From NCBI RefSeq assembly GCF_041080865.1, contig NZ_CP160906.1:3247629-3311628 (forward strand): a DNA stretch of 64,000 bases. Direction: 5' to 3'. The DNA comes from Psychromonas sp. MME1 (lineage in GTDB: Bacteria; Pseudomonadota; Gammaproteobacteria; Enterobacterales; Psychromonadaceae). The notes beneath the pieces were generated by a model that was not told where the DNA came from, did no database searches, and saw nothing but the letters and a program-made list of their open reading frames with translations. Within the stretch, counting starts at the first letter, position 1. The number at the start of each line of letters is the position of its first letter. The position numbers were made by a program, and so were the translations under genes. This document shows, one piece after another, positions 1-64,000 of the stretch.

Positions 1-801
<801 letters not shown>

Positions 802-910
802 ACAACACCTAAGACGTGTTGATGTAACCAAGAAAAAGTACGTTTGCGACAATATATTTTACAACTTGCAAGATTAAAGAATAATAGACAGCTTTTCTAA
901 TTAACTTTTT

Positions 911-1027
911 GTCTAGCAACCATAGCGCTGTGGTCCCACCTGATCCCATTCCGAACTCAGAAGTGAAACGCAGCTGCGCCGATGGTAGTGTGGGGTCTCC
1001 CCATGTGAGAGTAGGTCATTGCTAGAC
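911..1027 (+). rRNA. rrf: 5S ribosomal RNA
   Basis: Complete 5S rRNA gene. The terminal helix is visible as GTCTAGCA at the 5' end pairing with TGCTAGAC at the 3' end. The interior has the conserved CCGAACTCAGAAGTGAAAC and CCGATGGTAGTGTGGGG segments. The length of about 117 nt is normal. It lies directly downstream of the 23S gene and upstream of a strong hairpin terminator, so it is the last RNA of the operon. No tRNA gene is seen after it. Confidence 0.96.
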
Positions 1028-1040
1028 GCCTATTTAGAAG

Positions 1041-1070
1041 AAGCCCTGATAGAAATATCAGGGCTTTTTT
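1041..1070 (+). terminator. rho-independent terminator of the rRNA operon
   Basis: A perfect 11-bp stem (AAGCCCTGATA / TATCAGGGCTT) with a GAAA tetraloop is followed by a T run, about 13 nt after the 5S 3' end. This is the expected rrn terminator. Confidence 0.9.
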
Positions 1071-1135
1071 GCTTTTTAGAGACGATAAAAGTGGCCCATC
1101 AACGTCAAGTAAGGACTAACGGACCTTACTCTCCT

Positions 1136-1253
1136 TCCCATTCCGAACTCAGAAGTGAAACGCAGCTGCGCCGATGGTACTTAGTTGCATTGAAGTCTCT
1201 TGAACCTCGTTCAAGGGACTTCAATGCAAAAGGGTCTCCCCATGTGAGAGTAG
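1136..1253 (+). pseudogene. 5S rRNA-like fragment split by a palindromic insertion
   Basis: Bases 1136-1179 are identical to the interior of the intact 5S gene (944-987), and 1232-1253 match its 3' interior. The five bases that separate these blocks in the real gene (GTGTG) are replaced here by about 52 bases carrying a 45-bp palindrome. The outer parts that form the 5S terminal helix are not recognisable on either side, so this looks like a non-functional, rearranged 5S copy rather than a second gene. It lies beyond the operon terminator. A functional, fragmented 5S cannot be excluded without RNA data. Confidence 0.75.
1185..1229. repeat. 45-bp palindrome inserted in the 5S-like fragment
   Basis: Two 21-base arms (1185-1205 and 1209-1229) separated by CTC are reverse complements except at one position that would form a G-U pair in RNA. 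The arms begin TTGCATTGAAGT and end ACTTCAATGCAA. It sits exactly where the 5S-like sequence is interrupted. Confidence 0.85.
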
Positions 1254-1315
1254 TGCGAGTATCGCGATAGCGATGTGTCACGAGCTTCGGTGTTCTGCGC
1301 CGACCTTCCATCGCC

Positions 1316-1377
1316 AAGCGCTTAAACGAAAAATCCCTGTTGACGATGTCAGCAGGGATTTTTTCGTTTAAGCGCTT
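1316..1377. terminator. long hairpin, probable bidirectional terminator
   Basis: Arms of about 24 bases (AAGCGCTTAAACGAAAAATC on the left, its complement on the right with one extra T) flank a loop of about 13 bases. The right arm contains CAGGGATTTTTTCG, so a GC stem followed by T residues exists. The stem then continues through the T run with a perfectly paired outer part, which makes it longer than a normal terminator. Confidence 0.6.
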
Positions 1378-1545
1378 GATGATGACCACTTGAACATGGG
1401 GATTATAAAAGGCATGCCGAAGGCATTTCCTTTCATGTTAGGGCTGCGAATTTGGCGTTAGCCAAGGTCTATGAGCGGGCTAAGCGTGCTCTGGTTGTTT
1501 GCCGACAGGTAAGTGTCACGAGCAGTGTTCACTCATCGCTCAAGT

Positions 1546-1571
1546 AAAAAAGCCCACTATGTGGGCTTTTT
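1546..1571. terminator. bidirectional terminator
   Basis: AAAAAAGCCCAC and GTGGGCTTTTT form a stem with a short loop (TAT), with an A run on one side and a T run on the other. It lies about 30 bp beyond the stop codon of the minus-strand phosphoribosyltransferase gene and would serve that gene. Confidence 0.8.
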
Positions 1572-1599
1572 GTTATTAAGGGTATATTACAACTTGCAT

Positions 1600-2163
1600 C
1601 TATTCTTCGAAAAGCTCTTTGATATTTGCAAAATCACTTTTACCATTTTTGATCTCATCAATCGATAAGCCCGTTACTTCATGTGGAAACACTAACCACT
1701 CTTCTGATTCATGGATATAGTAATCAGGTACGATTGATACTGCTTTATTCTTGGGTTTGTAATATGGCGTTGCGATGCGTACATCTTTTGGCATATTTAA
1801 GCGCATAAGTTCATTGAGTTTTTCTGTAAGAGCAACGACACTGCGACCAGAATCAAATACATCATCAACGATTAGTAAACCATCATCCGCATTAGCATTT
1901 TCTATTATGTAGTGTAAACCATGTACTTTAATTGTTTTGCTCTGTTTACCAATTCCATAGTATGAAGAAGTTCGTACTGCAATGTGGTCTGTTTCAACTT
2001 TTTTATAATCAAAGTATTCTTGGACAGCGATGCCTATAGGTGCGCCTCCACGCCAAATTCCAACAATAAATTGTGGGCGGAAGCCGCTTTCGTAAACTTG
2101 TGCGGCAAGACGAAATGAGTCTTCTAGTAGTTGCTGAGCAGTGATAAATACTTTGTCAGACAT
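1600..2163 (-). CDS. purine-type phosphoribosyltransferase (hypoxanthine/xanthine family)
   Basis: 187-residue cytoplasmic enzyme of the type I phosphoribosyltransferase fold, expected to transfer a ribose-5-phosphate from PRPP to a base such as hypoxanthine, xanthine or guanine in purine salvage. The PRPP-binding loop is visible as LIVDDVFDSGRSV near residues 97-109. It is preceded by the IVGIWRGGAP loop near residue 35. Many family members read VDDVxDTG at this site, so the Phe and Ser are slightly unusual. An AGAGG ribosome-binding site stands upstream of the ATG. The gene stands alone and ends at a bidirectional terminator. The exact base specificity cannot be told from sequence. Confidence 0.85.
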   Translation of the reverse strand: MSDKVFITAQQLLEDSFRLAAQVYESGFRPQFIVGIWRGGAPIGIAVQEYFDYKKVETDHIAVRTSSYYGIGKQSKTIKVHGLHYIIENANADDGLLIVDDVFDSGRSVVALTEKLNELMRLNMPKDVRIATPYYKPKNKAVSIVPDYYIHESEEWLVFPHEVTGLSIDEIKNGKSDFANIKELFEE

Positions 2164-2259
2164 TTTGTAACCTCTTCTAGTTAATTTAGGCGGAATTTTA
2201 GACTAACCTGTTAAAATAACAATCTTAAAGATACTTTTTTATTGTTCTTTAAAAGTAAA

Positions 2260-2485
2260 CTATTTACCAATTTGTGGTCCATCGATAAGCTTGTGAGCAG
2301 GATAATATTGCACATTATTATCCTGAAACACGGCAATATAAATTTTAAACTCACCTTTTATAGTCATACTACTTCTATATACATGTCAGGAGGAAGAAAA
2401 GCCCCTGACAAAGTATATTGAGGTAGTGTGGCATGCATTTTAGAAATATGAGCACGACCATTTTTATTAATGTAAAGAATGAGCA
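2260..2485 (-). pseudogene. possible small gene or decayed gene in two overlapping frames
   Basis: On the minus strand a start-less open stretch translates to a protein-like sequence containing KNGRAHISKMHATLPQY and ending LPPDMYIEVV-stop near 2364-2366. A second short frame begins with an ATGA overlap at 2367 and runs 35 codons to a stop at 2260 (MTIKGEFKIYIAVFQDNN...). The amino-acid composition looks like real protein, and the abutting frames would fit a frameshifted remnant of one gene. I do not recognise the family. The start of the first part is not defined. Confidence 0.3.
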
Positions 2486-2534
2486 GAGTAAGTTAGCAAC
2501 TATAATTTATTCTATTGTAGTTGTAGCAAAAGTT

Positions 2535-3524
2535 TTAATTTACTTTATTACCATTATCTTTGCCTACTTTATAGCTTTCTAGATTATTGAGAGTTGTTTG
2601 CGCAATGCTTGCCAATGCCTCATGTGTTAAAAATGCTTGATGCCCCGTAAATATCACGTTATGACAAGCCGATAGGCGTCTAAATGTATCATCGCCAATA
2701 ATTTCATCGGAATGGTCACCAAAAAAGAGTCTATCTTCTTCTTCGTATACGTCTAAACCTAAGCTACCAATACGCCCGCTTTTTAGTGCCAAAATCGCCT
2801 CTTCTGCATTAAGTAATGCACCGCGACTTGTATTAATAATCATCACACCATCTTTCATTTGCGCAAAGGATTTACTACATAGTATATGATGATTTTGTTC
2901 AGTAAGAGGGCAATGTAGAGTAATAATATCACTTTCTTTAAAGAGTGTTTCTGCTGTTACATACTCAGCTCCTAATGCAATAGCTTGTTCTGATGGGTAG
3001 GGGTCAAAAGCGAGTATTTTACAACCAAAACCTTTTAGTATATTCATGGTTGCAATACCGATTTTACCCGTACCAATAACGCCAACTGTCTTGCCATGCA
3101 TATTGAAGCCAACTAAACCTTCTAAGGAAAAATTTGCATCGCGGGTACGTTGGTAAGCTTTATGAGTTCTGCGATTAAGCGTTAACATTAATGCGATAGC
3201 ATGTTCTGCAACAGCTTCCGGTGAGTATGCGGGAACACGCATCACTGTTTGTTGCAAATTTTTGGCGGTATCAAGGTCGACATTATTAAAACCTGCACAA
3301 CGCATCAGGATTAATTTTACACCGATCTCTGCTAGTGCTGTTAGTACGGGAGCGGATAAATCATCATTAACAAAAGCACAAACGGCGTCATAACCAGAGG
3401 CAAGTTGACAGGTGTGGATATTGAGTTGGGTATCGAAATATTTTATCTCTGCATCAGTCTGTTCTATATGTAGGTTAAATGAGTTGATGTCATAACTGCG
3501 TGAACTGAACATGGCTATTTTCAT
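2535..3524 (-). CDS. ldhA: D-lactate dehydrogenase (D-2-hydroxyacid dehydrogenase family)
   Basis: A 329-residue NAD-dependent enzyme that reduces pyruvate to D-lactate in fermentation. The Rossmann nucleotide-binding motif is GVIGTGKIG (about residue 148). The family signature arginine lies in INTSRGALLN and the catalytic histidine in GHQAFLTHEA near the C-terminus. An RCAGFNNVD motif typical of LdhA is present near residue 75. The ATG at 3524 is chosen because GGAG lies eight bases upstream; a TTG four codons earlier overlaps that site. It is separated from pckA by about 240 bp containing a repeat. Other 2-hydroxyacids are possible substrates, but the length and motifs fit LdhA well. Confidence 0.9.
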   Translation of the reverse strand: MKIAMFSSRSYDINSFNLHIEQTDAEIKYFDTQLNIHTCQLASGYDAVCAFVNDDLSAPVLTALAEIGVKLILMRCAGFNNVDLDTAKNLQQTVMRVPAYSPEAVAEHAIALMLTLNRRTHKAYQRTRDANFSLEGLVGFNMHGKTVGVIGTGKIGIATMNILKGFGCKILAFDPYPSEQAIALGAEYVTAETLFKESDIITLHCPLTEQNHHILCSKSFAQMKDGVMIINTSRGALLNAEEAILALKSGRIGSLGLDVYEEEDRLFFGDHSDEIIGDDTFRRLSACHNVIFTGHQAFLTHEALASIAQTTLNNLESYKVGKDNGNKVN

Positions 3525-3545
3525 TGTAAGCTCCAATTTTATAAG

Positions 3546-3672
3546 TATATTAGCCCCATGTTACCTTAATATGCTTGGTCAGGCACTAGCTCGTATACCT
3601 GAGCAAGGCACAACGTAAGGTTATTGCTCTTGCTGATTTTCTGACTTTGCATCTTGAAGTATCATGGGTATA
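3546..3672. repeat. interspersed palindromic repeat, TATACCC family, copy A
   Basis: The left end (TATTAGCCCCATGTTACC...) and right end (...GAAGTATCATGGGTATA) are imperfect inverted repeats of about 32 bases that meet CAG / CTG inner borders. The right end shares a 28-base block with the copy near 18948-18975 with one difference. It sits between the convergently read ends of pckA and the ldhA start, with no coding potential. Confidence 0.7.
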
Positions 3673-3761
3673 ACATCTTATAAACATTTTTGTTTCAATG
3701 AGCAATCCATTGCTATATAAGCCGCAATTATGGAAACTTACGGCTTCGGTTCACTTAGTTG

Positions 3762-5396
3762 TTATAGACAACAGGTCTCTTTCAGTTGTGGTCCAGCAGC
3801 AACTAACGCTTGCCCTTCGCTTTTATCGGTATAACGCGCAAAGTTTTCAATAAATAGTGTGGCTAGCTGCTCAGCTTTACTTTCCCATTCCGCCTCACTA
3901 GCATAGGTATCTCGCGGATCTAATATGTTGCTATCTACGTTTGGTAAAGCTAATGGCACTTCCAGATTAAAATAAGGGATTTGCTTGGTGTTGGCTTGCT
4001 CAATTGAACCGTCTAATATGGCATTGATTATGCCGCGTGTGTCTTGAATTGATATACGTTTACCTGATCCATTCCAACCAGTATTCACTAAATATGCTTC
4101 TGCACCACACGCTTCCATCCGTTTTACTAGTTGTTCAGAATATTGAGTGGGGTGTAATGTAAGAAAAGCAGCACCAAAACAGGCTGAAAATGTTGGTGTT
4201 GGTTTCGTAATGCCTCGCTCAGTACCGGCAAGTTTGGCTGTAAATCCTGAAAGGAAATGGTACTGCGTTTGTGCTTTAGTCAGTTTCGCTACTGGTGGTA
4301 AGACGCCAAATGCATCGGCGGTTAAAAAGATAACTTTTTGTGCGTGCCCACCCTTTGAAATGGGTTTGACGATATTTGTAATGTGATTGATTGGATATGA
4401 GACTCGTGCATTTTCTGTTTTGCTGGCATCATCGTAATCGACCACACCGTCCTCATCTATCACCACATTTTCCAATAGCGCATTACGTTTGATTGCATTA
4501 TAGATATCGGGCTCAGCTTCTGGGCTTAATCGGATTGTTTTCGCATAGCAGCCACCTTCAAAGTTAAATACGCCTTCATCGTCCCAACCATGTTCATCAT
4601 CACCTATTAAAGCGCGCTTTGAATCGGTTGAAAGGGTTGTTTTACCGGTTCCTGATAAGCCGAAGAAAATCGCGGTATCACCAGCTTCCCCCATATTCGC
4701 CGAGCAATGCATCGATGCCATGCCATTAATCGGTAACAGATAATTCATCACTGAAAATAGCCCTTTTTTCATCTCACCACCATACCAGGTACCACCGATG
4801 ACTTGAATTTTTTCAGTGAGATTAAAGGCCACAAAGTTCTCTGAATTCAGGCCCTGTAGTTGCCACTGCGAATTAGTGGTTTTAGCGCCATTGATAACAA
4901 CAAAATCCGGTTCAAAATCGATAAGTTCTTCTGCTGTTGGGCGAATAAACATATTTGTTACAAAATGCGCTTGCCATGCAACTTCCATGATAAATCGTAC
5001 TTTTAAACGTGAATTTTCGTTGGCACCACAAAAAGCATCAACAACGAATAGGCGTTTATTACAAAGGTCTTCTGTAACGATTTTTTTTAAATAATTCCAA
5101 GTTAATTGATCAATTGCTTTATTGTCATTTTTGCCTTGATCGCTCCACCAAATAGTGTCGCGAGTTGTATCGTCTTTAACGATATATTTATCCTTTGGAG
5201 AGCGACCTGTGAATATGCCTGTATCGACTGCGACAGCCCCGCTTTGAGTAATGATTCCTTTCTCAAAACCTTCTAAGTTAGGGCTCATCTCTTCGGTGAA
5301 TAGTGTTTCATAGCTTGGGTTGTATACAATTTCTGATACACCCGTGATGCCATATTTACTTAACGCATTGCTAGATAAAATTGCCGCTTTTGTCAT
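3762..5396 (-). CDS. pckA: phosphoenolpyruvate carboxykinase (ATP)
   Basis: 544 residues, matching the usual length of about 540. It catalyses oxaloacetate + ATP to phosphoenolpyruvate + CO2 + ADP, the first step of gluconeogenesis, in the cytoplasm. The P-loop GLSGTGKTT is at residues 246-254 and the metal-binding kinase-2 motif LIGDDEHGW follows at about 263-271. FTGRSPKDK near residue 62 is the substrate-site arginine region. AGAGGAA lies just upstream of the ATG. Upstream is a gap of 240 bp before hslO, large enough for its own promoter. Conserved order pckA-hslO-hslR on one strand is known in related gammaproteobacteria. Confidence 0.97.
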
Positions 5397-5606
5397 ATTC
5401 AGTTCCTCTTAAATGATTAATAATTTTTAAAGATCCTACATAATGCCAATATTTAGAGTAGGGGATTAATAAAATCACATCGGAGATCTAGTTCAAATAA
5501 TCGAAGTAAAGGTATAAAATATGTCATTGCTGTGCGCATTGTCATGAAATTTATTGCTGGTTGCTATTATGTTAACCAAGAGATTATGCTAATAACTAGG
5601 CGGTAT

Positions 5607-5626
5607 AGGTACACTTGCGTGTACCT
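5607..5626. other. small perfect hairpin downstream of hslO
   Basis: AGGTACAC-TTGC-GTGTACCT, an 8-bp stem with a 4-base loop, lies 11 bp past the hslO stop. There is no T run on the hslO side, so it is a weak terminator candidate or an RNA-end stabiliser. Confidence 0.4.
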
Positions 5627-5636
5627 GATTGTGGCA

Positions 5637-6497
5637 CTAATGTTCGGTATTGTGTTGATCGTTTAGCAATATTTGTAAGTCATTTAGTTCAAAATGGTAA
5701 TCGCTGCCGCAGTATTCACAGTGCATATCAATGGCGCCATTTTCATGTAACATCTCGCGTATCTCTTCTGGCGCAATAGAAGCAAGCGATGATAAACAAC
5801 GTTCCTGTGAACAGTTACATTTAAAAGAGATACTGTCAGGTTCAAATAAGCGCACTTTTTCTTCATGGTATAAACGATATAGTAGCGCTTCATTGTTTAA
5901 GTTAAATAACTCTTCGGCTGTTATTGTTGCTGCTAATGTTGTGACATGCTGGAATTGTGCTTGGTGATTTTCATCCACCGCAGGTAGTGTTTGAATTAAT
6001 AGTCCGGCAGCTTTTGTTTCATCAGTATTGCTTGCATGGAGAATAATACAGGTTGGTAATTGTTCAGATTGTTTAAAGTACGCTTCTAGGCAACTACTAA
6101 GCGAATCATTATTAAGCTCTACAATGCCTTGATAGCGTTCGCCATTATCCGGTGTAATTGTTATCACCAAATGGCCTTTACCCACTAATTCTTTAAAGGA
6201 AAGACCTGTCGTTTCACCTTCAACTCGTGCTGCACCGCGTAACTGTAAATCTTTATTGCCATTCACCACTGCAAACTTTAAGGGGCCATCGCCTTGTATT
6301 TGTACTGCGATTACACCTTCAAATTTTAATGTTGCCGTCAATAGGCTGGTTGCAATTGCAAGCTCACCAATAATGTTTTCTACTTCTGCGCCGTAGTGGT
6401 GGTTTTTGATTATTTCATGGAAGCTATTATCTGCATGGGCAATTTCGCCGCGAATTTGGTAATCATCAAAAATGAATCGTTGTAATTGATCACTCAT
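5637..6497 (-). CDS. hslO: redox-regulated chaperone Hsp33
   Basis: 286-residue cytoplasmic holdase, activated when oxidants release zinc from its C-terminal cysteines. The zinc motif is visible as CNC at residues 227-229 and CEYC at 260-263, giving the CxC-x30-CxxC pattern of Hsp33. An extra cysteine, C234, follows in QERC. The N-terminal core and the linker are complete. The gene lies 26 bp after hslR on the same strand, so the two are probably co-transcribed as in Escherichia coli, where both belong to the heat-shock regulon. Heat-shock control here is inferred from that. Confidence 0.96.
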   Translation of the reverse strand: MSDQLQRFIFDDYQIRGEIAHADNSFHEIIKNHHYGAEVENIIGELAIATSLLTATLKFEGVIAVQIQGDGPLKFAVVNGNKDLQLRGAARVEGETTGLSFKELVGKGHLVITITPDNGERYQGIVELNNDSLSSCLEAYFKQSEQLPTCIILHASNTDETKAAGLLIQTLPAVDENHQAQFQHVTTLAATITAEELFNLNNEALLYRLYHEEKVRLFEPDSISFKCNCSQERCLSSLASIAPEEIREMLHENGAIDMHCEYCGSDYHFELNDLQILLNDQHNTEH

Positions 6498-6523
6498 ATC
6501 TTTATCTCTCTGCTCTATTTAAT

Positions 6524-6928
6524 TTAATCGTAATTTGCGCTATTACGCTGTGTTTTTGCCTGTATTAACTCTCTACGCTCTTTCTTGTTTGGTTTACGAT
6601 CCGGATGAGGGGCATTTTGTAAACTTAGTTTACGTAGTGTTTGGTATTGTTCTCGTTTGCTGATACTTTCTTGAGTTTCATTATACAGCGTCTCCGCAAT
6701 AGGGGCACCGCAGCGCTGCTCAGATAAAACCTCAATGCGGACTTGTTTGATTATATCGCCCTGACGAATAGATAGAATTGCACCTATTTCGACTATTTTA
6801 CTCGCTTTACTGCGTTGACCGTTATAATGAACTTTACCACCTTGAACCATTTCTCGGGCGATACTACGTGTCTTATAAAAACGAGCAGCCCATAACCATT
6901 TATCTAAGCGAATCTTTTTATCTGTCAT
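6524..6928 (-). CDS. hslR: ribosome-associated heat shock protein Hsp15
   Basis: 134-residue S4-domain RNA-binding protein. Hsp15 binds stalled 50S subunits still carrying nascent chains and helps recycle them. The S4 domain occupies about residues 5-65 (RLDKWLWAARFYKTRS ... GGKVHYNG) and is followed by a basic tail (RKPNKKERRE) as in the family. The ATG at 6928 is preferred to the GTG six bases upstream because AAGAAGAG sits at proper distance only from the ATG. It precedes hslO in a two-gene unit. Confidence 0.95.
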   Translation of the reverse strand: MTDKKIRLDKWLWAARFYKTRSIAREMVQGGKVHYNGQRSKASKIVEIGAILSIRQGDIIKQVRIEVLSEQRCGAPIAETLYNETQESISKREQYQTLRKLSLQNAPHPDRKPNKKERRELIQAKTQRNSANYD

Positions 6929-7262
6929 TTTCACTCTTCTTTTTATGCGTTTGAATTAAGTTTGATATTTTGATGAAGACAAACGATGTTTATTTATGAC
7001 AACATGGTAGCGAGTATAGCAAATTGCCTTGCCAAACCCGCAGTAAATATCGAATCAAATGTTTTGCTTGGGTTGTTTTTGATTCGTGTTTTTTCTTTAA
7101 TGTCAATCCTCAAGGGGGTTTATTGTTCACTCACGAGCGATATAGCGCAGAATTGTAACTCTATACTTGTCGCAATTAGATGGCTATTGTAGCATGCTCA
7201 AATACTTCGTTAATATGCTTACTGAGTTTAGTGGCATATTGAACTAAAATTAAGCAGGCAGC
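6929..7262. other. intergenic region between hslR and gspC
   Basis: These 334 bp separate two divergent operons and must hold the promoters of both hslR-hslO and the type II secretion operon. I see no operator, repeat or open frame in it that I can defend. Confidence 0.5.
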
Positions 7263-8140
7263 ATGGTCGTTCCATTATCAATTATATTACAAAAGGCATT
7301 TAAGCCCGTACTGATTATTTTATCTGCATTGATTGCGTATCAAATTGCGCTATTAACATGGTCGCTATTGCCACAAAAAGAGCCGCAATCGCAATGGATT
7401 GCGCCGCTGGTAACAAGCGCAACTGTGGATAATAAAGTTTCAACCGTTCAACTACAAGGGCTGCACCTTTTTGGTAAGGTGGCGATTGCAGAAGAAAAGA
7501 TCAAACCTACAGAAGAAGTCCGGGATGCGCCTAAAACCAAGTTAAATTTAACATTAGTCGGCGTGGTTTCAGCCAGTAACCCATTATATTCCAGTGCAAT
7601 TATTGTTTATCAGAATGCACAAGATAGTTATTTTATTGACTCTATTATTGAGGGGACGAAAGCTAAAATTTCTAAGATACATCAAGACCGGGTTTTGCTT
7701 GATGTTGATGGCGAATTACAAACGTTAATGTTAGATGGCGTCGAAATGTTAGAGCAAAAACAGCAAGAGCATGGGGCCGTGGTATCTGCGCCTTCTGCTA
7801 AAATTTCCAGTAATCGTAGTAAGTCTGAAGTGAAAACGATTTCCATCGATAGGGAGGCTCTGCTAAAGATCCTGGGAAAATAACAGACTATATTCAAATA
7901 TCTCCCGTTCGTGAAGATAATGAAATTAAAGGGTACCGTGTTTCTCCTGGTAAAGACAAAGATTTATTTGAAGAAGCTGGTTTACAAAGTGGCGATCTTG
8001 CAGTTGAAGTAAATGGTGTTGATTTAACGGATATGCAAGAAGCTTTGGGGCTAATGAAAATGCTTCCTACAATGAGTGAAATCACCCTAACAGTAGAAAG
8101 AGGGGGCGAGTTGCATGAAATATATTTCACTGTTCCATAG
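7263..8140 (+). CDS. gspC: type II secretion protein GspC, with an apparent frameshift
   Basis: Inner-membrane component linking the GspD secretin to the GspLM platform. Residues 1-205 hold an N-terminal membrane segment (about 15-35) and the HR domain. The C-terminal PDZ domain (PGKITDYIQISPVRED ... SGDLAVEVNGVDL) continues in another frame. The break is at the AAA run 7865-7867, where one missing base would restore ...ALLKDPGKITDY.... The repaired protein would have 292 residues, normal for the family. As read, translation stops at 7883 without the PDZ domain. A homopolymer base-call error is more likely than decay because the rest of the operon is intact. First gene of the gsp operon. Confidence 0.88.
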
Positions 8141-8141
8141 T

Positions 8142-8214
8142 TATGCCCATATAACCTCAAGCTGCATTGTCAGATGCTAGTTCAGATAGCAGAGCAAGAC
8201 GTAATATGGGTATA
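8142..8214. repeat. interspersed palindromic repeat, TATACCC family, copy B
   Basis: A 73-bp element bounded by TATGCCCATAT and ATATGGGTATA. Its left half (CCTCAAGCTGCATTGTCAGATGCTAG) aligns with the left end of the copy at 3546. It lies between gspC and gspD, starting two bases after the gspC stop, inside the operon. Confidence 0.65.
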
Positions 8215-8289
8215 TGAAATAATATTGATCTGTCGCATTATGAATAATCATTCAGATTCATCACAGAAAATCATGGAGTGTTAGTTAAT

Positions 8290-10296
8290 ATGATGTTTTT
8301 AAGGATAAAAAAGCAGTTAAGCAAACTTCTGCAAATTAGTTTGTGTGCTTTTATGATTCACGGCTTGGTGAGTGAATCGGTATTAGCAACAGAATATTCT
8401 GCGAGCTTTAAAAATGCTGATATTAAAGAATTTATTAATATCGTTGGTAAAAATTTAAATAAGACGATTATCTTAGATCCTGCGGTACGAGGTAATATCA
8501 ATGTACGTAGTTATGATCTATTGAACGAACAGCAATATTATCACTTTTTCTTAAATGTGTTAGAAGTGTATGGTTTTGCCGTTGTAACTATGCCAAACAA
8601 TATTATCAAAGTTATCAAATCAAAGGATGCGAAAACATCGGCCATTCCCGTTGTTGATGACGGTATGCTTAGTGGCGATGAGATGGTGACGCGTGTTGTA
8701 CCTGTTCTTAATGTTTCCGTGCGTGAGTTAGCCCCTTTGTTGCGTCAACTTAACGATAATGCCGGTGGTGGTAATGTTGTGCATTATGATCCCTCTAATA
8801 TAATTATGCTCACTGGCCGTGCTGCAGTGGTCAATCGTTTAGTGAAAATCATTCAGCGGGTTGATAAAGCGGGCGACCAAGAAGTTGATATTGTTAGGTT
8901 AAAATACGCCAGTGCATTAGAAATGGTAAAAACAATTACCGCCATTCAAAAGCCTGCAGCGGGTTCGAAAAGTAACACGCCGAGTATTTTAGAGCCGCGC
9001 TTAGTGGCTGATGAACGAACCAACTCACTGATAATAAGCGGAACCCCAAACTCGGACACGCATTGTGGCATTGGTTAAATCGCTCGATGAAGAGTTGAAA
9101 AATGACGGTAATACGCGTGTTTTTTATCTCAAATACGCGAAAGCCAAAGAGGTGGTTGATGTATTAAAAGGGGTAAGTAAAAACCTTGAAAAGGCAACGG
9201 GACAATCGAATAGTAAAACTGGAACGGATTTGAGTATTGAATCTCATGAAGGCACCAATGCCATTGTTGTCTCTGCGCAACCTGCATTAATGGCATCCTT
9301 GGGGAGCATTATTCGTCAACTTGATATTCGCCGTGCACAGGTTTTAGTTGAGGCGATTATTGTGGAAGTCTCGGAGGCTGACGGTATCAAGCTTAGTACA
9401 CAATTTGCGACGAGTTCTGGTGGCACATCATTTAATGACAATGGCGTGAGTACAGGCGAAGTGATTGCTGCAATCAATGATGATAGTAGTGATAATGAGG
9501 CTGCACTAAACGTACTCAACAAACTATCAGGTGGAATCATCGGCATTACCGGTTCTGATTGGGGGGTTTTATTGCAGGCTATCAGTACGAGTAGCAACTC
9601 TAACATTCTTGCAACACCGAGCCTGACAACCTTAGATAACCAAGAAGCGAGCTTTATTGTTGGTGATGAAGTACCTGTTCTTACTGGCTCTGCTGCTAGT
9701 TCAAACAATGATAATCCATTCCAAACCATTGAACGTAAAGAGATTGGTGTAAAACTGAATGTAACACCGCAAATCAATGAAGGTGATGCAGTGCAAATGG
9801 TGATTGAGCAAGAGGTTTCAAACATCAAAGGGCAAACCTCGGTCGATGTTATATTCGCAACACGAGCCGTAAAAACAACGGTGCTCGCTAAATCAGGGGA
9901 AACGGTCATTATTGGTGGTTTAATAAATGAATCCGTTAATGAAACTGTTGATAAAGTACCATTACTGGGTGATATCCCCTACTTGGGGCAACTATTTCGT
10001 TCAACTAAAAGTAGTACCGAGAAACGTAACTTAATGATCTTTATACGTGCAACGATTATACGTGATGATCAAACGATGAATAATTTGAGTACTCGTAAAT
10101 ATAGTCTAATCCGTGAAGTGCAAATGGGGGAGCGAGATCGCGGTATTAATTTAATGCCAAACAGCTTAGCGCCAGTATTACCTGCGTGGGGGAAAGTCAT
10201 GAAATTAATATTGAGAGTTTTATGAATAAAGAAGGTTTACGTAAAGTTAAAAAAGAGCTACAAGAAATGGACAGGTCGGCGCAGGAAGATAAGTAA
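8290..10296 (+). CDS. gspD: type II secretion outer-membrane secretin GspD, with two apparent frameshifts
   Basis: Forms the multimeric outer-membrane channel of the T2SS. Visible parts: a signal peptide after about residue 30 (ending [10 protein letters not shown]), N-domains with repeated NSLIISG/NAIVVSA motifs, and the secretin core with VPVLTGS and [16 protein letters not shown]. Two frame breaks occur. The first is at the C run 9044-9047 ([15 protein letters not shown]), where one extra or two missing bases would explain it. The second is at the G run 10188-10192, where one missing G restores a C-terminal tail ending [11 protein letters not shown] and a stop that overlaps the gspE start (TAATG). 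Repaired length is about 668 residues, usual for GspD. GGAG lies upstream; the ATG at 8290 is preferred over a GTG at 8278. Confidence 0.88.
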
Positions 10297-11816
10297 TGGA
10301 TGAGCTGAATGTAAATGCACCAGTGACTGATGAAGAGGCGGTTGAGTTTACACCTCGAGGGCAGTTACCTTTTACTTTCTCTAAAAAGTATGGGTTAGTA
10401 ATGGGATTTTCAGACCATGCAACGGAGCTTTGTTATAAACTTCTTCCTAGCGCGGATCTATTATTAGAAGTGCGTCGTGTCATTGGGCATCCGTTTACCT
10501 TAAAAAAAGTGGATAATGAACACTTTGAAAGTTTAGTGACCATTGCCTATCAGTCTTCTTCATCGGAAGCACAGCAATTAATGGAAGACATTGGTAGCGA
10601 TGACTTTTTTACCCTGGCGGAGGAGTTGCCTAAGGATGAAGATCTTTTAGAGACGGAAGATGATGCCCCCATCATTAAATTGATCAATGCGATGTTGGGG
10701 GAGGCGATTAAAGAGGAAGCCTCAGACATTCATATAGAAACCTTTGAAAATTCACTGGTTATTCGTTTTCGTATCGATGGTGTATTACGTGAGATTTTAA
10801 AACCGCAGCGTAAACTCGCTGCATTATTAGTGTCGCGTATTAAAGTAATGGCGAAGCTTGATATTGCAGAAAAACGTGTCCCTCAAGATGGTCGTATTTC
10901 ACTTCGAATCGGTGGGCGAGCAGTAGATGTACGTGTATCAACGATGCCTGCAAGCCATGGTGAACGTGTGGTGCTACGTCTATTGGATAAAAATGCGATA
11001 AAATTAGACCTTGCTACACTGGGTATGACCAACAAAAATCATAAACTACTACAAGAGCTTATCCACAAACCCCATGGTATTGTTTTAGTCACTGGGCCAA
11101 CGGGGTCGGGTAAAAGTACGACTTTATATGCCGGATTATTAGAAATCAACTCTAAAGATCGCAACATTCTCACCGTAGAAGATCCAATTGAATACGCTAT
11201 TAGTGGTATTGGACAAACACAGGTAAACAGCAAAGTCGATATGACCTTTGCGCGAGGTTTGCGTGCCATTTTACGTCAGGATCCTGATGTGGTAATGATA
11301 GGTGAAATTCGTGATCTAGAAACTGCGGAAATAGCAGTACAGGCAAGTTTAACAGGGCATCTCGTTTTTTCAACATTACATACGAATAGTGCCGTTGGTG
11401 CGGTAACGCGTTTGCGAGATATGGGAGTCGAGCCATTTTTGCTCTCATCGAGTCTGTTGGGAGTGCTCGCACAACGTTTAGTGCGTCGTCTATGCTCAAG
11501 CTGTAAAGTGCCGCATAATTGCACCGATAGAGAGAAACAGATCTTAGGCCTTGGCGAAAATGAGCAAGCAGTTGTTTATCGCCCGGTTGGATGTCCGCAG
11601 TGCAATCAAACAGGTTACAAAGGAAGAACGGGAATACATGAACTGTTAGTCGTTGACGATAATGTTAGAGAATTAATTCATACGGGAGCTGGTGAGCAGG
11701 CCGTTGAAAAAGTGATTCGTCAGCATACGGCGAGTATTCGAGATGATGGTTTAGCTAAAGTATTGCGTGGTGAAACGACCCTTGAAGAGATTTTACGTGT
11801 GACCAGAGGAGATTAG
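10296..11816 (+). CDS. gspE: type II secretion ATPase GspE
   Basis: 506-residue cytoplasmic hexameric ATPase powering pseudopilus assembly; it docks on GspL. The Walker A motif GPTGSGKST is at residues 267-275, with the Asp box (VEDPIEY) and Walker B region ([14 protein letters not shown]) after it. The zinc-binding tetracysteine domain is visible as [10 protein letters not shown] and [12 protein letters not shown], near residues 400-440. The start codon overlaps the (frame-repaired) gspD stop, which supports the repaired reading of gspD. Fully open, full length. Confidence 0.97.
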
Positions 11817-11817
11817 C

Positions 11818-13032
11818 GTGGCGACTTTCTCTTATAAAGCAATTGATGCACGGGGAAAACCCAAAAAAGGGACATTAGAAGCGGATTCAGCGCGTTTGCT
11901 TCGTCAACAATTACGTCAGTCAGGTTTAACCCCTTTGACGGTTGAAGCTGTTGCAAATAAAAGCTCCAAAAATTCAACATCATTATTTAGTAGTAAAATT
12001 AAAACTGCTGATTTGGCATTAATCACTCGTCAACTATCTACATTAGTTGCTTCCGCTATTCCCATTGAAGAGTGTTTGTATGCGGTTGCAGAGCAATGTG
12101 ACAAGCCGAAAATAAAAGCCATGTTAGCCGCGGTTCGTGGTGGTGTTATTGAGGGGCATAATTTAGCAGATAGTATGCGCGCTTTTCCGCTTATTTTTGA
12201 TGATTTATTTTGTGCTATGGTTGCCGCTGGCGAAAAATCGGGGCACCTTGATAAGGTCTTAGAGCGTTTGGCGGATTACGCCGAGCAACGCCAAGAGATG
12301 AAAAGCAAAATGATGCAGGCTTTAATTTATCCTACAGTATTAACCTTAGTGGCCATTTCAGTAGTGGCTATTTTGCTAACCTCCGTGGTACCTCAAGTTG
12401 TCGGACAGTTTGAACATATGGGCGCGGATTTACCGGCTTCTACACGATTTTTAATCGCCAGTAGCGATTTATTAAGTGCCTATGGCCTCTATTTGGTGTT
12501 ATTTATTATTGTGGCTCTGTTTGCCTTTAAGCAATGGTTAAAGAAACCCGCTAATCAACTTCTATTTGATAAGAAACTGCTTACCATTCCTGTTATTGGA
12601 AATGTTGCCAATGAACTCAATACAGCCCGCTTTGCGCGCACTTTGAGTATTTTAAATAGCAGTGCTGTACCGCTTCTTGAAGCATTAACCATTGCCGGAC
12701 AGGTATTAAGTAACCTTTATATTCGCCAACAAGTCGGTGAAGCAAGTGAACGAGTGCGAGAGGGGGTTAGTCTTGGGCGGGCATTAGAAAGTACTAAGCT
12801 ATTCCCTCCGATGATGTTACATATGATAAGCAGTGGCGAACGTAGTGGGGAATTGGGTAATATGCTGGAACGCTCAGCGGATAACCAAGATAAACAGTTC
12901 TCGGCACAGGTAACCATTGCATTAGGGGTGTTTGAACCCGCATTAGTTATCTCAATGGCAGGCGTTGTTTTGTTTATTGTTGCCGCTATTTTACAACCTA
13001 TTTTAGAGCTTAATAATATCGTTGCTGGTTAA
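11818..13032 (+). CDS. gspF: type II secretion inner-membrane platform protein GspF
   Basis: 404-residue polytopic protein with two tandem GspF domains, each followed by hydrophobic segments (about residues 170-195, 220-240 and 375-395). It forms the platform contacting GspE and GspL. It starts with GTG one base after the gspE stop and with AGAGGAG just upstream, so it is tightly coupled. Typical family length. Confidence 0.96.
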   Translation: MATFSYKAIDARGKPKKGTLEADSARLLRQQLRQSGLTPLTVEAVANKSSKNSTSLFSSKIKTADLALITRQLSTLVASAIPIEECLYAVAEQCDKPKIKAMLAAVRGGVIEGHNLADSMRAFPLIFDDLFCAMVAAGEKSGHLDKVLERLADYAEQRQEMKSKMMQALIYPTVLTLVAISVVAILLTSVVPQVVGQFEHMGADLPASTRFLIASSDLLSAYGLYLVLFIIVALFAFKQWLKKPANQLLFDKKLLTIPVIGNVANELNTARFARTLSILNSSAVPLLEALTIAGQVLSNLYIRQQVGEASERVREGVSLGRALESTKLFPPMMLHMISSGERSGELGNMLERSADNQDKQFSAQVTIALGVFEPALVISMAGVVLFIVAAILQPILELNNIVAG

Positions 13033-13100
13033 CATCAAGGTGATATGCTTAAGTGTCTCAAACAAGAAAAATTTATAATTAGAAACTTAAGGGGAATATA

Positions 13101-13532
13101 ATGAAAAGTTCACTGCAAAAAGGTTTTACCTTACTAGAAATCATGGTGGTAATTGTTATTTTAGGTGTATTAGCTTCAATGGTTGTGCCGAACTTAATGG
13201 GCAATAAAGATAAAGCTGATCGCCAAAAAGTAATCTCAGATGTTATTGCTTTAGAGAACGCCTTGGATATGTATCGATTAGATAACAGTGTTTATCCAAC
13301 GACAGAGCAAGGGTTAGAAGCATTGCGAGAAAAACCAACTAGTTCTCCTGAGCCACGTAACTATCGTGAAGATGGTTATATCAAACGTTTACCACAGGAT
13401 CCATGGGGTAATGATTACATCTTAAATAGCCCTGGTGAAAACGGTAAAATTGATATTTTATCCGTTGGGCCTGATGGTGAAGAGGGGACTGATGATGATA
13501 TTGGTAACTGGAATCTTGATGGTAAAGAATAG
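13101..13532 (+). CDS. gspG: major pseudopilin GspG
   Basis: 143-residue main subunit of the T2SS pseudopilus. The prepilin peptidase site is QKG-FTLLEIMVVIVILGVL at the N-terminus, with Glu5 of the mature protein. The C-terminal part has the calcium-site style aspartates and the conserved PWGNDY segment (DPWGNDYILNSPGENG). A good AGGGG ribosome-binding site precedes the ATG. A 68-bp gap after gspF could carry a processing site or internal promoter. Confidence 0.97.
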   Translation: MKSSLQKGFTLLEIMVVIVILGVLASMVVPNLMGNKDKADRQKVISDVIALENALDMYRLDNSVYPTTEQGLEALREKPTSSPEPRNYREDGYIKRLPQDPWGNDYILNSPGENGKIDILSVGPDGEEGTDDDIGNWNLDGKE

Positions 13533-13543
13533 ACTGTAACTCA

Positions 13544-14152
13544 GTGTTTATTGGTGTGAATAAGAAGAATAACCAGCAAGGCTTCACGTTACTCGAAGTG
13601 ATGCTGGTTTTATTACTAATGGGAATGATATCGGTTGGCGTTGTCATGACCATACCGAGTAATTTAACTTCAGAACAGAGCGTCCAATGGCAAGCACAAC
13701 GTTTTAGTACCCTATTACAGTTTGCTGAAGATGAAGCGATGATTTCCGGTGTCGAATTGGGTTTGTTGTTTACGGATAATAATCGCTATCAATTTGCTTT
13801 CTATGATTATCAAAGCAAAAAGTGGTTACCGATTGTAAGTAAACAGATCCAGAGCATTTTTTCTCTGCCTGAATCGATAGAGATTGAGTATGCCTTATCG
13901 GGATCCGTTTGGGATGAAGTGGAAACGCAAGATAACGATGATTTTATAGACGATACATATCTAGTCGATGTTGATATAGGAGAGCCGAGCGTCGTTTCCT
14001 TGAATCCTCAGGTTTATGTTATGTCTAGTGGTGAGGTTACCCCCTTTACATTGACTTTTTCTGCCTACGATGGAGAGCATAAAAAAGAGACGTTAACTGT
14101 TTCAGTTAGCATGAGTGGTGCGATTACTTTTTCCGAGTTAGTCAAGCCATGA
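13544..14152 (+). CDS. gspH: minor pseudopilin GspH
   Basis: 202-residue type IV prepilin-like protein with the cleavage motif QQG-FTLLEVMLVLLLMGMIS near the N-terminus and a GspH-type globular part. It is rather acidic (EVETQDNDDFIDDTY) and at the longer end for GspH. The start is uncertain: GTG at 13544 or 13556, neither with a convincing Shine-Dalgarno, so translation may depend on coupling to gspG 11 bp upstream. Confidence 0.9.
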   Translation: MFIGVNKKNNQQGFTLLEVMLVLLLMGMISVGVVMTIPSNLTSEQSVQWQAQRFSTLLQFAEDEAMISGVELGLLFTDNNRYQFAFYDYQSKKWLPIVSKQIQSIFSLPESIEIEYALSGSVWDEVETQDNDDFIDDTYLVDVDIGEPSVVSLNPQVYVMSSGEVTPFTLTFSAYDGEHKKETLTVSVSMSGAITFSELVKP

Positions 14153-14511
14153 AAAAAGTAAATCGAGGAATGACCTTACTAGAAGTGATGCTCGCCCTAG
14201 TGATTTTGGCAACGGCAGGTTTAGCGGTGATGAAATCGGCTTCGGAATCATTAAATAACCAAGCCTATCTTCAGGATAAAACCTTTGCACTGTGGGCTGC
14301 AAGCAACTATTTAGTCGAGCTTAAATTACAAAAAAAATGGCCCTCAAGTAGTTGGCAATCCGATACGCAAGAGCTTGCCGATTGCACTTGGTATATCCGT
14401 TATCAGGGTGTACAAACTGGTGATAGCAATTTTATTGCTTTAGATATCGAGGCGAGTGAAAAATTAGATGGCCCCGTATTAGCAGATATTAGGACTTACC
14501 TTGCAAAATAA
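14149..14511 (+). CDS. gspI: minor pseudopilin GspI
   Basis: 120-residue prepilin-like protein with NRG-MTLLEVMLALVILATAG at the N-terminus, part of the GspH-I-J-K tip complex of the pseudopilus. The start overlaps the gspH stop as ATGA, implying translational coupling. Usual size for the family. Confidence 0.93.
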   Translation: MKKVNRGMTLLEVMLALVILATAGLAVMKSASESLNNQAYLQDKTFALWAASNYLVELKLQKKWPSSSWQSDTQELADCTWYIRYQGVQTGDSNFIALDIEASEKLDGPVLADIRTYLAK

Positions 14512-15136
14512 GCGACATATTTTATCTCGCAGAGTAAATCAAGGCTTTACATTACTCGAGGTCTTAATTGCTATTGCCATTTTTGCACTGTTAAGTCTAA
14601 CCGCATACCAAGTGCTGAAAGGCGTGATTGAAAGCGGACAAATTAGCAAAGAACACAGCGATTCATTAACACAATTGCAACGGGCAATGTTAATTATTGA
14701 GCAGGATTTTAGTCAGATAGTGGCTCGCACTTCCCGAGATGATGGAAATATAGAGGAGACGTTATATGTCATTCGAGCTGCTAAATCGTTATTTGAATCC
14801 GATGATCAAGGTATCGAATTCAATCGTTTAGGGTGGCAGAATCCGCTGGGGTTATTGCCCCGTTCAAATATTTTACGCGTACGCTATCGCTTGCAAGAGG
14901 GGCAATTACAACGTTTATACTTTCTTCATCCCGATATCGTTGCAGGACAGGAGCCGGAAGTACAAGTTTTATTAGAGGATATTGAAACACTTAGCTTTCG
15001 TTTTTGGCTCTCTGGTTGGCAAAACAGTTGGAATGATAGTAAGAAGCTACCCCAAGGGATCGAAATTAGCTTTACTAGCAAGCATTACGGGGAACTTCAC
15101 CGAACATTTATTATCGCAGCTGGGGAGGTGTTGTGA
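14501..15136 (+). CDS. gspJ: minor pseudopilin GspJ
   Basis: 211-residue prepilin-like tip subunit with NQG-FTLLEVLIAIAIFALLS starting at about residue 14. It begins with TTG at 14501, overlapping gspI by 11 bp. The downstream domain (QGIEFNRLGWQNPLG ... LRVRYRLQEGQL) fits GspJ. Confidence 0.93.
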   Translation: MQNKRHILSRRVNQGFTLLEVLIAIAIFALLSLTAYQVLKGVIESGQISKEHSDSLTQLQRAMLIIEQDFSQIVARTSRDDGNIEETLYVIRAAKSLFESDDQGIEFNRLGWQNPLGLLPRSNILRVRYRLQEGQLQRLYFLHPDIVAGQEPEVQVLLEDIETLSFRFWLSGWQNSWNDSKKLPQGIEISFTSKHYGELHRTFIIAAGEVL

Positions 15137-16140
15137 TCATGACGGCTGTTGGTAAGGGAAAGCAAAATGGCATTGCGTTGATTACCGTCTTGTTGATTTT
15201 AGCGATAATGGTGACCATCGCAGCAACAATGACAGGTCGCTTAACATTAAGTTTGAAACGCACCGAAGGGCTCGCTTTTTCACAAAAAGCCTACTGGTAT
15301 GGGCAATCCGCCATTAGCTTAGGGACGATGATTTTAAATCAAGATATTGGTGACAGTGACGTTATTAGTCTCGATCAAATTTGGGCGACGCCCGGTATGA
15401 TATTTCCACTTGAAAACGGTAATTTTGCTGGAGAAATTAAAGATTTACGTAGCTGTTTCAATATTAATTCACTTGCAGAACAGGATAAAAACAACATCAC
15501 TGCTTTAGGAGTGCGCCAGTTTCAATCATTATTAGAGGCGATTGGCTTAAATGATTATAGTGCCGAGATGATAGCTCAATCAACACGTGATTGGATTGAT
15601 AGTGATGATCAAGCGAGTGCTTTACAGGGGGCGGAGGATAGTCATTATCAAGGACTTGCCGTTCCACTTTTGGCGGCTAATAATTTTATGGTCGACCTTA
15701 CTGAGCTTCGCTCTGTACAGGGGGTGAGTAAAAATATCTATGAAAAAATTGCACCTTATTTATGCGCAATTCCAGCAAATGAACAAAATATAAATGTGAA
15801 TACGGTTAGTCTTGACCATCCTGAAATTTTATATGCGCTATTTAAACCAGATCATGATTTTACCATTTCTGATTTTAAGCAGCTCTTAGAAGATAGACCA
15901 ATCAGTGGCTGGAATAATATTAGTGATTTTTTCGCGATGGATCTATTTAATGGGGTTGCCATCTCTGAAAAACAAAAAGGTCAACTTTCAGTTTCCAGTG
16001 ATTTTTTTCAACTGAATGGGGTGGTTGAATATGAAGAGCGACTTTTGGCGATTAAAATTTTATTTCAGATGAAAGATAAAAAAGCAAACGTGATCCGTTA
16101 CCAGTCCGGCGGCTTTAGTGGGGGTAATATTAGTGATTAA
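15133..16140 (+). CDS. gspK: minor pseudopilin GspK
   Basis: 335-residue atypical pseudopilin capping the tip complex. Its N-terminus reads QNG-IALITVLLILAIMVTI, lacking Glu5 of the other pseudopilins, as is normal for GspK. The large helical domain has the family segment CFNINSLAEQD. GGGGAGG lies upstream; the start is GTG at 15133 (overlapping the gspJ stop) or ATG at 15139. Confidence 0.93.
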   Translation: MIMTAVGKGKQNGIALITVLLILAIMVTIAATMTGRLTLSLKRTEGLAFSQKAYWYGQSAISLGTMILNQDIGDSDVISLDQIWATPGMIFPLENGNFAGEIKDLRSCFNINSLAEQDKNNITALGVRQFQSLLEAIGLNDYSAEMIAQSTRDWIDSDDQASALQGAEDSHYQGLAVPLLAANNFMVDLTELRSVQGVSKNIYEKIAPYLCAIPANEQNINVNTVSLDHPEILYALFKPDHDFTISDFKQLLEDRPISGWNNISDFFAMDLFNGVAISEKQKGQLSVSSDFFQLNGVVEYEERLLAIKILFQMKDKKANVIRYQSGGFSGGNISD

Positions 16141-16173
16141 GGCAAGTGTAATTAAAAGAGATGGAGATTGTCA

Positions 16174-17370
16174 GTGACGGAACGATTAATTATTCGCTTA
16201 GCAAGTACAGCTTCGCAAAAAAATCATTGGCTAATATGGTCTGACAGTGAAAATGAGATTATTGCCTCTGGGCAAGTCGACACCGCTAAGCAGCTAGATT
16301 TATTAACGGAGAAAGCACAACAGCGCAAAGTTATCTGTTTATTACCAAGCGTTGATGTGTATATCAAGGACATTAAGATTAATGGTACTTTTAATCGTCA
16401 AATGCAGCAGGCGTTGCCCTATATTGTTGAAGAAGAATTGGCGACAGATGTTGAGCGTTTGCATTTTTCCGTGCTCGCGAAGCAAACGGATTTAGTCACC
16501 GTTGCTATCTGTAATAAACGCAAAATAGAGGATTGGTTAAGTTGGTTATCCGCCGCGCAAATTAATTGCCAACAATTTATTCCTGAGGGGTTAGCATTGC
16601 CGATTGGTAATGACCAAACATGGCAAGCGCTGCAATTAGATGATCAATGGTTAATACGAGAGGACCCATATCACGCATGGGCTTGTGACAGCAGTATGCT
16701 TGAGATCCTTTTAGAGAGTAAATGCCAAGCAGCAAGTCAACAAATTACCAGTTATAGCCCTCGACCTGAAATAACATTAGCAGAGTGGCTTGAGGCTCCG
16801 CCGATGTTACCCATGGAACTGCTTGTAAATGGAACTTTAAACAATAAGATTAATTTGCTCAGTGGGGAATTCTCACCTAAAAAGCCACCGAATAAACATT
16901 TAAAAAAATGGCGAATAGCAGCCATTATGGCAGGATTTTTATTTGTCTTGGTGGCGACGAATCGTTATTTGCACTATCTACACATAGAAAAACAGATACA
17001 AAATGTGAAGCAGCAGGTTGAAGTGGTCTACCAAAAAGCATTCCCTTTACAAAATAAATTGCAATATACCCGTATCAAGAAAAAAATTAAGAGCATGCTT
17101 AATGAAACTCAGGGTGGCAGTGACGATTCTCAATTCTTACTCATGCTTAATGAATTGGTGCCAGCATTTGCTGCAAATTCAGAGCTTCAAACCAATAGTT
17201 TGAAGTTTGATGCGAGTAAAAATGAGCTTCATTTACAAATATCAGCGAATAATTTCCAAGCATTCGAAAAATTTAGTAACTCATTGCCGAAACATTTTGA
17301 TGTTCAGCAGGGCGCATTAAATAGTAGCAAAGATCGTGTTAGCGGTTTGCTGACCATAAGGAAAAAATAA
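16174..17370 (+). CDS. gspL: type II secretion assembly protein GspL
   Basis: 398-residue bitopic inner-membrane protein that recruits GspE. It has a cytoplasmic actin-like domain (about 1-240), one transmembrane helix (IAAIMAGFLFVLVATNRYL, about 248-266) and a periplasmic ferredoxin-like domain. GTG at 16174 is chosen because GGAG lies seven bases upstream; the TTG at 16168 would be too close. Confidence 0.93.
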   Translation: MTERLIIRLASTASQKNHWLIWSDSENEIIASGQVDTAKQLDLLTEKAQQRKVICLLPSVDVYIKDIKINGTFNRQMQQALPYIVEEELATDVERLHFSVLAKQTDLVTVAICNKRKIEDWLSWLSAAQINCQQFIPEGLALPIGNDQTWQALQLDDQWLIREDPYHAWACDSSMLEILLESKCQAASQQITSYSPRPEITLAEWLEAPPMLPMELLVNGTLNNKINLLSGEFSPKKPPNKHLKKWRIAAIMAGFLFVLVATNRYLHYLHIEKQIQNVKQQVEVVYQKAFPLQNKLQYTRIKKKIKSMLNETQGGSDDSQFLLMLNELVPAFAANSELQTNSLKFDASKNELHLQISANNFQAFEKFSNSLPKHFDVQQGALNSSKDRVSGLLTIRKK

Positions 17371-17852
17371 TGTTAGAAAGATTTCAAGCATGGTGGCAGA
17401 GCATTTCTCAACGCGAACAACAATTATCATTGTTAAGTGCCGTGTTTTTACTCGTTGCCATGGTCTATTGGGGCGGGTGGCAGCCATTAAATAAACAATT
17501 AGATGAAAGTGAAATGCAGTTGCAGCGTACCCAGCAGACACTACGTTGGGTGGAAGACAAGTCCTCGGAATTAGTGCAAGCAGGGATGGGTGAAAGCAGT
17601 AAGCCCCTGCGTAAAGCAAGTTTAAGCAATGTGCTTAATGTGAGCGCTAAGCAATATGGCATTGAATTTTCGCGTATAGTAAATAAAAAGGATGAAGTCG
17701 AAGTGTGGATTGATGATGTAGCATTTGATCGCTTCATTGCTTGGCTAACTGAGTTAAATAACCGCTATGGGGTAGTCGTTATGAAAAGCGATGTCACCAG
17801 TTTGGATGATTCAGGTAAAGTTAAAATCAACCGTTTATTAGTAAGTTATTAG
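17370..17852 (+). CDS. gspM: type II secretion protein GspM
   Basis: 160-residue bitopic inner-membrane partner of GspL. The N-terminal cytoplasmic stub (WWQSISQREQQL) is followed by a transmembrane helix (about 19-35) and a periplasmic domain. Its ATG overlaps the gspL stop (TAATG). Confidence 0.93.
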   Translation: MLERFQAWWQSISQREQQLSLLSAVFLLVAMVYWGGWQPLNKQLDESEMQLQRTQQTLRWVEDKSSELVQAGMGESSKPLRKASLSNVLNVSAKQYGIEFSRIVNKKDEVEVWIDDVAFDRFIAWLTELNNRYGVVVMKSDVTSLDDSGKVKINRLLVSY

Positions 17853-17877
17853 GGCAAGCAAAGAGACGTTTCCATCT

Positions 17878-18627
17878 ATGAAAATTAAACTTATTTTATT
17901 ATTTATTTTTTTCTATGTACTTTCCCTATTGCTAACTCTCCCAGCGGCAACGGTTGCGAATTTTATTCCGACCAATGCAAACGTGACGGTTGATAATGCA
18001 CAGGGGGCGATTTGGCATGGTAAAGCGAAGCAAATTTTAGTACAAAAAAAATATAAGCTAGAAAATGTAAAATGGCAGTTTGACTGGGCTGCGTTACTTA
18101 AACTGCAGGTGAAAGTCGCGCTACAATTTTATAACCCAAATGGTGTCTCTGGCGAGGGAATGATTGGTTGGGGTGTTGGTGGATTGTTTGCTGAAAATCT
18201 AATGGTAGATTTAACCGCCCCTGAATTGCTTTCATATATCTCCTTACCTGTTCCAGTGGATATTAATGGTTCGATCTCTTTATTGATTAATCATGCCACA
18301 CAAGGTAATGCCTATTGTGAGCAACTTGATGGCTATCTGATTTGGCGAGATGCCAATATAATTAGCAAGGCAGGCAATGTTGATCTGCAAACGGTAGATG
18401 TCAATTTAAGCTGTGTTGATGGCAATATTAATGCAGATTTAAAACAACTGTCAAAACAGATGAATAGCTCGCTGAACTTTTTATTACAGGAGGGGAACGC
18501 TTACCATTTGCAAGGTTCAATAAAAGAGTCACCATCCGTTGCCCCTGCTATTAAAAATGCTTTATCTTGGCTTGGCGGTAAAAATAGTGAAGGTGCAACC
18601 ATTATTAACTTTAAGGGCAAGTTGTAA
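17878..18627 (+). CDS. gspN: type II secretion protein GspN
   Basis: 249-residue protein with an N-terminal signal anchor (LILLFIFFYVLSLLLTLPAA) and a periplasmic part typical of GspN, an accessory T2SS protein of unclear role found at the end of many gsp operons. The stop codon TAA (18625-18627) is formed by the first bases of a MITE-like repeat, so the C-terminus may have been set by that insertion. The length is nevertheless normal. Confidence 0.9.
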   Translation: MKIKLILLFIFFYVLSLLLTLPAATVANFIPTNANVTVDNAQGAIWHGKAKQILVQKKYKLENVKWQFDWAALLKLQVKVALQFYNPNGVSGEGMIGWGVGGLFAENLMVDLTAPELLSYISLPVPVDINGSISLLINHATQGNAYCEQLDGYLIWRDANIISKAGNVDLQTVDVNLSCVDGNINADLKQLSKQMNSSLNFLLQEGNAYHLQGSIKESPSVAPAIKNALSWLGGKNSEGATIINFKGKL

Positions 18628-18877
18628 TACCAATTCGGATAATACTATGGTCATAGCTTGTTGAGGAAAAATGATGGAGAACAAGGCGCATGATTGAGTA
18701 ATAGCGCGCTATTACGATTGAATGCAACGCTGTTATCTATTATTTTACTGGTTAAAATAACTTACTTTTTTGTTGTAAGTTTCGCAAAGGTAACAACCAT
18801 TTGCGTCAACTTTCGCCTCAAATTAAGCCATTTTTCTGCGCAAAATTTAGATAACATATTTAATCCGATTGGTATAA
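18625..18877 (-). repeat. MITE-like element, long copy (inverted orientation)
   Basis: About 253 bp bounded by TAATACCAATTCGGA and TCCGATTGGTATA, which are inverted repeats. Read on the minus strand it aligns closely with the copies at 23940 and 56365 (GCGCAG-AAAAATGGCTTAATTTGAGGC ... AACTTACAACAAAAAAGTAAG), but it carries about 85 bp more inside, next to one end. The longer form may be nearer to the ancestral element. A short open frame inside it is not considered a gene. Confidence 0.85.
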
Positions 18878-18903
18878 ATTATTTTTGCATGAAAAATAAT
18901 GAG

Positions 18904-18975
18904 ACTTCAATTGTATGCCTCGCATCTCGCTACGCTTGTTCTTATTGACTTTGCTTCTTGAAGTATCATGGGTAT
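18904..18975. repeat. interspersed palindromic repeat, TATACCC family, copy C
   Basis: The right end (GACTTTGCTTCTTGAAGTATCATGGGTATA, 18946-18975) is nearly identical to that of the copy ending at 3672. The left half is degenerate. It abuts the lexA promoter region. Confidence 0.6.
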
Positions 18976-18982
18976 AGATATA

Positions 18983-19002
18983 CACTGTTATTATTTACAG
19001 TT
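18983..19002. promoter_or_regulatory. LexA-binding site (SOS box) upstream of lexA
   Basis: CACTGTTATTATTTACAGTT matches the CTGT-N8-ACAG consensus of gammaproteobacterial SOS boxes and lies 12 bp before the lexA start, as expected for autoregulation. Confidence 0.9.
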
Positions 19003-19014
19003 CATAGGTGATTT

Positions 19015-19644
19015 ATGAAAGAGCTAACTAAACGTCAGAGCGAAGTTTTGGCGGTTATTAAAGATTGTATCAATAAAACGGGTATGCCTCCGACGCGTGT
19101 TGAATTAGCTAAAATGCTGGGATTTCGCAGTGCAAATGCCGCAGAAGAGCATCTCAAAGCCCTCGCTCGTAAAGGGGCTATTGAAATATTATCGGGAACT
19201 TCTCGGGGTATTCGCATTTTAGGCGAAGATAAAGCCGACCCCACCGAGTACGAACAGGGATTACCTTTAATCGGTCTAGTTGCCGCGGGTGAACCTATTC
19301 TTGCACAGGAGCACGTTGAAGCGCATTACAATGTAGATCCTTCTTTGTTTCATCCTCAGGCCAATTTCCTGTTGCGGGTACAAGGTGAGAGTATGAAAGA
19401 CATTGGCATTATGGATGGTGATCTACTGGCTGTGCATAAAACGCAAGATATTAAAAATGGCCAAGTCGTCGTTGCCCGGGTGGAAGACGATGTTACTGTA
19501 AAGCGTTTTTATCGTGAAGGAGATCAAGTGCTATTAAAAGCGGAAAATAGCTTATTTGATCCCATTAAAGTAGATTTACAATATCAGCCGTTTGCAATCG
19601 AAGGTATCGCTGTAGGCGTGATCCGTAATAGTGACTGGATGTAG
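19015..19644 (+). CDS. lexA: LexA repressor
   Basis: 209-residue transcriptional repressor and self-cleaving protease of the SOS response. The N-terminal winged helix ([27 protein letters not shown]) is followed by the peptidase S24 domain. The cleavage site is Ala91-Gly92 and the catalytic dyad Ser126 (GESMKD) and Lys163 (VTVKRF). The sequence is seven residues longer than E. coli LexA in the linker. A good SOS box precedes it. It heads a likely operon with the SCO-family gene and dinF. Confidence 0.98.
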
Positions 19645-19647
19645 AAA

Positions 19648-20283
19648 ATGAAATTAGGGATGATTTTTTTTGTAGCGGTTTTGTTGATTGCTAGCTGTAT
19701 TGCTGGTGGTCTTCAAAGTTATTTAATAACGACATCTAATGCAGATGTTGAGTTGCAGGAAAAAGGAAAACGAGTTCCTCCCTTTTCATTTACTGCTTCA
19801 TCGGGTGGATTTTTTTCTAATAACGAGTTAGCGGATAAATGGACGCTTTTTTTTATCGGTTATACTTTTTGTCCCGACATTTGTCCGACAACATTAGCAG
19901 ACCTCGATCGTATCTATCCTAAATTGGTCGAAGCGCAAGGTAGTCAGACTCAAATTGTTTTTATTTCCGTTGATCCCAATCGCGATAAAGCGGCCCACCT
20001 CGCTGATTATATTCATTATTTTAATCCGAACTTTATCGCATTAAGTAGCACTCATGAACAACTTATCCCCTTTACACAAGCGCTTGGTTTAGTCTATAGC
20101 ATAGTTGATGAAGGATATGAAGGTCCCTTTTATTTGATTGACCATAGTGCTTCTTTGGTACTTATTAACCCCAATGGCGAGCATCATGCGACCTTTAAGG
20201 CGGGGGTGAATGAGCAAGGGATTGCGCACGTTGATATGGATGCAATGGTTGACCATATTCATCGCTTTCAGCAACAGTGGTAG
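19648..20283 (+). CDS. SCO1/SenC-family thioredoxin-fold copper chaperone
   Basis: 211-residue membrane-anchored protein facing the periplasm. SCO proteins deliver copper to cytochrome oxidase CuA sites or act as redox sensors. The ligands are Cys75 and Cys79 (TFCPDICP) and His166 (LIDHSA). The N-terminal hydrophobic segment contains IASC at position 17, which could be a lipobox. It lies three bases after lexA and 31 bp before dinF, so it seems to be transcribed from the SOS-controlled promoter. No cytochrome oxidase genes are near. SOS control of a copper chaperone would be unusual and is inferred only from position. Confidence 0.9.
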   Translation: MKLGMIFFVAVLLIASCIAGGLQSYLITTSNADVELQEKGKRVPPFSFTASSGGFFSNNELADKWTLFFIGYTFCPDICPTTLADLDRIYPKLVEAQGSQTQIVFISVDPNRDKAAHLADYIHYFNPNFIALSSTHEQLIPFTQALGLVYSIVDEGYEGPFYLIDHSASLVLINPNGEHHATFKAGVNEQGIAHVDMDAMVDHIHRFQQQW

Positions 20284-20314
20284 TCACCTTTTTACATAAC
20301 GAATAACAAAGTAA

Positions 20315-21658
20315 ATGTCTTTATTTGATTTTTCGATACATAAAAAAATATTCGCTATCGCTCTGCCGATGATGCTTTCAAATATTAGTGTGCCACTGCT
20401 TGGACTGGTGGATACTATGGTTATAGGGCATCTGCCTGAATCATATTATTTGGCGGGGGTTGCTGTCGGCTCCATGATTGTTACGCTGCTGTTTTGGATA
20501 TTAGTATTTTTACGAATGTCGACGACAGGTTTAGTTGCACAGGCCTATGGGGCAAATGATTTTTCACTTATTTTACGTTTATTAATGCAATCAATAGCCA
20601 TCGCATTACTATTAGCGATGGTAATTCTATTATTACAGTTTCCCATTGCTGAACTTGCTTTTTATTTTGTTGATGGCAGTGAGCAAGTGCTGCGCTATGC
20701 GCGCCAATATTTTGATATCCGAGTTTGGAGTGCGCCTGCGGCATTAGTTAATATGGTGCTATTGGGGTGGTTATTAGGCATGCAGAATGCGAAAGTCCCC
20801 ATGTTTTTATTGATTGTTACCAACCTGGTTAATATGCTGCTAAGTGTCTTATTCGTTGTCGTTTTTAAATGGCAAGTCGCAGGGGTTGCCTGGGCATCAT
20901 TAAGTGCTGATTATATCGCCTTAATGTGTGGTTGTTATTTTGTTTTTAAGCGACTTAGACCGCACTACCAAAAGGGAGATCTTACAAAATCCTACCATCT
21001 ATTAATGCAATTCACCTCCTTAAAACGCTTTATCACATTAAACATGGATATATTTATTCGCACACTATGTTTGCAGATAACCTTTGCCTTTATGACGATG
21101 CAAGGGGTGAAGTTAGGTGATGATATTGTCTCTGCGAATGCTGTTTTAATGCAATTTTTACTAATCATCTCATTTTCTATGGATGGCTTGGCCTATGCCG
21201 TAGAGGCATTGATAGGCAAAAGTATTGGTCAGCGTAATTTATCGTCATTAAAACAGAGTATCAATGCGACCTTATTTTGGGCCTTTCTATTTTGTCTCAT
21301 TCAATTTGTTGCTTTTTATAGCTATGGTGATTGGATTATTGCGCAAATAACATCCATTAAACATGTGCAAGATGAAGCAAATCACTACTTGCCATGGTTG
21401 ATTATTGTTCCAATAACGGCGATGTTAGGATTTGTTTTTGATGGTGTCTTCATCGGTATGACACGCGCTAAAGAGATGCGCAATAGCATGATATTTTCCT
21501 TGGTCGTAGTATATTTCCCCTTTTGGTTGCTTTTTTCAGGGCAAGGTAATCACGCGCTTTGGATCGCGATGAATGCTTTTATGTTATCGCGAGGGGTAAG
21601 CTTGTTGTGGATATATAGACGTATTGATAGGCAGGGAAGGCTTTTGCTTCCCACCTAA
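20315..21658 (+). CDS. dinF: MATE-family efflux transporter DinF
   Basis: 447-residue polytopic inner-membrane protein with about 12 hydrophobic segments, MATE family, DinF branch, an Na+ or H+ coupled exporter. The N-terminus (IFAIALPMMLSNISVPLLGLVDTMVIGHL) is the classic MATE signature. Its place downstream of lexA matches the lexA-dinF arrangement of E. coli, apart from the intervening SCO gene. It converges on the acetyltransferase gene with only two bases between. Confidence 0.93.
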   Translation: MSLFDFSIHKKIFAIALPMMLSNISVPLLGLVDTMVIGHLPESYYLAGVAVGSMIVTLLFWILVFLRMSTTGLVAQAYGANDFSLILRLLMQSIAIALLLAMVILLLQFPIAELAFYFVDGSEQVLRYARQYFDIRVWSAPAALVNMVLLGWLLGMQNAKVPMFLLIVTNLVNMLLSVLFVVVFKWQVAGVAWASLSADYIALMCGCYFVFKRLRPHYQKGDLTKSYHLLMQFTSLKRFITLNMDIFIRTLCLQITFAFMTMQGVKLGDDIVSANAVLMQFLLIISFSMDGLAYAVEALIGKSIGQRNLSSLKQSINATLFWAFLFCLIQFVAFYSYGDWIIAQITSIKHVQDEANHYLPWLIIVPITAMLGFVFDGVFIGMTRAKEMRNSMIFSLVVVYFPFWLLFSGQGNHALWIAMNAFMLSRGVSLLWIYRRIDRQGRLLLPT

Positions 21659-21660
21659 AT

Positions 21661-22146
21661 TTATTTGTTGAGAGATTTAGTCCAAAAAATAGCACTTCCA
21701 TAAGCGGGATCTAATTGATAACCTGAAAAGCCTTGTTTTTCATAGGCTTTCTTTGCTATCTCGTTTCCTTCTAGTACTTCTAAAGTAATTTTGCAGCAAT
21801 CTCGAGAATGGGCAATGCGCTCTATTTCAGAAAAAAGCAGTGAGGTTAACCCTTGACCGCGAAAATCATTATGCACTACGACATCATGGATATTAAATAG
21901 CGGTTTGCAGGCAAATGTTGAAAATCCTTCGATAGCTGTTAATAGTGCCGCGGGCGTTTTATCCTTAAAGACTAAAACAATAAAAATATCAGACCGTTTT
22001 AATAGTGCAGCAACCAGATTCTGTTTGGCAAAATCAGATAAATCTTCACCGCCACCCATAGGATCAGAGGCATAGTGAGACATCAGTGTTAAATAAGCTT
22101 GTGCATGGTCAGCATTGCTCAAATCAGCTTGCATAGTGGTAAACAT
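21661..22146 (-). CDS. GNAT-family N-acetyltransferase
   Basis: 161-residue protein. The acetyl-CoA pyrophosphate loop is seen as VHNDFRGQGLTSLLF (about 93-107), and the later NEIAKKAYEKQGF is the GNAT motif B region. Substrate unknown. The ATG at 22146 is chosen for AAAGGA six bases upstream; a TTG two codons earlier is less likely. Single gene, convergent with dinF. Confidence 0.85.
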   Translation of the reverse strand: MFTTMQADLSNADHAQAYLTLMSHYASDPMGGGEDLSDFAKQNLVAALLKRSDIFIVLVFKDKTPAALLTAIEGFSTFACKPLFNIHDVVVHNDFRGQGLTSLLFSEIERIAHSRDCCKITLEVLEGNEIAKKAYEKQGFSGYQLDPAYGSAIFWTKSLNK

Positions 22147-22232
22147 TGACAATCCTTTACTAATAAATAGGTTAAATAGTTTTTCATAATATCATTAAAT
22201 TTAAAGCTTTGTTGTATTGGTCATATTGAGTT

Positions 22233-22248
22233 AGACTTCTAGATGTCT
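22233..22248. promoter_or_regulatory. MetJ operator (two met boxes) upstream of metA
   Basis: AGACTTCTAGATGTCT consists of two adjacent 8-base met boxes close to the AGACGTCT consensus. It lies 31 bp before the metA start, so MetJ with S-adenosylmethionine would repress metA. metJ itself is not in the window. Confidence 0.85.
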
Positions 22249-22279
22249 AAAACTATTACATCTATTCTGTGGAGGTTAT

Positions 22280-23203
22280 ATGCCTATTCGTATTCCTGAT
22301 GATCTGCCTGCGGCGGGCATTTTAAAGTCTGAAAATATTTTTACTATGTCTGAATCACGTGCAAGTCACCAGAATATTCGTCCATTGCGTGTGCTGATTT
22401 TAAATTTGATGCCAAAGAAAATTGAAACCGAAACACAGTTGATGCGTTTGCTCTCGAACACACCATTACAGGTTAATATCGAGCTTATTCGTGTCGATGC
22501 GCGCGCATCAAGAAATACACCGACAGAGCATTTAAATAAATTTTATAGTGATTTTGAGCGAGTCAAAAATCAGAAATGGGATGGTTTTATTATCACAGGT
22601 GCGCCCTTGGGTAGCGTTCCCTTTGAAGAGGTTTACTACTGGGATAAATTTAAAGAGATAGTTGAATGGTCTCGCCATAATGTAACCTCAACCATGTTTT
22701 TATGTTGGGCGGCACAAGCTGCACTTAACTATTTATATAATTTAGAAAAAGTAACGCGTAAAACAAAGCTTTCTGGTATTTATCAACATACGACTTATAA
22801 CCATCACCATCCTTTAGTACGAGGATTTGACGACCAGTTTTGGGCGCCATTATCACGTGTTGCTGAATTTGATTCGGAGTATATTTCAGATCATACTGAT
22901 TTAACGATATTTGCTGATGCCCCCGGTGCTGGTGTCTATTTAGCGGCGAGTCCAAAATGTCAGCAAGTGTTTATTACAGGCCATCCAGAATATGATGCCA
23001 ATACCTTAAATAATGAATATTTACGAGATCTGGATGAGGGATTGAACCCTAATTTACCCGTTAATTATTACCCTAATGATGACGAAAATGAATTACCACG
23101 GGCGACTTGGAGAAGTCATGGTAATTTACTTTATAGCAACTGGTTAAATTACTGTGTTTATCAAGTGACCCCTTACGATTTTGGTAAACACAATAGCGAT
23201 TAA
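22280..23203 (+). CDS. metA: homoserine O-succinyltransferase
   Basis: 307-residue cytoplasmic enzyme catalysing the first committed step of methionine synthesis, homoserine + succinyl-CoA. The catalytic cysteine is in [11 protein letters not shown] (about Cys142) and the His-Glu pair in ITGHPEYD (about 235-237). GGAGG lies upstream of the ATG. The family includes acetyltransferases; acyl specificity is inferred from relatives. MetJ control is suggested by the operator upstream. Confidence 0.96.
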
Positions 23204-23874
23204 ATTAATTGTGATCTTGCTTTGGAAATTTTAATTAAAGTTACTTGAAATAGTAGCAATAGAGAAAATCAAGACTACACTTACAATGTTAGAGTAGAGG
23301 AAAAAAGAGTACCTTTAGCGCAACAAGCGTGAGAGTTTGTTGATTATCTTAAAACAGTTTTGGAGGGATTATTATTACTTCATATCGTTTTTTGGTGAGA
23401 TTGTTATCCAATCAGGAGTTGCGTTAGGTAGCTCGTAGGCCTGAGGGCAATAGGATAAAATCTTTTATTTTGACGCTTTTATAACAGTGATAAGGTGGAA
23501 AGTAAGAGTAGAACGCTAGTTGTAGATTTTTTCATAAATAGGGAGGAATTAAATATTATTACTTCGTATCAGTTTATTAAAGATGGTAATCAAATCAGGA
23601 GCTTGTGATTAACAACAGCTCATTGCCAGAATGGCGCCTAGGTTAACCGTCTTTTACAACGTGATAGTCGATGGCATGTTAAGTTTATTTTTTATTATCT
23701 GTTTAGGTTGTTAAAGCTCTTTTTGATTGAAAGTCTGTTTCTTAATAAGCCGTTGTTGTTTGTATTTTAGGTTTATACAGATAATGGAGTAGCAAGCTGA
23801 TGGATGGCGGAAGAGTCAGTCCGATGATATTAAATAATATTTATAGTCATGACATTACAATGCTCTTTTAAGTT
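23204..23874. other. gene-free region ending in a terminator
   Basis: About 670 bp with no open frame of note on either strand. It holds an imperfect direct repeat (23362-23424 and 23542-23607) and ends at a strong rho-independent terminator. It could be a long metA 3' untranslated region, an unrecognised non-coding RNA, or decayed DNA; I cannot tell which. Confidence 0.5.
23362..23607 (+). repeat. imperfect direct repeat, two units of about 65 bp
   Basis: Unit 1 (23362-23424) and unit 2 (23542-23607) both start with GGAGG, share ATTATTACTTC-TATC, and end in AATCAGGAG. They differ by several substitutions and small gaps. Spacing between unit starts is 180 bp. Confidence 0.55.
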
Positions 23875-23905
23875 AAAAGCGAGCCCCTGCGGTTCGCTTT
23901 TTTTA
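23875..23905 (+). terminator. rho-independent terminator
   Basis: AAGCGAGCC-CCTGC-GGTTCGCTT followed by a run of T residues. No coding gene lies within 650 bp upstream on this strand, so it ends either a long metA transcript or an unannotated RNA. Confidence 0.85.
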
Positions 23906-23939
23906 TGTTGATAGAAAATAACTCATAGAACTATTTTGT

Positions 23940-24104
23940 TAATACCAATTGGATTAAGTATGTGATCTAAATTTTGCGCAGGAAAAATGGCTTAATTTGA
24001 GGCGTAAGTTGATGTAAATGGTTGCTCCCTTTACGAAACTTACAACAAAAAAGTAAGTTATTTTAACTAGAAAAATAGATCAGCCATTTACTCCGGCGGG
24101 TATA
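23940..24104 (+). repeat. MITE-like element, short copy
   Basis: 165 bp beginning TAATACCAATTGGATTAAG and ending CTCCGGCGGGTATA, a degenerate inverted copy of the start. The interior (ATGTGATCTAAATTTTGCGC, AGGCGTAAGTTGATGTAAAT) aligns with the copies at 18625 (opposite strand) and 56365. It lies upstream of metH. Confidence 0.85.
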
Positions 24105-24341
24105 ACCATTTGATTTTATGTTGTAAATTATCTCCGTTATCTCTTTCGATAAATATAACCGTATTTCCCCACAATTAATTCTTCGGTTTTTGGCTTGATG
24201 TTGCTGCCACTCTGTATTACTTCTAATAATTTATTCATTATTTATAACAAAAAATTTCAATTAGTTATTACTTTTATGGCGTAAATCCAGACGGCTTTTA
24301 TGTTAACATGCTGTTCAATTATTGTTGTTGCAGGGAAATAT

Positions 24342-27300
24342 ATGTCAATTAGTGATCGCAGTGCGCTTATAAAAGCGCAATTACAAAAACAGATTCTTCT
24401 TATTGATGGTGGCATGGGCACCATGATCCAAGATTATAAATTTGCAGAAGAAGATTATCGTGGTGAACGCTTTGCTGATTGGCCCTGTGATGTTAAGGGA
24501 AATAACGATCTTCTCGTCTTGTCGCAACCTGATGTAATTGCAGACATTCACCGACAATATCTTGATGCCGGTGCAGATATTTTGGAAACAAACACCTTTA
24601 ATGCTACGACGATTGCGATGGCTGATTATGAGATGGAATCTCTTTCGGCTGAAATTAATCGTGAAGCCGCACGTATCGCTCGCCAAGTGGCAGACCAAAA
24701 AACAGCAGAAACGCCAGAGCGGCCGCGCTTTGTCGCTGGCGTACTTGGGCCTACAAATCGCACTTGTTCTATCTCTCCCGATGTTAATGACCCCGGTTTT
24801 CGTAATGTTAGCTTTGATGAGTTAGTCGTTGCTTATACTGAATCGACACTGGCGTTAATTGAGGGGGGGTGTGATCTGCTGTTAGTGGAAACCATTTTTG
24901 ATACCCTTAATGCCAAAGCGGCTGTTTTTGCGATTAGTGGTGTTTTTGAAAAGATAGGTTATAAATTACCAGTAATGATCTCTGGGACGATTACCGATGC
25001 CTCTGGACGCACGCTTTCTGGGCAAACGACAGAAGCTTTTTACAACTCATTACGTCATATTGAACCTCTCTCATTTGGCTTGAATTGCGCTTTAGGGCCC
25101 GATGAATTGCGCCAGTATGTGCAAGAAATGTCTCGCATCTCAGAAACCTACGTGTCGGCACACCCTAATGCAGGTTTACCTAATGCCTTCGGTGAATATG
25201 ATTTAGAAGCTGATGAAATGGCTGAGCATATTAAAGAGTGGGCTGAAAGTGGTTTTTTAAATCTAGTCGGTGGTTGTTGTGGTACGACTCCTGCGCATAT
25301 TAAAGCAATGGCTGATGCGGTTGCAGGTGTCAAGCCTCGCGAAATTCCTGAAATTGAAGTTGCTTGTCGTTTAAGTGGTTTAGAAGCATTAACCATTAAA
25401 AAGAGTTCATTATTTCAAAATGTGGGTGAACGGACCAATGTGACCGGTTCGGCACGTTTTAAGCGTTTAATCAAAGATGAACTCTATGATGAAGCGTTAG
25501 AGGTTGCGCTACAGCAAGTGGTTGCGGGTGCTGATATTATTGATATCAACATGGATGAAGCGATGCTTGATTCATTGTATGCGATGCAGCGTTTCCTTAA
25601 TTTATGTGCTTCTGAGCCAGATATTTCTCGTGTACCCATTATGGTCGATTCGTCAAAATGGGAAATATTAGAAGCGGGTTTAAAGTGTGTGCAAGGTAAA
25701 GGAATTGTCAACTCCATTAGTATGAAAGAGGGGGTTGATAAGTTTATCGAACAGGCAACATTGATACGTCGTTATGGTTTTGCTGTGATTGTCATGGCCT
25801 TTGATGAAGTGGGGCAGGCCGATACGCGTGCTCGTAAATTTGAAATTTGTCAGCGCTCCTATGATATTTTGGTGAATCAAGTTGGTTTCCCGCCTGAAGA
25901 TATTATTTTCGATCCTAATATATTCGCCGTAGCGACTGGGATTGAAGAACATAATAATTATGCCGTTGATTTTATCGAAGCGGTTAAGGATATTAAAGAT
26001 AACCTGCCCCATGCGATGATTTCCGGTGGTGTTTCGAATGTCTCTTTCTCATTCCGTGGTAATAATCCGGTGCGTGAGGCTATTCATGCCGTCTTCCTTT
26101 ACTACTGTTGTAAAAACGGGATGGATATGGGGATCGTTAATGCTGAGCAGTTAGCAATTTATGATGATATTCCCAAAGAGTTAAAAGATGCCGTTGAAGC
26201 AGTGGTGCTTAATACTAGCCCCGATGCTACCGATGCACTACTCGACATTGCTGAAAAATATCGAGATTCCGGTGTCGAAAAAGTGGACGATGGCAAGGCG
26301 TTAGAGTGGCGTACACTCCCTGTTAATGAACGTATTGCCCATGCCCTAGTCAAAGGGATCACTGAATTCATCGAACAAGATACCGAAGAAGCTCGTCTCT
26401 CGTTTGCTATGCCGATTGAGGTTATTGAAGGTCCTTTGATGGATGGCATGAATATTGTGGGGGATTTATTCGGTGCGGGTAAAATGTTCCTCCCTCAGGT
26501 TGTTAAATCCGCTCGCGTAATGAAACAAGCGGTTGCCTACCTCAATCCCTATATTGAATTGACTAAACAGGCTGGAGAGAGTAACGGTAAAATAGTCATG
26601 GCAACGGTCAAAGGCGATGTCCACGATATTGGTAAAAATATTGTGGGGGTTATTTTGCAGTGTAATAACTATGAGATCATTGACTTGGGTGTGATGGTGC
26701 CGACGGACAAAATAATCAAAACGGCGATCGCGGAAAATGCCGATATTATTGGATTGTCGGGCTTGATCACTCCTTCTCTTGATGAAATGGTTTATGTTGC
26801 CAAAGAGATGCAACGTCAAGGATTAACATTACCTCTACTCATTGGTGGTGCAACAACTTCCAAAGCCCATACCGCAGTGAAAATAGAGCAAAATTATGAC
26901 CACCCTGTTGTCTATGTTTCGAATGCTTCGCGAGCAGTAGGGGTATGTCAAAAGCTATTAACGCCGAAACATAAAGAAGAGTTTGTTGCCAAATTAGATG
27001 AAGATTATCGCCGTGTACGCGAGCAGCATGCAAATAAACGGCCACGTAGTGCGCCTATTTCACTACAACGCGCGCGTGCCAATAGCGCTAAAATTGATTG
27101 GGCAAATTACCAACCACCTGTACCGAATAAACTTGGTGTACAAGTGATCACTAAAATGCCGATCGCGGTACTGCGTGACTATATTGACTGGACACCTTTC
27201 TTTATGACTTGGGGCTTAGCGGGAAAATATCCGCGTATTCTACAGGATGACGTTGTTGGTGAAGAGGCTACGCGTCTGTTTAACGATGCGTTAGCGATGT

Positions 27301-28025
27301 TAGATACTATTGCACAACAAGGTGAGATTTCTGCGAGTGGTATTGTTGGTATTTTTCCTGCCAATAGTAATGGTGACAGTATTGAAATATATAGTGATGA
27401 ATCGCGTCGTGAAATATTACAGGTGAGTCATCAATTACGTCAACAAAACGAGAAAAAACCGCCTTTTGTTAATCACTGTTTAGCTGACTATATTGCGCCA
27501 AAATCATCGGGTATCGCCGATTACTTTGCAGCCTTTGCCGTAACCGGGGGGATAGGTGAAAAAGAGGTGGCGAATCGTTATAAAGAAGCACATGACGATT
27601 ACAATGCAATTTTAGTACAAGCGGTCTGCGATCGCTTAGCCGAAGCATTTGCCGAGTATTTGCATCAAAAAACGCGCAAAGAGTACTGGGGCTTTGCTGC
27701 CGATGAGACTTTGCAAAACGATGATTTAATTAGAGAAAAATACCAGGGAATTAGGCCCGCGCCTGGTTACCCTGCTTGCCCTGAACACAGTGAAAAGCAG
27801 GTTATTTGGGATCTGCTTGATGTTGAGGAGCAGATCGGTATGCAGTTAACCTCCAGTTATGCGATGTATCCGGGAGCGGCTGTATCTGGGTGGATATTCT
27901 CGCATCCAGAGAGTAAATATTTTGCAGTTGCACAAATCCAGCAGGATCAACTTGAAGATTATGCGACTCGTAAAGGTTGGGATTTGGCGACCGCTGAACG
28001 TTGGCTTGGTCCTAATTTATCGTAA
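24342..28025 (+). CDS. metH: cobalamin-dependent methionine synthase
   Basis: 1227 residues, the same length as E. coli MetH. It transfers a methyl group from methyltetrahydrofolate to homocysteine through B12. Modules in order: homocysteine domain (zinc cysteines in LNCALG and [10 protein letters not shown], up to about 330), pterin domain ([13 protein letters not shown] onward), B12 domain with the DxHxxG cobalamin motif in [14 protein letters not shown] (about residue 760), and the reactivation domain with [17 protein letters not shown] lies five bases before the ATG at 24342; an in-frame ATG 14 codons upstream lacks such a site. I see no cobalamin riboswitch upstream. Confidence 0.97.
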
Positions 28026-28042
28026 AGATTAAACTTCGATTT

Positions 28043-28080
28043 AGCTACGCTTACTTATCGACAGTAAGCGTAGCTTTGTT
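28043..28080 (+). terminator. terminator downstream of metH
   Basis: AGCTACGCTTAC and GTAAGCGTAGCT form a perfect 12-bp stem with a 9-base loop, followed by TTGTTGTT. It starts 18 bp after the metH stop. The T tract is interrupted by G. Confidence 0.7.
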
Positions 28081-28082
28081 GT

Positions 28083-28110
28083 TATACCCATACTACTTCG
28101 TTAATTTCCC
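28083..28110. repeat. fragment of the TATACCC repeat family, copy D
   Basis: TATACCCATACTACTTCG matches the terminal sequence of the other copies; the rest of the element is missing. Short, so only suggestive. Confidence 0.4.
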
Positions 28111-28220
28111 TTATCGCCTTTGCTGTTTAATCATTTCTCGACAAATTTTAGAATTATCCTTCCCTTATTGAGTTGACCTCTTTATCATTAACGATCCATT
28201 TTTTAGAGTTGAGTAGACAA

Positions 28221-31200
28221 ATGCCCAAGATAACCGCGCAAGATATTTCTACAAGTTTTGGTCGTAATATTATTGACCGTGGCACACGCTATTTTAAAGA
28301 GAGCCGAGTGTTATCTTGTGAGTATGATGAAGTATCTAATAAATTAAGTGGTTATGTAAAAGGCAGCTCAGAAACTCCATACCAAACCAGCGCATCGATT
28401 AAGCCATCTAACAAAGGTGGTTTCATTATTCATAGTAATTGCACCTGCCCGGTGGGGTGGAATTGTAAACATGCTGTTGCTCTATTGTTGGCCTACCAAG
28501 CAGATACGCCCAATTATAATATTGAAAATAGTTACCAAACTTGGTTTGAAGTGCTGCAGCAACAATTACAGAAAAAACAGAAGAAAAGTGACCCCAGTGC
28601 CTACGAAGGCTATTTTCGCCTCTCCTTTAATAAAAATAGTTATAACCATAAATTCCAATATTTGCAGGTTGAGTATGGTGCGGCTCGTTTTTTAAAAAGT
28701 GAAGATGCGCTGGTTTTTACAGAAAAAGATCTCGTTGCCGTAGCCGAAAATGAATTATGGATGGAGAGTTATAAATGGGTGACTGCCGAAGATGTTAGTA
28801 TCTTACAGCTGCTGTTGGCGAAAGAAGGTCGCGTCACTAAACTCGCCAAAACAACCATTTTTAATGAGCATGACCAGCTTGCTTTACAAAAAATATTAGC
28901 AACAGGACGCTGTTTTTGGGAAGATATTTCCCTTCCTTTAACTAAGGCCGTAAAAAAATCACTTTCATTACAATGGCTTGAAAAGGATGATGAGTTAAAA
29001 CAACTACAAGTTTCATTACAGGATAGCCTGCATTGGTTACTGATCCCCACGCCTACCCCTTATTTTATTGATACTGATAGTGGAGAAGTCGGTGAAATAG
29101 AGAGCGAGTTTGACCGGGACTGGATTTTATCACTTTTACAAACGCCACCTTTAGCCGCGAAACAATGTCAGCATTTTACAGAAAAAGTATCGTTGCGTTT
29201 TCCGCAAGCCATTTTTCCAAATCCGATCATTTATCCGACACATACTATTAATGATAAGTTACAGGTGGTCTTTTCTCTGAGCGATAAACAGATCAAAGGT
29301 CAGTCACTATTCATTGCCCGTTTAACATTTCATTACGGTGATTTAACGCTTGATCCTGATGTACTCAGTGAGCCTTCGCGTAACCAGTTTATGCTAAACA
29401 ATGAAATTGTCACAATATCGAGAGACCTTGCTTATGAAACCGAGGCGTTGCGGCAGTTTGATAATTTGTGTTTATTGGATCTGCGGATGTACGATTCCAG
29501 TCAACCTGCAACGACCGCCATGCTTGGCATTTTACCTCCAGAATTAGGGGAACTCAGCAGTTTCAGTGGCTATCTTTACTCACCGCCCATAAAGCACGAC
29601 TAGAGGTACTCGGGTGGCGTTTTGACATTGCACCAGAGTTGGCATTAGAGAGTGAGCAGATTGACAGTATTGATATTGCCGTTGAAGAGCAGGGGCATTG
29701 GTTTGACCTTGGGGTATCAATTGAAATAGAAGGTCAACGTATCGAGTTATTGCCGCTATTATTAGAGTGGTTACGTAATAATGAAGATTGGCAACAACAT
29801 GATCACGATATTCTTTTGGCGCAGGCCAACGGTCGCCCTTTGCGAGTCAAACGAGAATCGATTCAGCCTATTCTCTCTATTTTGCAAGAGCTAGGGGAAG
29901 TCAATCATGACACCATTCATCTTCCACAGAGTCAGGCGGCTTTACTAGCACAACTACCGGAAATCAACCGTTGGGTCGGTGGTGAGCATGTTAAGGCGCT
30001 GGCGGACAAGTTGAGCAATTTTACGGGTATCAAAGAGGTTGTGCTGCCCGAAGGCTTGCAGGCAACACTGCGAGATTATCAGCTTAGTGGTTTAAATTGG
30101 TTGGTATTTTTAAATGAATATGGCTTTTCTGGCGTGCTGGCAGACGATATGGGACTAGGAAAAACTATCCAAACACTAGCCTATCTGCTCTATAAAAAAC
30201 AGATTCAACAGCTTGAGCAACCTGCATTGGTTATTTGCCCAACGTCACTGGTTGGCAACTGGTTAAATGAGGCGACCAAATTTACGCCTAGTTTGAAGGT
30301 GTTGCTTTTGCATGGCGCAGATCGTAAACAATATTTTTCTGCCATTTCGGATTTTGACTTGGTGATAACGACCTATCCCTTAATCGGGCGCGATTTTAGT
30401 GAATTAGAGCCATTGCATTTCTCTGATATTATTCTCGATGAAGCGCAAACGATTAAAAATCCATTGGCAAAAATGACCAAAAGTATCAAACAGCTTAACG
30501 GCAAGCAGCGACTGTGTTTAACGGGCACACCGATGGAAAATCATTTGGGCGAGCTCTGGTCTCTATTTGACTTTCTAATGCCTGGTTTTCTCGGGACAAA
30601 TAGTACTTTTAATCGCTTTTATCGCAAAGGGATTGAAGGGGAAGGAAATGTGCAAATACAAAATTGGCTATTGCAAAAAACCCAGCCATTCCTGTTGCGT
30701 CGTACTAAAGATGAAGTCGCAAAGGAGTTACCAGCTAAAACGGAAATAGTACATAAAGTTGTCTTACCTAATGACCAGCGCACGCTTTACGAAAGCATCC
30801 GTATTACCATGGAAGCTAAAGTACGGGATCTGCTGAAAGAGAAAGGTATGGCACGCAGTCGTATTGAGTTTTTAGATGCTTTATTAAAGTTACGCCAAGC
30901 TTGTTGTGACCCGCGCTTAGTGAAGCTTGAACATGCTCAAGGGATTAAGAGTTCCGCTAAATTAGACTTCTTGATGGAAATTGTTCCCGAGATGGTTGAA
31001 GAGGGTCGCCGGATTTTGATTTTCTCACAATTTGCCCAAATGTTAGGGTTAATTGAACAATCACTGCAAGAGCGTGGACTCGATTTTGTTAAATTAACCG
31101 GACAAACTCGTAATCGCAGTGAAATTATTGATAAGTTTCAAGCTGGTGAAGTACCTATCTTTCTTATCTCCTTAAAAGCGGGGGGGGTGGGGCTGAATCT

Positions 31201-31465
31201 AACGGCCGCAGATACTGTTATTCACTATGATCCTTGGTGGAACCCTGCTGTTGAAAATCAAGCAACCGATAGGGCTTATCGTATCGGCCAAGATAAACCC
31301 GTTTTTGTTTATAAGTTGATTTGTGAGCATACCGTAGAAGAGCGGGTTTTGGCTCTACAAGCACATAAGCAAAAACTCGCTGATAGTATTTATGGTCTTG
31401 ATAAAGAAGATAAACTTATCCCTGACAATAGCGATGCCCTATTGAAACTATTTGAGCGTTATTGA
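28221..31465 (+). CDS. SWIM zinc-finger / SNF2-family helicase, with an apparent frameshift
   Basis: Superfamily 2 DNA-dependent ATPase of the bacterial SNF2 type. The N-terminal part has a SWIM zinc finger (CTCPVGWNCKHAVALLL, about residues 75-91). The ATPase core has the Walker A motif DDMGLGKTIQ, a DEAQ box (ILDEAQTIKNP), motif III LTGTPMEN and the helicase C motif VENQATDRAYRIGQ. The frame breaks at the G run 29547-29550; one missing G joins ...PELG to GTQQFQWLSLL.... The repaired protein has 1081 residues, usual for the family. As read, the N-terminal half ends at 29603. It is not RapA-like in layout. Role (DNA repair or transcription) is unknown. The ATG at 28221 is favoured by homology start but has a weak ribosome-binding site. 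Confidence 0.85.
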
Positions 31466-32118
31466 GCGTCTTCTAGTTTGTCTTGCTTAATCAGCTTTAA
31501 AAATAGCGGCGTGACCTCTTTATAGAGAGGATCCATTTTTATCATGCTGCTATTTTTGTTCATTTTGCCGATGCATTTCATGGTCGGACGAAAAATCAAT
31601 TGATAATATTTGTCGTCTTGCTCGACACAAAACTCATCATCAATATAGAGATGATCGTTTTTCTTAGTGTAGGTATCAAAAATATCGACCAGTGCCTTCA
31701 TACTGGAGCCAGAGACTTTATGCTGAGCCAAGGTCATTCCCGCAGCGTTAGAGAGAATTATTTCAAAGGGATTGGAGCGATAAGCTAAAACACTATAGAT
31801 TTTGCGTAATTGTTGTGAAGTTGGTTTACAGGCTGTGTGGATTTTACCATCAATACAAAAGCGAACTAATTGCTCTTTAGCCATAAAAGCTATCATATCG
31901 GTATCGATTATGGAGTGCTCTTGGCCAATAAAATCGGGTAACAGTTTTAATACATCAAGGTGATTTTTACGTTTAAAGCAGTTGCTACGATCTAGGTGTA
32001 ACAAACGACCATCGGGAAGAATATATCCAGCTTCGTTTATATTATTGGTGATACCTAATAAGGCTATCAATTTATCCGTATCATTTTCGGGTATGGTTGC
32101 ATGGTCATCTGTTGTCAT
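31459..32118 (-). CDS. hypothetical protein
   Basis: 219-residue protein I do not recognise. There is no signal peptide or membrane segment. It reads like a soluble, intact alpha/beta protein with a basic C-terminal half (MKCIGKMNKNSSMIKMD) and several cysteines. It overlaps the 3' end of the SNF2 gene by seven bases in a convergent fashion and lies 10 bp downstream of ycbX on the same strand, so it is probably co-transcribed with ycbX. The second ATG (32118) is preferred because GAGAAG lies six bases upstream. Confidence 0.75.
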   Translation of the reverse strand: MTTDDHATIPENDTDKLIALLGITNNINEAGYILPDGRLLHLDRSNCFKRKNHLDVLKLLPDFIGQEHSIIDTDMIAFMAKEQLVRFCIDGKIHTACKPTSQQLRKIYSVLAYRSNPFEIILSNAAGMTLAQHKVSGSSMKALVDIFDTYTKKNDHLYIDDEFCVEQDDKYYQLIFRPTMKCIGKMNKNSSMIKMDPLYKEVTPLFLKLIKQDKLEDAQ

Positions 32119-32128
32119 TATCATCTTC

Positions 32129-33229
32129 TCAGCGGTTAATACTAATGTCTGATAACGGAATAGTACTGCAAGCTAATACATAGCCTTGCTCTATCTCTGT
32201 GTCCGTTAACCCCTCTTGATTAAGCGTTGTTACCTCTCCTGCAAGTAATTGTACCTTGCAGCGTCCGCATTTTCCGCCTCGACATGAGTGGGGAATATTA
32301 ATTCCCGCCTGCTCTGCCTGATCTAATAGTAGTTGCTGATTATCACCATGGGCAACAAAATCGGAGCCTTGAAAATGAATATTGAGCTCTTTTTTGTTAT
32401 TAACAGCATTATCCTTTAAGGAGCTATAGAAAGGAGCGGCCTGCGTGGCTAATACTTTTACTTCATCGCCTGCGCGAATCATACCGCTATTCAAAGGAAT
32501 AAGGTTTTGACCGAAGTCGATATCGCCTTGGTGGTAGCGAAATGTGGATAATGTCGCCAATGGTTCATTGTCCGCTGAGTGACCGGTTTTAGGGTCAACA
32601 TTGGTAAAGGGGCAGCGTGAGCAGGGTTTACTAACCTCAAATTCTACCTCGCCGATTTTAATACGAGCCCAACTATCTTCAACAAAGGGGAAATCCCCTT
32701 TCACAACAATATTAGGACGAAAATGTAATGCTGTAACTGGTTTTTGTAAACGAGCATTGAGTTGCTCAACGGAGGCTTGGTTGACCAGTAATAGTGGATA
32801 ACCATCGGCAAAAGAGACAGAGGTTTCACGGTTTTTTACTAATCGTCTGGTCTGCTCCGAAAAGAACAGTAATTGGCAAGGTTGTTGTAAATATTCAGAA
32901 AACCATTGATCGTAACGAACATTACAATGTTGCGCCTGGACATGATCGGACCAAATTTGAGCTCGTTGCATTTTGTCATCAAAGTCATCGGGGGTGATGA
33001 CTAAGTTTTCCATGTTTGCTGCCGAGACCAGCAATGATTGTCGAGTAAATTGTATGGTTATTTGTGTGAGCTGAGGGTGGGTACGTCCAGTGATAAATTG
33101 GCCTTGCAGATCGACTAGCATATAGCGACGATCAAAGCAAAGTCCAGACTCTTCAACCTCTGCTGCAGGTTGACTGATCGCTTTTACCGATTTAATTGGA
33201 TAAATATAGATGTCAGTGAGAGTCTGCAA
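32129..33229 (-). CDS. ycbX: MOSC and 2Fe-2S ferredoxin domain protein, YcbX-like
   Basis: 366 residues. The N-terminal MOSC_N beta barrel (about 1-120) and MOSC domain, whose cysteine is in KPCSRCPFTNVD (about 206-217), bind the molybdenum cofactor. A C-terminal plant-type ferredoxin carries the cluster cysteines CRGGKCGRC and a last Cys in LACST. E. coli YcbX detoxifies N-hydroxylated base analogues by reduction; the same role is inferred. The start is TTG at 33229, with AAAGGA eight bases upstream. Lies 23 bp after mgsA on the same strand. Confidence 0.9.
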   Translation of the reverse strand: MQTLTDIYIYPIKSVKAISQPAAEVEESGLCFDRRYMLVDLQGQFITGRTHPQLTQITIQFTRQSLLVSAANMENLVITPDDFDDKMQRAQIWSDHVQAQHCNVRYDQWFSEYLQQPCQLLFFSEQTRRLVKNRETSVSFADGYPLLLVNQASVEQLNARLQKPVTALHFRPNIVVKGDFPFVEDSWARIKIGEVEFEVSKPCSRCPFTNVDPKTGHSADNEPLATLSTFRYHQGDIDFGQNLIPLNSGMIRAGDEVKVLATQAAPFYSSLKDNAVNNKKELNIHFQGSDFVAHGDNQQLLLDQAEQAGINIPHSCRGGKCGRCKVQLLAGEVTTLNQEGLTDTEIEQGYVLACSTIPLSDISINR

Positions 33230-33252
33230 GCTTTATTCCTTTGATCAATGAG

Positions 33253-33711
33253 TTATTGAGTTCGTTCTGCTAAGTAGCCTTTATAGTCTGGAATGCGCGT
33301 TTGGTAACTGTTGTTCATATGTATTGAATCTAGGATAAAGTCCGCGGTCGATATATTTGTCGCAACAGGAATATTCCAGACCGTTGCTAAACGGAGTAGG
33401 GCTTTCACATCAGGGTCATGTGGGACTGCATTCATTGGATCCCAGAAGAAAATTAACAAATCAATTTCACCTTCTGCTATTTTCGCGCCAAGTTGTTGGT
33501 CTCCCCCCATTGGCCCGGAAAATAGGCATTTAATGGGTAAACCTAGCTCTTTAGACAATAGGCTACCTGTTGTGCCAGTTGCATAGAGGTGGTGTGATTT
33601 TAGTATATCAATTCGTCTGCCTGACCATGCTAAAAGTTGTGTCTTCATATTATCATGTGCAACCAAGGCAACATTTTTATGCTTGGCAAGTTCGCGTGTT
33701 GTGTATTCCAT
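33253..33711 (-). CDS. mgsA: methylglyoxal synthase
   Basis: 152 residues, as in E. coli. It converts dihydroxyacetone phosphate to methylglyoxal and phosphate, a bypass of lower glycolysis. The catalytic aspartate lies in [13 protein letters not shown] (about Asp71) and the signature [20 protein letters not shown] is complete, with the substrate histidine. The ATG at 33711 has AAAGGAA six bases upstream; upstream in-frame codons are not needed. First gene of a likely mgsA-ycbX-hypothetical unit. Confidence 0.95.
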
Positions 33712-34414
33712 TGTTATTCCTTTAGGGTTCTCAAGTGACATATCATCTGGTATTTGCCATTAAATCTCAAATCTATTTTTAGATTTTTTTACTAAAAAAG
33801 TCAGTTAACAGCTAAAGGTCGATGAGGAGGTAGAGAAGGTTTGTGCTAATCTCGATAAAGTCGTACAAAAAAACAGCGTAAAATATGCAGGTTGTTGCTC
33901 TTCAATAGATTTTTATTTTACTTTTATTGGGGTTGTATTGTTGTAAATCGACTTAATGCGTACTACGAATTAAGTCGATTTGCAACAATATAAGATCAGA
34001 TAACGTGCAAAATGTGAGCTATGTAGAGCTTATTTAAGTTAGTGGAAATGTTTACATATAGTGCTGGTAATCGATTGATTCTAGATCATATAATCAAGTG
34101 GTACTTTAGTATTACGTATCATTAAAATGAATACTGTCGTGTCTCCAACGCCTTAAGTGAGCTTATTTACGAGCTAAGATAGTGAAGAAGTTATAGATCA
34201 ATTAGTTTACAGTTATTAATTGGAAGCGATTACTTCTCTGTTATCCTAGTCGGTGCTCAAATATTATCCTTACTAATTGTAGTTGGAATTTAGGAACGAA
34301 TTACAGAATTTAATGGAACCGATAGTATTTGCTAATACTTAATATCTATACCAATAAACTGATGAATTTTTTATAAATTAGGACCATTCATCCTCAACCA
34401 TTAGGATCTGTTTT
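33712..34414. other. intergenic region between mgsA and glgC
   Basis: About 700 bp between divergent genes with no plausible open frame. It contains an AT-only hairpin with a T run near 33767-33790 and the 53-bp inverted repeat at 33937-33989. Promoters of both flanking genes must lie here, but none stands out. Confidence 0.5.
33937..33989. repeat. 53-bp inverted repeat
   Basis: The 21-base arms ATTGTTGTAAATCGACTTAAT and its near-exact reverse complement differ at one site (a G-U pair in RNA) and enclose GCGTACTACGA. There is no T run beyond it, and no gene end is near, so it is not an obvious terminator. Confidence 0.75.
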
Positions 34415-35686
34415 ATGACGAACAATACTGATAGACATATTAGTCACCTTACTAAAGATACTTACGCATTAATTCTCGCTGGTGGTCGTGGTAGTCGATT
34501 GTTTGAATTAACAGATGAGCGTGCCAAACCTGCCGTCTATTTTGGTGGTAAGTTCCGTATCATCGATTTCCCGTTATCAAACTGTATCAACTCTGGTATT
34601 AACCGTGTTGGTGTCGCCACACAATATAAGTCACACTCTTTAATCCGACACATTAATTGTGGTTGGGGAAGTTTCAAAGCAAATTTATCTGAATTTGTGG
34701 AGATATTGCCTGCGTCACAACGTTATGGTGATGATTGGTATATGGGTACTGCCGACGCCGTTTATCAAAATATGGATATCATTCTGACTGAGCGCCCTAA
34801 GTATATTTTGATTTTATCCGGTGACCATGTTTACCGAATGGATTATGGCCCTCTGATTGCTCAACATGTTGCCAATAATGCCGATATGACAGTGTGCTGT
34901 CTTGAAGTGCCAACACAAGAGGCGGCGGGTAGTTTCGGTGTAATGACCGTTAATGATGAAGGGCGAATAGTTGCCTTTGATGAAAAGCCTGCTAATCCGA
35001 ATGACATACCGAATAAGCCGGGTCAGTGTCTAGCTTCAATGGGTAATTATCTATTTAATACAGACTTTTTATTCGACCATCTATTGAAAGATCGTGAAAA
35101 TGACGATTCCACGCGTGATTTTGGACATGATATTATTCCGTCTATTATTAAACACAATAATATTTTTGCTTATGCATTTAAAGATCCCGACAGTGATAAC
35201 CAGCCTTATTGGCGTGATGTGGGTACACTAGATTCCTTTTGGGAAGCTAATATGGAGCTAGTTGCACCAGCCCCTCAGCTTGATTTATACGATACATCTT
35301 GGCCTATTTGGACCTATCAACAGCAGTTACCACCGGCAAAATTTATCTTTGATAATGACGAACGTCGTGGTATGGCGGTTGACTCAACGGTATCAGGTGG
35401 TTGTATTATCTCTGGTTCAACGGTGCGTAAATCATTGTTATATTCAAGTGTTCATACGCACTCTCATAGTGTCATTGAAGAGTCGGTGATCTTGCATGGC
35501 AGCGATGTGGGCGAGTATTGTAAATTAAAACGCGTTATCGTTGATAGTAACTGTAAGATCCCTGCCGGATTGACTATCGGTTACGATAGAGAGCAAGATA
35601 TAGCGAATGGTTTCCGTGTTACGGATAAAGGTATTACGTTGGTTACTCGCCATATGTTAAAAGCATTAACGAAAAAAACACAATAA
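34415..35686 (+). CDS. glgC: glucose-1-phosphate adenylyltransferase (ADP-glucose pyrophosphorylase)
   Basis: 423-residue enzyme making ADP-glucose for glycogen synthesis. The nucleotidyltransferase motif is [13 protein letters not shown] (about 22-34), and further motifs are [21 protein letters not shown] and [10 protein letters not shown]; a left-handed beta-helix forms the C-terminal part. AGGA lies before the ATG. It stands alone: no glgA, glgB or glgP is adjacent, unlike classical glg operons. It ends at a strong terminator. Confidence 0.96.
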
Positions 35687-35742
35687 TATCAAGTTAGCCA
35701 TTAACCCCATTCATTTTTGTGGGTTGTGAACAGTTGAAATAG

Positions 35743-35778
35743 AATCAGGGTAACTCTGTTTACCCTGATTTTTTTTTA
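35743..35778. terminator. bidirectional terminator between glgC and the DMT transporter gene
   Basis: AATCAGGGTAA and TTACCCTGATT form a stem with a short loop, followed by eight or more T residues on the glgC side. It serves the convergent pair. Confidence 0.85.
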
Positions 35779-36645
35779 TTAGTTGCTTTTTAAACGATTC
35801 CCTAGGCGATAAAAAAGCAGTGCGAAAAAAAGTAAAGCACATCCTAGCACCTTGTTAATCGGCATTGATTCTTCATAAATCAGCACACTTAATAATAAAG
35901 TCCAAATGGGTTCAAGTAACATCAGAATAGCCGCATTGGCTGGTGTTGCATGCTTTTGCCCAACGGTTTGCATTAAATAACGTAAACTGGTTGCAAGTAA
36001 TACACTCAGCGCGAACCATTGCCACGTAATCAGGCTCACCTGCGTGGGTATCGTTTCAAACAATAACGATAATAATATGCCCAATATGCCACCGACAAAT
36101 AACTGTAAGGTCGTTAGTAACATGGGAGGTAATTTCGAAGAGTACTTACTATTAAAGTTGAAATGCAGGGCTAACCCAAAGGCGGAGATTAAGTACCAAA
36201 ATTGACTGCGAGAGACCACCCATTGGCCATTCCAAGAGAGTAAAAATAAGCCGATAATAGCGATGGGTAGTGATATCCAAAAGAGGCGGGCAGGTTTAGT
36301 GCCAAAAAGAGGCCAAGCGAGTAATGGAACCAAGAGCATGGATAAGCTCATGATAAAAGCGCCTTCTCCTAGTGTATCACTAATGGAGATAGCATATATC
36401 CAGCAGAAAATAGCTCCTCCCAGAAGAACGCCAACTCGCATTGCTTTAAAACAATCTGACCAGGAGGCTTCTTTTAATGCTTTAATACAAAATGGGAGTA
36501 AACAGAGTGATGCTAACAAAAAACGCATGCCAATAAAGCCAAAGGGGGGTAAACCTTGAATAGCTTGTTTAGAAAATACCCAGCCAGCCGCTGCGAGTAA
36601 AGTGGTGGCAACTAAAATCAGTTCAGCTTGTCGATTAGAGTTCAT
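35779..36645 (-). CDS. EamA/DMT-superfamily transporter
   Basis: 288-residue inner-membrane protein with about ten hydrophobic helices in two EamA repeats (first from residue 8, second from about 148). The drug/metabolite transporter superfamily exports metabolites; the substrate is unknown. The ATG at 36645 (MNSNRQAEL) is chosen because it starts just before the first helix and has AGG upstream; the extra 33 codons to 36744 read as non-protein. Confidence 0.88.
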   Translation of the reverse strand: MNSNRQAELILVATTLLAAAGWVFSKQAIQGLPPFGFIGMRFLLASLCLLPFCIKALKEASWSDCFKAMRVGVLLGGAIFCWIYAISISDTLGEGAFIMSLSMLLVPLLAWPLFGTKPARLFWISLPIAIIGLFLLSWNGQWVVSRSQFWYLISAFGLALHFNFNSKYSSKLPPMLLTTLQLFVGGILGILLSLLFETIPTQVSLITWQWFALSVLLATSLRYLMQTVGQKHATPANAAILMLLEPIWTLLLSVLIYEESMPINKVLGCALLFFALLFYRLGNRLKSN

Positions 36646-36880
36646 TGATAGACCTATAGGATGGGGAAGTCTGATCCTTATTAACTTTGTAGATAGTCCT
36701 TTAGTGAGTTGCAGGCACAATATACTAATGGCGCATAAAAACAAGCCAATATTATCAATAAATAAGCAGAAAAAATGAGAGGCGTTGTAGCTATGGCTGT
36801 ATTTTTGTTACTGGCTAGCAACAAATATTATCGTTGATATTCACAAAGAGATAGCTGGCGTTATATTTCGTCATGCTAGT

Positions 36881-37711
36881 TTATGCCTCTGGTGTTTGCA
36901 GATAAATTTTAACTCGGTTTTCATAGTTAAGTCGTTTAAAAGCATCTCCCCAGTACTTATTGACTAGGCGATCTATCAAGCCACTTTTTTGGGCGTTTTT
37001 TATTGCTAACTCAATAATTTGTTGATATTTCTCACCTGAATTTACACCATTTTTACTGAGGTAGAACTGAAAATCGCGGTTATAAATAAGTACTAATTTA
37101 CTCTCTATTTGTAAGTCATCATATTCTTCTGCCTCAACAAGTATTTCATTTATCCCCCTTGAAATGTAATTATAATCACGCCCATAGGGGATCATTTTAA
37201 AAATAGATTTCCAATTTCCATGCGCCTCTTTATAGAGTAGCTTGTTGGCTTTCCAAACACTGATATCAAACCAATCTTTGCCCATTCCAGCGACAAGCCC
37301 CAACTCACGAAATGAATCTAAGTCATCTACTTTGCTGTAAATATTTTGATCGCCATTTTTTATGAGAAGTATACGTTGGCCAATTAAACCCGCCGTTAGC
37401 CCAACTTTAATCGGAATGTATTTTTTGTCTTCTTCATCGTGTTCTATTGCCCAATAGATAGATATGAGGCCTTGATCTAAATAACTTTTTATTCTGCGTT
37501 GGGGTAATCTCGTACTGATGAGTTGTGGTGTCTGGCCAATTTCTGTAATCGCGGTTTCTAAAAGTTCATGAAAAAATAGATGTAATTGGGGGCTTTCATC
37601 GACAATGGGCACATGTAATGTGATTTCGTCGGAATAAGCCTTTGTTATTAAACATGGTAATAACATTATGGAAAAAAATAAGGAATGTATTTTTCTGTAA
37701 TATAGCTTCAA
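36881..37711 (-). CDS. periplasmic solute-binding-like protein
   Basis: 276 residues. Signal peptide about 1-27 (SLFFSIMLLPCLITKAYS), then a fold resembling bacterial extracellular solute-binding family 3 (DEITLHVPIVDESPQLHLFFHELLETA ... GLIDRLVNKYWGD). Such orphan family members can be sensory or amino-acid-binding. No permease or ATPase genes are adjacent, so it is not part of a complete ABC transporter here. Ligand unknown. Confidence 0.8.
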   Translation of the reverse strand: MKLYYRKIHSLFFSIMLLPCLITKAYSDEITLHVPIVDESPQLHLFFHELLETAITEIGQTPQLISTRLPQRRIKSYLDQGLISIYWAIEHDEEDKKYIPIKVGLTAGLIGQRILLIKNGDQNIYSKVDDLDSFRELGLVAGMGKDWFDISVWKANKLLYKEAHGNWKSIFKMIPYGRDYNYISRGINEILVEAEEYDDLQIESKLVLIYNRDFQFYLSKNGVNSGEKYQQIIELAIKNAQKSGLIDRLVNKYWGDAFKRLNYENRVKIYLQTPEA

Positions 37712-37806
37712 AATATTTTTACCCGTTAAATAAGGGGCTCGCAGCGTAACATAGATTGTACATTACTGTATTGTAATCTAATTTATGATTTTGTCGTTTG
37801 TTCATC

Positions 37807-38709
37807 TTAAGATATTAGATCTTGATTTGATATTTTAACGAGGCTGAGTTGCGCTTGAATAAAAGAGATGAACGCCTTTAATTTAGCAGATGGGTAGATT
37901 AATTGCGGATGAAGTAGATAGATACTTTGCCCATGGATATACTCATTTTCTAATATTTTTTGTAGGCTTCCTGACTGGATCTCTTTATCTACATAATAGT
38001 TAGCCACTCGAATGATCCCTTTGCCTGCGATTGCTTGCTGCTTGAGTAAATAATGGTCATTAATTGTTAACCAACCTTTGATCGGAAGTTCGTTTGATTG
38101 CAAAGGCCAGCTCTGTGTTTCAACTGCCGATAAACATTCATGTGAAGCGAGCTCGGTTAAATTTTCTGGGATGCCATATTTCGATAAATATTGAGGTGAA
38201 GCGCATAAACAGTGTTGGTAGACAAATAACTCTTTTGCGACCATGTTTTGTGGTGGAGACAAGGTTGCACGAAAGGCTAAATCAAAGTCATCTTGGCTTA
38301 AATCGTAATTGGTATAACTAGAGTCGATAATAAAATTGATATTTGGATGGATAAGCTTGAACGCATGGCAAATGTCTAAGAGAAAGCGTTCGGTAAACAT
38401 TTTCGGCGCGGTGATCTTCAATGTGCCTGACAATGCATTATGTTGTTGATGAACATTACGCTCTAAATCCAACATAGTTGCTTTGATTTTTTTACCCTGT
38501 TCTAAAATTTTTTCGCCCTCTGGCGTCAGGCGCACTGAACGAGTGGTTCGAACGAGCAAAGGGCATTTGAGTTCTTTTTCTAGTTTTTTTATTTGATCCG
38601 ATAGATAGCCTCGCGAAATGGATAAATTTTCTGCCGCCTTACTAAAACTAAGTTGCTGTGCCGTCTCAACAAAGAGCATTAAACATTCAATTTTTTTATG
38701 TTGCTGCAT
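37807..38709 (-). CDS. LysR-family transcriptional regulator
   Basis: 300 residues with an N-terminal winged helix-turn-helix (LSFSKAAENLSISRGYLSDQIKKLEKEL, about 17-44) and a LysR substrate-binding domain. It is divergent from the aldo/keto reductase gene across a 160-bp gap, the usual arrangement when a LysR protein controls its neighbour, so it may regulate that gene pair and itself. Effector unknown. Confidence 0.92.
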   Translation of the reverse strand: MQQHKKIECLMLFVETAQQLSFSKAAENLSISRGYLSDQIKKLEKELKCPLLVRTTRSVRLTPEGEKILEQGKKIKATMLDLERNVHQQHNALSGTLKITAPKMFTERFLLDICHAFKLIHPNINFIIDSSYTNYDLSQDDFDLAFRATLSPPQNMVAKELFVYQHCLCASPQYLSKYGIPENLTELASHECLSAVETQSWPLQSNELPIKGWLTINDHYLLKQQAIAGKGIIRVANYYVDKEIQSGSLQKILENEYIHGQSIYLLHPQLIYPSAKLKAFISFIQAQLSLVKISNQDLIS

Positions 38710-38869
38710 GGTAACTATCCAAGGAGAAAGAGGGTATTATTTTACGACATAACTAAAAATAACGGTAGATTGTTCTTTATATCTAACAATGTTTTCATTT
38801 TTGTCATCTTAAACTTTGTTTATTTACCCATTACAATACCTGACTATTAATATTCCCGTGGAGATGACA

Positions 38870-39853
38870 ATGCAAAACCAACAATCTAAGCTTCCTTTAA
38901 CGCACTATTTAGCAAACGCGAATTCTATCGCATACGGTTGTATGGGGTTAGGTGGCGAATGGGATCAAAATCCCGTTACACGCGAGAATATTCAACAAGT
39001 GCATCAGGTCGTTGATACTGTTTTAGAGGCGGGCATTCATCTCTTCGATCACGCCGATATATACACCTTTGGCAAGGCGGAAAAAGCCTTTGGGCAGGTG
39101 CTATTAGAGCGTCCTGATTTACGAGACCGCATTTATATTCAATCTAAGTGTGGCATTCGCTTTGCGGATGAACATGGTCCTAAACGTTATGACTTTTCCA
39201 GAGAATGGGTAACGTCTTCGGTTGATAATATTCTCACTCGATTAAATAGCGAATATTTAGATTTGTTAATGCTGCATCGTCCAGATCCCTTAATGGAGTT
39301 GGAAGAAATTGCGGACACACTAATAAAGATAAAAAATAGCGGCAAAGTGCGTCACTTTGGTGTCTCGAATATGAACCATCATCAAATCGCTTATCTGCAA
39401 TCAGCGCTTGATTTTCCTCTCGTTGCCAATCAAATCGAAATTAGTCTGGCTAAATTAGATTGGTTGGAAGATGGCATAATGACTGGCAACCCCGACGGTC
39501 GAGACATTAATTTTACTTCGGGCACGTTAGAATATTGCCGTCAACATGGTATGCAGATTCAGTCATGGGGGAGCCTCTGCCAAGGGCTATTTTCGGGTCG
39601 AGATGTTTCTAGTCAAGCACAGCATATTCAACAAACAGCTAATTTGGTTGCGCAATTAGCTCATCAATATCAAGTCAGCAATGAGGCTATCGTGCTGGCT
39701 TGGTTAATGCGTCACCCTGCAAAAATTCAACCTGTGATTGGTACTACGCATCTTGATAGGATCAAAGCGAGTGCGCAGGCGATGCAGGTAACCCTTAGTA
39801 GAGAAGATTGGTACGCTCTGTATGCAACAGCTCGTGGTCAAGAGATGCCATAG
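38870..39853 (+). CDS. aldo/keto reductase, YdhF-like
   Basis: 327-residue NADPH-dependent oxidoreductase with a TIM-barrel fold. The catalytic tetrad is visible: Asp and Tyr in LFDHADIYTFGKAE, Lys in IQSKCG and His in LMLHRPDPL. Substrate unknown. The ATG at 38870 has GTGGAG six bases upstream; the ATG at 38864 directly abuts that site. It is followed 36 bp later by the kinase-fold gene on the same strand. Confidence 0.9.
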   Translation: MQNQQSKLPLTHYLANANSIAYGCMGLGGEWDQNPVTRENIQQVHQVVDTVLEAGIHLFDHADIYTFGKAEKAFGQVLLERPDLRDRIYIQSKCGIRFADEHGPKRYDFSREWVTSSVDNILTRLNSEYLDLLMLHRPDPLMELEEIADTLIKIKNSGKVRHFGVSNMNHHQIAYLQSALDFPLVANQIEISLAKLDWLEDGIMTGNPDGRDINFTSGTLEYCRQHGMQIQSWGSLCQGLFSGRDVSSQAQHIQQTANLVAQLAHQYQVSNEAIVLAWLMRHPAKIQPVIGTTHLDRIKASAQAMQVTLSREDWYALYATARGQEMP

Positions 39854-39889
39854 GTTAGTTGTAAATGAAGGTAGTGGGTATTTACTTTG

Positions 39890-40996
39890 ATGAATCGAGA
39901 AGGGCAGCGTAGAGAGTCACAGTTAGCATTTTTACAATCGGGTCAGGATATTCTCATCGGTGATGCGAAGCAGCTACCTCTTTCGATCGCGCAATTACAG
40001 AATAGCAGCATCGATAGTGATTATGTGCGCAATTATTTTTCTGATGGTTTAACGGCGCAGGTCTTTAAACTGCAGGCTGGCGGCTCTGCGTGGACGCTAA
40101 AGTTAAAACGTGAGCAGAGCTTAGTTAAAAATGTCGATGGTCAAACCTCTTTCTTAAACGAAGTGCAGCGACGTCGTGATTTTCAGCTGCTGAAAAATGA
40201 CCAGAGCAAGGCTGCATTTTTCCATCACGTAGTCGATACCGAGTATGCATCCTTTCAGCAGGGAATTCTGTTATCTCCGTGGATTGAGGGAGAAATATTA
40301 CAGACATTTAATGAACGTGTTTTAACGCAATTATTTAGCACATTAGTACAATTCGAATTACACGGTTTCATGGAGTGGGATCTCTGTCCTGGCAATATTC
40401 TCGATGATGGAAAAAGTGTTCACCTATTTGATTTCGGCTACTGTTATCGCTTTGATCCCTTAACTGAATTTAATAGCAATGGCATTAAAGACCCGTTATT
40501 TCATTGTGCGGAACGATTAGAGACTCGCAATTTTTTTGCTCATTTATTGAATCTACAATCGACTAGTGGTGAAAATGCAGTGTTCGCTTTATTTGAATTA
40601 GAGAAAAGGCTAGCTTTACAGGCATATCAATTTAAATATAGTGAGCTAAAAAGACGAGGGGCAAGTCAAACGATATTGGCTTGGACTCAAGGAATAATCA
40701 AGCGTTGGCAAGAGGCGTTGCAATCACGCGTTACCTTAGAAGATTTATTGGTGATAGAAGGGTATCGATCTCATCTTATCGACCTTTACGATGATCTACA
40801 TGGGCAGTCGTGTACCGAGATGACCTTAAAAAGAGTTGATGTGATTGAGTCTATATTGACTGAGCAGTTTGATTTATTAGTAAAAAACAAAGGTCTCTTT
40901 TTTGGTGATGAAGAGAAAACACAGCAGCAGCTATTAGCGAGGGTCAGAGAGCATCGCCAACAGGCAATACAGTTTCAACTTTCAGCACAGAGATAA
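39890..40996 (+). CDS. kinase-fold (protein kinase-like) protein
   Basis: 368 residues. The central part carries the hallmarks of the eukaryotic-like kinase / aminoglycoside phosphotransferase fold: WTLKLKRE (candidate Lys), MEWDLCPGNILDDG (catalytic loop, Asp and Asn, about 164-177) and HLFDFGYCYRFDP (metal-binding DFG, about 180-192). The C-terminal third is helical. The substrate could be a protein or a small molecule. Co-located with the aldo/keto reductase. The ATG at 39890 is preferred to the adjacent TTG. Ends at a bidirectional terminator. Confidence 0.75.
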   Translation: MNREGQRRESQLAFLQSGQDILIGDAKQLPLSIAQLQNSSIDSDYVRNYFSDGLTAQVFKLQAGGSAWTLKLKREQSLVKNVDGQTSFLNEVQRRRDFQLLKNDQSKAAFFHHVVDTEYASFQQGILLSPWIEGEILQTFNERVLTQLFSTLVQFELHGFMEWDLCPGNILDDGKSVHLFDFGYCYRFDPLTEFNSNGIKDPLFHCAERLETRNFFAHLLNLQSTSGENAVFALFELEKRLALQAYQFKYSELKRRGASQTILAWTQGIIKRWQEALQSRVTLEDLLVIEGYRSHLIDLYDDLHGQSCTEMTLKRVDVIESILTEQFDLLVKNKGLFFGDEEKTQQQLLARVREHRQQAIQFQLSAQR

Positions 40997-41016
40997 ATTA
41001 ACATTGCGTTAAAATA

Positions 41017-41046
41017 GAAAAACCCAGCGACTTGCTGGGTTTTTTA
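41017..41046. terminator. bidirectional terminator between the kinase-fold gene and fruA
   Basis: AAAAACCCAGC and GCTGGGTTTTTT form a strong stem with the loop GACTT, A-rich on one side and T-rich on the other. Confidence 0.9.
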
Positions 41047-41063
41047 TTGCAGTGGGTAATTGA

Positions 41064-42800
41064 TTAAGCTGTCGCTACTTTCTTATTATCACTTCTTTTT
41101 AGGAAGGCATAACTAAAGCCTGTTACTAGCGTACCAGCAACGATGGCCAGCAAGTAGGGGAGTACCGGGGTGATCGCACCAGGAATAAAGAGTACGAATA
41201 AGCCCCCGTGAGGCGCTAATAGATGTGCACCAAATACCATAGATAGCGCACCAGTTAATGCTCCACCAGCCATACAGCATGGGATCACACGTAATGGATC
41301 GTGTGCCGCAAAGGGAATTGCCCCTTCAGAGATAAAACAGAGTCCCAATACAAAAGAGGCTTTACCCGCTTCCGCTTCACTAGCCACGAATTTAGATTTT
41401 GCTAAGAAGGTCGCTAGTCCCATCCCTAACGCTGGCACCATACCTGCAGCCATAATGGCTGCCATTGGTGCATAGGATTGTGATGCTAATAGACCAACAC
41501 CGAACGCATAGGCCGTTTTATTAACTGGGCCACCAAGGTCGAAACACATCATCGCACCCAGCAAAATACCTAAAAAGATTGCATTAGCTGAACCCATGTT
41601 ACTGAGGAAATTAGTTAACCCTGACATGATTGCAGAAACCGGTGTACCGACAACATAAATCATAATCAAACCGGTAATTAAAGTTGCGAATAAGGGGATG
41701 ATTAAGATTGGTTTAAGTGCCGCCATTGAGTCTGGAATTTTTACTTTATCAGCAATGAATTTAGCGGTGTAACCTGCGATAAAGCCGGCAAGAATACCAC
41801 CAAGAAAACCCGCGCCAGTAGAGCTTGCTAACATACCGCCAATTAAACCTGGGGCAAGTCCCGGTCTATCGGCAATAGAGAAGGCGATGAAGCCTGATAA
41901 TACGGGGATCATTAATGCAAACGCGGATGCGCCACCGATAGTCATTAATGCTGCGGCAAGTGTGCCCTCTTCTTTAAAGGCTTCAATACCAAATACAAAA
42001 GAGAGTGCAATTAATAGGCCGCCAGCAACAACGACGGGTAGCATATAAGATACCCCCGTCATAAGATGCTTATAAATCGCCGAACCGTGTGATTGAGGCT
42101 CCTCTTTTTTACTGCATGTGGTGCTTTCGCTATGTTGATAAATAGTTGCTTCGGAAAATGCTTTGTTAATTTCTTGATCTGTTTTTTTCAATGCTAGACC
42201 CGTGCTTGTTTTATATAGTTTTTTACCATTAAAACGAGCTAAATCAACTTCTATATCTGCAGCAATAATAACCATGTCAGCGGCTTTAATATCGTCTTCT
42301 GTGAGTTGATTTTTAGCACCCACTGAGCCGCGAGTTTCAACTTTGACTTCATAACCTAAAGCTTTACCATGGTCTTCTAGTGCGGCAGCAGCCATAAAAG
42401 TATGGGCAACACCCGTTGGGCAGGCTGTGATAGCGACGATTTTTTGTTGTACCGAGGTTGCTGCAACCGTGTTAACGGTCGTTACTTCGGTTAGTAGCGT
42501 TGCTTTATCAACGGCGTTTTGTAAATAGCTTTTACTACCAGTTAAACATTCGCTGATATTGGATTGGTAAACTTTTTTACCTTTAAAACGACTGTTATCG
42601 ACGGGCGTATTCGTCGCAATAATAATGCACTCTGCCTCTTCAATCTGCTCTGTAGTGAGTGACTGCACAGGCATGATACTCGAGTGGCACTCAATATTGA
42701 CTTGCCAATTTAACTCCTTGCTCGCTTTTTCTAATAGACCAGCAGCAATGATGCTATTGGCTATGCCACTAGGGCAGGCTGTTACGATAGCTAATTTCAT
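41064..42800 (-). CDS. fruA: PTS fructose transporter subunit IIB'BC
   Basis: 578-residue inner-membrane permease that imports fructose and phosphorylates it to fructose-1-phosphate. It has two IIB domains: B' with TACPSGIANS near the N-terminus and the active IIB with TACPTGVAHTFMAA near residue 120. A IIC domain of about eight or more helices (from about 245) follows. The ATG at 42800 has AGAGGGA upstream. Last gene of fruBKA; ends before a bidirectional terminator. Confidence 0.96.
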   Translation of the reverse strand: MKLAIVTACPSGIANSIIAAGLLEKASKELNWQVNIECHSSIMPVQSLTTEQIEEAECIIIATNTPVDNSRFKGKKVYQSNISECLTGSKSYLQNAVDKATLLTEVTTVNTVAATSVQQKIVAITACPTGVAHTFMAAAALEDHGKALGYEVKVETRGSVGAKNQLTEDDIKAADMVIIAADIEVDLARFNGKKLYKTSTGLALKKTDQEINKAFSEATIYQHSESTTCSKKEEPQSHGSAIYKHLMTGVSYMLPVVVAGGLLIALSFVFGIEAFKEEGTLAAALMTIGGASAFALMIPVLSGFIAFSIADRPGLAPGLIGGMLASSTGAGFLGGILAGFIAGYTAKFIADKVKIPDSMAALKPILIIPLFATLITGLIMIYVVGTPVSAIMSGLTNFLSNMGSANAIFLGILLGAMMCFDLGGPVNKTAYAFGVGLLASQSYAPMAAIMAAGMVPALGMGLATFLAKSKFVASEAEAGKASFVLGLCFISEGAIPFAAHDPLRVIPCCMAGGALTGALSMVFGAHLLAPHGGLFVLFIPGAITPVLPYLLAIVAGTLVTGFSYAFLKRSDNKKVATA

Positions 42801-42801
42801 G

Positions 42802-43755
42802 TTATATCCCTCTTGGTGATTGTTCTGTACGGACATTGTTTTGTGCTGCTAGTACGGCGTTAATATCATTAACACCAACGCCGACTTGACTAACTGCAAG
42901 CGAAGCAAGTGCGGTGGCAAAACTAAGAGTTTGCGTTTTTGGCCACTGTTGTAATTCTCCCCAACATAGCCCCGCGACTAGGGTGTCCCCTGCGCCAACG
43001 GTACTCACAACTTCACTTAGGGGTGGTTGTGCGGTTATCCAGCCATCTTGATGAACCCATAAAGCACCTTTTTCGCCTAATGAGATAACCACATTGCTAC
43101 AGCCTTGCCGTTGTAATTTTTGTGCCGCTTGTTGAATATCACTGTCGTTAGTCAGTGGCGCATCGGTTAAAATAGTTAGCTCATGGTCATTAGGTTTGAT
43201 TAGGTAAGGGTTACTTTTAACGCCAGCAACAAGAGCTTCATTACTGCTATCAAAAAAGACTTTTTTACCCTTTTTCTGTAATGTTTCTATCCATTTTGCG
43301 CAGCGTTCAGGTGCAATTCCTATCGGTAAGCTACCTGCTATCACAAAAATATCGTGATCTAGAGAGAGTGCTAACAACTTATCTTCAAAGGCTTGTAAAT
43401 GTGCTTCTGTCACGCTAATTCCCGGGAAATTAGAATCACTTACTTGCCCCGAATTTTCGACAATTTTTACATTGGTGCGTGTATTGCCAGCAACGCGGAT
43501 GAATTGATCATTCATATTCAGTGAATCAAATAATTGTGTAAATGGTGCTTGATTGTCACTACCTAGAAATCCACTTACCGTCACTGCTGCGCCTAGTTCA
43601 GCTAACACTTTTGCGACATTGATTCCTTTACCTGCGGCATGTAAATCAGCCGATTCAATGAGGTTGACGTGACCAATCGCTAACTGTTGTAGTGAACCTG
43701 TTAGGTCTAAAGCGGGATTCAGGGTCACTGTGACGACTTTTAATTGTGCCTTCAT
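42802..43755 (-). CDS. fruK: 1-phosphofructokinase
   Basis: 317-residue PfkB-family kinase making fructose-1,6-bisphosphate from fructose-1-phosphate. PfkB signatures are AGKGINVAKVLAELG near residue 42 and STVGAGDTLVAG near 252, including the catalytic Asp. The start overlaps the fruB stop (ATGA) and the stop is one base from fruA, so the three genes are coupled. Confidence 0.96.
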   Translation of the reverse strand: MKAQLKVVTVTLNPALDLTGSLQQLAIGHVNLIESADLHAAGKGINVAKVLAELGAAVTVSGFLGSDNQAPFTQLFDSLNMNDQFIRVAGNTRTNVKIVENSGQVSDSNFPGISVTEAHLQAFEDKLLALSLDHDIFVIAGSLPIGIAPERCAKWIETLQKKGKKVFFDSSNEALVAGVKSNPYLIKPNDHELTILTDAPLTNDSDIQQAAQKLQRQGCSNVVISLGEKGALWVHQDGWITAQPPLSEVVSTVGAGDTLVAGLCWGELQQWPKTQTLSFATALASLAVSQVGVGVNDINAVLAAQNNVRTEQSPRGI

Positions 43756-44873
43756 ACTGTAGTCTCCCCTAAACCTTGCGCAATGGCTTTACCAATTGCT
43801 TCTAGTGCCTGTGCGGCATCTTCACCTTCAGCGCTGAACTGTAATTGATGGCCAACTTGTACACCTAGCGTCATTACTTTCATCAAACTCTTGGCATTCA
43901 CTGATTTGCCACTACCATTGAGGTTGATCATCTGAATTTGTGAGGTAAATTGTTTCGCGGTATGAACCAGCATTGCGCCGGGGCGAGCATGCAAACCATG
44001 TGGGTTTTTAATGGTAAAGACCTGTTGCATTCCTGTAGGCTGTTGTTGCGTCAATAGAGAGATGATCTCGGTTGCAGAGGCGCTGAATAGCGACTCAATT
44101 TTTTCTGTTTGCAACAATGTAATTAATATTTCCAGATTATTTAAATGGAGTTTGTTGTTGCTAGCAATAGATAATAAACCTTTAACTGGTTTGTCTTGAT
44201 AGGTAAATGGCGTTGCCACTGTAACTAAAGCGAGTGCACTTTTTTTGATACCTTGATTGCTACTTGTTAGCCATAAACCTTGACCTAAGTAGGTTGCCTC
44301 TTTATTGATTAGAGCGGCAATAAAATCGTTTTCTACCGCATCTTGGTTTTTGATGAGGCCAGCGACTACTGCGGTGAGTTGTAATATATCGGTTGCTGGA
44401 AAAGCGCATTGGATAAGGTCGCTAGTGAATAGAATTTCCGTTTGTAGTTTGCTATTGAGTAGATCGACGATCTCTTCTGCACTGTTCGCTTCCTGTAGTT
44501 GTTGCTCAACGCCATCGGCGGATAACACTTTTGTTAGCTGTTTCAAAATCGCTAAATGTTGATCTGATTGTGCAGCAATACCAATTGCTAAGTAAACCTT
44601 ATTACCATCGCCCCAATCGACACCTTGAGGAAAGTGATGTACCACAATGGCCGTTTTTTTTACTTGGTCACGCGTATCTGTGGTGCCGTGCGGAATCGCA
44701 ATGCCGCTACCTAAAAAGGTCGAGTTTTGTGCTTCGCGAGCGAGCATCCCGTCTAGGTAACCGGATCCGACATAACCTTTATCAATTAAGTTATTGGCAA
44801 TAGATTTGATTGCCTGCTGTTTATCATTCGCGACTTGGGCAAGTACGATATCGTTGTTGCTAATGGTTAACAT
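43752..44873 (-). CDS. fruB: PTS fructose IIA-HPr fusion (FPr, DTP)
   Basis: 373 residues. The N-terminal IIA domain carries the phosphorylated His62 in AIPHGTTD. A central linker domain follows, and the C-terminal HPr-like domain has the active histidine His295 in NPHGLHARPGA. It passes phosphate from enzyme I to FruA. First gene of the operon, transcribed away from cra with Cra boxes in between. Confidence 0.96.
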   Translation of the reverse strand: MLTISNNDIVLAQVANDKQQAIKSIANNLIDKGYVGSGYLDGMLAREAQNSTFLGSGIAIPHGTTDTRDQVKKTAIVVHHFPQGVDWGDGNKVYLAIGIAAQSDQHLAILKQLTKVLSADGVEQQLQEANSAEEIVDLLNSKLQTEILFTSDLIQCAFPATDILQLTAVVAGLIKNQDAVENDFIAALINKEATYLGQGLWLTSSNQGIKKSALALVTVATPFTYQDKPVKGLLSIASNNKLHLNNLEILITLLQTEKIESLFSASATEIISLLTQQQPTGMQQVFTIKNPHGLHARPGAMLVHTAKQFTSQIQMINLNGSGKSVNAKSLMKVMTLGVQVGHQLQFSAEGEDAAQALEAIGKAIAQGLGETTV

Positions 44874-44960
44874 ATTCGGACCTCTATCATATTGGCTGAA
44901 ATTACAATAAGCGTAGTTTTGTAATTCAAAAAATTCACTGTAGTGACTATTTGCTTGTTT

Positions 44961-44976
44961 GCTGAAACGATTCAGT
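44961..44976. promoter_or_regulatory. Cra/FruR operator, box 1
   Basis: GCTGAAACGATTCAGT matches the Cra consensus around TGAAWCGNTTCA. It lies in the fruB-cra intergenic region and is an exact inverted copy of box 2, six bases away. Confidence 0.88.
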
Positions 44977-44982
44977 TGATAT

Positions 44983-44998
44983 ACTGAATCGTTTCAGC
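44983..44998. promoter_or_regulatory. Cra/FruR operator, box 2
   Basis: ACTGAATCGTTTCAGC is the exact reverse complement of box 1. The two together form a 38-bp palindrome likely to repress fruBKA and possibly cra itself until fructose-1-phosphate is present. Confidence 0.88.
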
Positions 44999-45093
44999 TA
45001 GGATTGCAATCAGTTTTTAAACAATTATTTATTGGTTAGTAAAAAAATTGCGATAAACTTCACGATTTTGTACTGAACAACTGCGAGTTAACG

Positions 45094-46077
45094 ATGAAAT
45101 TAGAAGAAATAGCTAAATTAGCGGGTGTCTCTCGTACTACTGCAAGTTATGTGATCAATGGCAAGGCAGAGCAATATCGAATCAGCGAGAAAACGCGTCT
45201 AAAAGTGATGGCGGTGGTCGAGGAACATAATTACAAACCGAATTATACAGCAAGCTCATTGCGTGCGGGTAATAGCCATACATTCGGTTTAATTATTCCT
45301 GATTTAGAAAACTCAAGTTATGCAAAGTTAGCGAAATTATTAGAGCGAGATGCGCGTAAAGCAGGGTTTCAATTGATCATTTGTTGCTCCGATGACCAGC
45401 CTGAAACAGAAAAGAGCGTGGCGGAAAGTTTACTTAGTCGTCGTATTGATGTGCTACTTGTGGCGAGTGCGTTAGCTGCGAACGATAGCTTTTATCGTAA
45501 CATTCAAGCGAAGGGGGTTCCCGTTGTCGCCCTTGACCGAAGTATGGATGACCAATTTTTTGCCAATGTTATTAGCGAAGATTTAGAGGGGGCGCTAAGC
45601 CTAACCTCCTCGTTATTGAGTAAAAATCCGGCTTCTATTGGGTTGATTGGTGCCATGCCTAATTTTAACGTTTCGCAGGAGCGTGAACAGGGCTTTAAGA
45701 GTGCCGTTAGCAAACATCAATATCCCTTGCGTGTACAATATGCCTACGGTGACCATTTTAGTATTGAGCAAGGAAAGTATTTAGCGCAGAAGTGGATAGA
45801 TCAAGGATGCTTTCCCGATGCCTTACTCATCACCTCTTATACCCTCTTTGAAGGGGTATTAGATTGTCTCTCTGCGTATCCTGATTTGTTACAAACAACC
45901 GCTTTAGGAACCTTTGGTGACAATCGTTTATTAGATTTTTTACCCATAAAGATACAATCACTGCCACAGCAATACGAAATAATTGCCGATAAAGCTTTAC
46001 AGCTCGCATTAGCTGCGGCTAACGGTGACTATCAAGCTGGTGTGGACGTTGTTTCGCGTAAATTAATTAAACGGTAA
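45094..46077 (+). CDS. cra: fructose repressor Cra (FruR), LacI family
   Basis: 327-residue repressor. The N-terminal LacI helix-turn-helix reads KLEEIAKLAGVSRTTASYVINGKAEQYRIS, including the Cra-specific spacing after the hinge. The periplasmic-binding-like core binds fructose phosphates. Divergent from fruBKA and flanked by its own operators, as in Vibrio-like bacteria. Converges with cueR, with eight bases between stops. Confidence 0.95.
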   Translation: MKLEEIAKLAGVSRTTASYVINGKAEQYRISEKTRLKVMAVVEEHNYKPNYTASSLRAGNSHTFGLIIPDLENSSYAKLAKLLERDARKAGFQLIICCSDDQPETEKSVAESLLSRRIDVLLVASALAANDSFYRNIQAKGVPVVALDRSMDDQFFANVISEDLEGALSLTSSLLSKNPASIGLIGAMPNFNVSQEREQGFKSAVSKHQYPLRVQYAYGDHFSIEQGKYLAQKWIDQGCFPDALLITSYTLFEGVLDCLSAYPDLLQTTALGTFGDNRLLDFLPIKIQSLPQQYEIIADKALQLALAAANGDYQAGVDVVSRKLIKR

Positions 46078-46085
46078 ATATTTCG

Positions 46086-46475
46086 CTAATTAGTAAAGGC
46101 ATCAATAATCGGGCAATCTGGTTTATCGTCACCACAGCATTTTTCGGTGATCGCTTTTAAACTATTTAAGACCGCCTGTTGCCGTTCAATTTTTCCTTGT
46201 AGCTCAGCGATTTTTTCTGACAACAGCGCTTTGACATCGGCGCTGCGTCTAGCTTCATTCGCTGATAAGGTTAATAACGCCTTGCTCTCTTTTAAATTAA
46301 ACCCCGCCTCTTTGGTTTTTTTAATAAAGTGCAATTGTTGAATTAAATTGGGGGGATAATAGCGATATTCATTGTCACCCCGCGGCGCCGGTGAAATTAA
46401 TCCAATCTCTTCATAGTGACGAATAGACTTTACCGATAAGCCCGTCTCTTTTGCTGCTTGGCTAATAGTTAGCAT
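46086..46475 (-). CDS. cueR: Cu(I)-responsive MerR-family regulator CueR
   Basis: 129-residue activator. The N-terminal winged helix (MLTISQAAKETGLSVKSIRHYEEIGL) is followed by a dimer helix and a C-terminal metal loop CCGDDKPDCPI, with the two cysteines spaced as in copper-sensing CueR and the usual Cys-x7-Cys. It lies 60 bp downstream of copA on the same strand with AGAGGAA before the ATG. Two promoters with 19-bp spacers nearby are its probable targets. Confidence 0.93.
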   Translation of the reverse strand: MLTISQAAKETGLSVKSIRHYEEIGLISPAPRGDNEYRYYPPNLIQQLHFIKKTKEAGFNLKESKALLTLSANEARRSADVKALLSEKIAELQGKIERQQAVLNSLKAITEKCCGDDKPDCPIIDAFTN

Positions 46476-46535
46476 GGTTGTTCCTCTTTATCTATTTGAT
46501 GCGTCGTTTTTATTGAAACGCTGTTGCAACTTTTC

Positions 46536-49085
46536 TTAATCCGTTTTGGCTTTAAAAAAACGTAAGCGATTCGCATTGCTGACCACGGTGAGTGATGACA
46601 ATGCCATCGCACATCCAGCAATAACCGGGTTAAGTAATAGGCCAAAAAAGGGGAATAACACCCCCGCAGCAATGGGAACACCTGCGACATTGTAAATAAA
46701 TGCGCCGACCAAATTTTGTTTGATATTACGCAGCGTGGCTTTACTCACGGCAATCGCATCGGCAAGGCTATGCAGCGATCCGCGCATTAAAGTGATATCG
46801 GCGCTCTCTATCGCAATATCGGTGCCCGTACCAATGGCAAAGCCGACATTGGCCAGTGCCAGTGCAGGCGCATCGTTAATGCCATCTCCCGTCATACCGA
46901 CAATTTCACCCTGCGCTTGTAATTCCGCCACCTTTTTCGCTTTATCTTCGGGGGGGACTTGTGCAAAAAACTCACTGATGCCAACGTCATCGGCAACCGC
47001 TTGTGCTGTCTCCTGATTATCCCCCGTTAACATGATCACGCGGATACCACGTTTTTGCAAACGTTTGATGGCGGCGAGGGAATCCTCTTTGATCGGGTCA
47101 GCAACGGCAATCACGGAGGCTAATTGACCATCAATGGCGAAGAAGATCGGCGTTTTCGCGGCTTTAGCCATCTTTTTGCTGACCTTGAGACTGTTATCAT
47201 CAATGGCGATACCTTGGCTGACCATCAGTTGCTGATTGCCCAAAAGGAGCTGCCTGTTTTGCACTTTTCCTTCGACACCTTGAGCAACGATGGCATTAAA
47301 ATCGCTGACCCTGTTAATCGTTATCTTGCGCGCTTTGGCGGACTCGACAATCGCCTCTGCAAGCGGGTGCTCAGAACCCGACTCTAAACTGGCAGCCAGT
47401 GCCAATAAACGCGCTTCATCCATATTGTTAGTGATATAAATATCGGTGACCTTAGGTTTACCCAGGGTGATGGTGCCCGTTTTATCGAGCAACATAACCG
47501 TTATTTTTGATGCATTTTGTAGCGCTTCGCCATTACGAATTAACACACCTGCTTCCGCTGCTTTGCCGACACCGACCATCACCGACATCGGCGTCGCTAG
47601 CCCTAGCGCACAGGGGCAGGCGATGATCAGCACGGTGGTCGCCGAAACAACGGCAAAGGCGATACTGGGTTGGGGGCCAAAATTTAGCCATGCTAAGGCA
47701 CTACCGATAGCGATGATTATAATGGTCGGTACAAAATAGGAAGCGATAACATCGGCTAAACGTCCGATCGGTGGTTTAGCGTTTTGTGCTCGTTTAACCA
47801 TGGTGATGATGCGAGCGAGTGCGGTCTCTTTACCCACGCGTAGGGTGCGAAAAATAATCGTGCCACTTTTATTGATGGTGCCTGCAGCGACTTCGTCATC
47901 GACCCCTTTCTTAACCGGCATCGGCTCGCCAGTGAGCATCGATTCATCAACGCTGGTTGTCCCTTCGCAGACTTTACCATCAACGGGGATACATTCACCG
48001 GGGCGAACACGAACAAGATCGTTAACTAATACCGCAGCGATGGCAATATCAACCTCTTTACCATTGCGGATAACGCGCGCTGTTTTTGCCTGTAAGCCGA
48101 TTAATCGTTGTATCGCTTCGCTCGTGCGGCCGCGCGCTTTCAATTCCAGTGCTAACCCTAAATTAACGAAGGCGATGATCATCGCACTCGCTTCAAAATA
48201 GAGATGCCTAGCCATCTCTGGTAACGCTTCTGGGGAGATAACCACGACCATAGAATAGAGCCAAGCGGTTCCTGTGCCCAAGGCGATTAAGGTATCCATA
48301 CTGGCACTATGGTTAAGCAAAGCACGCCACGCTGCGATATAAAAATGTCGCCCGGCAAAGTACATCACTGCCACGCAGATAAGCCCTATCACTAGCCAAA
48401 TAGTTCGCTCGATAGCGGTGTTGACGGTCATTGCTCCGCCCAACATGCCATATAGCATCAACGGGATGCCCAGCCCTAGGGCGATCCACATTTGGGTTAT
48501 TAATTTCTGATAATTTATTTGTTCTGCTTGCTGTTTTTCTTCGAGCAGTTGCTGATCACTGGCATTGCCCGTGCTTTTGGCTTGATATCCAGCGGCAACA
48601 ATTGTGGCTATTAATGTTTCTTTCGCCACATTACCGGTGACGGAAACGGTTCGCAGGGGGAGATTCATTTGCGCCTGTTGTACACCAGTCAGGGCATGTA
48701 ATGATTTTTCGATTTTATTGACACAGCTGGCACAGGTTGCACCTTCAATCAGTAATTCTTGCGTATTACTGTGTGCGGTTAATTCAGTTGCGTCTGCTTC
48801 CGCTTTGCCGCTATCTATCACGGTTAGCGTCGCGCTTTTATCGGCAGAGTCATAATCAGAGGGCGTGGTGGTTTGATAACCTTTAGCGCTGATTACGGCG
48901 AGAATCGCATGCACGCTGTTATCGTAATCGACACTCGCCGCGATAGTCAGTTGTGCACTTTTGCTAGGAAAATCGACGGTCGCGCTGACCCCCTCAATCT
49001 CATCGAAGGCGCGTTGCAATCGATTGGCGCAGCCATTACAGCTCATTCCCTCTATGGGTAATGTTAAAGTGCGAGATGAAGGCAT
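46536..49085 (-). CDS. copA: Cu(I)-exporting P1B-type ATPase CopA
   Basis: 849-residue inner-membrane pump for cytoplasmic Cu(I). Two N-terminal HMA domains have GMSCNGC (13-19) and GATCASC (115-121). Then come eight helices, the transmembrane CPC motif ([11 protein letters not shown]), actuator LTGEP, phosphorylation motif [15 protein letters not shown] and hinge [13 protein letters not shown]. The C-terminal YNVAGVP and [14 protein letters not shown] motifs mark a P1B-1 copper ATPase. Preceded by a CueR-type promoter on the minus strand. Confidence 0.97.
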
Positions 49086-49118
49086 AGTGAGTCCTGAGTC
49101 ATAAACAGCGATAATTGA

Positions 49119-49149
49119 AGTTTAGACCTTACCCTAACGTTAAGGTCAA
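49119..49149 (-). promoter_or_regulatory. CueR-type promoter of copA
   Basis: On the minus strand TTGACC (-35) and TAAACT (-10) are separated by 19 bases containing the inverted repeat TTAACGTTAGGGTAAGG. A 19-bp spacer with a dyad is the hallmark of MerR-family promoters; the TTGACCTTA start resembles known CueR sites. Located 34 bp from copA. Confidence 0.85.
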
Positions 49150-49180
49150 TGGTCAATTAAATAAAATGGACGTATCTCCG

Positions 49181-49211
49181 TTGACATTCCCCTTGGGGTA
49201 AGGCTTATTAT
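49181..49211 (+). promoter_or_regulatory. CueR-type promoter of the cus operon
   Basis: TTGACA (-35) and TATTAT (-10) are separated by exactly 19 bases, with CCCCTTGGGG at the dyad centre and TAAGG after it. This closely resembles CueR-controlled promoters and would drive the plus-strand genes starting at 49241. Confidence 0.87.
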
Positions 49212-49240
49212 AAAAATACCATTTATCTATCGATGTTAAT

Positions 49241-49603
49241 ATGAGACAAGCGATTACTTTAATTTTGATGCTGACAATTATGGCGACTTTCACTCAGAAA
49301 GCGGCCGCATTTGCATCTTTATTGGATAATGGCATGGTTTCCATGAGCCACTGCCCGATGTCGATGGGATTAAAGCAAGCGCCGATGGAGATGGATAAAA
49401 CAGATTGTCCAAGCAATGACAGTGCGCAAACGATGGATTGCCAAAGCGATTGTGATTTGATGACGGTTGTCTCTGTTCTCTATTTTATTGATAATGATAC
49501 CTCTGTTAGCCAACTTATTTTGCTGCAAAGCTATCACCCCGTTACCACTTCCTCCCCCTATTATTTTTCCGAATCCCCATATCGGCCCCCCTTTATAGGC
49601 TAA
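49241..49603 (+). CDS. small secreted Cys/Met-rich protein at the head of the cus operon
   Basis: 120 residues with a signal peptide (about 1-23, ILMLTIMATFTQKAAA). The mature part is rich in Met and Cys (MSHCPMSMGLKQAPMEMDK, DCPSN, DCQSDCD; cysteines at 38, 56, 67 and 71), which suggests binding of Cu(I) in the periplasm. The C-terminus ends in an aromatic/proline tract (SPYRPPFIG). I do not know a named family. It follows the CueR-type promoter directly and precedes cusC by 139 bp. Confidence 0.75.
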   Translation: MRQAITLILMLTIMATFTQKAAAFASLLDNGMVSMSHCPMSMGLKQAPMEMDKTDCPSNDSAQTMDCQSDCDLMTVVSVLYFIDNDTSVSQLILLQSYHPVTTSSPYYFSESPYRPPFIG

Positions 49604-49742
49604 TTGTTTTTTTAAACGAAGATTTATTTTCAGGTGTTGATGCACCTAATGATTATAAAAAACAGTTAATTTATTATCCCTAACATCTTTATTTTTATCT
49701 GTTTATCGCAAATGAAGTGTGTGGGAGAGAAGGAAATAGAGG

Positions 49743-51038
49743 ATGAAAATTACCTCCTGTTTATTAGTTATAAGTCGTTCATTACTGACGCGTTTGTTGA
49801 GCACTGCTATTTTACTTGCTGTCAATCATCTGGCCGCCGCAATGAGTCTTGAGGATGCGGAATATTTGGCGATTAAATCCGATCCTGCACAACAGATCTA
49901 TCAATCAAAACAGGCCGCCTTGATTGCCCAAGGGGTAGCAGGTTCAACGCTGGCCGATCCGATGATCAAAATAGGCATGGCGAATATCCCGACGGATAAT
50001 TTTGAGTTAGACCAAGATCCCATGACCCAACTTAGCTTTGGGGTGGCGCAGCAATTTAGCCGAGGCTCACAACGAGAATTGACCCAAGCTGGCTTTAACC
50101 AGCGTTCAGAAATAGCCGTTTTGCAAGCCTTAGATCGCCAATTGAGCGTAAAAAAAACGGTGCGTGAACTTTGGTTTAACATTTTATTTATTGATAAATC
50201 AATGCAAATCGTTAACGAAAATAAAGCCCTCTTTTTAGGTTTTTATCGCGATCTGCAGTCGAAATTCTCCTTGGGGTTAGCACAGAGTGATGATTTGATT
50301 TCTGCAGAAATTGAGATAGGTAAGTTCGATGAAAAATTGGCGTCACTGAATCAGAAGCGCCTTAACTATCGCACCTTACTGAGTGAGTATATTGGTCAAT
50401 ATGCCTACGACAAGCTACCCAGTGATATTCCCCAATGGTCTGAAACCCTCTCCTATGTCAGCACTGCAAAGGTGCAAGGGGATCATTATGATTTATTGAC
50501 CATGCATCCAAAAACCAAAGCGTTAACGCAAGGCATTAGCGTGGCGGATAACGGCATTGCCTTTGCAGAAGAGAACTATAAACCGAGTTTTAAGGTCGAG
50601 GTGGGTTACGGGCAGCGCTTTAGTGAAGATGCGATGGGGCAGTCAAGGTCAGATCTGGTGAGCGCCTTTGTCTCCATGGATCTGCCTATCTTTACCGATA
50701 AACGTCAAGATCAGCAGCTTATCTCTGCGCAACATAACAAGGGGCAAAAACAAGCAGAACAGCGTCTCTTATTACGCCAATTGAATGCGTTGCTCAATAG
50801 TGAATTGATTAATTATCAGCAGATAAAAGAGCGCATGCAGCGTTATCAAACTAGCTTACTGAAACAGGCAAAGCAGCATAGTCAAATAGTCGAGGAGAGT
50901 TATCAATCTAATACGCGTTCCTTTAAAGCGGTGATTGATGCTTACATTCATGAGCAGAGCCTGACATTAGAGTATCAACAACTTTATTTTGAAAGCCTTA
51001 ATATGCTTGCAAAAATTCGTTATTTACAAGCACTGTAA
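49743..51038 (+). CDS. cusC: outer-membrane efflux protein CusC-like (TolC family)
   Basis: 431 residues with a long N-terminal signal sequence (cleavage near AAAMSLEDAE) and TolC-type repeats of about 190 residues rich in helical heptads. It provides the outer-membrane exit duct for the CusBA pump. AAGGA lies upstream. Paired tightly with cusB 12 bp downstream. Assignment to Cus is by operon context. Confidence 0.88.
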   Translation: MKITSCLLVISRSLLTRLLSTAILLAVNHLAAAMSLEDAEYLAIKSDPAQQIYQSKQAALIAQGVAGSTLADPMIKIGMANIPTDNFELDQDPMTQLSFGVAQQFSRGSQRELTQAGFNQRSEIAVLQALDRQLSVKKTVRELWFNILFIDKSMQIVNENKALFLGFYRDLQSKFSLGLAQSDDLISAEIEIGKFDEKLASLNQKRLNYRTLLSEYIGQYAYDKLPSDIPQWSETLSYVSTAKVQGDHYDLLTMHPKTKALTQGISVADNGIAFAEENYKPSFKVEVGYGQRFSEDAMGQSRSDLVSAFVSMDLPIFTDKRQDQQLISAQHNKGQKQAEQRLLLRQLNALLNSELINYQQIKERMQRYQTSLLKQAKQHSQIVEESYQSNTRSFKAVIDAYIHEQSLTLEYQQLYFESLNMLAKIRYLQAL

Positions 51039-51050
51039 TAGGAAAATAGG

Positions 51051-52490
51051 ATGCGTTATTTAATTATTTTAATCATAGGATTAGTGGTCGGCTTCTTTGC
51101 CGCCAATATAGAACAGATCAATGGCCTATTTGCCAGCAGTGAAAAAAACGCTGAACCAGAAATTTTATATTGGGTTGCGCCGATGGACGCCAACTATCGC
51201 CGTGATAAACCCGGGAAATCACCGATGGGGATGGATTTAGTCCCTGTCTATGCAGAAACAAATAGTGCTACAAAAGCTGCGCCTAAAATCCTCTATTGGG
51301 TTGCGCCGATGGATGCCAATTATCGCCGTGATAAACCCGGTAAATCGCCGATGGGGATGGATTTAGTACCCGTTTATGAAGAGAGCGCGGGGCAATCTGA
51401 AGCAGGCCTTGTTACGATTTCGGCGCAAGTTGAGAATAACTTAGGTGTACGTACCGCTGCCGTGGTTAAAGGTGACTTTACAACGGAGATCAACACGCTC
51501 GGTACAGTACAGGTGAATGATGACGCCGTTTGGCAGATTAATAGCCGCGTATCGGGATGGATAGATAAACTTTACGTGAAATCGGTGGGCATTGAGGTTG
51601 GCAAAGGCGATCCGCTATTTGCATTATATTCACCAGAGTTAGTGCAAGCGCAAGAGTCGTTATTAAATGCCATGCATTTGCAACGCAGTGAACTGATTCG
51701 TTCATCGAAAGTGCGTTTACAAGCCTTGGGGGTGAATAGTGAGCAGATTGAAAAAATCGCTAAAAGTAAAAAAGTTTCCCAGAACATTACGATCTATGCA
51801 CCGCAAAAAGGAACGATCTCAGAACTGAAATTAAATGAAGGTGCCTTTATTTCACCCGCCACGCAGGTTATCAAAGCGGTCAATTTAGACACGGTTTGGG
51901 TGGACGTAGAAATTTTTGCAGGGCAGGCTTCTCTGGTCAACTTGGGCGATAAGGCCGTTATGCAGCTAGACTATTTTCCCGGTCAGGCGTGGCAGGGTAT
52001 TGTTAGTTTTATTTATCCAGAAATGAATGTTAATAATCGTACCTTGGTCGCACGTTTACAGTTTGATAACCCCAATGCGCAATTAAAACCGAACATGTTT
52101 GCACGCGTCCTTTTACAGCCTGAAATTGAGAAAAACAGATTACAAATTCCACGCCAAGCGGTTATCTATGCGGGCAATATGAACCGTGCTGTTTTAGCCT
52201 TAGGCAATGGTCAGTACAAATCGGTACTCATTAATTTAGGGTTAGAGAATAGAGACTCGGTCGAGGTGTTATCGGGTTTAAATGAAGGAGATAAAATCGT
52301 CACCTCGGCACAATTTTTACTCGACTCCGAGTCCAGTATTAGTGCCGATTTTGAGCGAATGTTAGAGCTTGAAAAAGCCAAACCAGTCGAGCCTGAATAT
52401 GATTCGACCATTCCCGATGATTCCCTCGATTGGTTAGATTTAGGGGTAAATTGGCCGGCTAGTGGAGTAGCGAGTGAGGTGACCTCATGA
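51051..52490 (+). CDS. cusB: periplasmic adaptor CusB with duplicated metal-binding segment
   Basis: 479-residue membrane-fusion protein linking CusA and CusC. An N-terminal anchor (about 1-20) is followed by two near-identical heavy-metal-binding segments, residues about 38-69 and 80-111, each containing YWVAPMDANYRRDKPGKSPM-GMDLVPVY. Then come the barrel-sandwich, helical hairpin and beta-barrel domains. The usual Cys/His ligands of this domain are replaced by Met residues, fitting Cu(I). The duplication is also evident at DNA level. Stop overlaps the cusA start. Confidence 0.93.
   Translation: MRYLIILIIGLVVGFFAANIEQINGLFASSEKNAEPEILYWVAPMDANYRRDKPGKSPMGMDLVPVYAETNSATKAAPKILYWVAPMDANYRRDKPGKSPMGMDLVPVYEESAGQSEAGLVTISAQVENNLGVRTAAVVKGDFTTEINTLGTVQVNDDAVWQINSRVSGWIDKLYVKSVGIEVGKGDPLFALYSPELVQAQESLLNAMHLQRSELIRSSKVRLQALGVNSEQIEKIAKSKKVSQNITIYAPQKGTISELKLNEGAFISPATQVIKAVNLDTVWVDVEIFAGQASLVNLGDKAVMQLDYFPGQAWQGIVSFIYPEMNVNNRTLVARLQFDNPNAQLKPNMFARVLLQPEIEKNRLQIPRQAVIYAGNMNRAVLALGNGQYKSVLINLGLENRDSVEVLSGLNEGDKIVTSAQFLLDSESSISADFERMLELEKAKPVEPEYDSTIPDDSLDWLDLGVNWPASGVASEVTS
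51162..51383 (+). repeat. tandem in-frame duplication in cusB
   Basis: Bases 51162-51257 and 51288-51383 are two 96-bp units, 126 bp apart, about 87% identical with mostly synonymous changes. They encode the two metal-binding segments. Confidence 0.9.
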
Positions 52491-55400
52491 TTGCCAAGGT
52501 CATAAATTGGTCCATTAAAAACCGCATTATGGTGCTATTGATAACCGTGGCGATTGTTGCCTATGGGATATTTGCCGTACAGAAAACGCCGATTGATGCG
52601 ATTCCCGATCTTTCCGATGTACAAGTCATCATCAAGACGAGTTATCCGGGGCAAGCGCCGCAAGTGGTTGAAGATCAAGTCACTTATCCTCTGACGACCG
52701 CGATGCTCTCGGTGCCGGGGGCAAAAACGGTACGTGGTTACTCCTTTTTTGGTGACTCCTACGTCTACATCATTTTTGATGATAATACCGATATCTACTG
52801 GGCTCGCTCGCGGGTATTGGAGTACCTTTCGCAAGTTGCCCCAAATCTCCCTAAAGAGGCGCGTTCAGCCTTGGGGCCTGATGCCACGGGCGTTGGTTGG
52901 ATATTCAGTTATGCGCTGGTGGACAAAAGTGGTCAACACGATTTAAGTGAACTGCGTAGTTTACAGGATTGGTTCTTAAAATTTGAACTGCAAACCGTTG
53001 CGGGTGTTTCCGAAGTGGCAACGGTTGGCGGCATGGTAAAGCAGTATCAGGTACGGGTTGATCCGAATAAGTTACGTGCTTACAACCTATCGCTTAGCAA
53101 AATCATGGCGGCAATCCAGAGTGCCAATCAAGAGAGTGGTGCTAGCGTTATTGAGATGGGCGAAGCAGAATACATGGTGCGAACATCCGGTTATCTCTCA
53201 TCGATAGATGATCTCAAGGCTATTCCATTACAGGTCAATAGGCGAGGGACGCCGCTATTATTGGGGGACGTGGCAACGATTAATCTAGGCCCACAAATGC
53301 GCCGTGGTATTACTGAACTTAACGGCGAAGGGGAAGTGGTCAGTGGCGTGATCGTGATGCGCTTTGGTGAAAATGCACAGGGTGTCATCGCAGCGGTTAA
53401 AGAGAAACTGAATGAGTTGCAAAAAAGTTTGCCGAGTGGTGTTGAAATTGTGCCAACCTATGACCGTTCTGAACTCATTGCCGATGCGGTAGAGAATCTT
53501 TACCATAAGCTACTGGAAGAGTTTATTGTGGTCATTTTGATCTGTGCCGCTTTCCTATTCCATTTCCGCTCCTCCTTGGTGGTCTTACTCAGTTTACCCA
53601 TAGGTATTTTTGTCGCCTTTATTATTATGTCTTGGCAGGGAATTAACGCTAATATTATGTCCCTTGGCGGCATTGCCATTGCCATCGGCGCGATGGTTGA
53701 TGGGGCGATCGTGATGATCGAAAATGTCCATAAGCATATGGAGAAAACCGAGCTAAACGATGAAAATAGGTGGCAGGTAATTAGCAAAGCAACCCTTGAA
53801 GTGGGGCCAGCACTGTTTTTCTCACTGCTAATAATCACCTTTAGTTTCCTACCAGTTTTTGCCTTGGAAGGGCAATCGGGCAAAATGTTTTCGCCACTGG
53901 CCTTTACTAAAACCTATGCGATGGCGGCCTCCGCAGGGCTGGCGATCACCTTGATCCCAGTATTAATGGGCTATTTTATTCGCGGCAAAGTGTTAGCTGA
54001 ACATAAAAATCCATTGAATCGCCTGTTGATTGCTATTTACATGCCTGCGTTATCCCTGAGTTTACGTTTCCCAAAACTCGCGATCAGTGCTGCATTCACT
54101 ATTTTATTAGTGGGGTTCTATCCGATCAGTCACATTGGTAGTGAGTTTATTCCACCTCTCGATGAGGGTGATCTGATGTATATGCCAACTACTTATCCGG
54201 GGATCTCCATCGGTAAAGCGCGTGAGTTGTTACAGCAAACCAATAAGCTGATTAAGACCGTGCCTGAAGTGAAAACCGTTTGGGGGAAAATAGGCCGTGC
54301 TGAAACAGCCACCGACCCTGCACCATTGACCATGATTGAAACCACCATACAATTTAAGCCCAAAGCGCAATGGCGCACGGGCATGACTAAAAAAATGATC
54401 ATCGATGAACTCGATAGTTTGATTCAATTTCCGGGGTTAACTAACGCTTGGGTGATGCCGATAAAAACACGTATTGATATGTTGGCAACGGGGATTAAAA
54501 CACCCATCGGGATTAAAATTGCGGGAGCAGATTTAGCGGAAATCGAAAAAATCGGCAAGCAGGTTGAGCTGATTTTAAAAGAGGTTAAGGGAACCGCCTC
54601 GGTCTATGCTGAGCGAGTCTCCGGTGGACGCTATGTGAAGGTCGACATTGACCGAGAGAAAGCTGGACGTTATGGGCTTAATATTGCGGAAATTCAGCAG
54701 TTAGTTGCCGTGGCGATTGGGGGTAAAAACATTACCGAAACCATTGAAGGGTTAGAGCGGTACCCCGTTAATTTACGTTATCCGAATGATTATCGTGATT
54801 CCGTCACTGCCTTGAAAACACTGCCGATAGTCACAGCAAATAAAATGAACATCAGTTTAGCCGATGTCGCCAATGTTTATATCGAAGCGGGTGCGCCGAT
54901 GATAAAAACAGAAAATGCGCGTCTTAACGGTTGGATTTTTGTAGACATCGAAAACCGTGATTTGGGTTCCTATGTGCAAGAGGCAGAGCGGCAAGTCAAT
55001 GAGCAAATTAATTTACCAGCGGGTTATTCGTTAGCTTGGTCTGGGCAATATGAGTACATGGAAAAAGCCAATGCGCGTCTGGCCAAGGTGATCCCTGTGA
55101 CCCTCGTTATTATTGTTTTGTTGTTGTATTTCGCTTTTCGTCGAGTAGCTGAAGTATTGTTGATTCTTTCGACCTTGCCCTTTGCCTTAATGGGGGGGAT
55201 TTGGTTGATGTTTTTACTTGACTATAACTTCTCCGTTGCCGTTGGTGTCGGCTTTATCGCGCTCGCTGGCGTTTCGATTGAAATTGGCGTTATTATGCTA
55301 TTGTATTTAAATCAAGCATTAAGAGAAAAACAGGATAAGCGGCTTGAAAAGTTTAATCTTAATGATCTCAAAGAGGCTGTTATGGAAGGGGCTGGGCTGC

Positions 55401-55633
55401 GTGTGCGCCCAATCATGATGACGGTGGCCACCGTGGTCATCGGCTTAATACCTATTATGTACGGTGATGGTACGGGATCATCGGTGATGCAGCGTATCGC
55501 GACACCGATGATCGGCGGCATGGTTAGTGCCATCATATTAACGCTGCTGATTTTACCCGCAGTCTATTTTCAGTGGAAAAAAATGAGCTATACCCCTATT
55601 TTCAAAGGTCATTATAAAAAGGAAACATTATGA
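52487..55633 (+). CDS. cusA: copper/silver RND efflux pump CusA
   Basis: 1048-residue inner-membrane proton-driven pump of the heavy-metal RND (HME) family. It has twelve transmembrane helices in two blocks and large periplasmic loops. The proton-relay segment is GGIAIAIGAMVDGAIVMIEN (about 400-419), and the Met-rich path is reflected in TRIDMLATGIKTPIGIK. ATGA overlap with cusB at the start and with the following gene at the end. Confidence 0.96.
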   Translation: MIAKVINWSIKNRIMVLLITVAIVAYGIFAVQKTPIDAIPDLSDVQVIIKTSYPGQAPQVVEDQVTYPLTTAMLSVPGAKTVRGYSFFGDSYVYIIFDDNTDIYWARSRVLEYLSQVAPNLPKEARSALGPDATGVGWIFSYALVDKSGQHDLSELRSLQDWFLKFELQTVAGVSEVATVGGMVKQYQVRVDPNKLRAYNLSLSKIMAAIQSANQESGASVIEMGEAEYMVRTSGYLSSIDDLKAIPLQVNRRGTPLLLGDVATINLGPQMRRGITELNGEGEVVSGVIVMRFGENAQGVIAAVKEKLNELQKSLPSGVEIVPTYDRSELIADAVENLYHKLLEEFIVVILICAAFLFHFRSSLVVLLSLPIGIFVAFIIMSWQGINANIMSLGGIAIAIGAMVDGAIVMIENVHKHMEKTELNDENRWQVISKATLEVGPALFFSLLIITFSFLPVFALEGQSGKMFSPLAFTKTYAMAASAGLAITLIPVLMGYFIRGKVLAEHKNPLNRLLIAIYMPALSLSLRFPKLAISAAFTILLVGFYPISHIGSEFIPPLDEGDLMYMPTTYPGISIGKARELLQQTNKLIKTVPEVKTVWGKIGRAETATDPAPLTMIETTIQFKPKAQWRTGMTKKMIIDELDSLIQFPGLTNAWVMPIKTRIDMLATGIKTPIGIKIAGADLAEIEKIGKQVELILKEVKGTASVYAERVSGGRYVKVDIDREKAGRYGLNIAEIQQLVAVAIGGKNITETIEGLERYPVNLRYPNDYRDSVTALKTLPIVTANKMNISLADVANVYIEAGAPMIKTENARLNGWIFVDIENRDLGSYVQEAERQVNEQINLPAGYSLAWSGQYEYMEKANARLAKVIPVTLVIIVLLLYFAFRRVAEVLLILSTLPFALMGGIWLMFLLDYNFSVAVGVGFIALAGVSIEIGVIMLLYLNQALREKQDKRLEKFNLNDLKEAVMEGAGLRVRPIMMTVATVVIGLIPIMYGDGTGSSVMQRIATPMIGGMVSAIILTLLILPAVYFQWKKMSYTPIFKGHYKKETL

Positions 55634-56337
55634 ATATCAGAAAAAGTAAAATCGCATTAGCACTAACAGGCGTACTCTTTATGGCTATGCCACTTTCTAG
55701 CGCCTTCGCCGATCAAGACAGTTGTGAAATAAAAGAGACACGATTGGGTGAAAACATGAAGCACATGAAAAGTGAGTTGCGTGCCTATGTAAAAGCGTTT
55801 AAAAAAGATGATGCTAAAATGATGCAGGACCATCTTGATAACTTGTTGAAGTTAAGCGAGCAGGCTGCGCAGGAAACACCCGTTAAAATAAAAAACATGC
55901 AGGCGATGCACGATGATCACATGGAAGAGATGGACCATAGTGATATGGACAAGATGTCCCATGATGAGAAAAAAGATAAGAAAGATAAGAAAGATAAGAA
56001 AGATAAAAAGGATAAAAAAGAGAAAAAAGATAAGAGCGATAAAAAAGATAAAGACGCACATAACCATATGAAGGATAAACATGATCATGAAACGGATCAC
56101 GACATGGACCTTGATATGGAGATGGATCATGATATGTCCGCTATGCCGACAATGGAGGGAATGAGTGCTGAGCAACATCATCAACATATGAAGTATTCTC
56201 AGGGAATGATGGAACTACAGGATCTCTTTAAAGCGTTAAATCAAACCAAAGATAAAGCTAAAATTAAAGAGATTTTAGAAAAAATAAAAGAGCACAGTAA
56301 AAAAAGTCATCAAAAATTCCGTCAACATTGTGATTGA
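55630..56337 (+). CDS. cytochrome-b562-like four-helix protein with a charged Met/His-rich insert
   Basis: 235 residues. Signal peptide 1-27 (PLSSAFA). Residues 37-90 resemble helices 1-2 of cytochrome b562, and about 185-233 resemble helices 3-4, ending in SHQKFRQHC with a candidate heme histidine His227; Met43 or Met46 may be the other ligand. Between them lies an insert of about 95 residues rich in Met and His (HDDHMEEMDHSDMDKMSHDE, MDLDMEMDHDMSAMP) around a Lys-Asp repeat. The start overlaps the cusA stop (ATGA), so it is coupled to the pump. A periplasmic copper or redox role is inferred; cytochrome function is unproven. Confidence 0.8.
   Translation: MNIRKSKIALALTGVLFMAMPLSSAFADQDSCEIKETRLGENMKHMKSELRAYVKAFKKDDAKMMQDHLDNLLKLSEQAAQETPVKIKNMQAMHDDHMEEMDHSDMDKMSHDEKKDKKDKKDKKDKKDKKEKKDKSDKKDKDAHNHMKDKHDHETDHDMDLDMEMDHDMSAMPTMEGMSAEQHHQHMKYSQGMMELQDLFKALNQTKDKAKIKEILEKIKEHSKKSHQKFRQHCD
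55970..56058 (+). repeat. Lys-Asp coding microsatellite
   Basis: Successive AAAGATAAG-type 9-base units encode KDK repeats in frame within the b562-like gene. The purity of the repeat suggests slippage-driven length variation. Confidence 0.85.
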
Positions 56338-56364
56338 TTTTAACCCGTAAAATTGATCTGCGAT

Positions 56365-56531
56365 TTATACCAACTCCGGTAAGTATGTGATCTAAATTTC
56401 GCGTAGGATAAACAGCTTAATTCAAGGCGTAATTTGACGTAAATGGTTATTCCCTTTGCGAAAATTACAACGCAGCAGTAAGTTGTTTTAACCAGTAAAA
56501 TAGATCAGCTATTTATCGGAATTGGTATTAT
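56365..56531 (+). repeat. MITE-like element, short copy
   Basis: 167 bp bounded by TTATACCAACTCCGG and TCGGAATTGGTATTA. The interior matches the copy at 23940 over most of its length (AAGTATGTGATCTAAATTT, AAAATAGATCAGC). It lies between the b562-like gene and a terminator. Confidence 0.88.
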
Positions 56532-56550
56532 TCCGATTGCTATAATAATG

Positions 56551-56586
56551 AAAGCAACCGTTGCAGCACGGTTGCTTTCTTTTTTA
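56551..56586. terminator. rho-independent terminator
   Basis: GAAAGCAACCG and CGGTTGCTTTC form an 11-bp stem with the loop TTGCAGCA, followed by six T residues. It closes the cus operon after the repeat and separates it from the second RND pair. Confidence 0.88.
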
Positions 56587-56681
56587 AACTGGGCAAGGTT
56601 ATTGAGGGTATTTCTGCTAAAATAACGCGATTGTATCTATTTGTTCCCCCTCAATTGGGGCTATTTATTCAGAAGAGAGTT

Positions 56682-57737
56682 ATGAATAAAAAACTATTTG
56701 CGCTTAGCTGCGTATTATTTTCCCTTGTGATTACCCCGTTTAGTGTCGCCAAGCAGGCAGCCCCTGCGCCACGTGCCGTACCCGTCAAGACCGAAGTTGT
56801 TGGACTGCAAGAGAGGGCGCAATCGATCTCCTTAATCGGTAAGTTGCAATCGCAGCACTTTGTGAATTTGGCCTTTGAAGTATCAGGTAAAATCAGTGCT
56901 ATTCATGTTAAAGCCAATCAACAGGTAAAAGCTGGACAGTTATTGGTACAACTTGATGATCAAACGGCACAAACGGAACTACTTGAAGCGCAAGCCTATT
57001 TGGCGGATGAAAAACGTAAGTTAGCTGAATTTAGTAAGTTATTGTTAAAAAATGCCACTTCACGAACACAGGTCGATGCCCAGTCGGCGTTGGTAGAAAT
57101 TGCAGCGGCCCGTTTACAGGCGGCAAAGGTTCACCTCGATTTACATTATTTACGCGCTCCATTTTCAGGTACCTTGGGCTTTATTGATTTTAGTTTAGGT
57201 AAACTCGTTAATGTAGGTGAAAGCTTACTAACCTTAGATGACTTGTCAGTAATGGATCTTGATTTACATATCCCTGAGCGTCATCTTTCTCAGCTTAGGA
57301 TTGGCATGCCCGTTAGTGCAACGACCTATGCCTGGCCTGATAACCGTTTTATCGGAGAGATCAAAGCGATCGACTCTCGTATTAACAGCGATACACTTAA
57401 TTTACGTGTACGAGTACAGTTTGCTAATCAGCAGCTACAACTGAAACCGGGCTTAATGATGTCAGCGAAAGTGAATTTCCCTGCCGTGGAACAAGCTATT
57501 ATCCCTATTCAAGCGCTTGAATATTCAGGTAGTAAACGTTTTGTGTATGTGATTGATAAAGAGAGTCGTGTAACACGCCAAGAGGTGATACTCGGTGCAC
57601 GTATCAATGATAGTGTGCTCATTGAAAAAGGCGTTAACGTCGGCGATGTGGTCGTTGTACAGGGCTTAGTGAATATGCGTGATGGCCTATTGATTAAAGA
57701 TTTAGGTGACCCAAAAGATAACCGGGAGGTGCACTGA
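56682..57737 (+). CDS. RND efflux periplasmic adaptor subunit
   Basis: 351-residue membrane-fusion protein with a signal peptide (FALSCVLFSLVITPFSVAKQA), a biotinyl-lipoyl-like domain split by a helical hairpin, a beta barrel and a membrane-proximal domain. It pairs with the RND transporter directly downstream (TGATG overlap). AGAGAG lies before the ATG at 56682. Probably drug or organic efflux; no outer-membrane partner is encoded here, so it may use a shared TolC. Confidence 0.9.
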   Translation: MNKKLFALSCVLFSLVITPFSVAKQAAPAPRAVPVKTEVVGLQERAQSISLIGKLQSQHFVNLAFEVSGKISAIHVKANQQVKAGQLLVQLDDQTAQTELLEAQAYLADEKRKLAEFSKLLLKNATSRTQVDAQSALVEIAAARLQAAKVHLDLHYLRAPFSGTLGFIDFSLGKLVNVGESLLTLDDLSVMDLDLHIPERHLSQLRIGMPVSATTYAWPDNRFIGEIKAIDSRINSDTLNLRVRVQFANQQLQLKPGLMMSAKVNFPAVEQAIIPIQALEYSGSKRFVYVIDKESRVTRQEVILGARINDSVLIEKGVNVGDVVVVQGLVNMRDGLLIKDLGDPKDNREVH

Positions 57738-60700
57738 TGTGGCTCTCTGATACAGCGGTAAAACGACCCGTTGTCGCGATTGTATTGAGTTTATTGCTCT
57801 GTGTCTTTGGTGGTGTCTCTTTTTCAAAACTCGCAGTGCGTGAAATGCCCGATGTAGAAAGCCCCGTGGTGACCATTAATACCCGTTACGATGGTGCTGC
57901 TGCCTCGATCATGGAAAGTCAAATAACCTCGGTGATTGAAGAGCAAATCACCAGTATTAGTGGTATTGATGATATCACTTCGGTGTCGCGTAATGGCATG
58001 TCTCGTATTACCGTTACCTTTGAACTCGGTTGGGATTTAACGGAAGGTGTCAGTGATATACGTGACGCGGTCTCAAAATCGATACGCCGTTTACCCGATC
58101 AAGTGGATGCGCCCATTGTCTCTAAAAATAATGGCGCGGGTGAGCCTTCTATCTACATAAATCTTAATTCAACGGTGATGGATCGAACACAGTTAACAGA
58201 TTATGCGGAGCGTGTCCTAGAAGATAGATTTAGCCTCATTTCTGGTGTCAGCTCGGTATCATTGTCCGGTGGCTTGTATCAGGTAATGTACGTGAAATTG
58301 TTCCCTGATTTGATGGCGGGGCGTGGGGTGACGACCAAAGATATTCTCGATGCACTGAAAAGCGAAAATATTGAAAATCCCGCGGGTGAAGTGCGTAACG
58401 ATACGACTGTTATGTCAGTGCGAGCGGCACGTTTATATGAAACCCCTCAGGACTTTGATTATCTGGTGGTACGCACCGCTAATGATGGCACACCAATCTA
58501 TTTAAAAGATGTTGCTAAGGTGTCCGTTGGTGCTGAGAATGAAAATTCCTCCTTTAAAAGTAATGGTGAAATTAATCTTAGCTTAGGTATTATTCCGCAA
58601 ACCGATGCAAACCCTTTGCAGGTGGCGCAAGCGGTGCAGCAAGAAGTGGACAATATCCAACAGTTCTTACCGGAAAATACCACGCTCAAAGTTGATTACG
58701 ATGCGACTGTATTTGTCAAACAATCGATAAGTGAAGTTTATCAGACCCTGTTTATTACTGGCGGTTTGGTGATTCTGGTTTTGTATATTTTTATCGGGCA
58801 AGCGCGTGCTACGTTGATCCCCGCTATCACCGTTCCTGTCTCTTTGATCTCCTCTTTTATTGTTGCTTACTCCTTGGGCTTTTCCATTAACTTAATCACC
58901 TTAATGGCACTCATTTTAGCCATCGGTTTGGTCGTGGATGATGCCATTGTGGTGGTCGAAAACATATTTCACCATATTGACCGAGGTGAAAAACCGCTAT
59001 TAGCGGCGTACAAAGGGACGCGTGAAGTGGGGTTTGCGGTTATTGCCACCACGCTTGTGTTGGTGATGGTCTTTTTACCTATCTCTTTTATGGATGGCAT
59101 GGTTGGTCTATTGTTCACTGAGTTTTCGGTATTACTGTCGGTGTCAGTTATCTTCTCTTCACTTATTGCGTTAACTTTAACGCCCGTATTGAGCAGTAAA
59201 ATTCTTTCCGCTAAACGCAAACCGAATGCTTTTAACCGTTTTACAGATGAACTTTTCCAGCGCTTAGAAGGTTTTTATCGAGATATCGTGAAGCAGGCAA
59301 TCCGTTTCCGTTATGCTGCTCCTTTTGTGATTATCGCCTGTATTACAGGCTGTCTGTTTCTCTTTAAGGCGATACCGAGTCAATTAGCACCACAGGAAGA
59401 TCGCGGTGTTATTTTTGCTTTTGTTAAAGGCGCGGAAGGAACCAGTTATAACCGTATGACGGCCAATATGGATATTGTCGAGGCGCGTTTGCTACCTCTA
59501 TTAGGGGAGGGGTTGATCAAGTCAATCAGCACCCAAGCGCCCGCCTTTGGAGGAAACGCGGGCGATCAAACTGGTTTTGTGATCATGGTGTTGGAGGATT
59601 GGGCTGCACGAGATAAGAGTGCCCAGCAAGCCCTTGGCGTGGTACAAAAGGCGCTTGCCGATATTCCTGATGTGAAAGTCAGACCGCTTCTGCCCGGATT
59701 CCGAGGTGGCTCCAATAATCCAGTGGAATTTGTCTTAGCTGGTTCTGATTATAGTGAACTGAATGAATGGGCTGAATTACTCAAGGATAAAGCAGAACAA
59801 GCTGGTTACTTAAGCGATGGGCAACTCAATTATTCAGAGAAAACACCTGAATTGGTGGTGTCTATTGATAAAGAACGCGCGGCAGAATTGGGCATTAGTG
59901 TCAGTGATATATCCAGTACCCTTGAAGTGATGCTAGGTGGACGATCTGAAACAACCTATGTTGAGCGCGGTCAAGAGTACGATGTCTATCTACGTGGAGA
60001 TGAAAATAGTTTTAATAATGTTACCGATTTAAGCCAAATTTATATGCGCAGTCGCAGTGGGCAATTGATCACCCTCGATACCGTGACAAACATAGAAGAA
60101 CAAGCAGGTGCCAATAGACTCTCTCATACTAGTAAACAAAAATCGATCACTATCGAGGGGAATATGGGGGGCAGTTACTCTCTGGGGCAGGTATTAGATT
60201 ATTTAGATGCGCAATCCGCATCATTGTTACCGGGGGATATATCTATCTATTATTCCGGTGAATCGAAGGATTTTAAGGAAAATCAAAGTAGCGTCTTAAT
60301 TGTCTTTGCTTTAGCTTTGTTGGTCGCCTACTTAGTGTTGGCGGCACAATTTGAAAGTTTTATTAATCCGCTAGTTGTTATGTTAACCGTACCAATGGGC
60401 GTCGTAGGCGGGTTTATTGGCTTGAATTTGATGCAGCTGGGACTCAATATATATAGCCAAATCGGCATGCTAATGCTGATCGGCATGGTTACTAAAAATG
60501 GTATCTTAATTGTCGAGTTTGCCAATCAATTGCGTGATAAAGGGGTGAGTTTAGATAAGGCGATTATTGATTCTTCTGCGCGTCGTTTAAAACCGATCTT
60601 AATGACTGCATTTACTACTTTAGCAGGCGCTATACCGCTTATTTTATCAACGGGAGCAGGTTATGAAAGTCGAATTGCCGTGGGAACTGTGGTCTTTTTT

Positions 60701-60856
60701 GGTATGTCCTTTGCTACCTTCATCACCCTCTTGGTCATTCCTGCAATGTATCGCCTCATTTCTGGCAACACCCATTCTCCGGGTTATGTACAGCAATTAT
60801 TAGAAGCAGAACTTGCTGAAAATCAAATAGATAAACAGGCGAGAAATATCGATTAA
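57737..60856 (+). CDS. RND-family multidrug efflux transporter
   Basis: 1039-residue inner-membrane pump of the HAE-1 (AcrB-like) family. Twelve helices; the proton-relay aspartate pair is in AIGLVVDDAIVVVENI (about 400-415). The porter segments with repeated N-terminal and central domains are complete. It starts on the stop codon of the adaptor gene. Substrate unknown. It is distinct from CusA in family and sequence. Confidence 0.93.
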   Translation: MWLSDTAVKRPVVAIVLSLLLCVFGGVSFSKLAVREMPDVESPVVTINTRYDGAAASIMESQITSVIEEQITSISGIDDITSVSRNGMSRITVTFELGWDLTEGVSDIRDAVSKSIRRLPDQVDAPIVSKNNGAGEPSIYINLNSTVMDRTQLTDYAERVLEDRFSLISGVSSVSLSGGLYQVMYVKLFPDLMAGRGVTTKDILDALKSENIENPAGEVRNDTTVMSVRAARLYETPQDFDYLVVRTANDGTPIYLKDVAKVSVGAENENSSFKSNGEINLSLGIIPQTDANPLQVAQAVQQEVDNIQQFLPENTTLKVDYDATVFVKQSISEVYQTLFITGGLVILVLYIFIGQARATLIPAITVPVSLISSFIVAYSLGFSINLITLMALILAIGLVVDDAIVVVENIFHHIDRGEKPLLAAYKGTREVGFAVIATTLVLVMVFLPISFMDGMVGLLFTEFSVLLSVSVIFSSLIALTLTPVLSSKILSAKRKPNAFNRFTDELFQRLEGFYRDIVKQAIRFRYAAPFVIIACITGCLFLFKAIPSQLAPQEDRGVIFAFVKGAEGTSYNRMTANMDIVEARLLPLLGEGLIKSISTQAPAFGGNAGDQTGFVIMVLEDWAARDKSAQQALGVVQKALADIPDVKVRPLLPGFRGGSNNPVEFVLAGSDYSELNEWAELLKDKAEQAGYLSDGQLNYSEKTPELVVSIDKERAAELGISVSDISSTLEVMLGGRSETTYVERGQEYDVYLRGDENSFNNVTDLSQIYMRSRSGQLITLDTVTNIEEQAGANRLSHTSKQKSITIEGNMGGSYSLGQVLDYLDAQSASLLPGDISIYYSGESKDFKENQSSVLIVFALALLVAYLVLAAQFESFINPLVVMLTVPMGVVGGFIGLNLMQLGLNIYSQIGMLMLIGMVTKNGILIVEFANQLRDKGVSLDKAIIDSSARRLKPILMTAFTTLAGAIPLILSTGAGYESRIAVGTVVFFGMSFATFITLLVIPAMYRLISGNTHSPGYVQQLLEAELAENQIDKQARNID

Positions 60857-60871
60857 TAATGATGGATTGTG

Positions 60872-60907
60872 ACACTAAGCCCGTTAATCATTAACGGATT
60901 TAGTGTT
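60872..60907. terminator. hairpin between convergent genes
   Basis: ACACTAA..CCGTTAA and TTAACGG..TTAGTGT pair into a long stem with a small loop and one mismatch. It has no long T run but sits exactly between the convergent RND and diguanylate cyclase genes, so it may end both. Confidence 0.6.
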
Positions 60908-60911
60908 GCTG

Positions 60912-61805
60912 TTACATGACGCGGTTTCTACCTGCTTTTTTAGCAAGGTACAGGTTTTCGTCAGCCATTTTAATTAAAGTGGCTGCATCCCCGTTTTGCT
61001 CACCTATGGTGGTGGCAACTCCAATACTAATGCTGAGGCAATTTGAGACCTGAGAGCCTTGGTGTGGAAGTGCTAAATTTTCGATACCAAGGCGCAGCTT
61101 TTCCGCTATCTGCATGGCAGCCTCAGGTGTTGAATCGGGTAAAATAACGGTAAACTCTTCACCACCATAGCGGCAAACAATATCGGTTCTCCGTGCGATT
61201 AAACTTGATAGCGTTTGTGCAACGCTCAGCAAACATTGGTCACCGGCTGCATGGCCATAGGTGTCGTTATATTGTTTAAAATAGTCAATATCGATCATTA
61301 ATAATGATAATTGCGAGTGATAACGTTGTGAAAGCAACCATTCTCTTGCTAAAAACTCATCAAACTTACGACGATTAGCAATACCCGTAAGCGCATCTTC
61401 ATTTACTAGCTGCTGCAATAATTTACTCTGTTCTATCAGTTTTAAATGGTTTTTTATGCGCAGTTTAATCAAAGGTAAACGAAAGGGTTTGGAAAAAAAG
61501 TCGACGGCGCCAAGCTCTAACCCTCTAATCTCATTATCCATTTCATCTAACGCAGAGATAAAAATAACCGGTATTTTAGCGAATAGGGGAGACTCTTTTA
61601 GAGATTCACAAATTTCATAACCACAGACGTCGGGCATCACGATATCTAGTAGTATTAAATCTGGAATGGTGTTTTTCAGCCGCTGTAGCACCTCTTTAGA
61701 GTTACGAGCGACAATAATATGATAATCAGCGGATAAACACTGCGCTAGTACATCAATATAAAGCGGCTCATCATCAACGATAAGAATGGTGCTTTTGCTG
61801 GTCAT
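60912..61805 (-). CDS. response regulator with GGDEF domain (diguanylate cyclase)
   Basis: 297 residues. The N-terminal receiver domain has the acidic pocket DDE (11-13) and phosphorylated Asp54 (LLDIVMPD). The GGDEF domain follows, with active site GGEEF (214-218) and an inhibitory I-site RxxD (RRTD, 205-208) placed five residues before it. It should make cyclic di-GMP on phosphorylation. It follows the hybrid histidine kinase gene by 12 bp on the same strand, a likely cognate pair. Confidence 0.94.
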   Translation of the reverse strand: MTSKSTILIVDDEPLYIDVLAQCLSADYHIIVARNSKEVLQRLKNTIPDLILLDIVMPDVCGYEICESLKESPLFAKIPVIFISALDEMDNEIRGLELGAVDFFSKPFRLPLIKLRIKNHLKLIEQSKLLQQLVNEDALTGIANRRKFDEFLAREWLLSQRYHSQLSLLMIDIDYFKQYNDTYGHAAGDQCLLSVAQTLSSLIARRTDIVCRYGGEEFTVILPDSTPEAAMQIAEKLRLGIENLALPHQGSQVSNCLSISIGVATTIGEQNGDAATLIKMADENLYLAKKAGRNRVM

Positions 61806-61817
61806 TTTCTTTTGTTC

Positions 61818-64000
61818 CTAGCTAATATCTATTGCAGATGCCTTGAGCATCTCTAGCAGTTTGCTATGTGCGGCCTCAAATTCAAAGTTATCGAGCAAGA
61901 TTGTTAAGGGTGTCATATCGATATTACTATCATCATCATTGAGCAGGCATTGTAGCTCAGATAGATGCTGCTTCGCCTCAAATGCCCCATCACGGAGCGA
62001 TTTTTCAAGGAGCTTAAAAGTATGAGTTACTTTTTCTCTGTTAGGAATTTTGTTACCTGCAAGGTTATCACATGACTTACTGTGAACTGTAATATTATCA
62101 AGTAATTCCTGGAGGGTATCTTTAACTAGTTTAAAGCTCATGGCTAGTTTGTCAATTGCGACTTTAGATGAAGATGCACTCTGTCCCGCGAGGTTTTCTA
62201 GGTTTTTAGCGTCTTGGTAAAGTGTCTCGGCAGCAATGGTTGCCGCTACTCCTTTTAATGTATGCGCTATTCTTTTGATCTCTTGGAATTTATGTTCAGC
62301 GAAGGCATCGTTAATCGCCACTATGTCATCGCCATGGTTGTCGTAAAATTGCAGCAATAATTTTTTTAAAAAAAGTGCATCACCACCGACATTTTTTATG
62401 GCTGAGGCAATATTAATTGGCGAGTCTGTGCTTAATAGTTGAGCTGGAAATAGCGATTGCGTTGCTGGCACCTGTTTATTTAAAGGGAGTGGAAATTGGT
62501 CTGATTTTAATTTTGCGACGGAGGCTAATATGGCGGTAAACAATGTCTCTGGATCGAAAGGCTTAGCAATAAATAGATTGAATCCTACATCTAAAATCTC
62601 TTTCTGTACATTACATGCGGTTATCGCAGATAACGCGATAATGGGTAATTGCTGTTGATCATACTGCTTGCGTATTTGTGTACAGGTTTGGTAACCATTC
62701 ATGCCCGGCATGTGAATATCCATCAGTATGACATCAAATTCGCCATCGCTTTGCTTGACTAGCTCTAATGCTTTTAAGCCATTATTTGCCACATAGACAG
62801 CCGCCCCTTCTTTTTCTAACAACTTGGTCGCTACTTCTTGATTGATAGGATTATCTTCGACCACTAAAATATTAATACCCTGTAACTTATTGCTGTGTTC
62901 TCTGTTTTTCTCTAGTAGTGGTGGCATGCCATTACTGAGGTTTTCCAGTTGTATTAAAAGGTTTTTTATGGTTATAGGTTTTTTTAATATGGCATCGATA
63001 GCATTTTCAAGCCCATGATTATCGGCCAGTTGCGAAGTCATTAAGATAACAAAGGGGGGATTTTCTCCTGCAAGTTCTTGGTTTACTTTAATTAGCTCGA
63101 GTATAGACGCTTTGCCCATTTTTTGATCCACCAATATGAAACCATAGCGATGGTGTGGGGCATTAAAGCTATCAGATAATTTTGCGATACCATCCTGTAT
63201 TGATTGCGCAGTGTCGCTTGAAAACTGTAACCGTGTTGCGATATCAGTCATTTCCCGTCGAACGGTTTCATTACCATCAATAATGAGTAAGTGGCAATTT
63301 TTTATTGCCCCGTCATACAGGGAACCTGTAAGTGGCGCCGATGATAGAGAATCAGTAGGCAAGGCGAGCGGCAGGTCAAAAGAGAAGGTGCTACCTGTAT
63401 TAAATTCACTATCAACCCGTAAATTTCCCCCCATTAAGGTGATCAGGTTCTGGCTAATAGTGAGCCCCAATCCTGTTCCACCAAAACGTCTGGTTGTCGA
63501 TGAGTCGGCCTGCGCAAAAGGGCGAAAGAGCCGTTTAAGTTGCTCATCGGTTATTCCAATACCGGTATCCTGTACGGAAAACTGAATACGCAGCGGTTGC
63601 TCTTTTCTCTTTAGCTGTTTAAGGGAAAGAATAACATGGCCCGAATTGGTAAATTTTATGGCATTATTCAGTAAATTTAATAACGCTTGGTGGATACGAA
63701 ATCTATCACCGTAGAGTTGGTCGGGAACATCATGTTGCCCAACAATGATAATTTCAATATTTTTTTCATTGGCATTGACAATAACGAGGTTGATTAAATT
63801 GTTAAGAAGCGTATCGAGGCTGAAAATTTGTTTATCAATGATCAGCTGCTGCGCCTCTATTTTTGAATATTCAAGAATATCGTTAACAATATGTAACAAT
63901 GTTTGAGAAGCGTTATTAACTTTACTCAGGTAATTGTGAGTCTCGGTGTCTACTTTACCCTGCAACGCGAGGTGATTTAAGCCAATAATAGCGTTTATTG
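61818..64000 (-). CDS. hybrid sensor histidine kinase, partial at the window end
   Basis: The frame is open to the last base of the window; the start and the sensory part lie beyond it. The visible 727 codons begin inside the HisKA dimerisation helix (INAIIGLNHLAL), just after the phosphorylated His, which must lie just outside. Next come a HATPase domain (LNLLNNAIKFT, DTGIGI, GGTGLGLTIS), a degenerate receiver (DQKMG), a canonical receiver (LMDIHMPGMNG) and an HPt domain (IAHTLKGVAATI). It probably phosphorylates the diguanylate cyclase downstream. Confidence 0.93.
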   Translation of the reverse strand, partial: INAIIGLNHLALQGKVDTETHNYLSKVNNASQTLLHIVNDILEYSKIEAQQLIIDKQIFSLDTLLNNLINLVIVNANEKNIEIIIVGQHDVPDQLYGDRFRIHQALLNLLNNAIKFTNSGHVILSLKQLKRKEQPLRIQFSVQDTGIGITDEQLKRLFRPFAQADSSTTRRFGGTGLGLTISQNLITLMGGNLRVDSEFNTGSTFSFDLPLALPTDSLSSAPLTGSLYDGAIKNCHLLIIDGNETVRREMTDIATRLQFSSDTAQSIQDGIAKLSDSFNAPHHRYGFILVDQKMGKASILELIKVNQELAGENPPFVILMTSQLADNHGLENAIDAILKKPITIKNLLIQLENLSNGMPPLLEKNREHSNKLQGINILVVEDNPINQEVATKLLEKEGAAVYVANNGLKALELVKQSDGEFDVILMDIHMPGMNGYQTCTQIRKQYDQQQLPIIALSAITACNVQKEILDVGFNLFIAKPFDPETLFTAILASVAKLKSDQFPLPLNKQVPATQSLFPAQLLSTDSPINIASAIKNVGGDALFLKKLLLQFYDNHGDDIVAINDAFAEHKFQEIKRIAHTLKGVAATIAAETLYQDAKNLENLAGQSASSSKVAIDKLAMSFKLVKDTLQELLDNITVHSKSCDNLAGNKIPNREKVTHTFKLLEKSLRDGAFEAKQHLSELQCLLNDDDSNIDMTPLTILLDNFEFEAAHSKLLEMLKASAIDIS

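What the first reader, a model, noticed from the sequence alone, without database searches (positions are those of the whole stretch)
1136..1253. 5S rRNA fragment interrupted by a 45-bp palindrome, just beyond the rrn terminator
A 44-bp block and a 22-bp block identical to the neighbouring 5S gene are separated by about 52 bp containing a nearly perfect 21-bp-arm hairpin. Flanking termini do not match 5S. It could be a pseudogene hit by a palindromic element, a rearrangement of a former second 5S, or, less likely, a 5S RNA with an intervening sequence that is excised.
Basis: partly seen in the sequence, partly recalled or inferred. Interest (0 to 1): 0.6.

Follow-up and report, generated by a model that had tools for sequence, protein, structure and literature searches.

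The report
5S gene remnant with structured inserts
Just past a ribosomal RNA operon of a Psychromonas marine bacterium lies a broken 5S rRNA gene copy split by hairpin-forming inserts; such remnants are already known, but one insert belongs to an apparently undescribed structured repeat that recurs beside 5S genes in several bacterial families.

Summary
In detail: 44 bp (1136-1179) and 22 bp (1232-1253) are identical to the neighbouring 5S gene and are separated by a 20/21-matched hairpin. It is neither an assembly error nor a one-off: the same unit occurs at three more rrn loci of this genome and in three other Psychromonas species. The palindrome occurs nowhere else in this genome. It lies in the 5S helix IV region and was ancestrally imperfect (13-16 of 21 positions pair in six other complete copies); the window copy was made near-perfect by a change templated on its own 3' arm. 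The unit lacks the helix I 5' strand, gives no Rfam 5S match, follows a terminator and has no promoter-like site: most likely a 5S pseudogene. Stepanov & Fox (2021) described this kind in Pseudoalteromonas and Peptococcaceae; Psychromonas is a new host. New here: the third insert (1254-1308) is a copy of a ~70-nt element with strong covariation, in 23 of 24 Psychromonas genomes, in tandem rrn-distal arrays and also dispersed. Diverged versions follow native 5S genes in three other families. RNA-level constraint is likely, not proven; function is untested.

The parts
912..1027 (+). native 5S rRNA gene of this rrn operon
   Evidence: Rfam RF00001, 102.6 bits
1037..1070 (+). intrinsic terminator of the rrn operon (T1)
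   Evidence: 15-pair stem-loop plus T run
1091..1098 (+). GTGGCCCA, remnant of 5S GTGGTCCCA (5' limit of the remnant; helix I 5' strand absent)
   Evidence: sequence; alignment with other copies
1099..1135 (+). first insert (ES1), deletion derivative of a longer hairpin-bearing insert seen in other species
   Evidence: alignment of nine remnants
1136..1179 (+). 5S core block identical to 944-987
1180..1231 (+). second insert (ES2), replaces the 5' part of helix IV
1185..1229 (.). near-perfect palindrome, arms 1185-1205 and 1209-1229
   Evidence: 20/21 complementary, -31.0 kcal/mol versus -13.7 to -17.7 in six other complete copies
1232..1253 (+). 5S block identical to 993-1014
1254..1308 (+). 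third insert (ES3): copy of a structured repeat family; model match 1247-1317
   Evidence: covariance model R2, 70.9 bits, E 4.6e-19
1309..1320 (+). CATCGCCAAGCG, 5S 3' end (other helix I type of this genome)
   Evidence: identical to the 3' end of the native 5S at other rrn loci
1329..1363 (.). second terminator-like hairpin with A-rich and T-rich flanks (T2), same as the terminator behind native 5S at other loci
   Evidence: inverted repeat I3, sequence
1370..1402 (-). inverted copy of the 5S 3' tail
   Evidence: inverted repeats I1 and I4; same feature downstream of native 5S in other species
1447..1497 (+). degenerate further copy of the structured repeat
   Evidence: model R2, E 1.4e-4
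1498..1537 (+). degenerate further copy of the structured repeat
   Evidence: model R2, E 3.3e-4

Best explanation
It is a 5S rRNA pseudogene unit in a short rrn-distal array. A tandem 5S copy lost its 5' end and acquired three inserts; it is kept similar to the native 5S genes and spread among rrn operons by recombination and gene conversion (inferred). The palindrome is a Psychromonas-specific expansion in the helix IV region that began as an imperfect hairpin; in this copy the 5' arm was rewritten to match the 3' arm, as expected of template switching at a quasipalindrome during DNA synthesis (pattern shown, mechanism inferred). The third insert is a copy of a structured repeat family (GNNA-loop hairpin plus a second hairpin, closed by a stem that uses the 5S 3' strand), which forms tandem arrays after rrn terminators across the genus and has also spread to intergenic sites. 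The unit is transcribed, if at all, only by read-through and does not yield a working 5S rRNA (inferred). The structured repeat is probably constrained as RNA (inferred from covariation, a conserved U-G pair and a G-U bias); what it does is not known, my guess being a read-through RNA fold at rrn 3' ends that also spreads as a repeat.
For: Same unit at 4 rrn loci and in 4 species. No Rfam 5S match at E<=1; terminator before it and no promoter-like site. Shared native/remnant variants: in G023 both native 5S and remnant at one locus read CCCTTTCCGAACTC, and in G006 both read GTGGTACCA, which fits gene conversion. Palindrome: 20/21 paired here versus 13-16/21 in six others; 8 of 9 differences from the own-genome 864-kb copy, and 6 of 7 from the other-species consensus, equal the complement of the 3' arm. 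Third insert: 322 cells with double changes against 91.9 expected, covariation 0.409 against 0.126; G-U against A-C mismatches 88:33 on the + strand; in 23 of 24 Psychromonas genomes.
Against: The 5S core has stayed 93-100% identical to native 5S across species, which could mean function rather than gene conversion. No transcript data were available. Palindrome correction at DNA level, seen here in ES2, could also produce covariation in the third insert. The 88:33 count treats related sequences as independent.
Confidence: 0.72

Rival explanations
1. The unit is an expressed, functional expanded 5S rRNA or a 5S with an intervening sequence that is cut out.
For: 5S core blocks are perfectly conserved here; expanded 5S rRNAs with hairpin inserts exist (PMC7812874); the insert can fold on its own.
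Against: Helix I and most of helix II lack their 5' strands; no Rfam 5S match at E<=1; lies after a terminator with no promoter-like site; two of the four copies in this genome are truncated inside the insert; normal 5S genes are present at all the rrn loci examined.
Confidence: 0.04
2. A mobile palindromic element jumped into a 5S pseudogene and created the central palindrome.
For: The genome does hold REP-like palindromes and a Y1 transposase gene, and the third insert belongs to a dispersed family; in P. ingrahamii one copy of that family sits in one of three tandem repeat copies and is absent from the other two.
Against: The central palindrome itself is found only inside these 5S remnants in this genome, at one fixed 5S position in four species; a pattern scan of 84,980 species genomes for a 28-58-nt insert at this 5S position gave real hits only in Psychromonas ossibalaenae. 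A similar argument does apply to the third insert.
Confidence: 0.1
3. The covariation of the third insert is a DNA-level effect: hairpins in a replication- and transcription-stressed region are repeatedly corrected into palindromes, and there is no RNA function.
For: Such a correction is visible in the neighbouring palindrome of this very copy; quasipalindrome template switching is an established mutation process (PMC7202029).
Against: Correction does not explain a U-G pair kept in 114 of 122 sequences (about 93%), the GNNA-type tetraloop, the conserved GAGC-UCU-GCGA apex, or the excess of G-U over A-C mismatches on one strand; nor conservation of these motifs beside 5S genes in other families.
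Confidence: 0.3
4. Assembly artefact at the end of an rrn operon.
For: Another rrn locus of this assembly (about 2.604 Mb) looks scrambled, with a 23S-like stretch inside its 5S gene, and the 165-kb copy ends in a run of 11 C.
Against: The same unit with the same junctions occurs at other loci and in independently assembled genomes, including NZ_KB907018, NZ_KB907028 and NZ_KB907039 of P. ossibalaenae.
Confidence: 0.01

Closest known systems
rrn-distal 5S rRNA remnants with insertions (Stepanov & Fox 2021, RNA 27:133, PMC7812874)
   Same: 5S-like core, one or both termini missing, large hairpin-forming inserts, downstream of normal 5S genes at the distal end of rrn operons, several copies each preceded by a terminator, normal 5S genes elsewhere in the genome.
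   Different: Genus Psychromonas, not in their list of taxa; three inserts; the third insert is a covarying repeat family with dispersed copies and with relatives beside 5S genes in other families. Their insert sequences could not be compared (their supplement was not readable here).
Expanded 5S rRNAs (Halococcus, Thermoanaerobacterales, Pseudoalteromonas piscicida; same paper)
   Same: Hairpin expansion in the conserved 5S core; an insertion in helix IV is also known (Desulfitobacterium dichloroeliminans).
   Different: Those have an intact 5S core; this one has lost the 5' strand of helix I.
REP/BIME elements with RAYT (Y1) transposases (general knowledge)
   Same: Short hairpin-bearing repeats in intergenic DNA; one Y1 transposase gene lies in the REP-rich region of this genome where the dispersed copies of the third insert are found.
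   Different: Two-hairpin three-way-junction element, with a second, older-looking home in rrn-distal arrays; mobilisation by the Y1 protein not shown.
Quasipalindrome-associated template-switch mutations (PMC7202029)
   Same: Cluster of changes that turns an imperfect inverted repeat into a near-perfect one.
   Different: Inferred from one natural sequence comparison only.

Membership tests
rrn-distal 5S remnants (Stepanov & Fox 2021) | high similarity to 5S but one or both terminal parts missing | tested here: met
   66 of 66 nt identical in two blocks; 5' strand of helix I absent
rrn-distal 5S remnants (Stepanov & Fox 2021) | large insertion(s) in the 5S-like core | tested here: met
   inserts at 1099-1135, 1180-1231, 1254-1308
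rrn-distal 5S remnants (Stepanov & Fox 2021) | downstream of a normal 5S gene at the distal end of an rrn operon, preceded by a terminator, sometimes in several copies | tested here: met
   native 5S 912-1027, terminator 1037-1070; tandem arrays
rrn-distal 5S remnants (Stepanov & Fox 2021) | not transcribed into functional 5S rRNA | not testable with these tools
   no transcript data; no promoter-like site found
functional expanded 5S rRNA | complete conserved 5S core able to fold around the insert | tested here: not met
   no Rfam RF00001 match at E<=1 in 1020-1620; missing 5' strand of helix I
dispersed palindromic (REP-like) element, applied to the central palindrome | copies at unrelated genomic sites | tested here: not met
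   own-genome BLAST finds it only in rrn-distal remnants
dispersed palindromic (REP-like) element, applied to the third insert | copies at unrelated genomic sites | tested here: met
   8 non-rrn copies between 3,314,665 and 3,353,410 in the own genome; many in other species
REP/BIME mobilised by RAYT, applied to the third insert | association with and mobilisation by a Y1 (RAYT) transposase | tested here: inconclusive
   one Y1 gene in the same region, flanked mainly by other palindromes; mobilisation not testable
any Rfam family, applied to the third insert | match at the gathering score | tested here: not met
   only LSU and 5S rRNA in the window; nothing relevant at E<=1

The most novel reading that the evidence does not exclude
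The rrn-distal 5S remnants are not dead genes but carriers of an undescribed structured RNA element. It has been tied to rrn 3' ends since before the split of several families of the order, is built partly from 5S ends (direct and inverted tails), is kept as RNA structure, and acts on read-through transcripts at rrn 3' ends while also spreading as an intergenic repeat.
Probability: 0.3. Interest if true: 0.75.

Novelty: new variant of a known kind. Interest (0 to 1): 0.5.

Why it matters
It extends the published 5S-remnant phenomenon to another genus. It shows how a palindrome inside such a remnant becomes near-perfect by an apparently templated change. It suggests that at least one part of these supposed pseudogene arrays evolves under structural constraint and recurs beside 5S genes in several families, which would make the regions behind rrn terminators worth testing for RNA function.

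Tried and rejected
Plasmid searches with the unit and with native 5S gave only 5S-core matches; no Pseudoalteromonas plasmid remnant was among the rows listed, so a direct comparison with Stepanov & Fox's inserts was not possible. The pattern scan of genome contigs returned Psittacicella, Enterovibrio and Grimontia hits, which are ordinary 5S genes whose GATGGTACC in helix II satisfied the pattern; rejected. Low-scoring Rfam miRNA matches are chance hairpin matches. I first read the dispersed copies as possible tRNAs; ARAGORN found none. Two class-level model hits outside the order (E 0.004 and 0.009) are not near 5S and are expected by chance; rejected. One order-level hit (G364) is a non-rrn site. 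Further order-level hits at E 3e-4 to 0.05 in G081, G112, G134, G171, G194, G283, G306, G351 and G352 were not inspected. Literature searches for rrn-distal palindromes, Psychromonas REP or RAYT, and structured RNAs downstream of 5S found nothing relevant. An excised 5S intervening sequence was considered and set aside.

Full report
Check of the observation. The window lies at 3,247,629-3,311,628 of a 3.59-Mb single-contig genome. The genus is Psychromonas: contigs of its congener G016 have the same lengths (36,860, 31,103 and 23,518), matching positions and same sequence as NZ_KB907018, NZ_KB907028 and NZ_KB907039 of P. ossibalaenae.

Recurrence. The unit is found behind three further rrn operons of the same genome, two of them truncated inside the insert, one also hit by a roughly 160-bp inserted sequence, and in G006, G016 and G023. 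An assembly error or single decay event is therefore excluded. A scan of 84,980 species genomes for a 28-58-nt insert at this 5S position gave true hits only in P. ossibalaenae; the other hits were ordinary 5S genes.

Anatomy. Relative to native 5S the unit reads: GTGGCCCA (5S-like), insert 1 (1099-1135), 5S block (1136-1179), insert 2 with the palindrome (1180-1231), 5S block (1232-1253), insert 3 (1254-1308), 5S 3' end (1309-1320), a second terminator hairpin (1329-1363), and an inverted 5S tail (1370-1402). The 5' strand of helix I is missing, the helix IV 5' strand is replaced, and the Rfam 5S model does not match at E<=1. A terminator stands in front and no promoter-like site was found.

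The palindrome. In six other complete copies the arms pair at only 13-16 of 21 positions (-13.7 to -17.7 kcal/mol); in the window they pair at 20 of 21 (-31.0). The own-genome copy at 864 kb has the same 3' arm but the old 5' arm; 8 of the 9 differences in the window's 5' arm equal the complement of the 3' arm, and 6 of 7 do so against the other-species consensus. This is the signature of quasipalindrome template switching, a known process (PMC7202029). It shows that the striking symmetry is recent and need not mean function. The palindrome was not found elsewhere in the genome.

Recombination with native genes. In G023 the native 5S and the remnant of the same locus share CCCTTTCCGAACTC; in G006 both share GTGGTACCA. 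This fits gene conversion and can explain why the 5S core stays intact in a pseudogene (inference).

Third insert. Copies of the segment after GAGAGTAG occur many times. An alignment of 37 gave 84 cells with double changes against 28.5 in shuffles, and a covariation score of 0.374 against 0.125. With 125 distinct copies aligned by the model the figures are 322 against 91.9, and 0.409 against 0.126. The second alignment was fitted to the structure and therefore leans towards it; the first was a plain MAFFT alignment. The proposed fold is a closing stem GGCGA/UCGCC, whose 3' strand is the 5S 3' end; a hairpin with a GNNA-type loop and a conserved U-G pair at its base (114 of 122); and a second hairpin GGNN-GA-GC-UCU-GC-GA-NNCC. 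The minimum-free-energy fold of single sequences does not always return this arrangement. G-U outnumbers A-C mismatches 88:33 on the + strand, outside the constitutive U-G pair. That favours constraint on the RNA of this strand, but the counts are not independent. In the window copy itself the second hairpin and the closing stem are weakened.

Distribution. The model matches 23 of 24 Psychromonas genomes, often with tens of copies. Many copies form arrays behind rrn operons with a period of about 200 bp, alternating terminator, inverted 5S tail and direct 5S tail carrying the insert. Others are intergenic: in the own genome, eight lie between 3,314,665 and 3,353,410, a region rich in REP-like palindromes that holds the one Y1 transposase gene found. 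In G006 one copy sits within one of three tandem repeat copies and is absent from the other two, with about 10 bp of the target missing and no clear target duplication.

Other families. All four hit loci lie downstream of a native 5S gene, although the expected number of chance hits at those E-values is below one. A second model trained partly on them found more; of the new loci I could inspect, G080 and G037 are again behind native 5S and G364 is not. Their hairpin 1 is longer and different in sequence, yet covariation holds (this alignment contains the window copies and two chance hits). Inverted 5S tails downstream of the native gene score above most or all shuffles in eight of the nine non-window loci tested; G080 does not exceed the highest shuffle. 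E-values of the second model for its own training loci are not independent evidence. In the window the first 300 bp after the native gene show no significant inverted tail; the one at 1370-1402 is further on.

Comparison with the known. [quoted passage not shown] The finding is the same kind in another genus. The structured, partly dispersed repeat within it is not mentioned in the passages I read and is not in Rfam. I could not read their supplement, so whether their inserts include it is open.

Verdict. The finding itself is a new member of a known kind; the third insert makes it a variant worth following. RNA function remains unproven, and the palindrome correction seen next door is a live alternative source of covariation.

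Noticed in passing
window 1254-1308 and genus-wide (model R1/R2): Structured repeat family with strong covariation, tens of copies per Psychromonas genome, in rrn-distal arrays and dispersed; diverged relatives behind 5S genes in other families.
   Followed up: partly
own genome 3,312,000-3,356,000 (L161-L163), just beyond the window: Region rich in GGGGCG-type REP-like palindromes with one Y1 (RAYT-like) transposase gene at 3,325,732-3,326,010 and eight dispersed copies of the structured repeat.
   Followed up: partly
own genome about 2,604,300-2,604,700 (L017): The native 5S gene there carries a 16-nt insert identical to a 23S segment (ACTCCGGGGATAACAG), and the adjacent 23S end looks scrambled; a chimeric operon or an assembly artefact.
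   Followed up: no
own genome 165,200-165,380 (L012) and 344,310-344,480 (L011): A roughly 160-bp sequence with terminal ATACCAAYTCCG/CGGAATTGGTAT inverted repeats (MITE-like) inside the first insert of one 5S remnant, and a related one beside another remnant.
   Followed up: no
window 912-1027 versus other rrn loci: Two kinds of 5S helix I coexist in the genome, GTCTAGCAA/TTGCTAGAC (window) and GCTTGGCGA/TCGCCAAGC (the other loci inspected with full 5S termini), each kept paired and linked to its own terminator type.
   Followed up: no
own genome 2,847,438-2,847,555 (L016): A second, nearly intact 5S gene (96.9% over 98 nt) with a different helix I follows the first 5S and its terminator, ahead of a tRNA-like sequence.
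   Followed up: no

Follow-up and report, generated by a model that had tools for sequence, protein, structure and literature searches.

A cytochrome b562-like protein with a methionine- and histidine-rich loop is encoded behind cusA in a Psychromonas cus operon

Introduction

Cytochrome b562 (CybC, PF07361) is a mainstay of protein engineering, but its cellular role is poorly known; Met7 and His102 are the axial ligands of its heme. CusF (PF11604), whose fold is a beta-barrel, is a small periplasmic product of the cusCBA operon with a role in copper hand-over. Other periplasmic copper proteins are rich in histidine and methionine: the His/Met segment of the cupredoxin CopI (NF047895) binds Cu(II) as a peptide, according to excerpts of PMC13308877, and the Met/His-rich periplasmic protein CopM of Synechocystis (DUF305) binds Cu(I) and is co-regulated with an RND pump, as stated in passages of PMC4335983. 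In excerpts of PMC9973294, the leaders CutF, CruR and CzcI (DUF2946) are described with a signal sequence, a CxxxC motif and a C-terminal proline motif; CutF acts as a nascent-chain copper sensor and CzcI lies upstream of czcCBA. Psychromonas itself is placed by a passage of PMC3548706 in a clade with core CopA and CusABC plus PcoA and/or PcoC, P. ingrahamii being without CusC.

Here, a stretch of 64,000 nucleotides from Psychromonas sp. MME1, referred to below as the window, was analysed with emphasis on a b562-like protein gene that follows cusA, and the locus was compared with these systems and with related genomes.

Results

The cus operon and its upstream region

Five co-directional genes on the + strand make up the operon: a CutF-like leader gene (49241..49603), cusC, coding for an outer-membrane factor of the OEP type found by domain search (49743..51038), cusB (51051..52490), cusA (52487..55633) and the b562-like gene (55630..56337). 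By ORF reading, the ATG of the last gene overlaps the TGA of cusA as ATGA, in agreement with the coupling claimed in the preliminary description of this DNA. The same description had counted a six-part operon, which was not retained; copA, a copper P-type ATPase gene recognised by domain and family searches (46536..49085), and a cueR-like MerR regulator gene downstream of copA (46086..46475; TIGR02044 score of 143.8 bits for a cut-off of 147.4) are divergent, on the - strand. The domain search of the CusB adaptor gave two HMBD copies and matched no CusF domain. CusA is an RND pump of the Cu(I)/Ag(I) type, with 1268.8 bits against TIGR00914 (cut-off 701) and 1344 bits to E. coli CusA versus 555 to ZneA. 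In an alignment with 3t51, the Met residues of YMP, PLTM and RIDM are aligned with those of the Cu(I)/Ag(I) triad of E. coli CusA, and the triad is kept. A terminator-like hairpin with a T run is found in the sequence after the operon (56550..56579, + strand). An intergenic repeat of about 165 bp (56362-56530) separates the cus operon from the RND system that follows it; counting this copy, the genome has 43 matches to the repeat, of which 31 reach at least 95% identity. Directly downstream, 56682-60856 encodes another RND pair, an adaptor (HlyD_D23) with a permease (ACR_tran).

Promoter-like sites of the CueR type, noticed by eye and then tested, are present before the leader gene (TTGACA-19-TATTAT, 49181..49211, + strand) and before copA (TTGACC-19-TAAACT, 49119..49149, - strand). 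With the pattern TTGACN-N19-TNNNNT and at least 4/6 matches to TATAAT, such a site was detected in 12 of 16 Psychromonas leader upstream regions versus 54 of 3200 Markov shuffles, and many of the leader-upstream sites show by eye a CCC/GGG core like that of CueR sites. The exact ACCTT-AAGGT dyad was not found within the window. Among 14 cusC upstream regions of families f2 and f10, one gave a weak match to the CueR-type site and 13 gave none. The shape of the promoter and the presence of a cueR gene suggest that the operon may be induced by copper via CueR.

The leader product has a signal peptide recognised by eye and scores 19.1 bits against DUF2946, below the gathering cut-off of 23.7. The CxxxC motif and the C-terminal RPP were counted by eye in 16/16 aligned Psychromonas leaders. 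For a stem-loop that would mask the following ribosome-binding site, the fold of the leader mRNA gave a z value of -1.68, 10 of 200 shuffles folding as well. Judged on its sequence, this gene looks like a metal-sensing leader of the CutF/CruR/CzcI kind; it differs from the described members in preceding cusCBA-b562 and in its sub-threshold DUF2946 score.

A predicted b562-like four-helix bundle

The b562-like gene codes for a protein of 235 residues with an N-terminal signal peptide, located by eye at about residues 1-27. Its AlphaFold2 model contains four helices (38-58, 62-80, 180-205 and 209-230) in which the pLDDT means over 10 residues are mostly 88-95, while pLDDT is below 50 across most of residues 96-168 and the mean of the whole model is 63.7. 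By VIA-align, residues 37..231 of the model correspond to residues 1..106 of E. coli cytochrome b562 (256b_A), with a Z of 12.7, which unrelated helical bundles can also reach, an rmsd of 2.3 Å over 103/106 residues and 21% identity. On the basis of this structure alignment, M43 (codon 55756..55758, + strand) is placed on Met7 and H227 (codon 56308..56310, + strand) on His102. The b562-like bundle with a C-terminal histidine that had been proposed is supported by the model, and the axial methionine has been found too. In the Foldseek search, b562 variants were the best matches, with probabilities near 1 but E values of at least 0.3 and none at 0.001, and for the model of a short homolog designed bundles outranked b562 (Z of 14.8 versus 12.4). 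Since unrelated helical bundles reach such Z values and designed bundles can outrank b562, the fold alone does not decide kinship.

At the sequence level, the window protein scores 15.1 bits against PF07361 over residues 39-102, below the Pfam gathering cut-off of 30; its C-terminal part alone scores 14.4 bits, and the whole protein 10.5 bits against the NCBIfam b562 equivalog NF011632, for a cut-off of 130. No b562 match was returned by PDB sequence searches with the window protein and with two profiles.

Homologs and kinship with b562

A degenerate-pattern scan of the genome contigs with the window protein alone retrieved no relative, whereas a profile search matched 74 of the 394 genomes of the order. 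By their match ranges, 37 of these 74 contain true homologs (20 in f1, 10 in f2, 5 in f10 and 2 in f7). In the other 37 the match is confined to the loop repeats (within model positions 55-170) and falls in open frames of 179-681 aa; they were not counted as homologs. Within Psychromonas, a homolog is present in 20 of 24 genomes. A PF07361 scan of 369 genomes of the class gave 5 matches, 4 of them above the cut-off. Scores of at least 30 bits are obtained by unlinked homologs, namely the short Psychromonas copies L012 (30.8) and L020 (31.0), L072 (41.3), L073 (35.3) and the Oceanospirillum maris homolog L108 (51.6), whereas the cus-linked homologs scanned singly all stay below the cut-off (L071 29.0, L017 27.2, L067 23.3 and L021 22.6 bits) and the cus-linked L002 and L006 gave no PF07361 match at E 0.01. 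In the tree, the short Psychromonas copies, whether cus-linked or not, fall in one group (support 99/95). Because the short unlinked copies pass the cut-off and group with the short cus-linked ones, the homology chain to b562 is sound even though the loop-bearing proteins miss the cut-off.

Conservation was counted on 39 homologs (21 Psychromonas, 10 f2, 5 f10, 2 f7 and 1 Oceanospirillum), P. hadalis (G004), whose gene is split between contigs, being left out. These are the fair counts, as the 22-row alignment A3, in which Met, His and Cys are invariant, had excluded four His-less homologs; in the row of G106 two residues precede the likely start, and neither falls in a column that was counted. 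The axial Met is found in 39/39 homologs and the axial His in 35/39. Two extra cysteines, C32 (codon 55723..55725, + strand) and C234 (codon 56329..56331, + strand), are both present in 36/39 homologs and both absent from 3, one alone never being seen, and this all-or-none pattern fits a disulfide between them. The window protein is probably a periplasmic, disulfide-clamped cytochrome b562 homolog, for which export to the periplasm, heme b and the C32-C234 bond are predicted. Like CybC, it has a predicted four-helix bundle, the axial Met and His positions and an export signal, but it differs in its Met/His loop of about 100 residues, in the two Cys near its ends, in its location in a cus operon and in its Pfam score below the cut-off.

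The four His-less Psychromonas homologs (G003, G005, G013 and G016) form one clade (support 89/88). Three of them are also without both Cys, and their loops keep 18-29 Met and 7-11 His. As the axial His has been lost while the Met/His loop has been kept, heme looks dispensable in this clade. G003 has a second cus-linked copy which retains the axial His. For one His-less pair, dN/dS is 2.06 in helices 1-2 versus 0.00-0.18 in seven other pairs, a weak value with a dS of only 0.035, and 0.07 in helices 3-4, again on small numbers. The loci of the clade are L007, L009, L010 and L016; in L010 and L016 the frame stops short of the usual C-terminus.

Genes for homologs stand behind cusCBA in Psychromonas as well as in two further families of the order. 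Of 37 loci examined, 20 belong to Psychromonas and 17 lie outside. The order cusC-cusB-cusA-b562 was observed in 14/17 outside loci, and cusA-b562 in 16/20 Psychromonas loci, with cusC also in view in 15. At the Psychromonas locus L079, cusCBA is present and the contig ends inside the b562 gene, and three of the 20 are unlinked copies (L088, L089 and L094). The homolog of G023, examined separately from these loci, is cus-linked. The link to copper export drawn earlier from the ATGA overlap is supported. Short unlinked b562 genes were seen to adjoin cytochrome b561 genes at L072:2888-4986, L073:8257-9318 and L074:7627-8714; at L072 a cytochrome c-like protein (sub-threshold match) and DUF411 stand between b562 and b561. 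A b562-b561 electron-transfer pair is possible at these three loci.

The loop between helices 2 and 3

The loop joining helices 2 and 3 spans residues 88-188 (55891..56193, + strand) and is mostly of low confidence, as for a disordered segment, in the model. Its 101 residues comprise 15 Met, 13 His, 23 Lys and 23 Asp, which verifies the metal-ligand-rich insert noted initially between these helices. The 28 Met and His residues compare with 11 in the next-best 101-residue stretch among the 46 ORFs that reach 150 aa in the six frames of the window, and the binomial P of finding at least 28 in the loop is 2.4e-15 at the pooled frequency. By topology, helix 2 runs back to where helix 1 starts, which places this arm at the bundle's heme end.

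Whether relatives carry the same insert had been raised together with its description. Its position is conserved; its content is not. Residues 112-142 (55963..56055, + strand) form a Lys/Asp tract of 31 residues with no Met or His, encoded by a 9-bp tandem repeat. This tract is absent from the other 38 homologs, whose sequences were inspected, and a recent spacer is a more plausible reading of it than a metal site. In the relatives the loop contains units like MDHSKM, MDHSNM and MNHDM; repeats of the MDHSxM type are found in most cus-linked ones, and loop length ranges from 12 to 127 residues among the homologs. At least 8 loop Met were counted in 29/32 cus-linked versus 0/7 unlinked copies (Fisher P of 7.8e-6, ignoring shared ancestry and with a threshold of 8 chosen after the values were known); three cus-linked homologs are without any loop Met. 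On plasmids, the loop repeats of one f2 homolog have matches in genes annotated as CopB and as multicopper oxidase, and a tblastn search of plasmids with the window protein gave no match. From its composition and its tie to cus, the loop is in the cus lineage a flexible Met/His arm, and this arm probably binds copper. Motifs of the DHSxM type were also observed in the last 60 residues of 14 CusB proteins of f2 and f10 (L058-L071), none being seen in 16 Psychromonas CusB rows.

The gene position behind cusA

PF11604 has no match in the window protein nor elsewhere in its own genome, and CusF was found in 1/24 Psychromonas genomes, some of which are incomplete. In that genome (G022, L124:3547-10939), the gene order is leader-cusC-cusB-cusA-CopI, with two CusF domains in CusB and a CopI of 260 bits against NF047895 (cut-off 200), and the b562 gene lies elsewhere and is without a Met-rich loop. 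The genomes G008 and G010 have leader-cusCBA but no b562 match, and a CusF domain is present in 3/4 scanned f10 CusB proteins, beside a b562 gene. A simple replacement of CusF by b562 as a general rule was rejected, as these f10 CusB proteins contain CusF domains themselves; with G008 and G010 devoid of b562, the b562-like protein appears as an optional accessory and not as an obligatory CusF replacement.

With CusF, the window protein would share a small size, a periplasmic location, a cusCBA operon and copper hand-over, but it has no PF11604 match and is helical where CusF is a beta-barrel. CopI is likewise a periplasmic copper protein with a His/Met-rich segment, encoded behind cusA in G022, but differs by its cupredoxin fold, its own copper site and the absence of heme. 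CopM, Met/His-rich and periplasmic as well, belongs to another family and a separate operon.

Discussion

We lean towards the window protein being a periplasmic copper-capturing b562 homolog whose Met/His arm serves CusCBA. The entire operon would be switched on by copper via CueR; the arm would catch periplasmic Cu(I)/Cu(II) and hold copper for CusB/CusA, and the protein would take the slot filled by CusF in E. coli and by CopI in one sister species. More speculatively, the heme could exchange electrons with arm-bound copper and set the Cu(I) state that CusA exports; such copper-heme electron transfer is possible. A stronger version, in which copper is taken up by the disordered arm next to the heme of the disulfide-clamped bundle, converted to Cu(I) by that heme and then delivered to CusB/CusA, is in our opinion rather improbable.

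The main rival of the copper-capturing reading is a copper sponge or chaperone built on a b562 scaffold, in which the Met/His arm alone matters and the heme is a vestige or serves just to stabilise the fold. CopM offers a precedent, being Met/His-rich, periplasmic and able to bind Cu(I) in the passages of PMC4335983. The four-species clade that lost the axial His, and in three cases both Cys, while keeping the Met/His loop speaks for a sponge at least in that clade, and the raised dN/dS in helices 1-2 of one of its pairs points, weakly given its low dS, in the same direction. Helices 3-4 of that pair are constrained, though, G003 has its second, cus-linked copy with His, and the axial Met and His are both kept in 35/39 homologs, the window protein included; for the window protein we hold the sponge to be doubtful, if still a serious contender.

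Two further readings place the protein in electron transport. It could be an ordinary b562 electron carrier whose loop is a neutral repeat expansion with no copper function, as the range of loop lengths, the slippage-type 9-bp repeat of the Lys/Asp tract and the three unlinked short homologs adjoining cytochrome b561 genes would allow. The restriction of Met-rich loops to cus-linked copies (29/32 versus 0/7), with different units in different families, and the match of the f2 repeats to copper proteins make this very unlikely. It could also be a copper-responsive respiratory redox partner, its heme carrying electrons between periplasmic copper and a b561-like or c-type protein, and export being a secondary role. 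The neighbourhoods of L072, where a short b562 stands beside the cytochrome c-like protein, DUF411 and b561, and of L073 and L074, beside b561, bring this reading to mind, but none of these three copies is cus-linked and their loops are devoid of Met and His; we consider it very unlikely as well.

The preliminary description regarded the locus as the best candidate for a new system in the window. A wholly new system is not supported: the CueR-type promoter, the CutF-like leader, CusCBA and the b562 fold are all parts of known kinds. A search of the literature, judged by titles and covering few subscription journals, found no description of a b562 in a cus operon, and the available excerpts of PMC8478169 on Alteromonas copper genes make no mention of 'b562'. 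Judged from titles, the locus joins known parts in a combination unreported in the literature found, a variant rather than a wholly new system.

The conserved cus-linked branch with its copper-type arm suggests a testable role for b562, namely periplasmic copper handling, and the accessory slot behind cusA can house unrelated proteins, b562 or CopI. The homologs offer a natural series: proteins with axial His and arm, with arm and no His, and with His and no arm. Should the heme indeed feed Cu(I) to the pump, a heme-copper partner would stand in place of CusF or CopI, and cytochrome b562 would have a physiological role.
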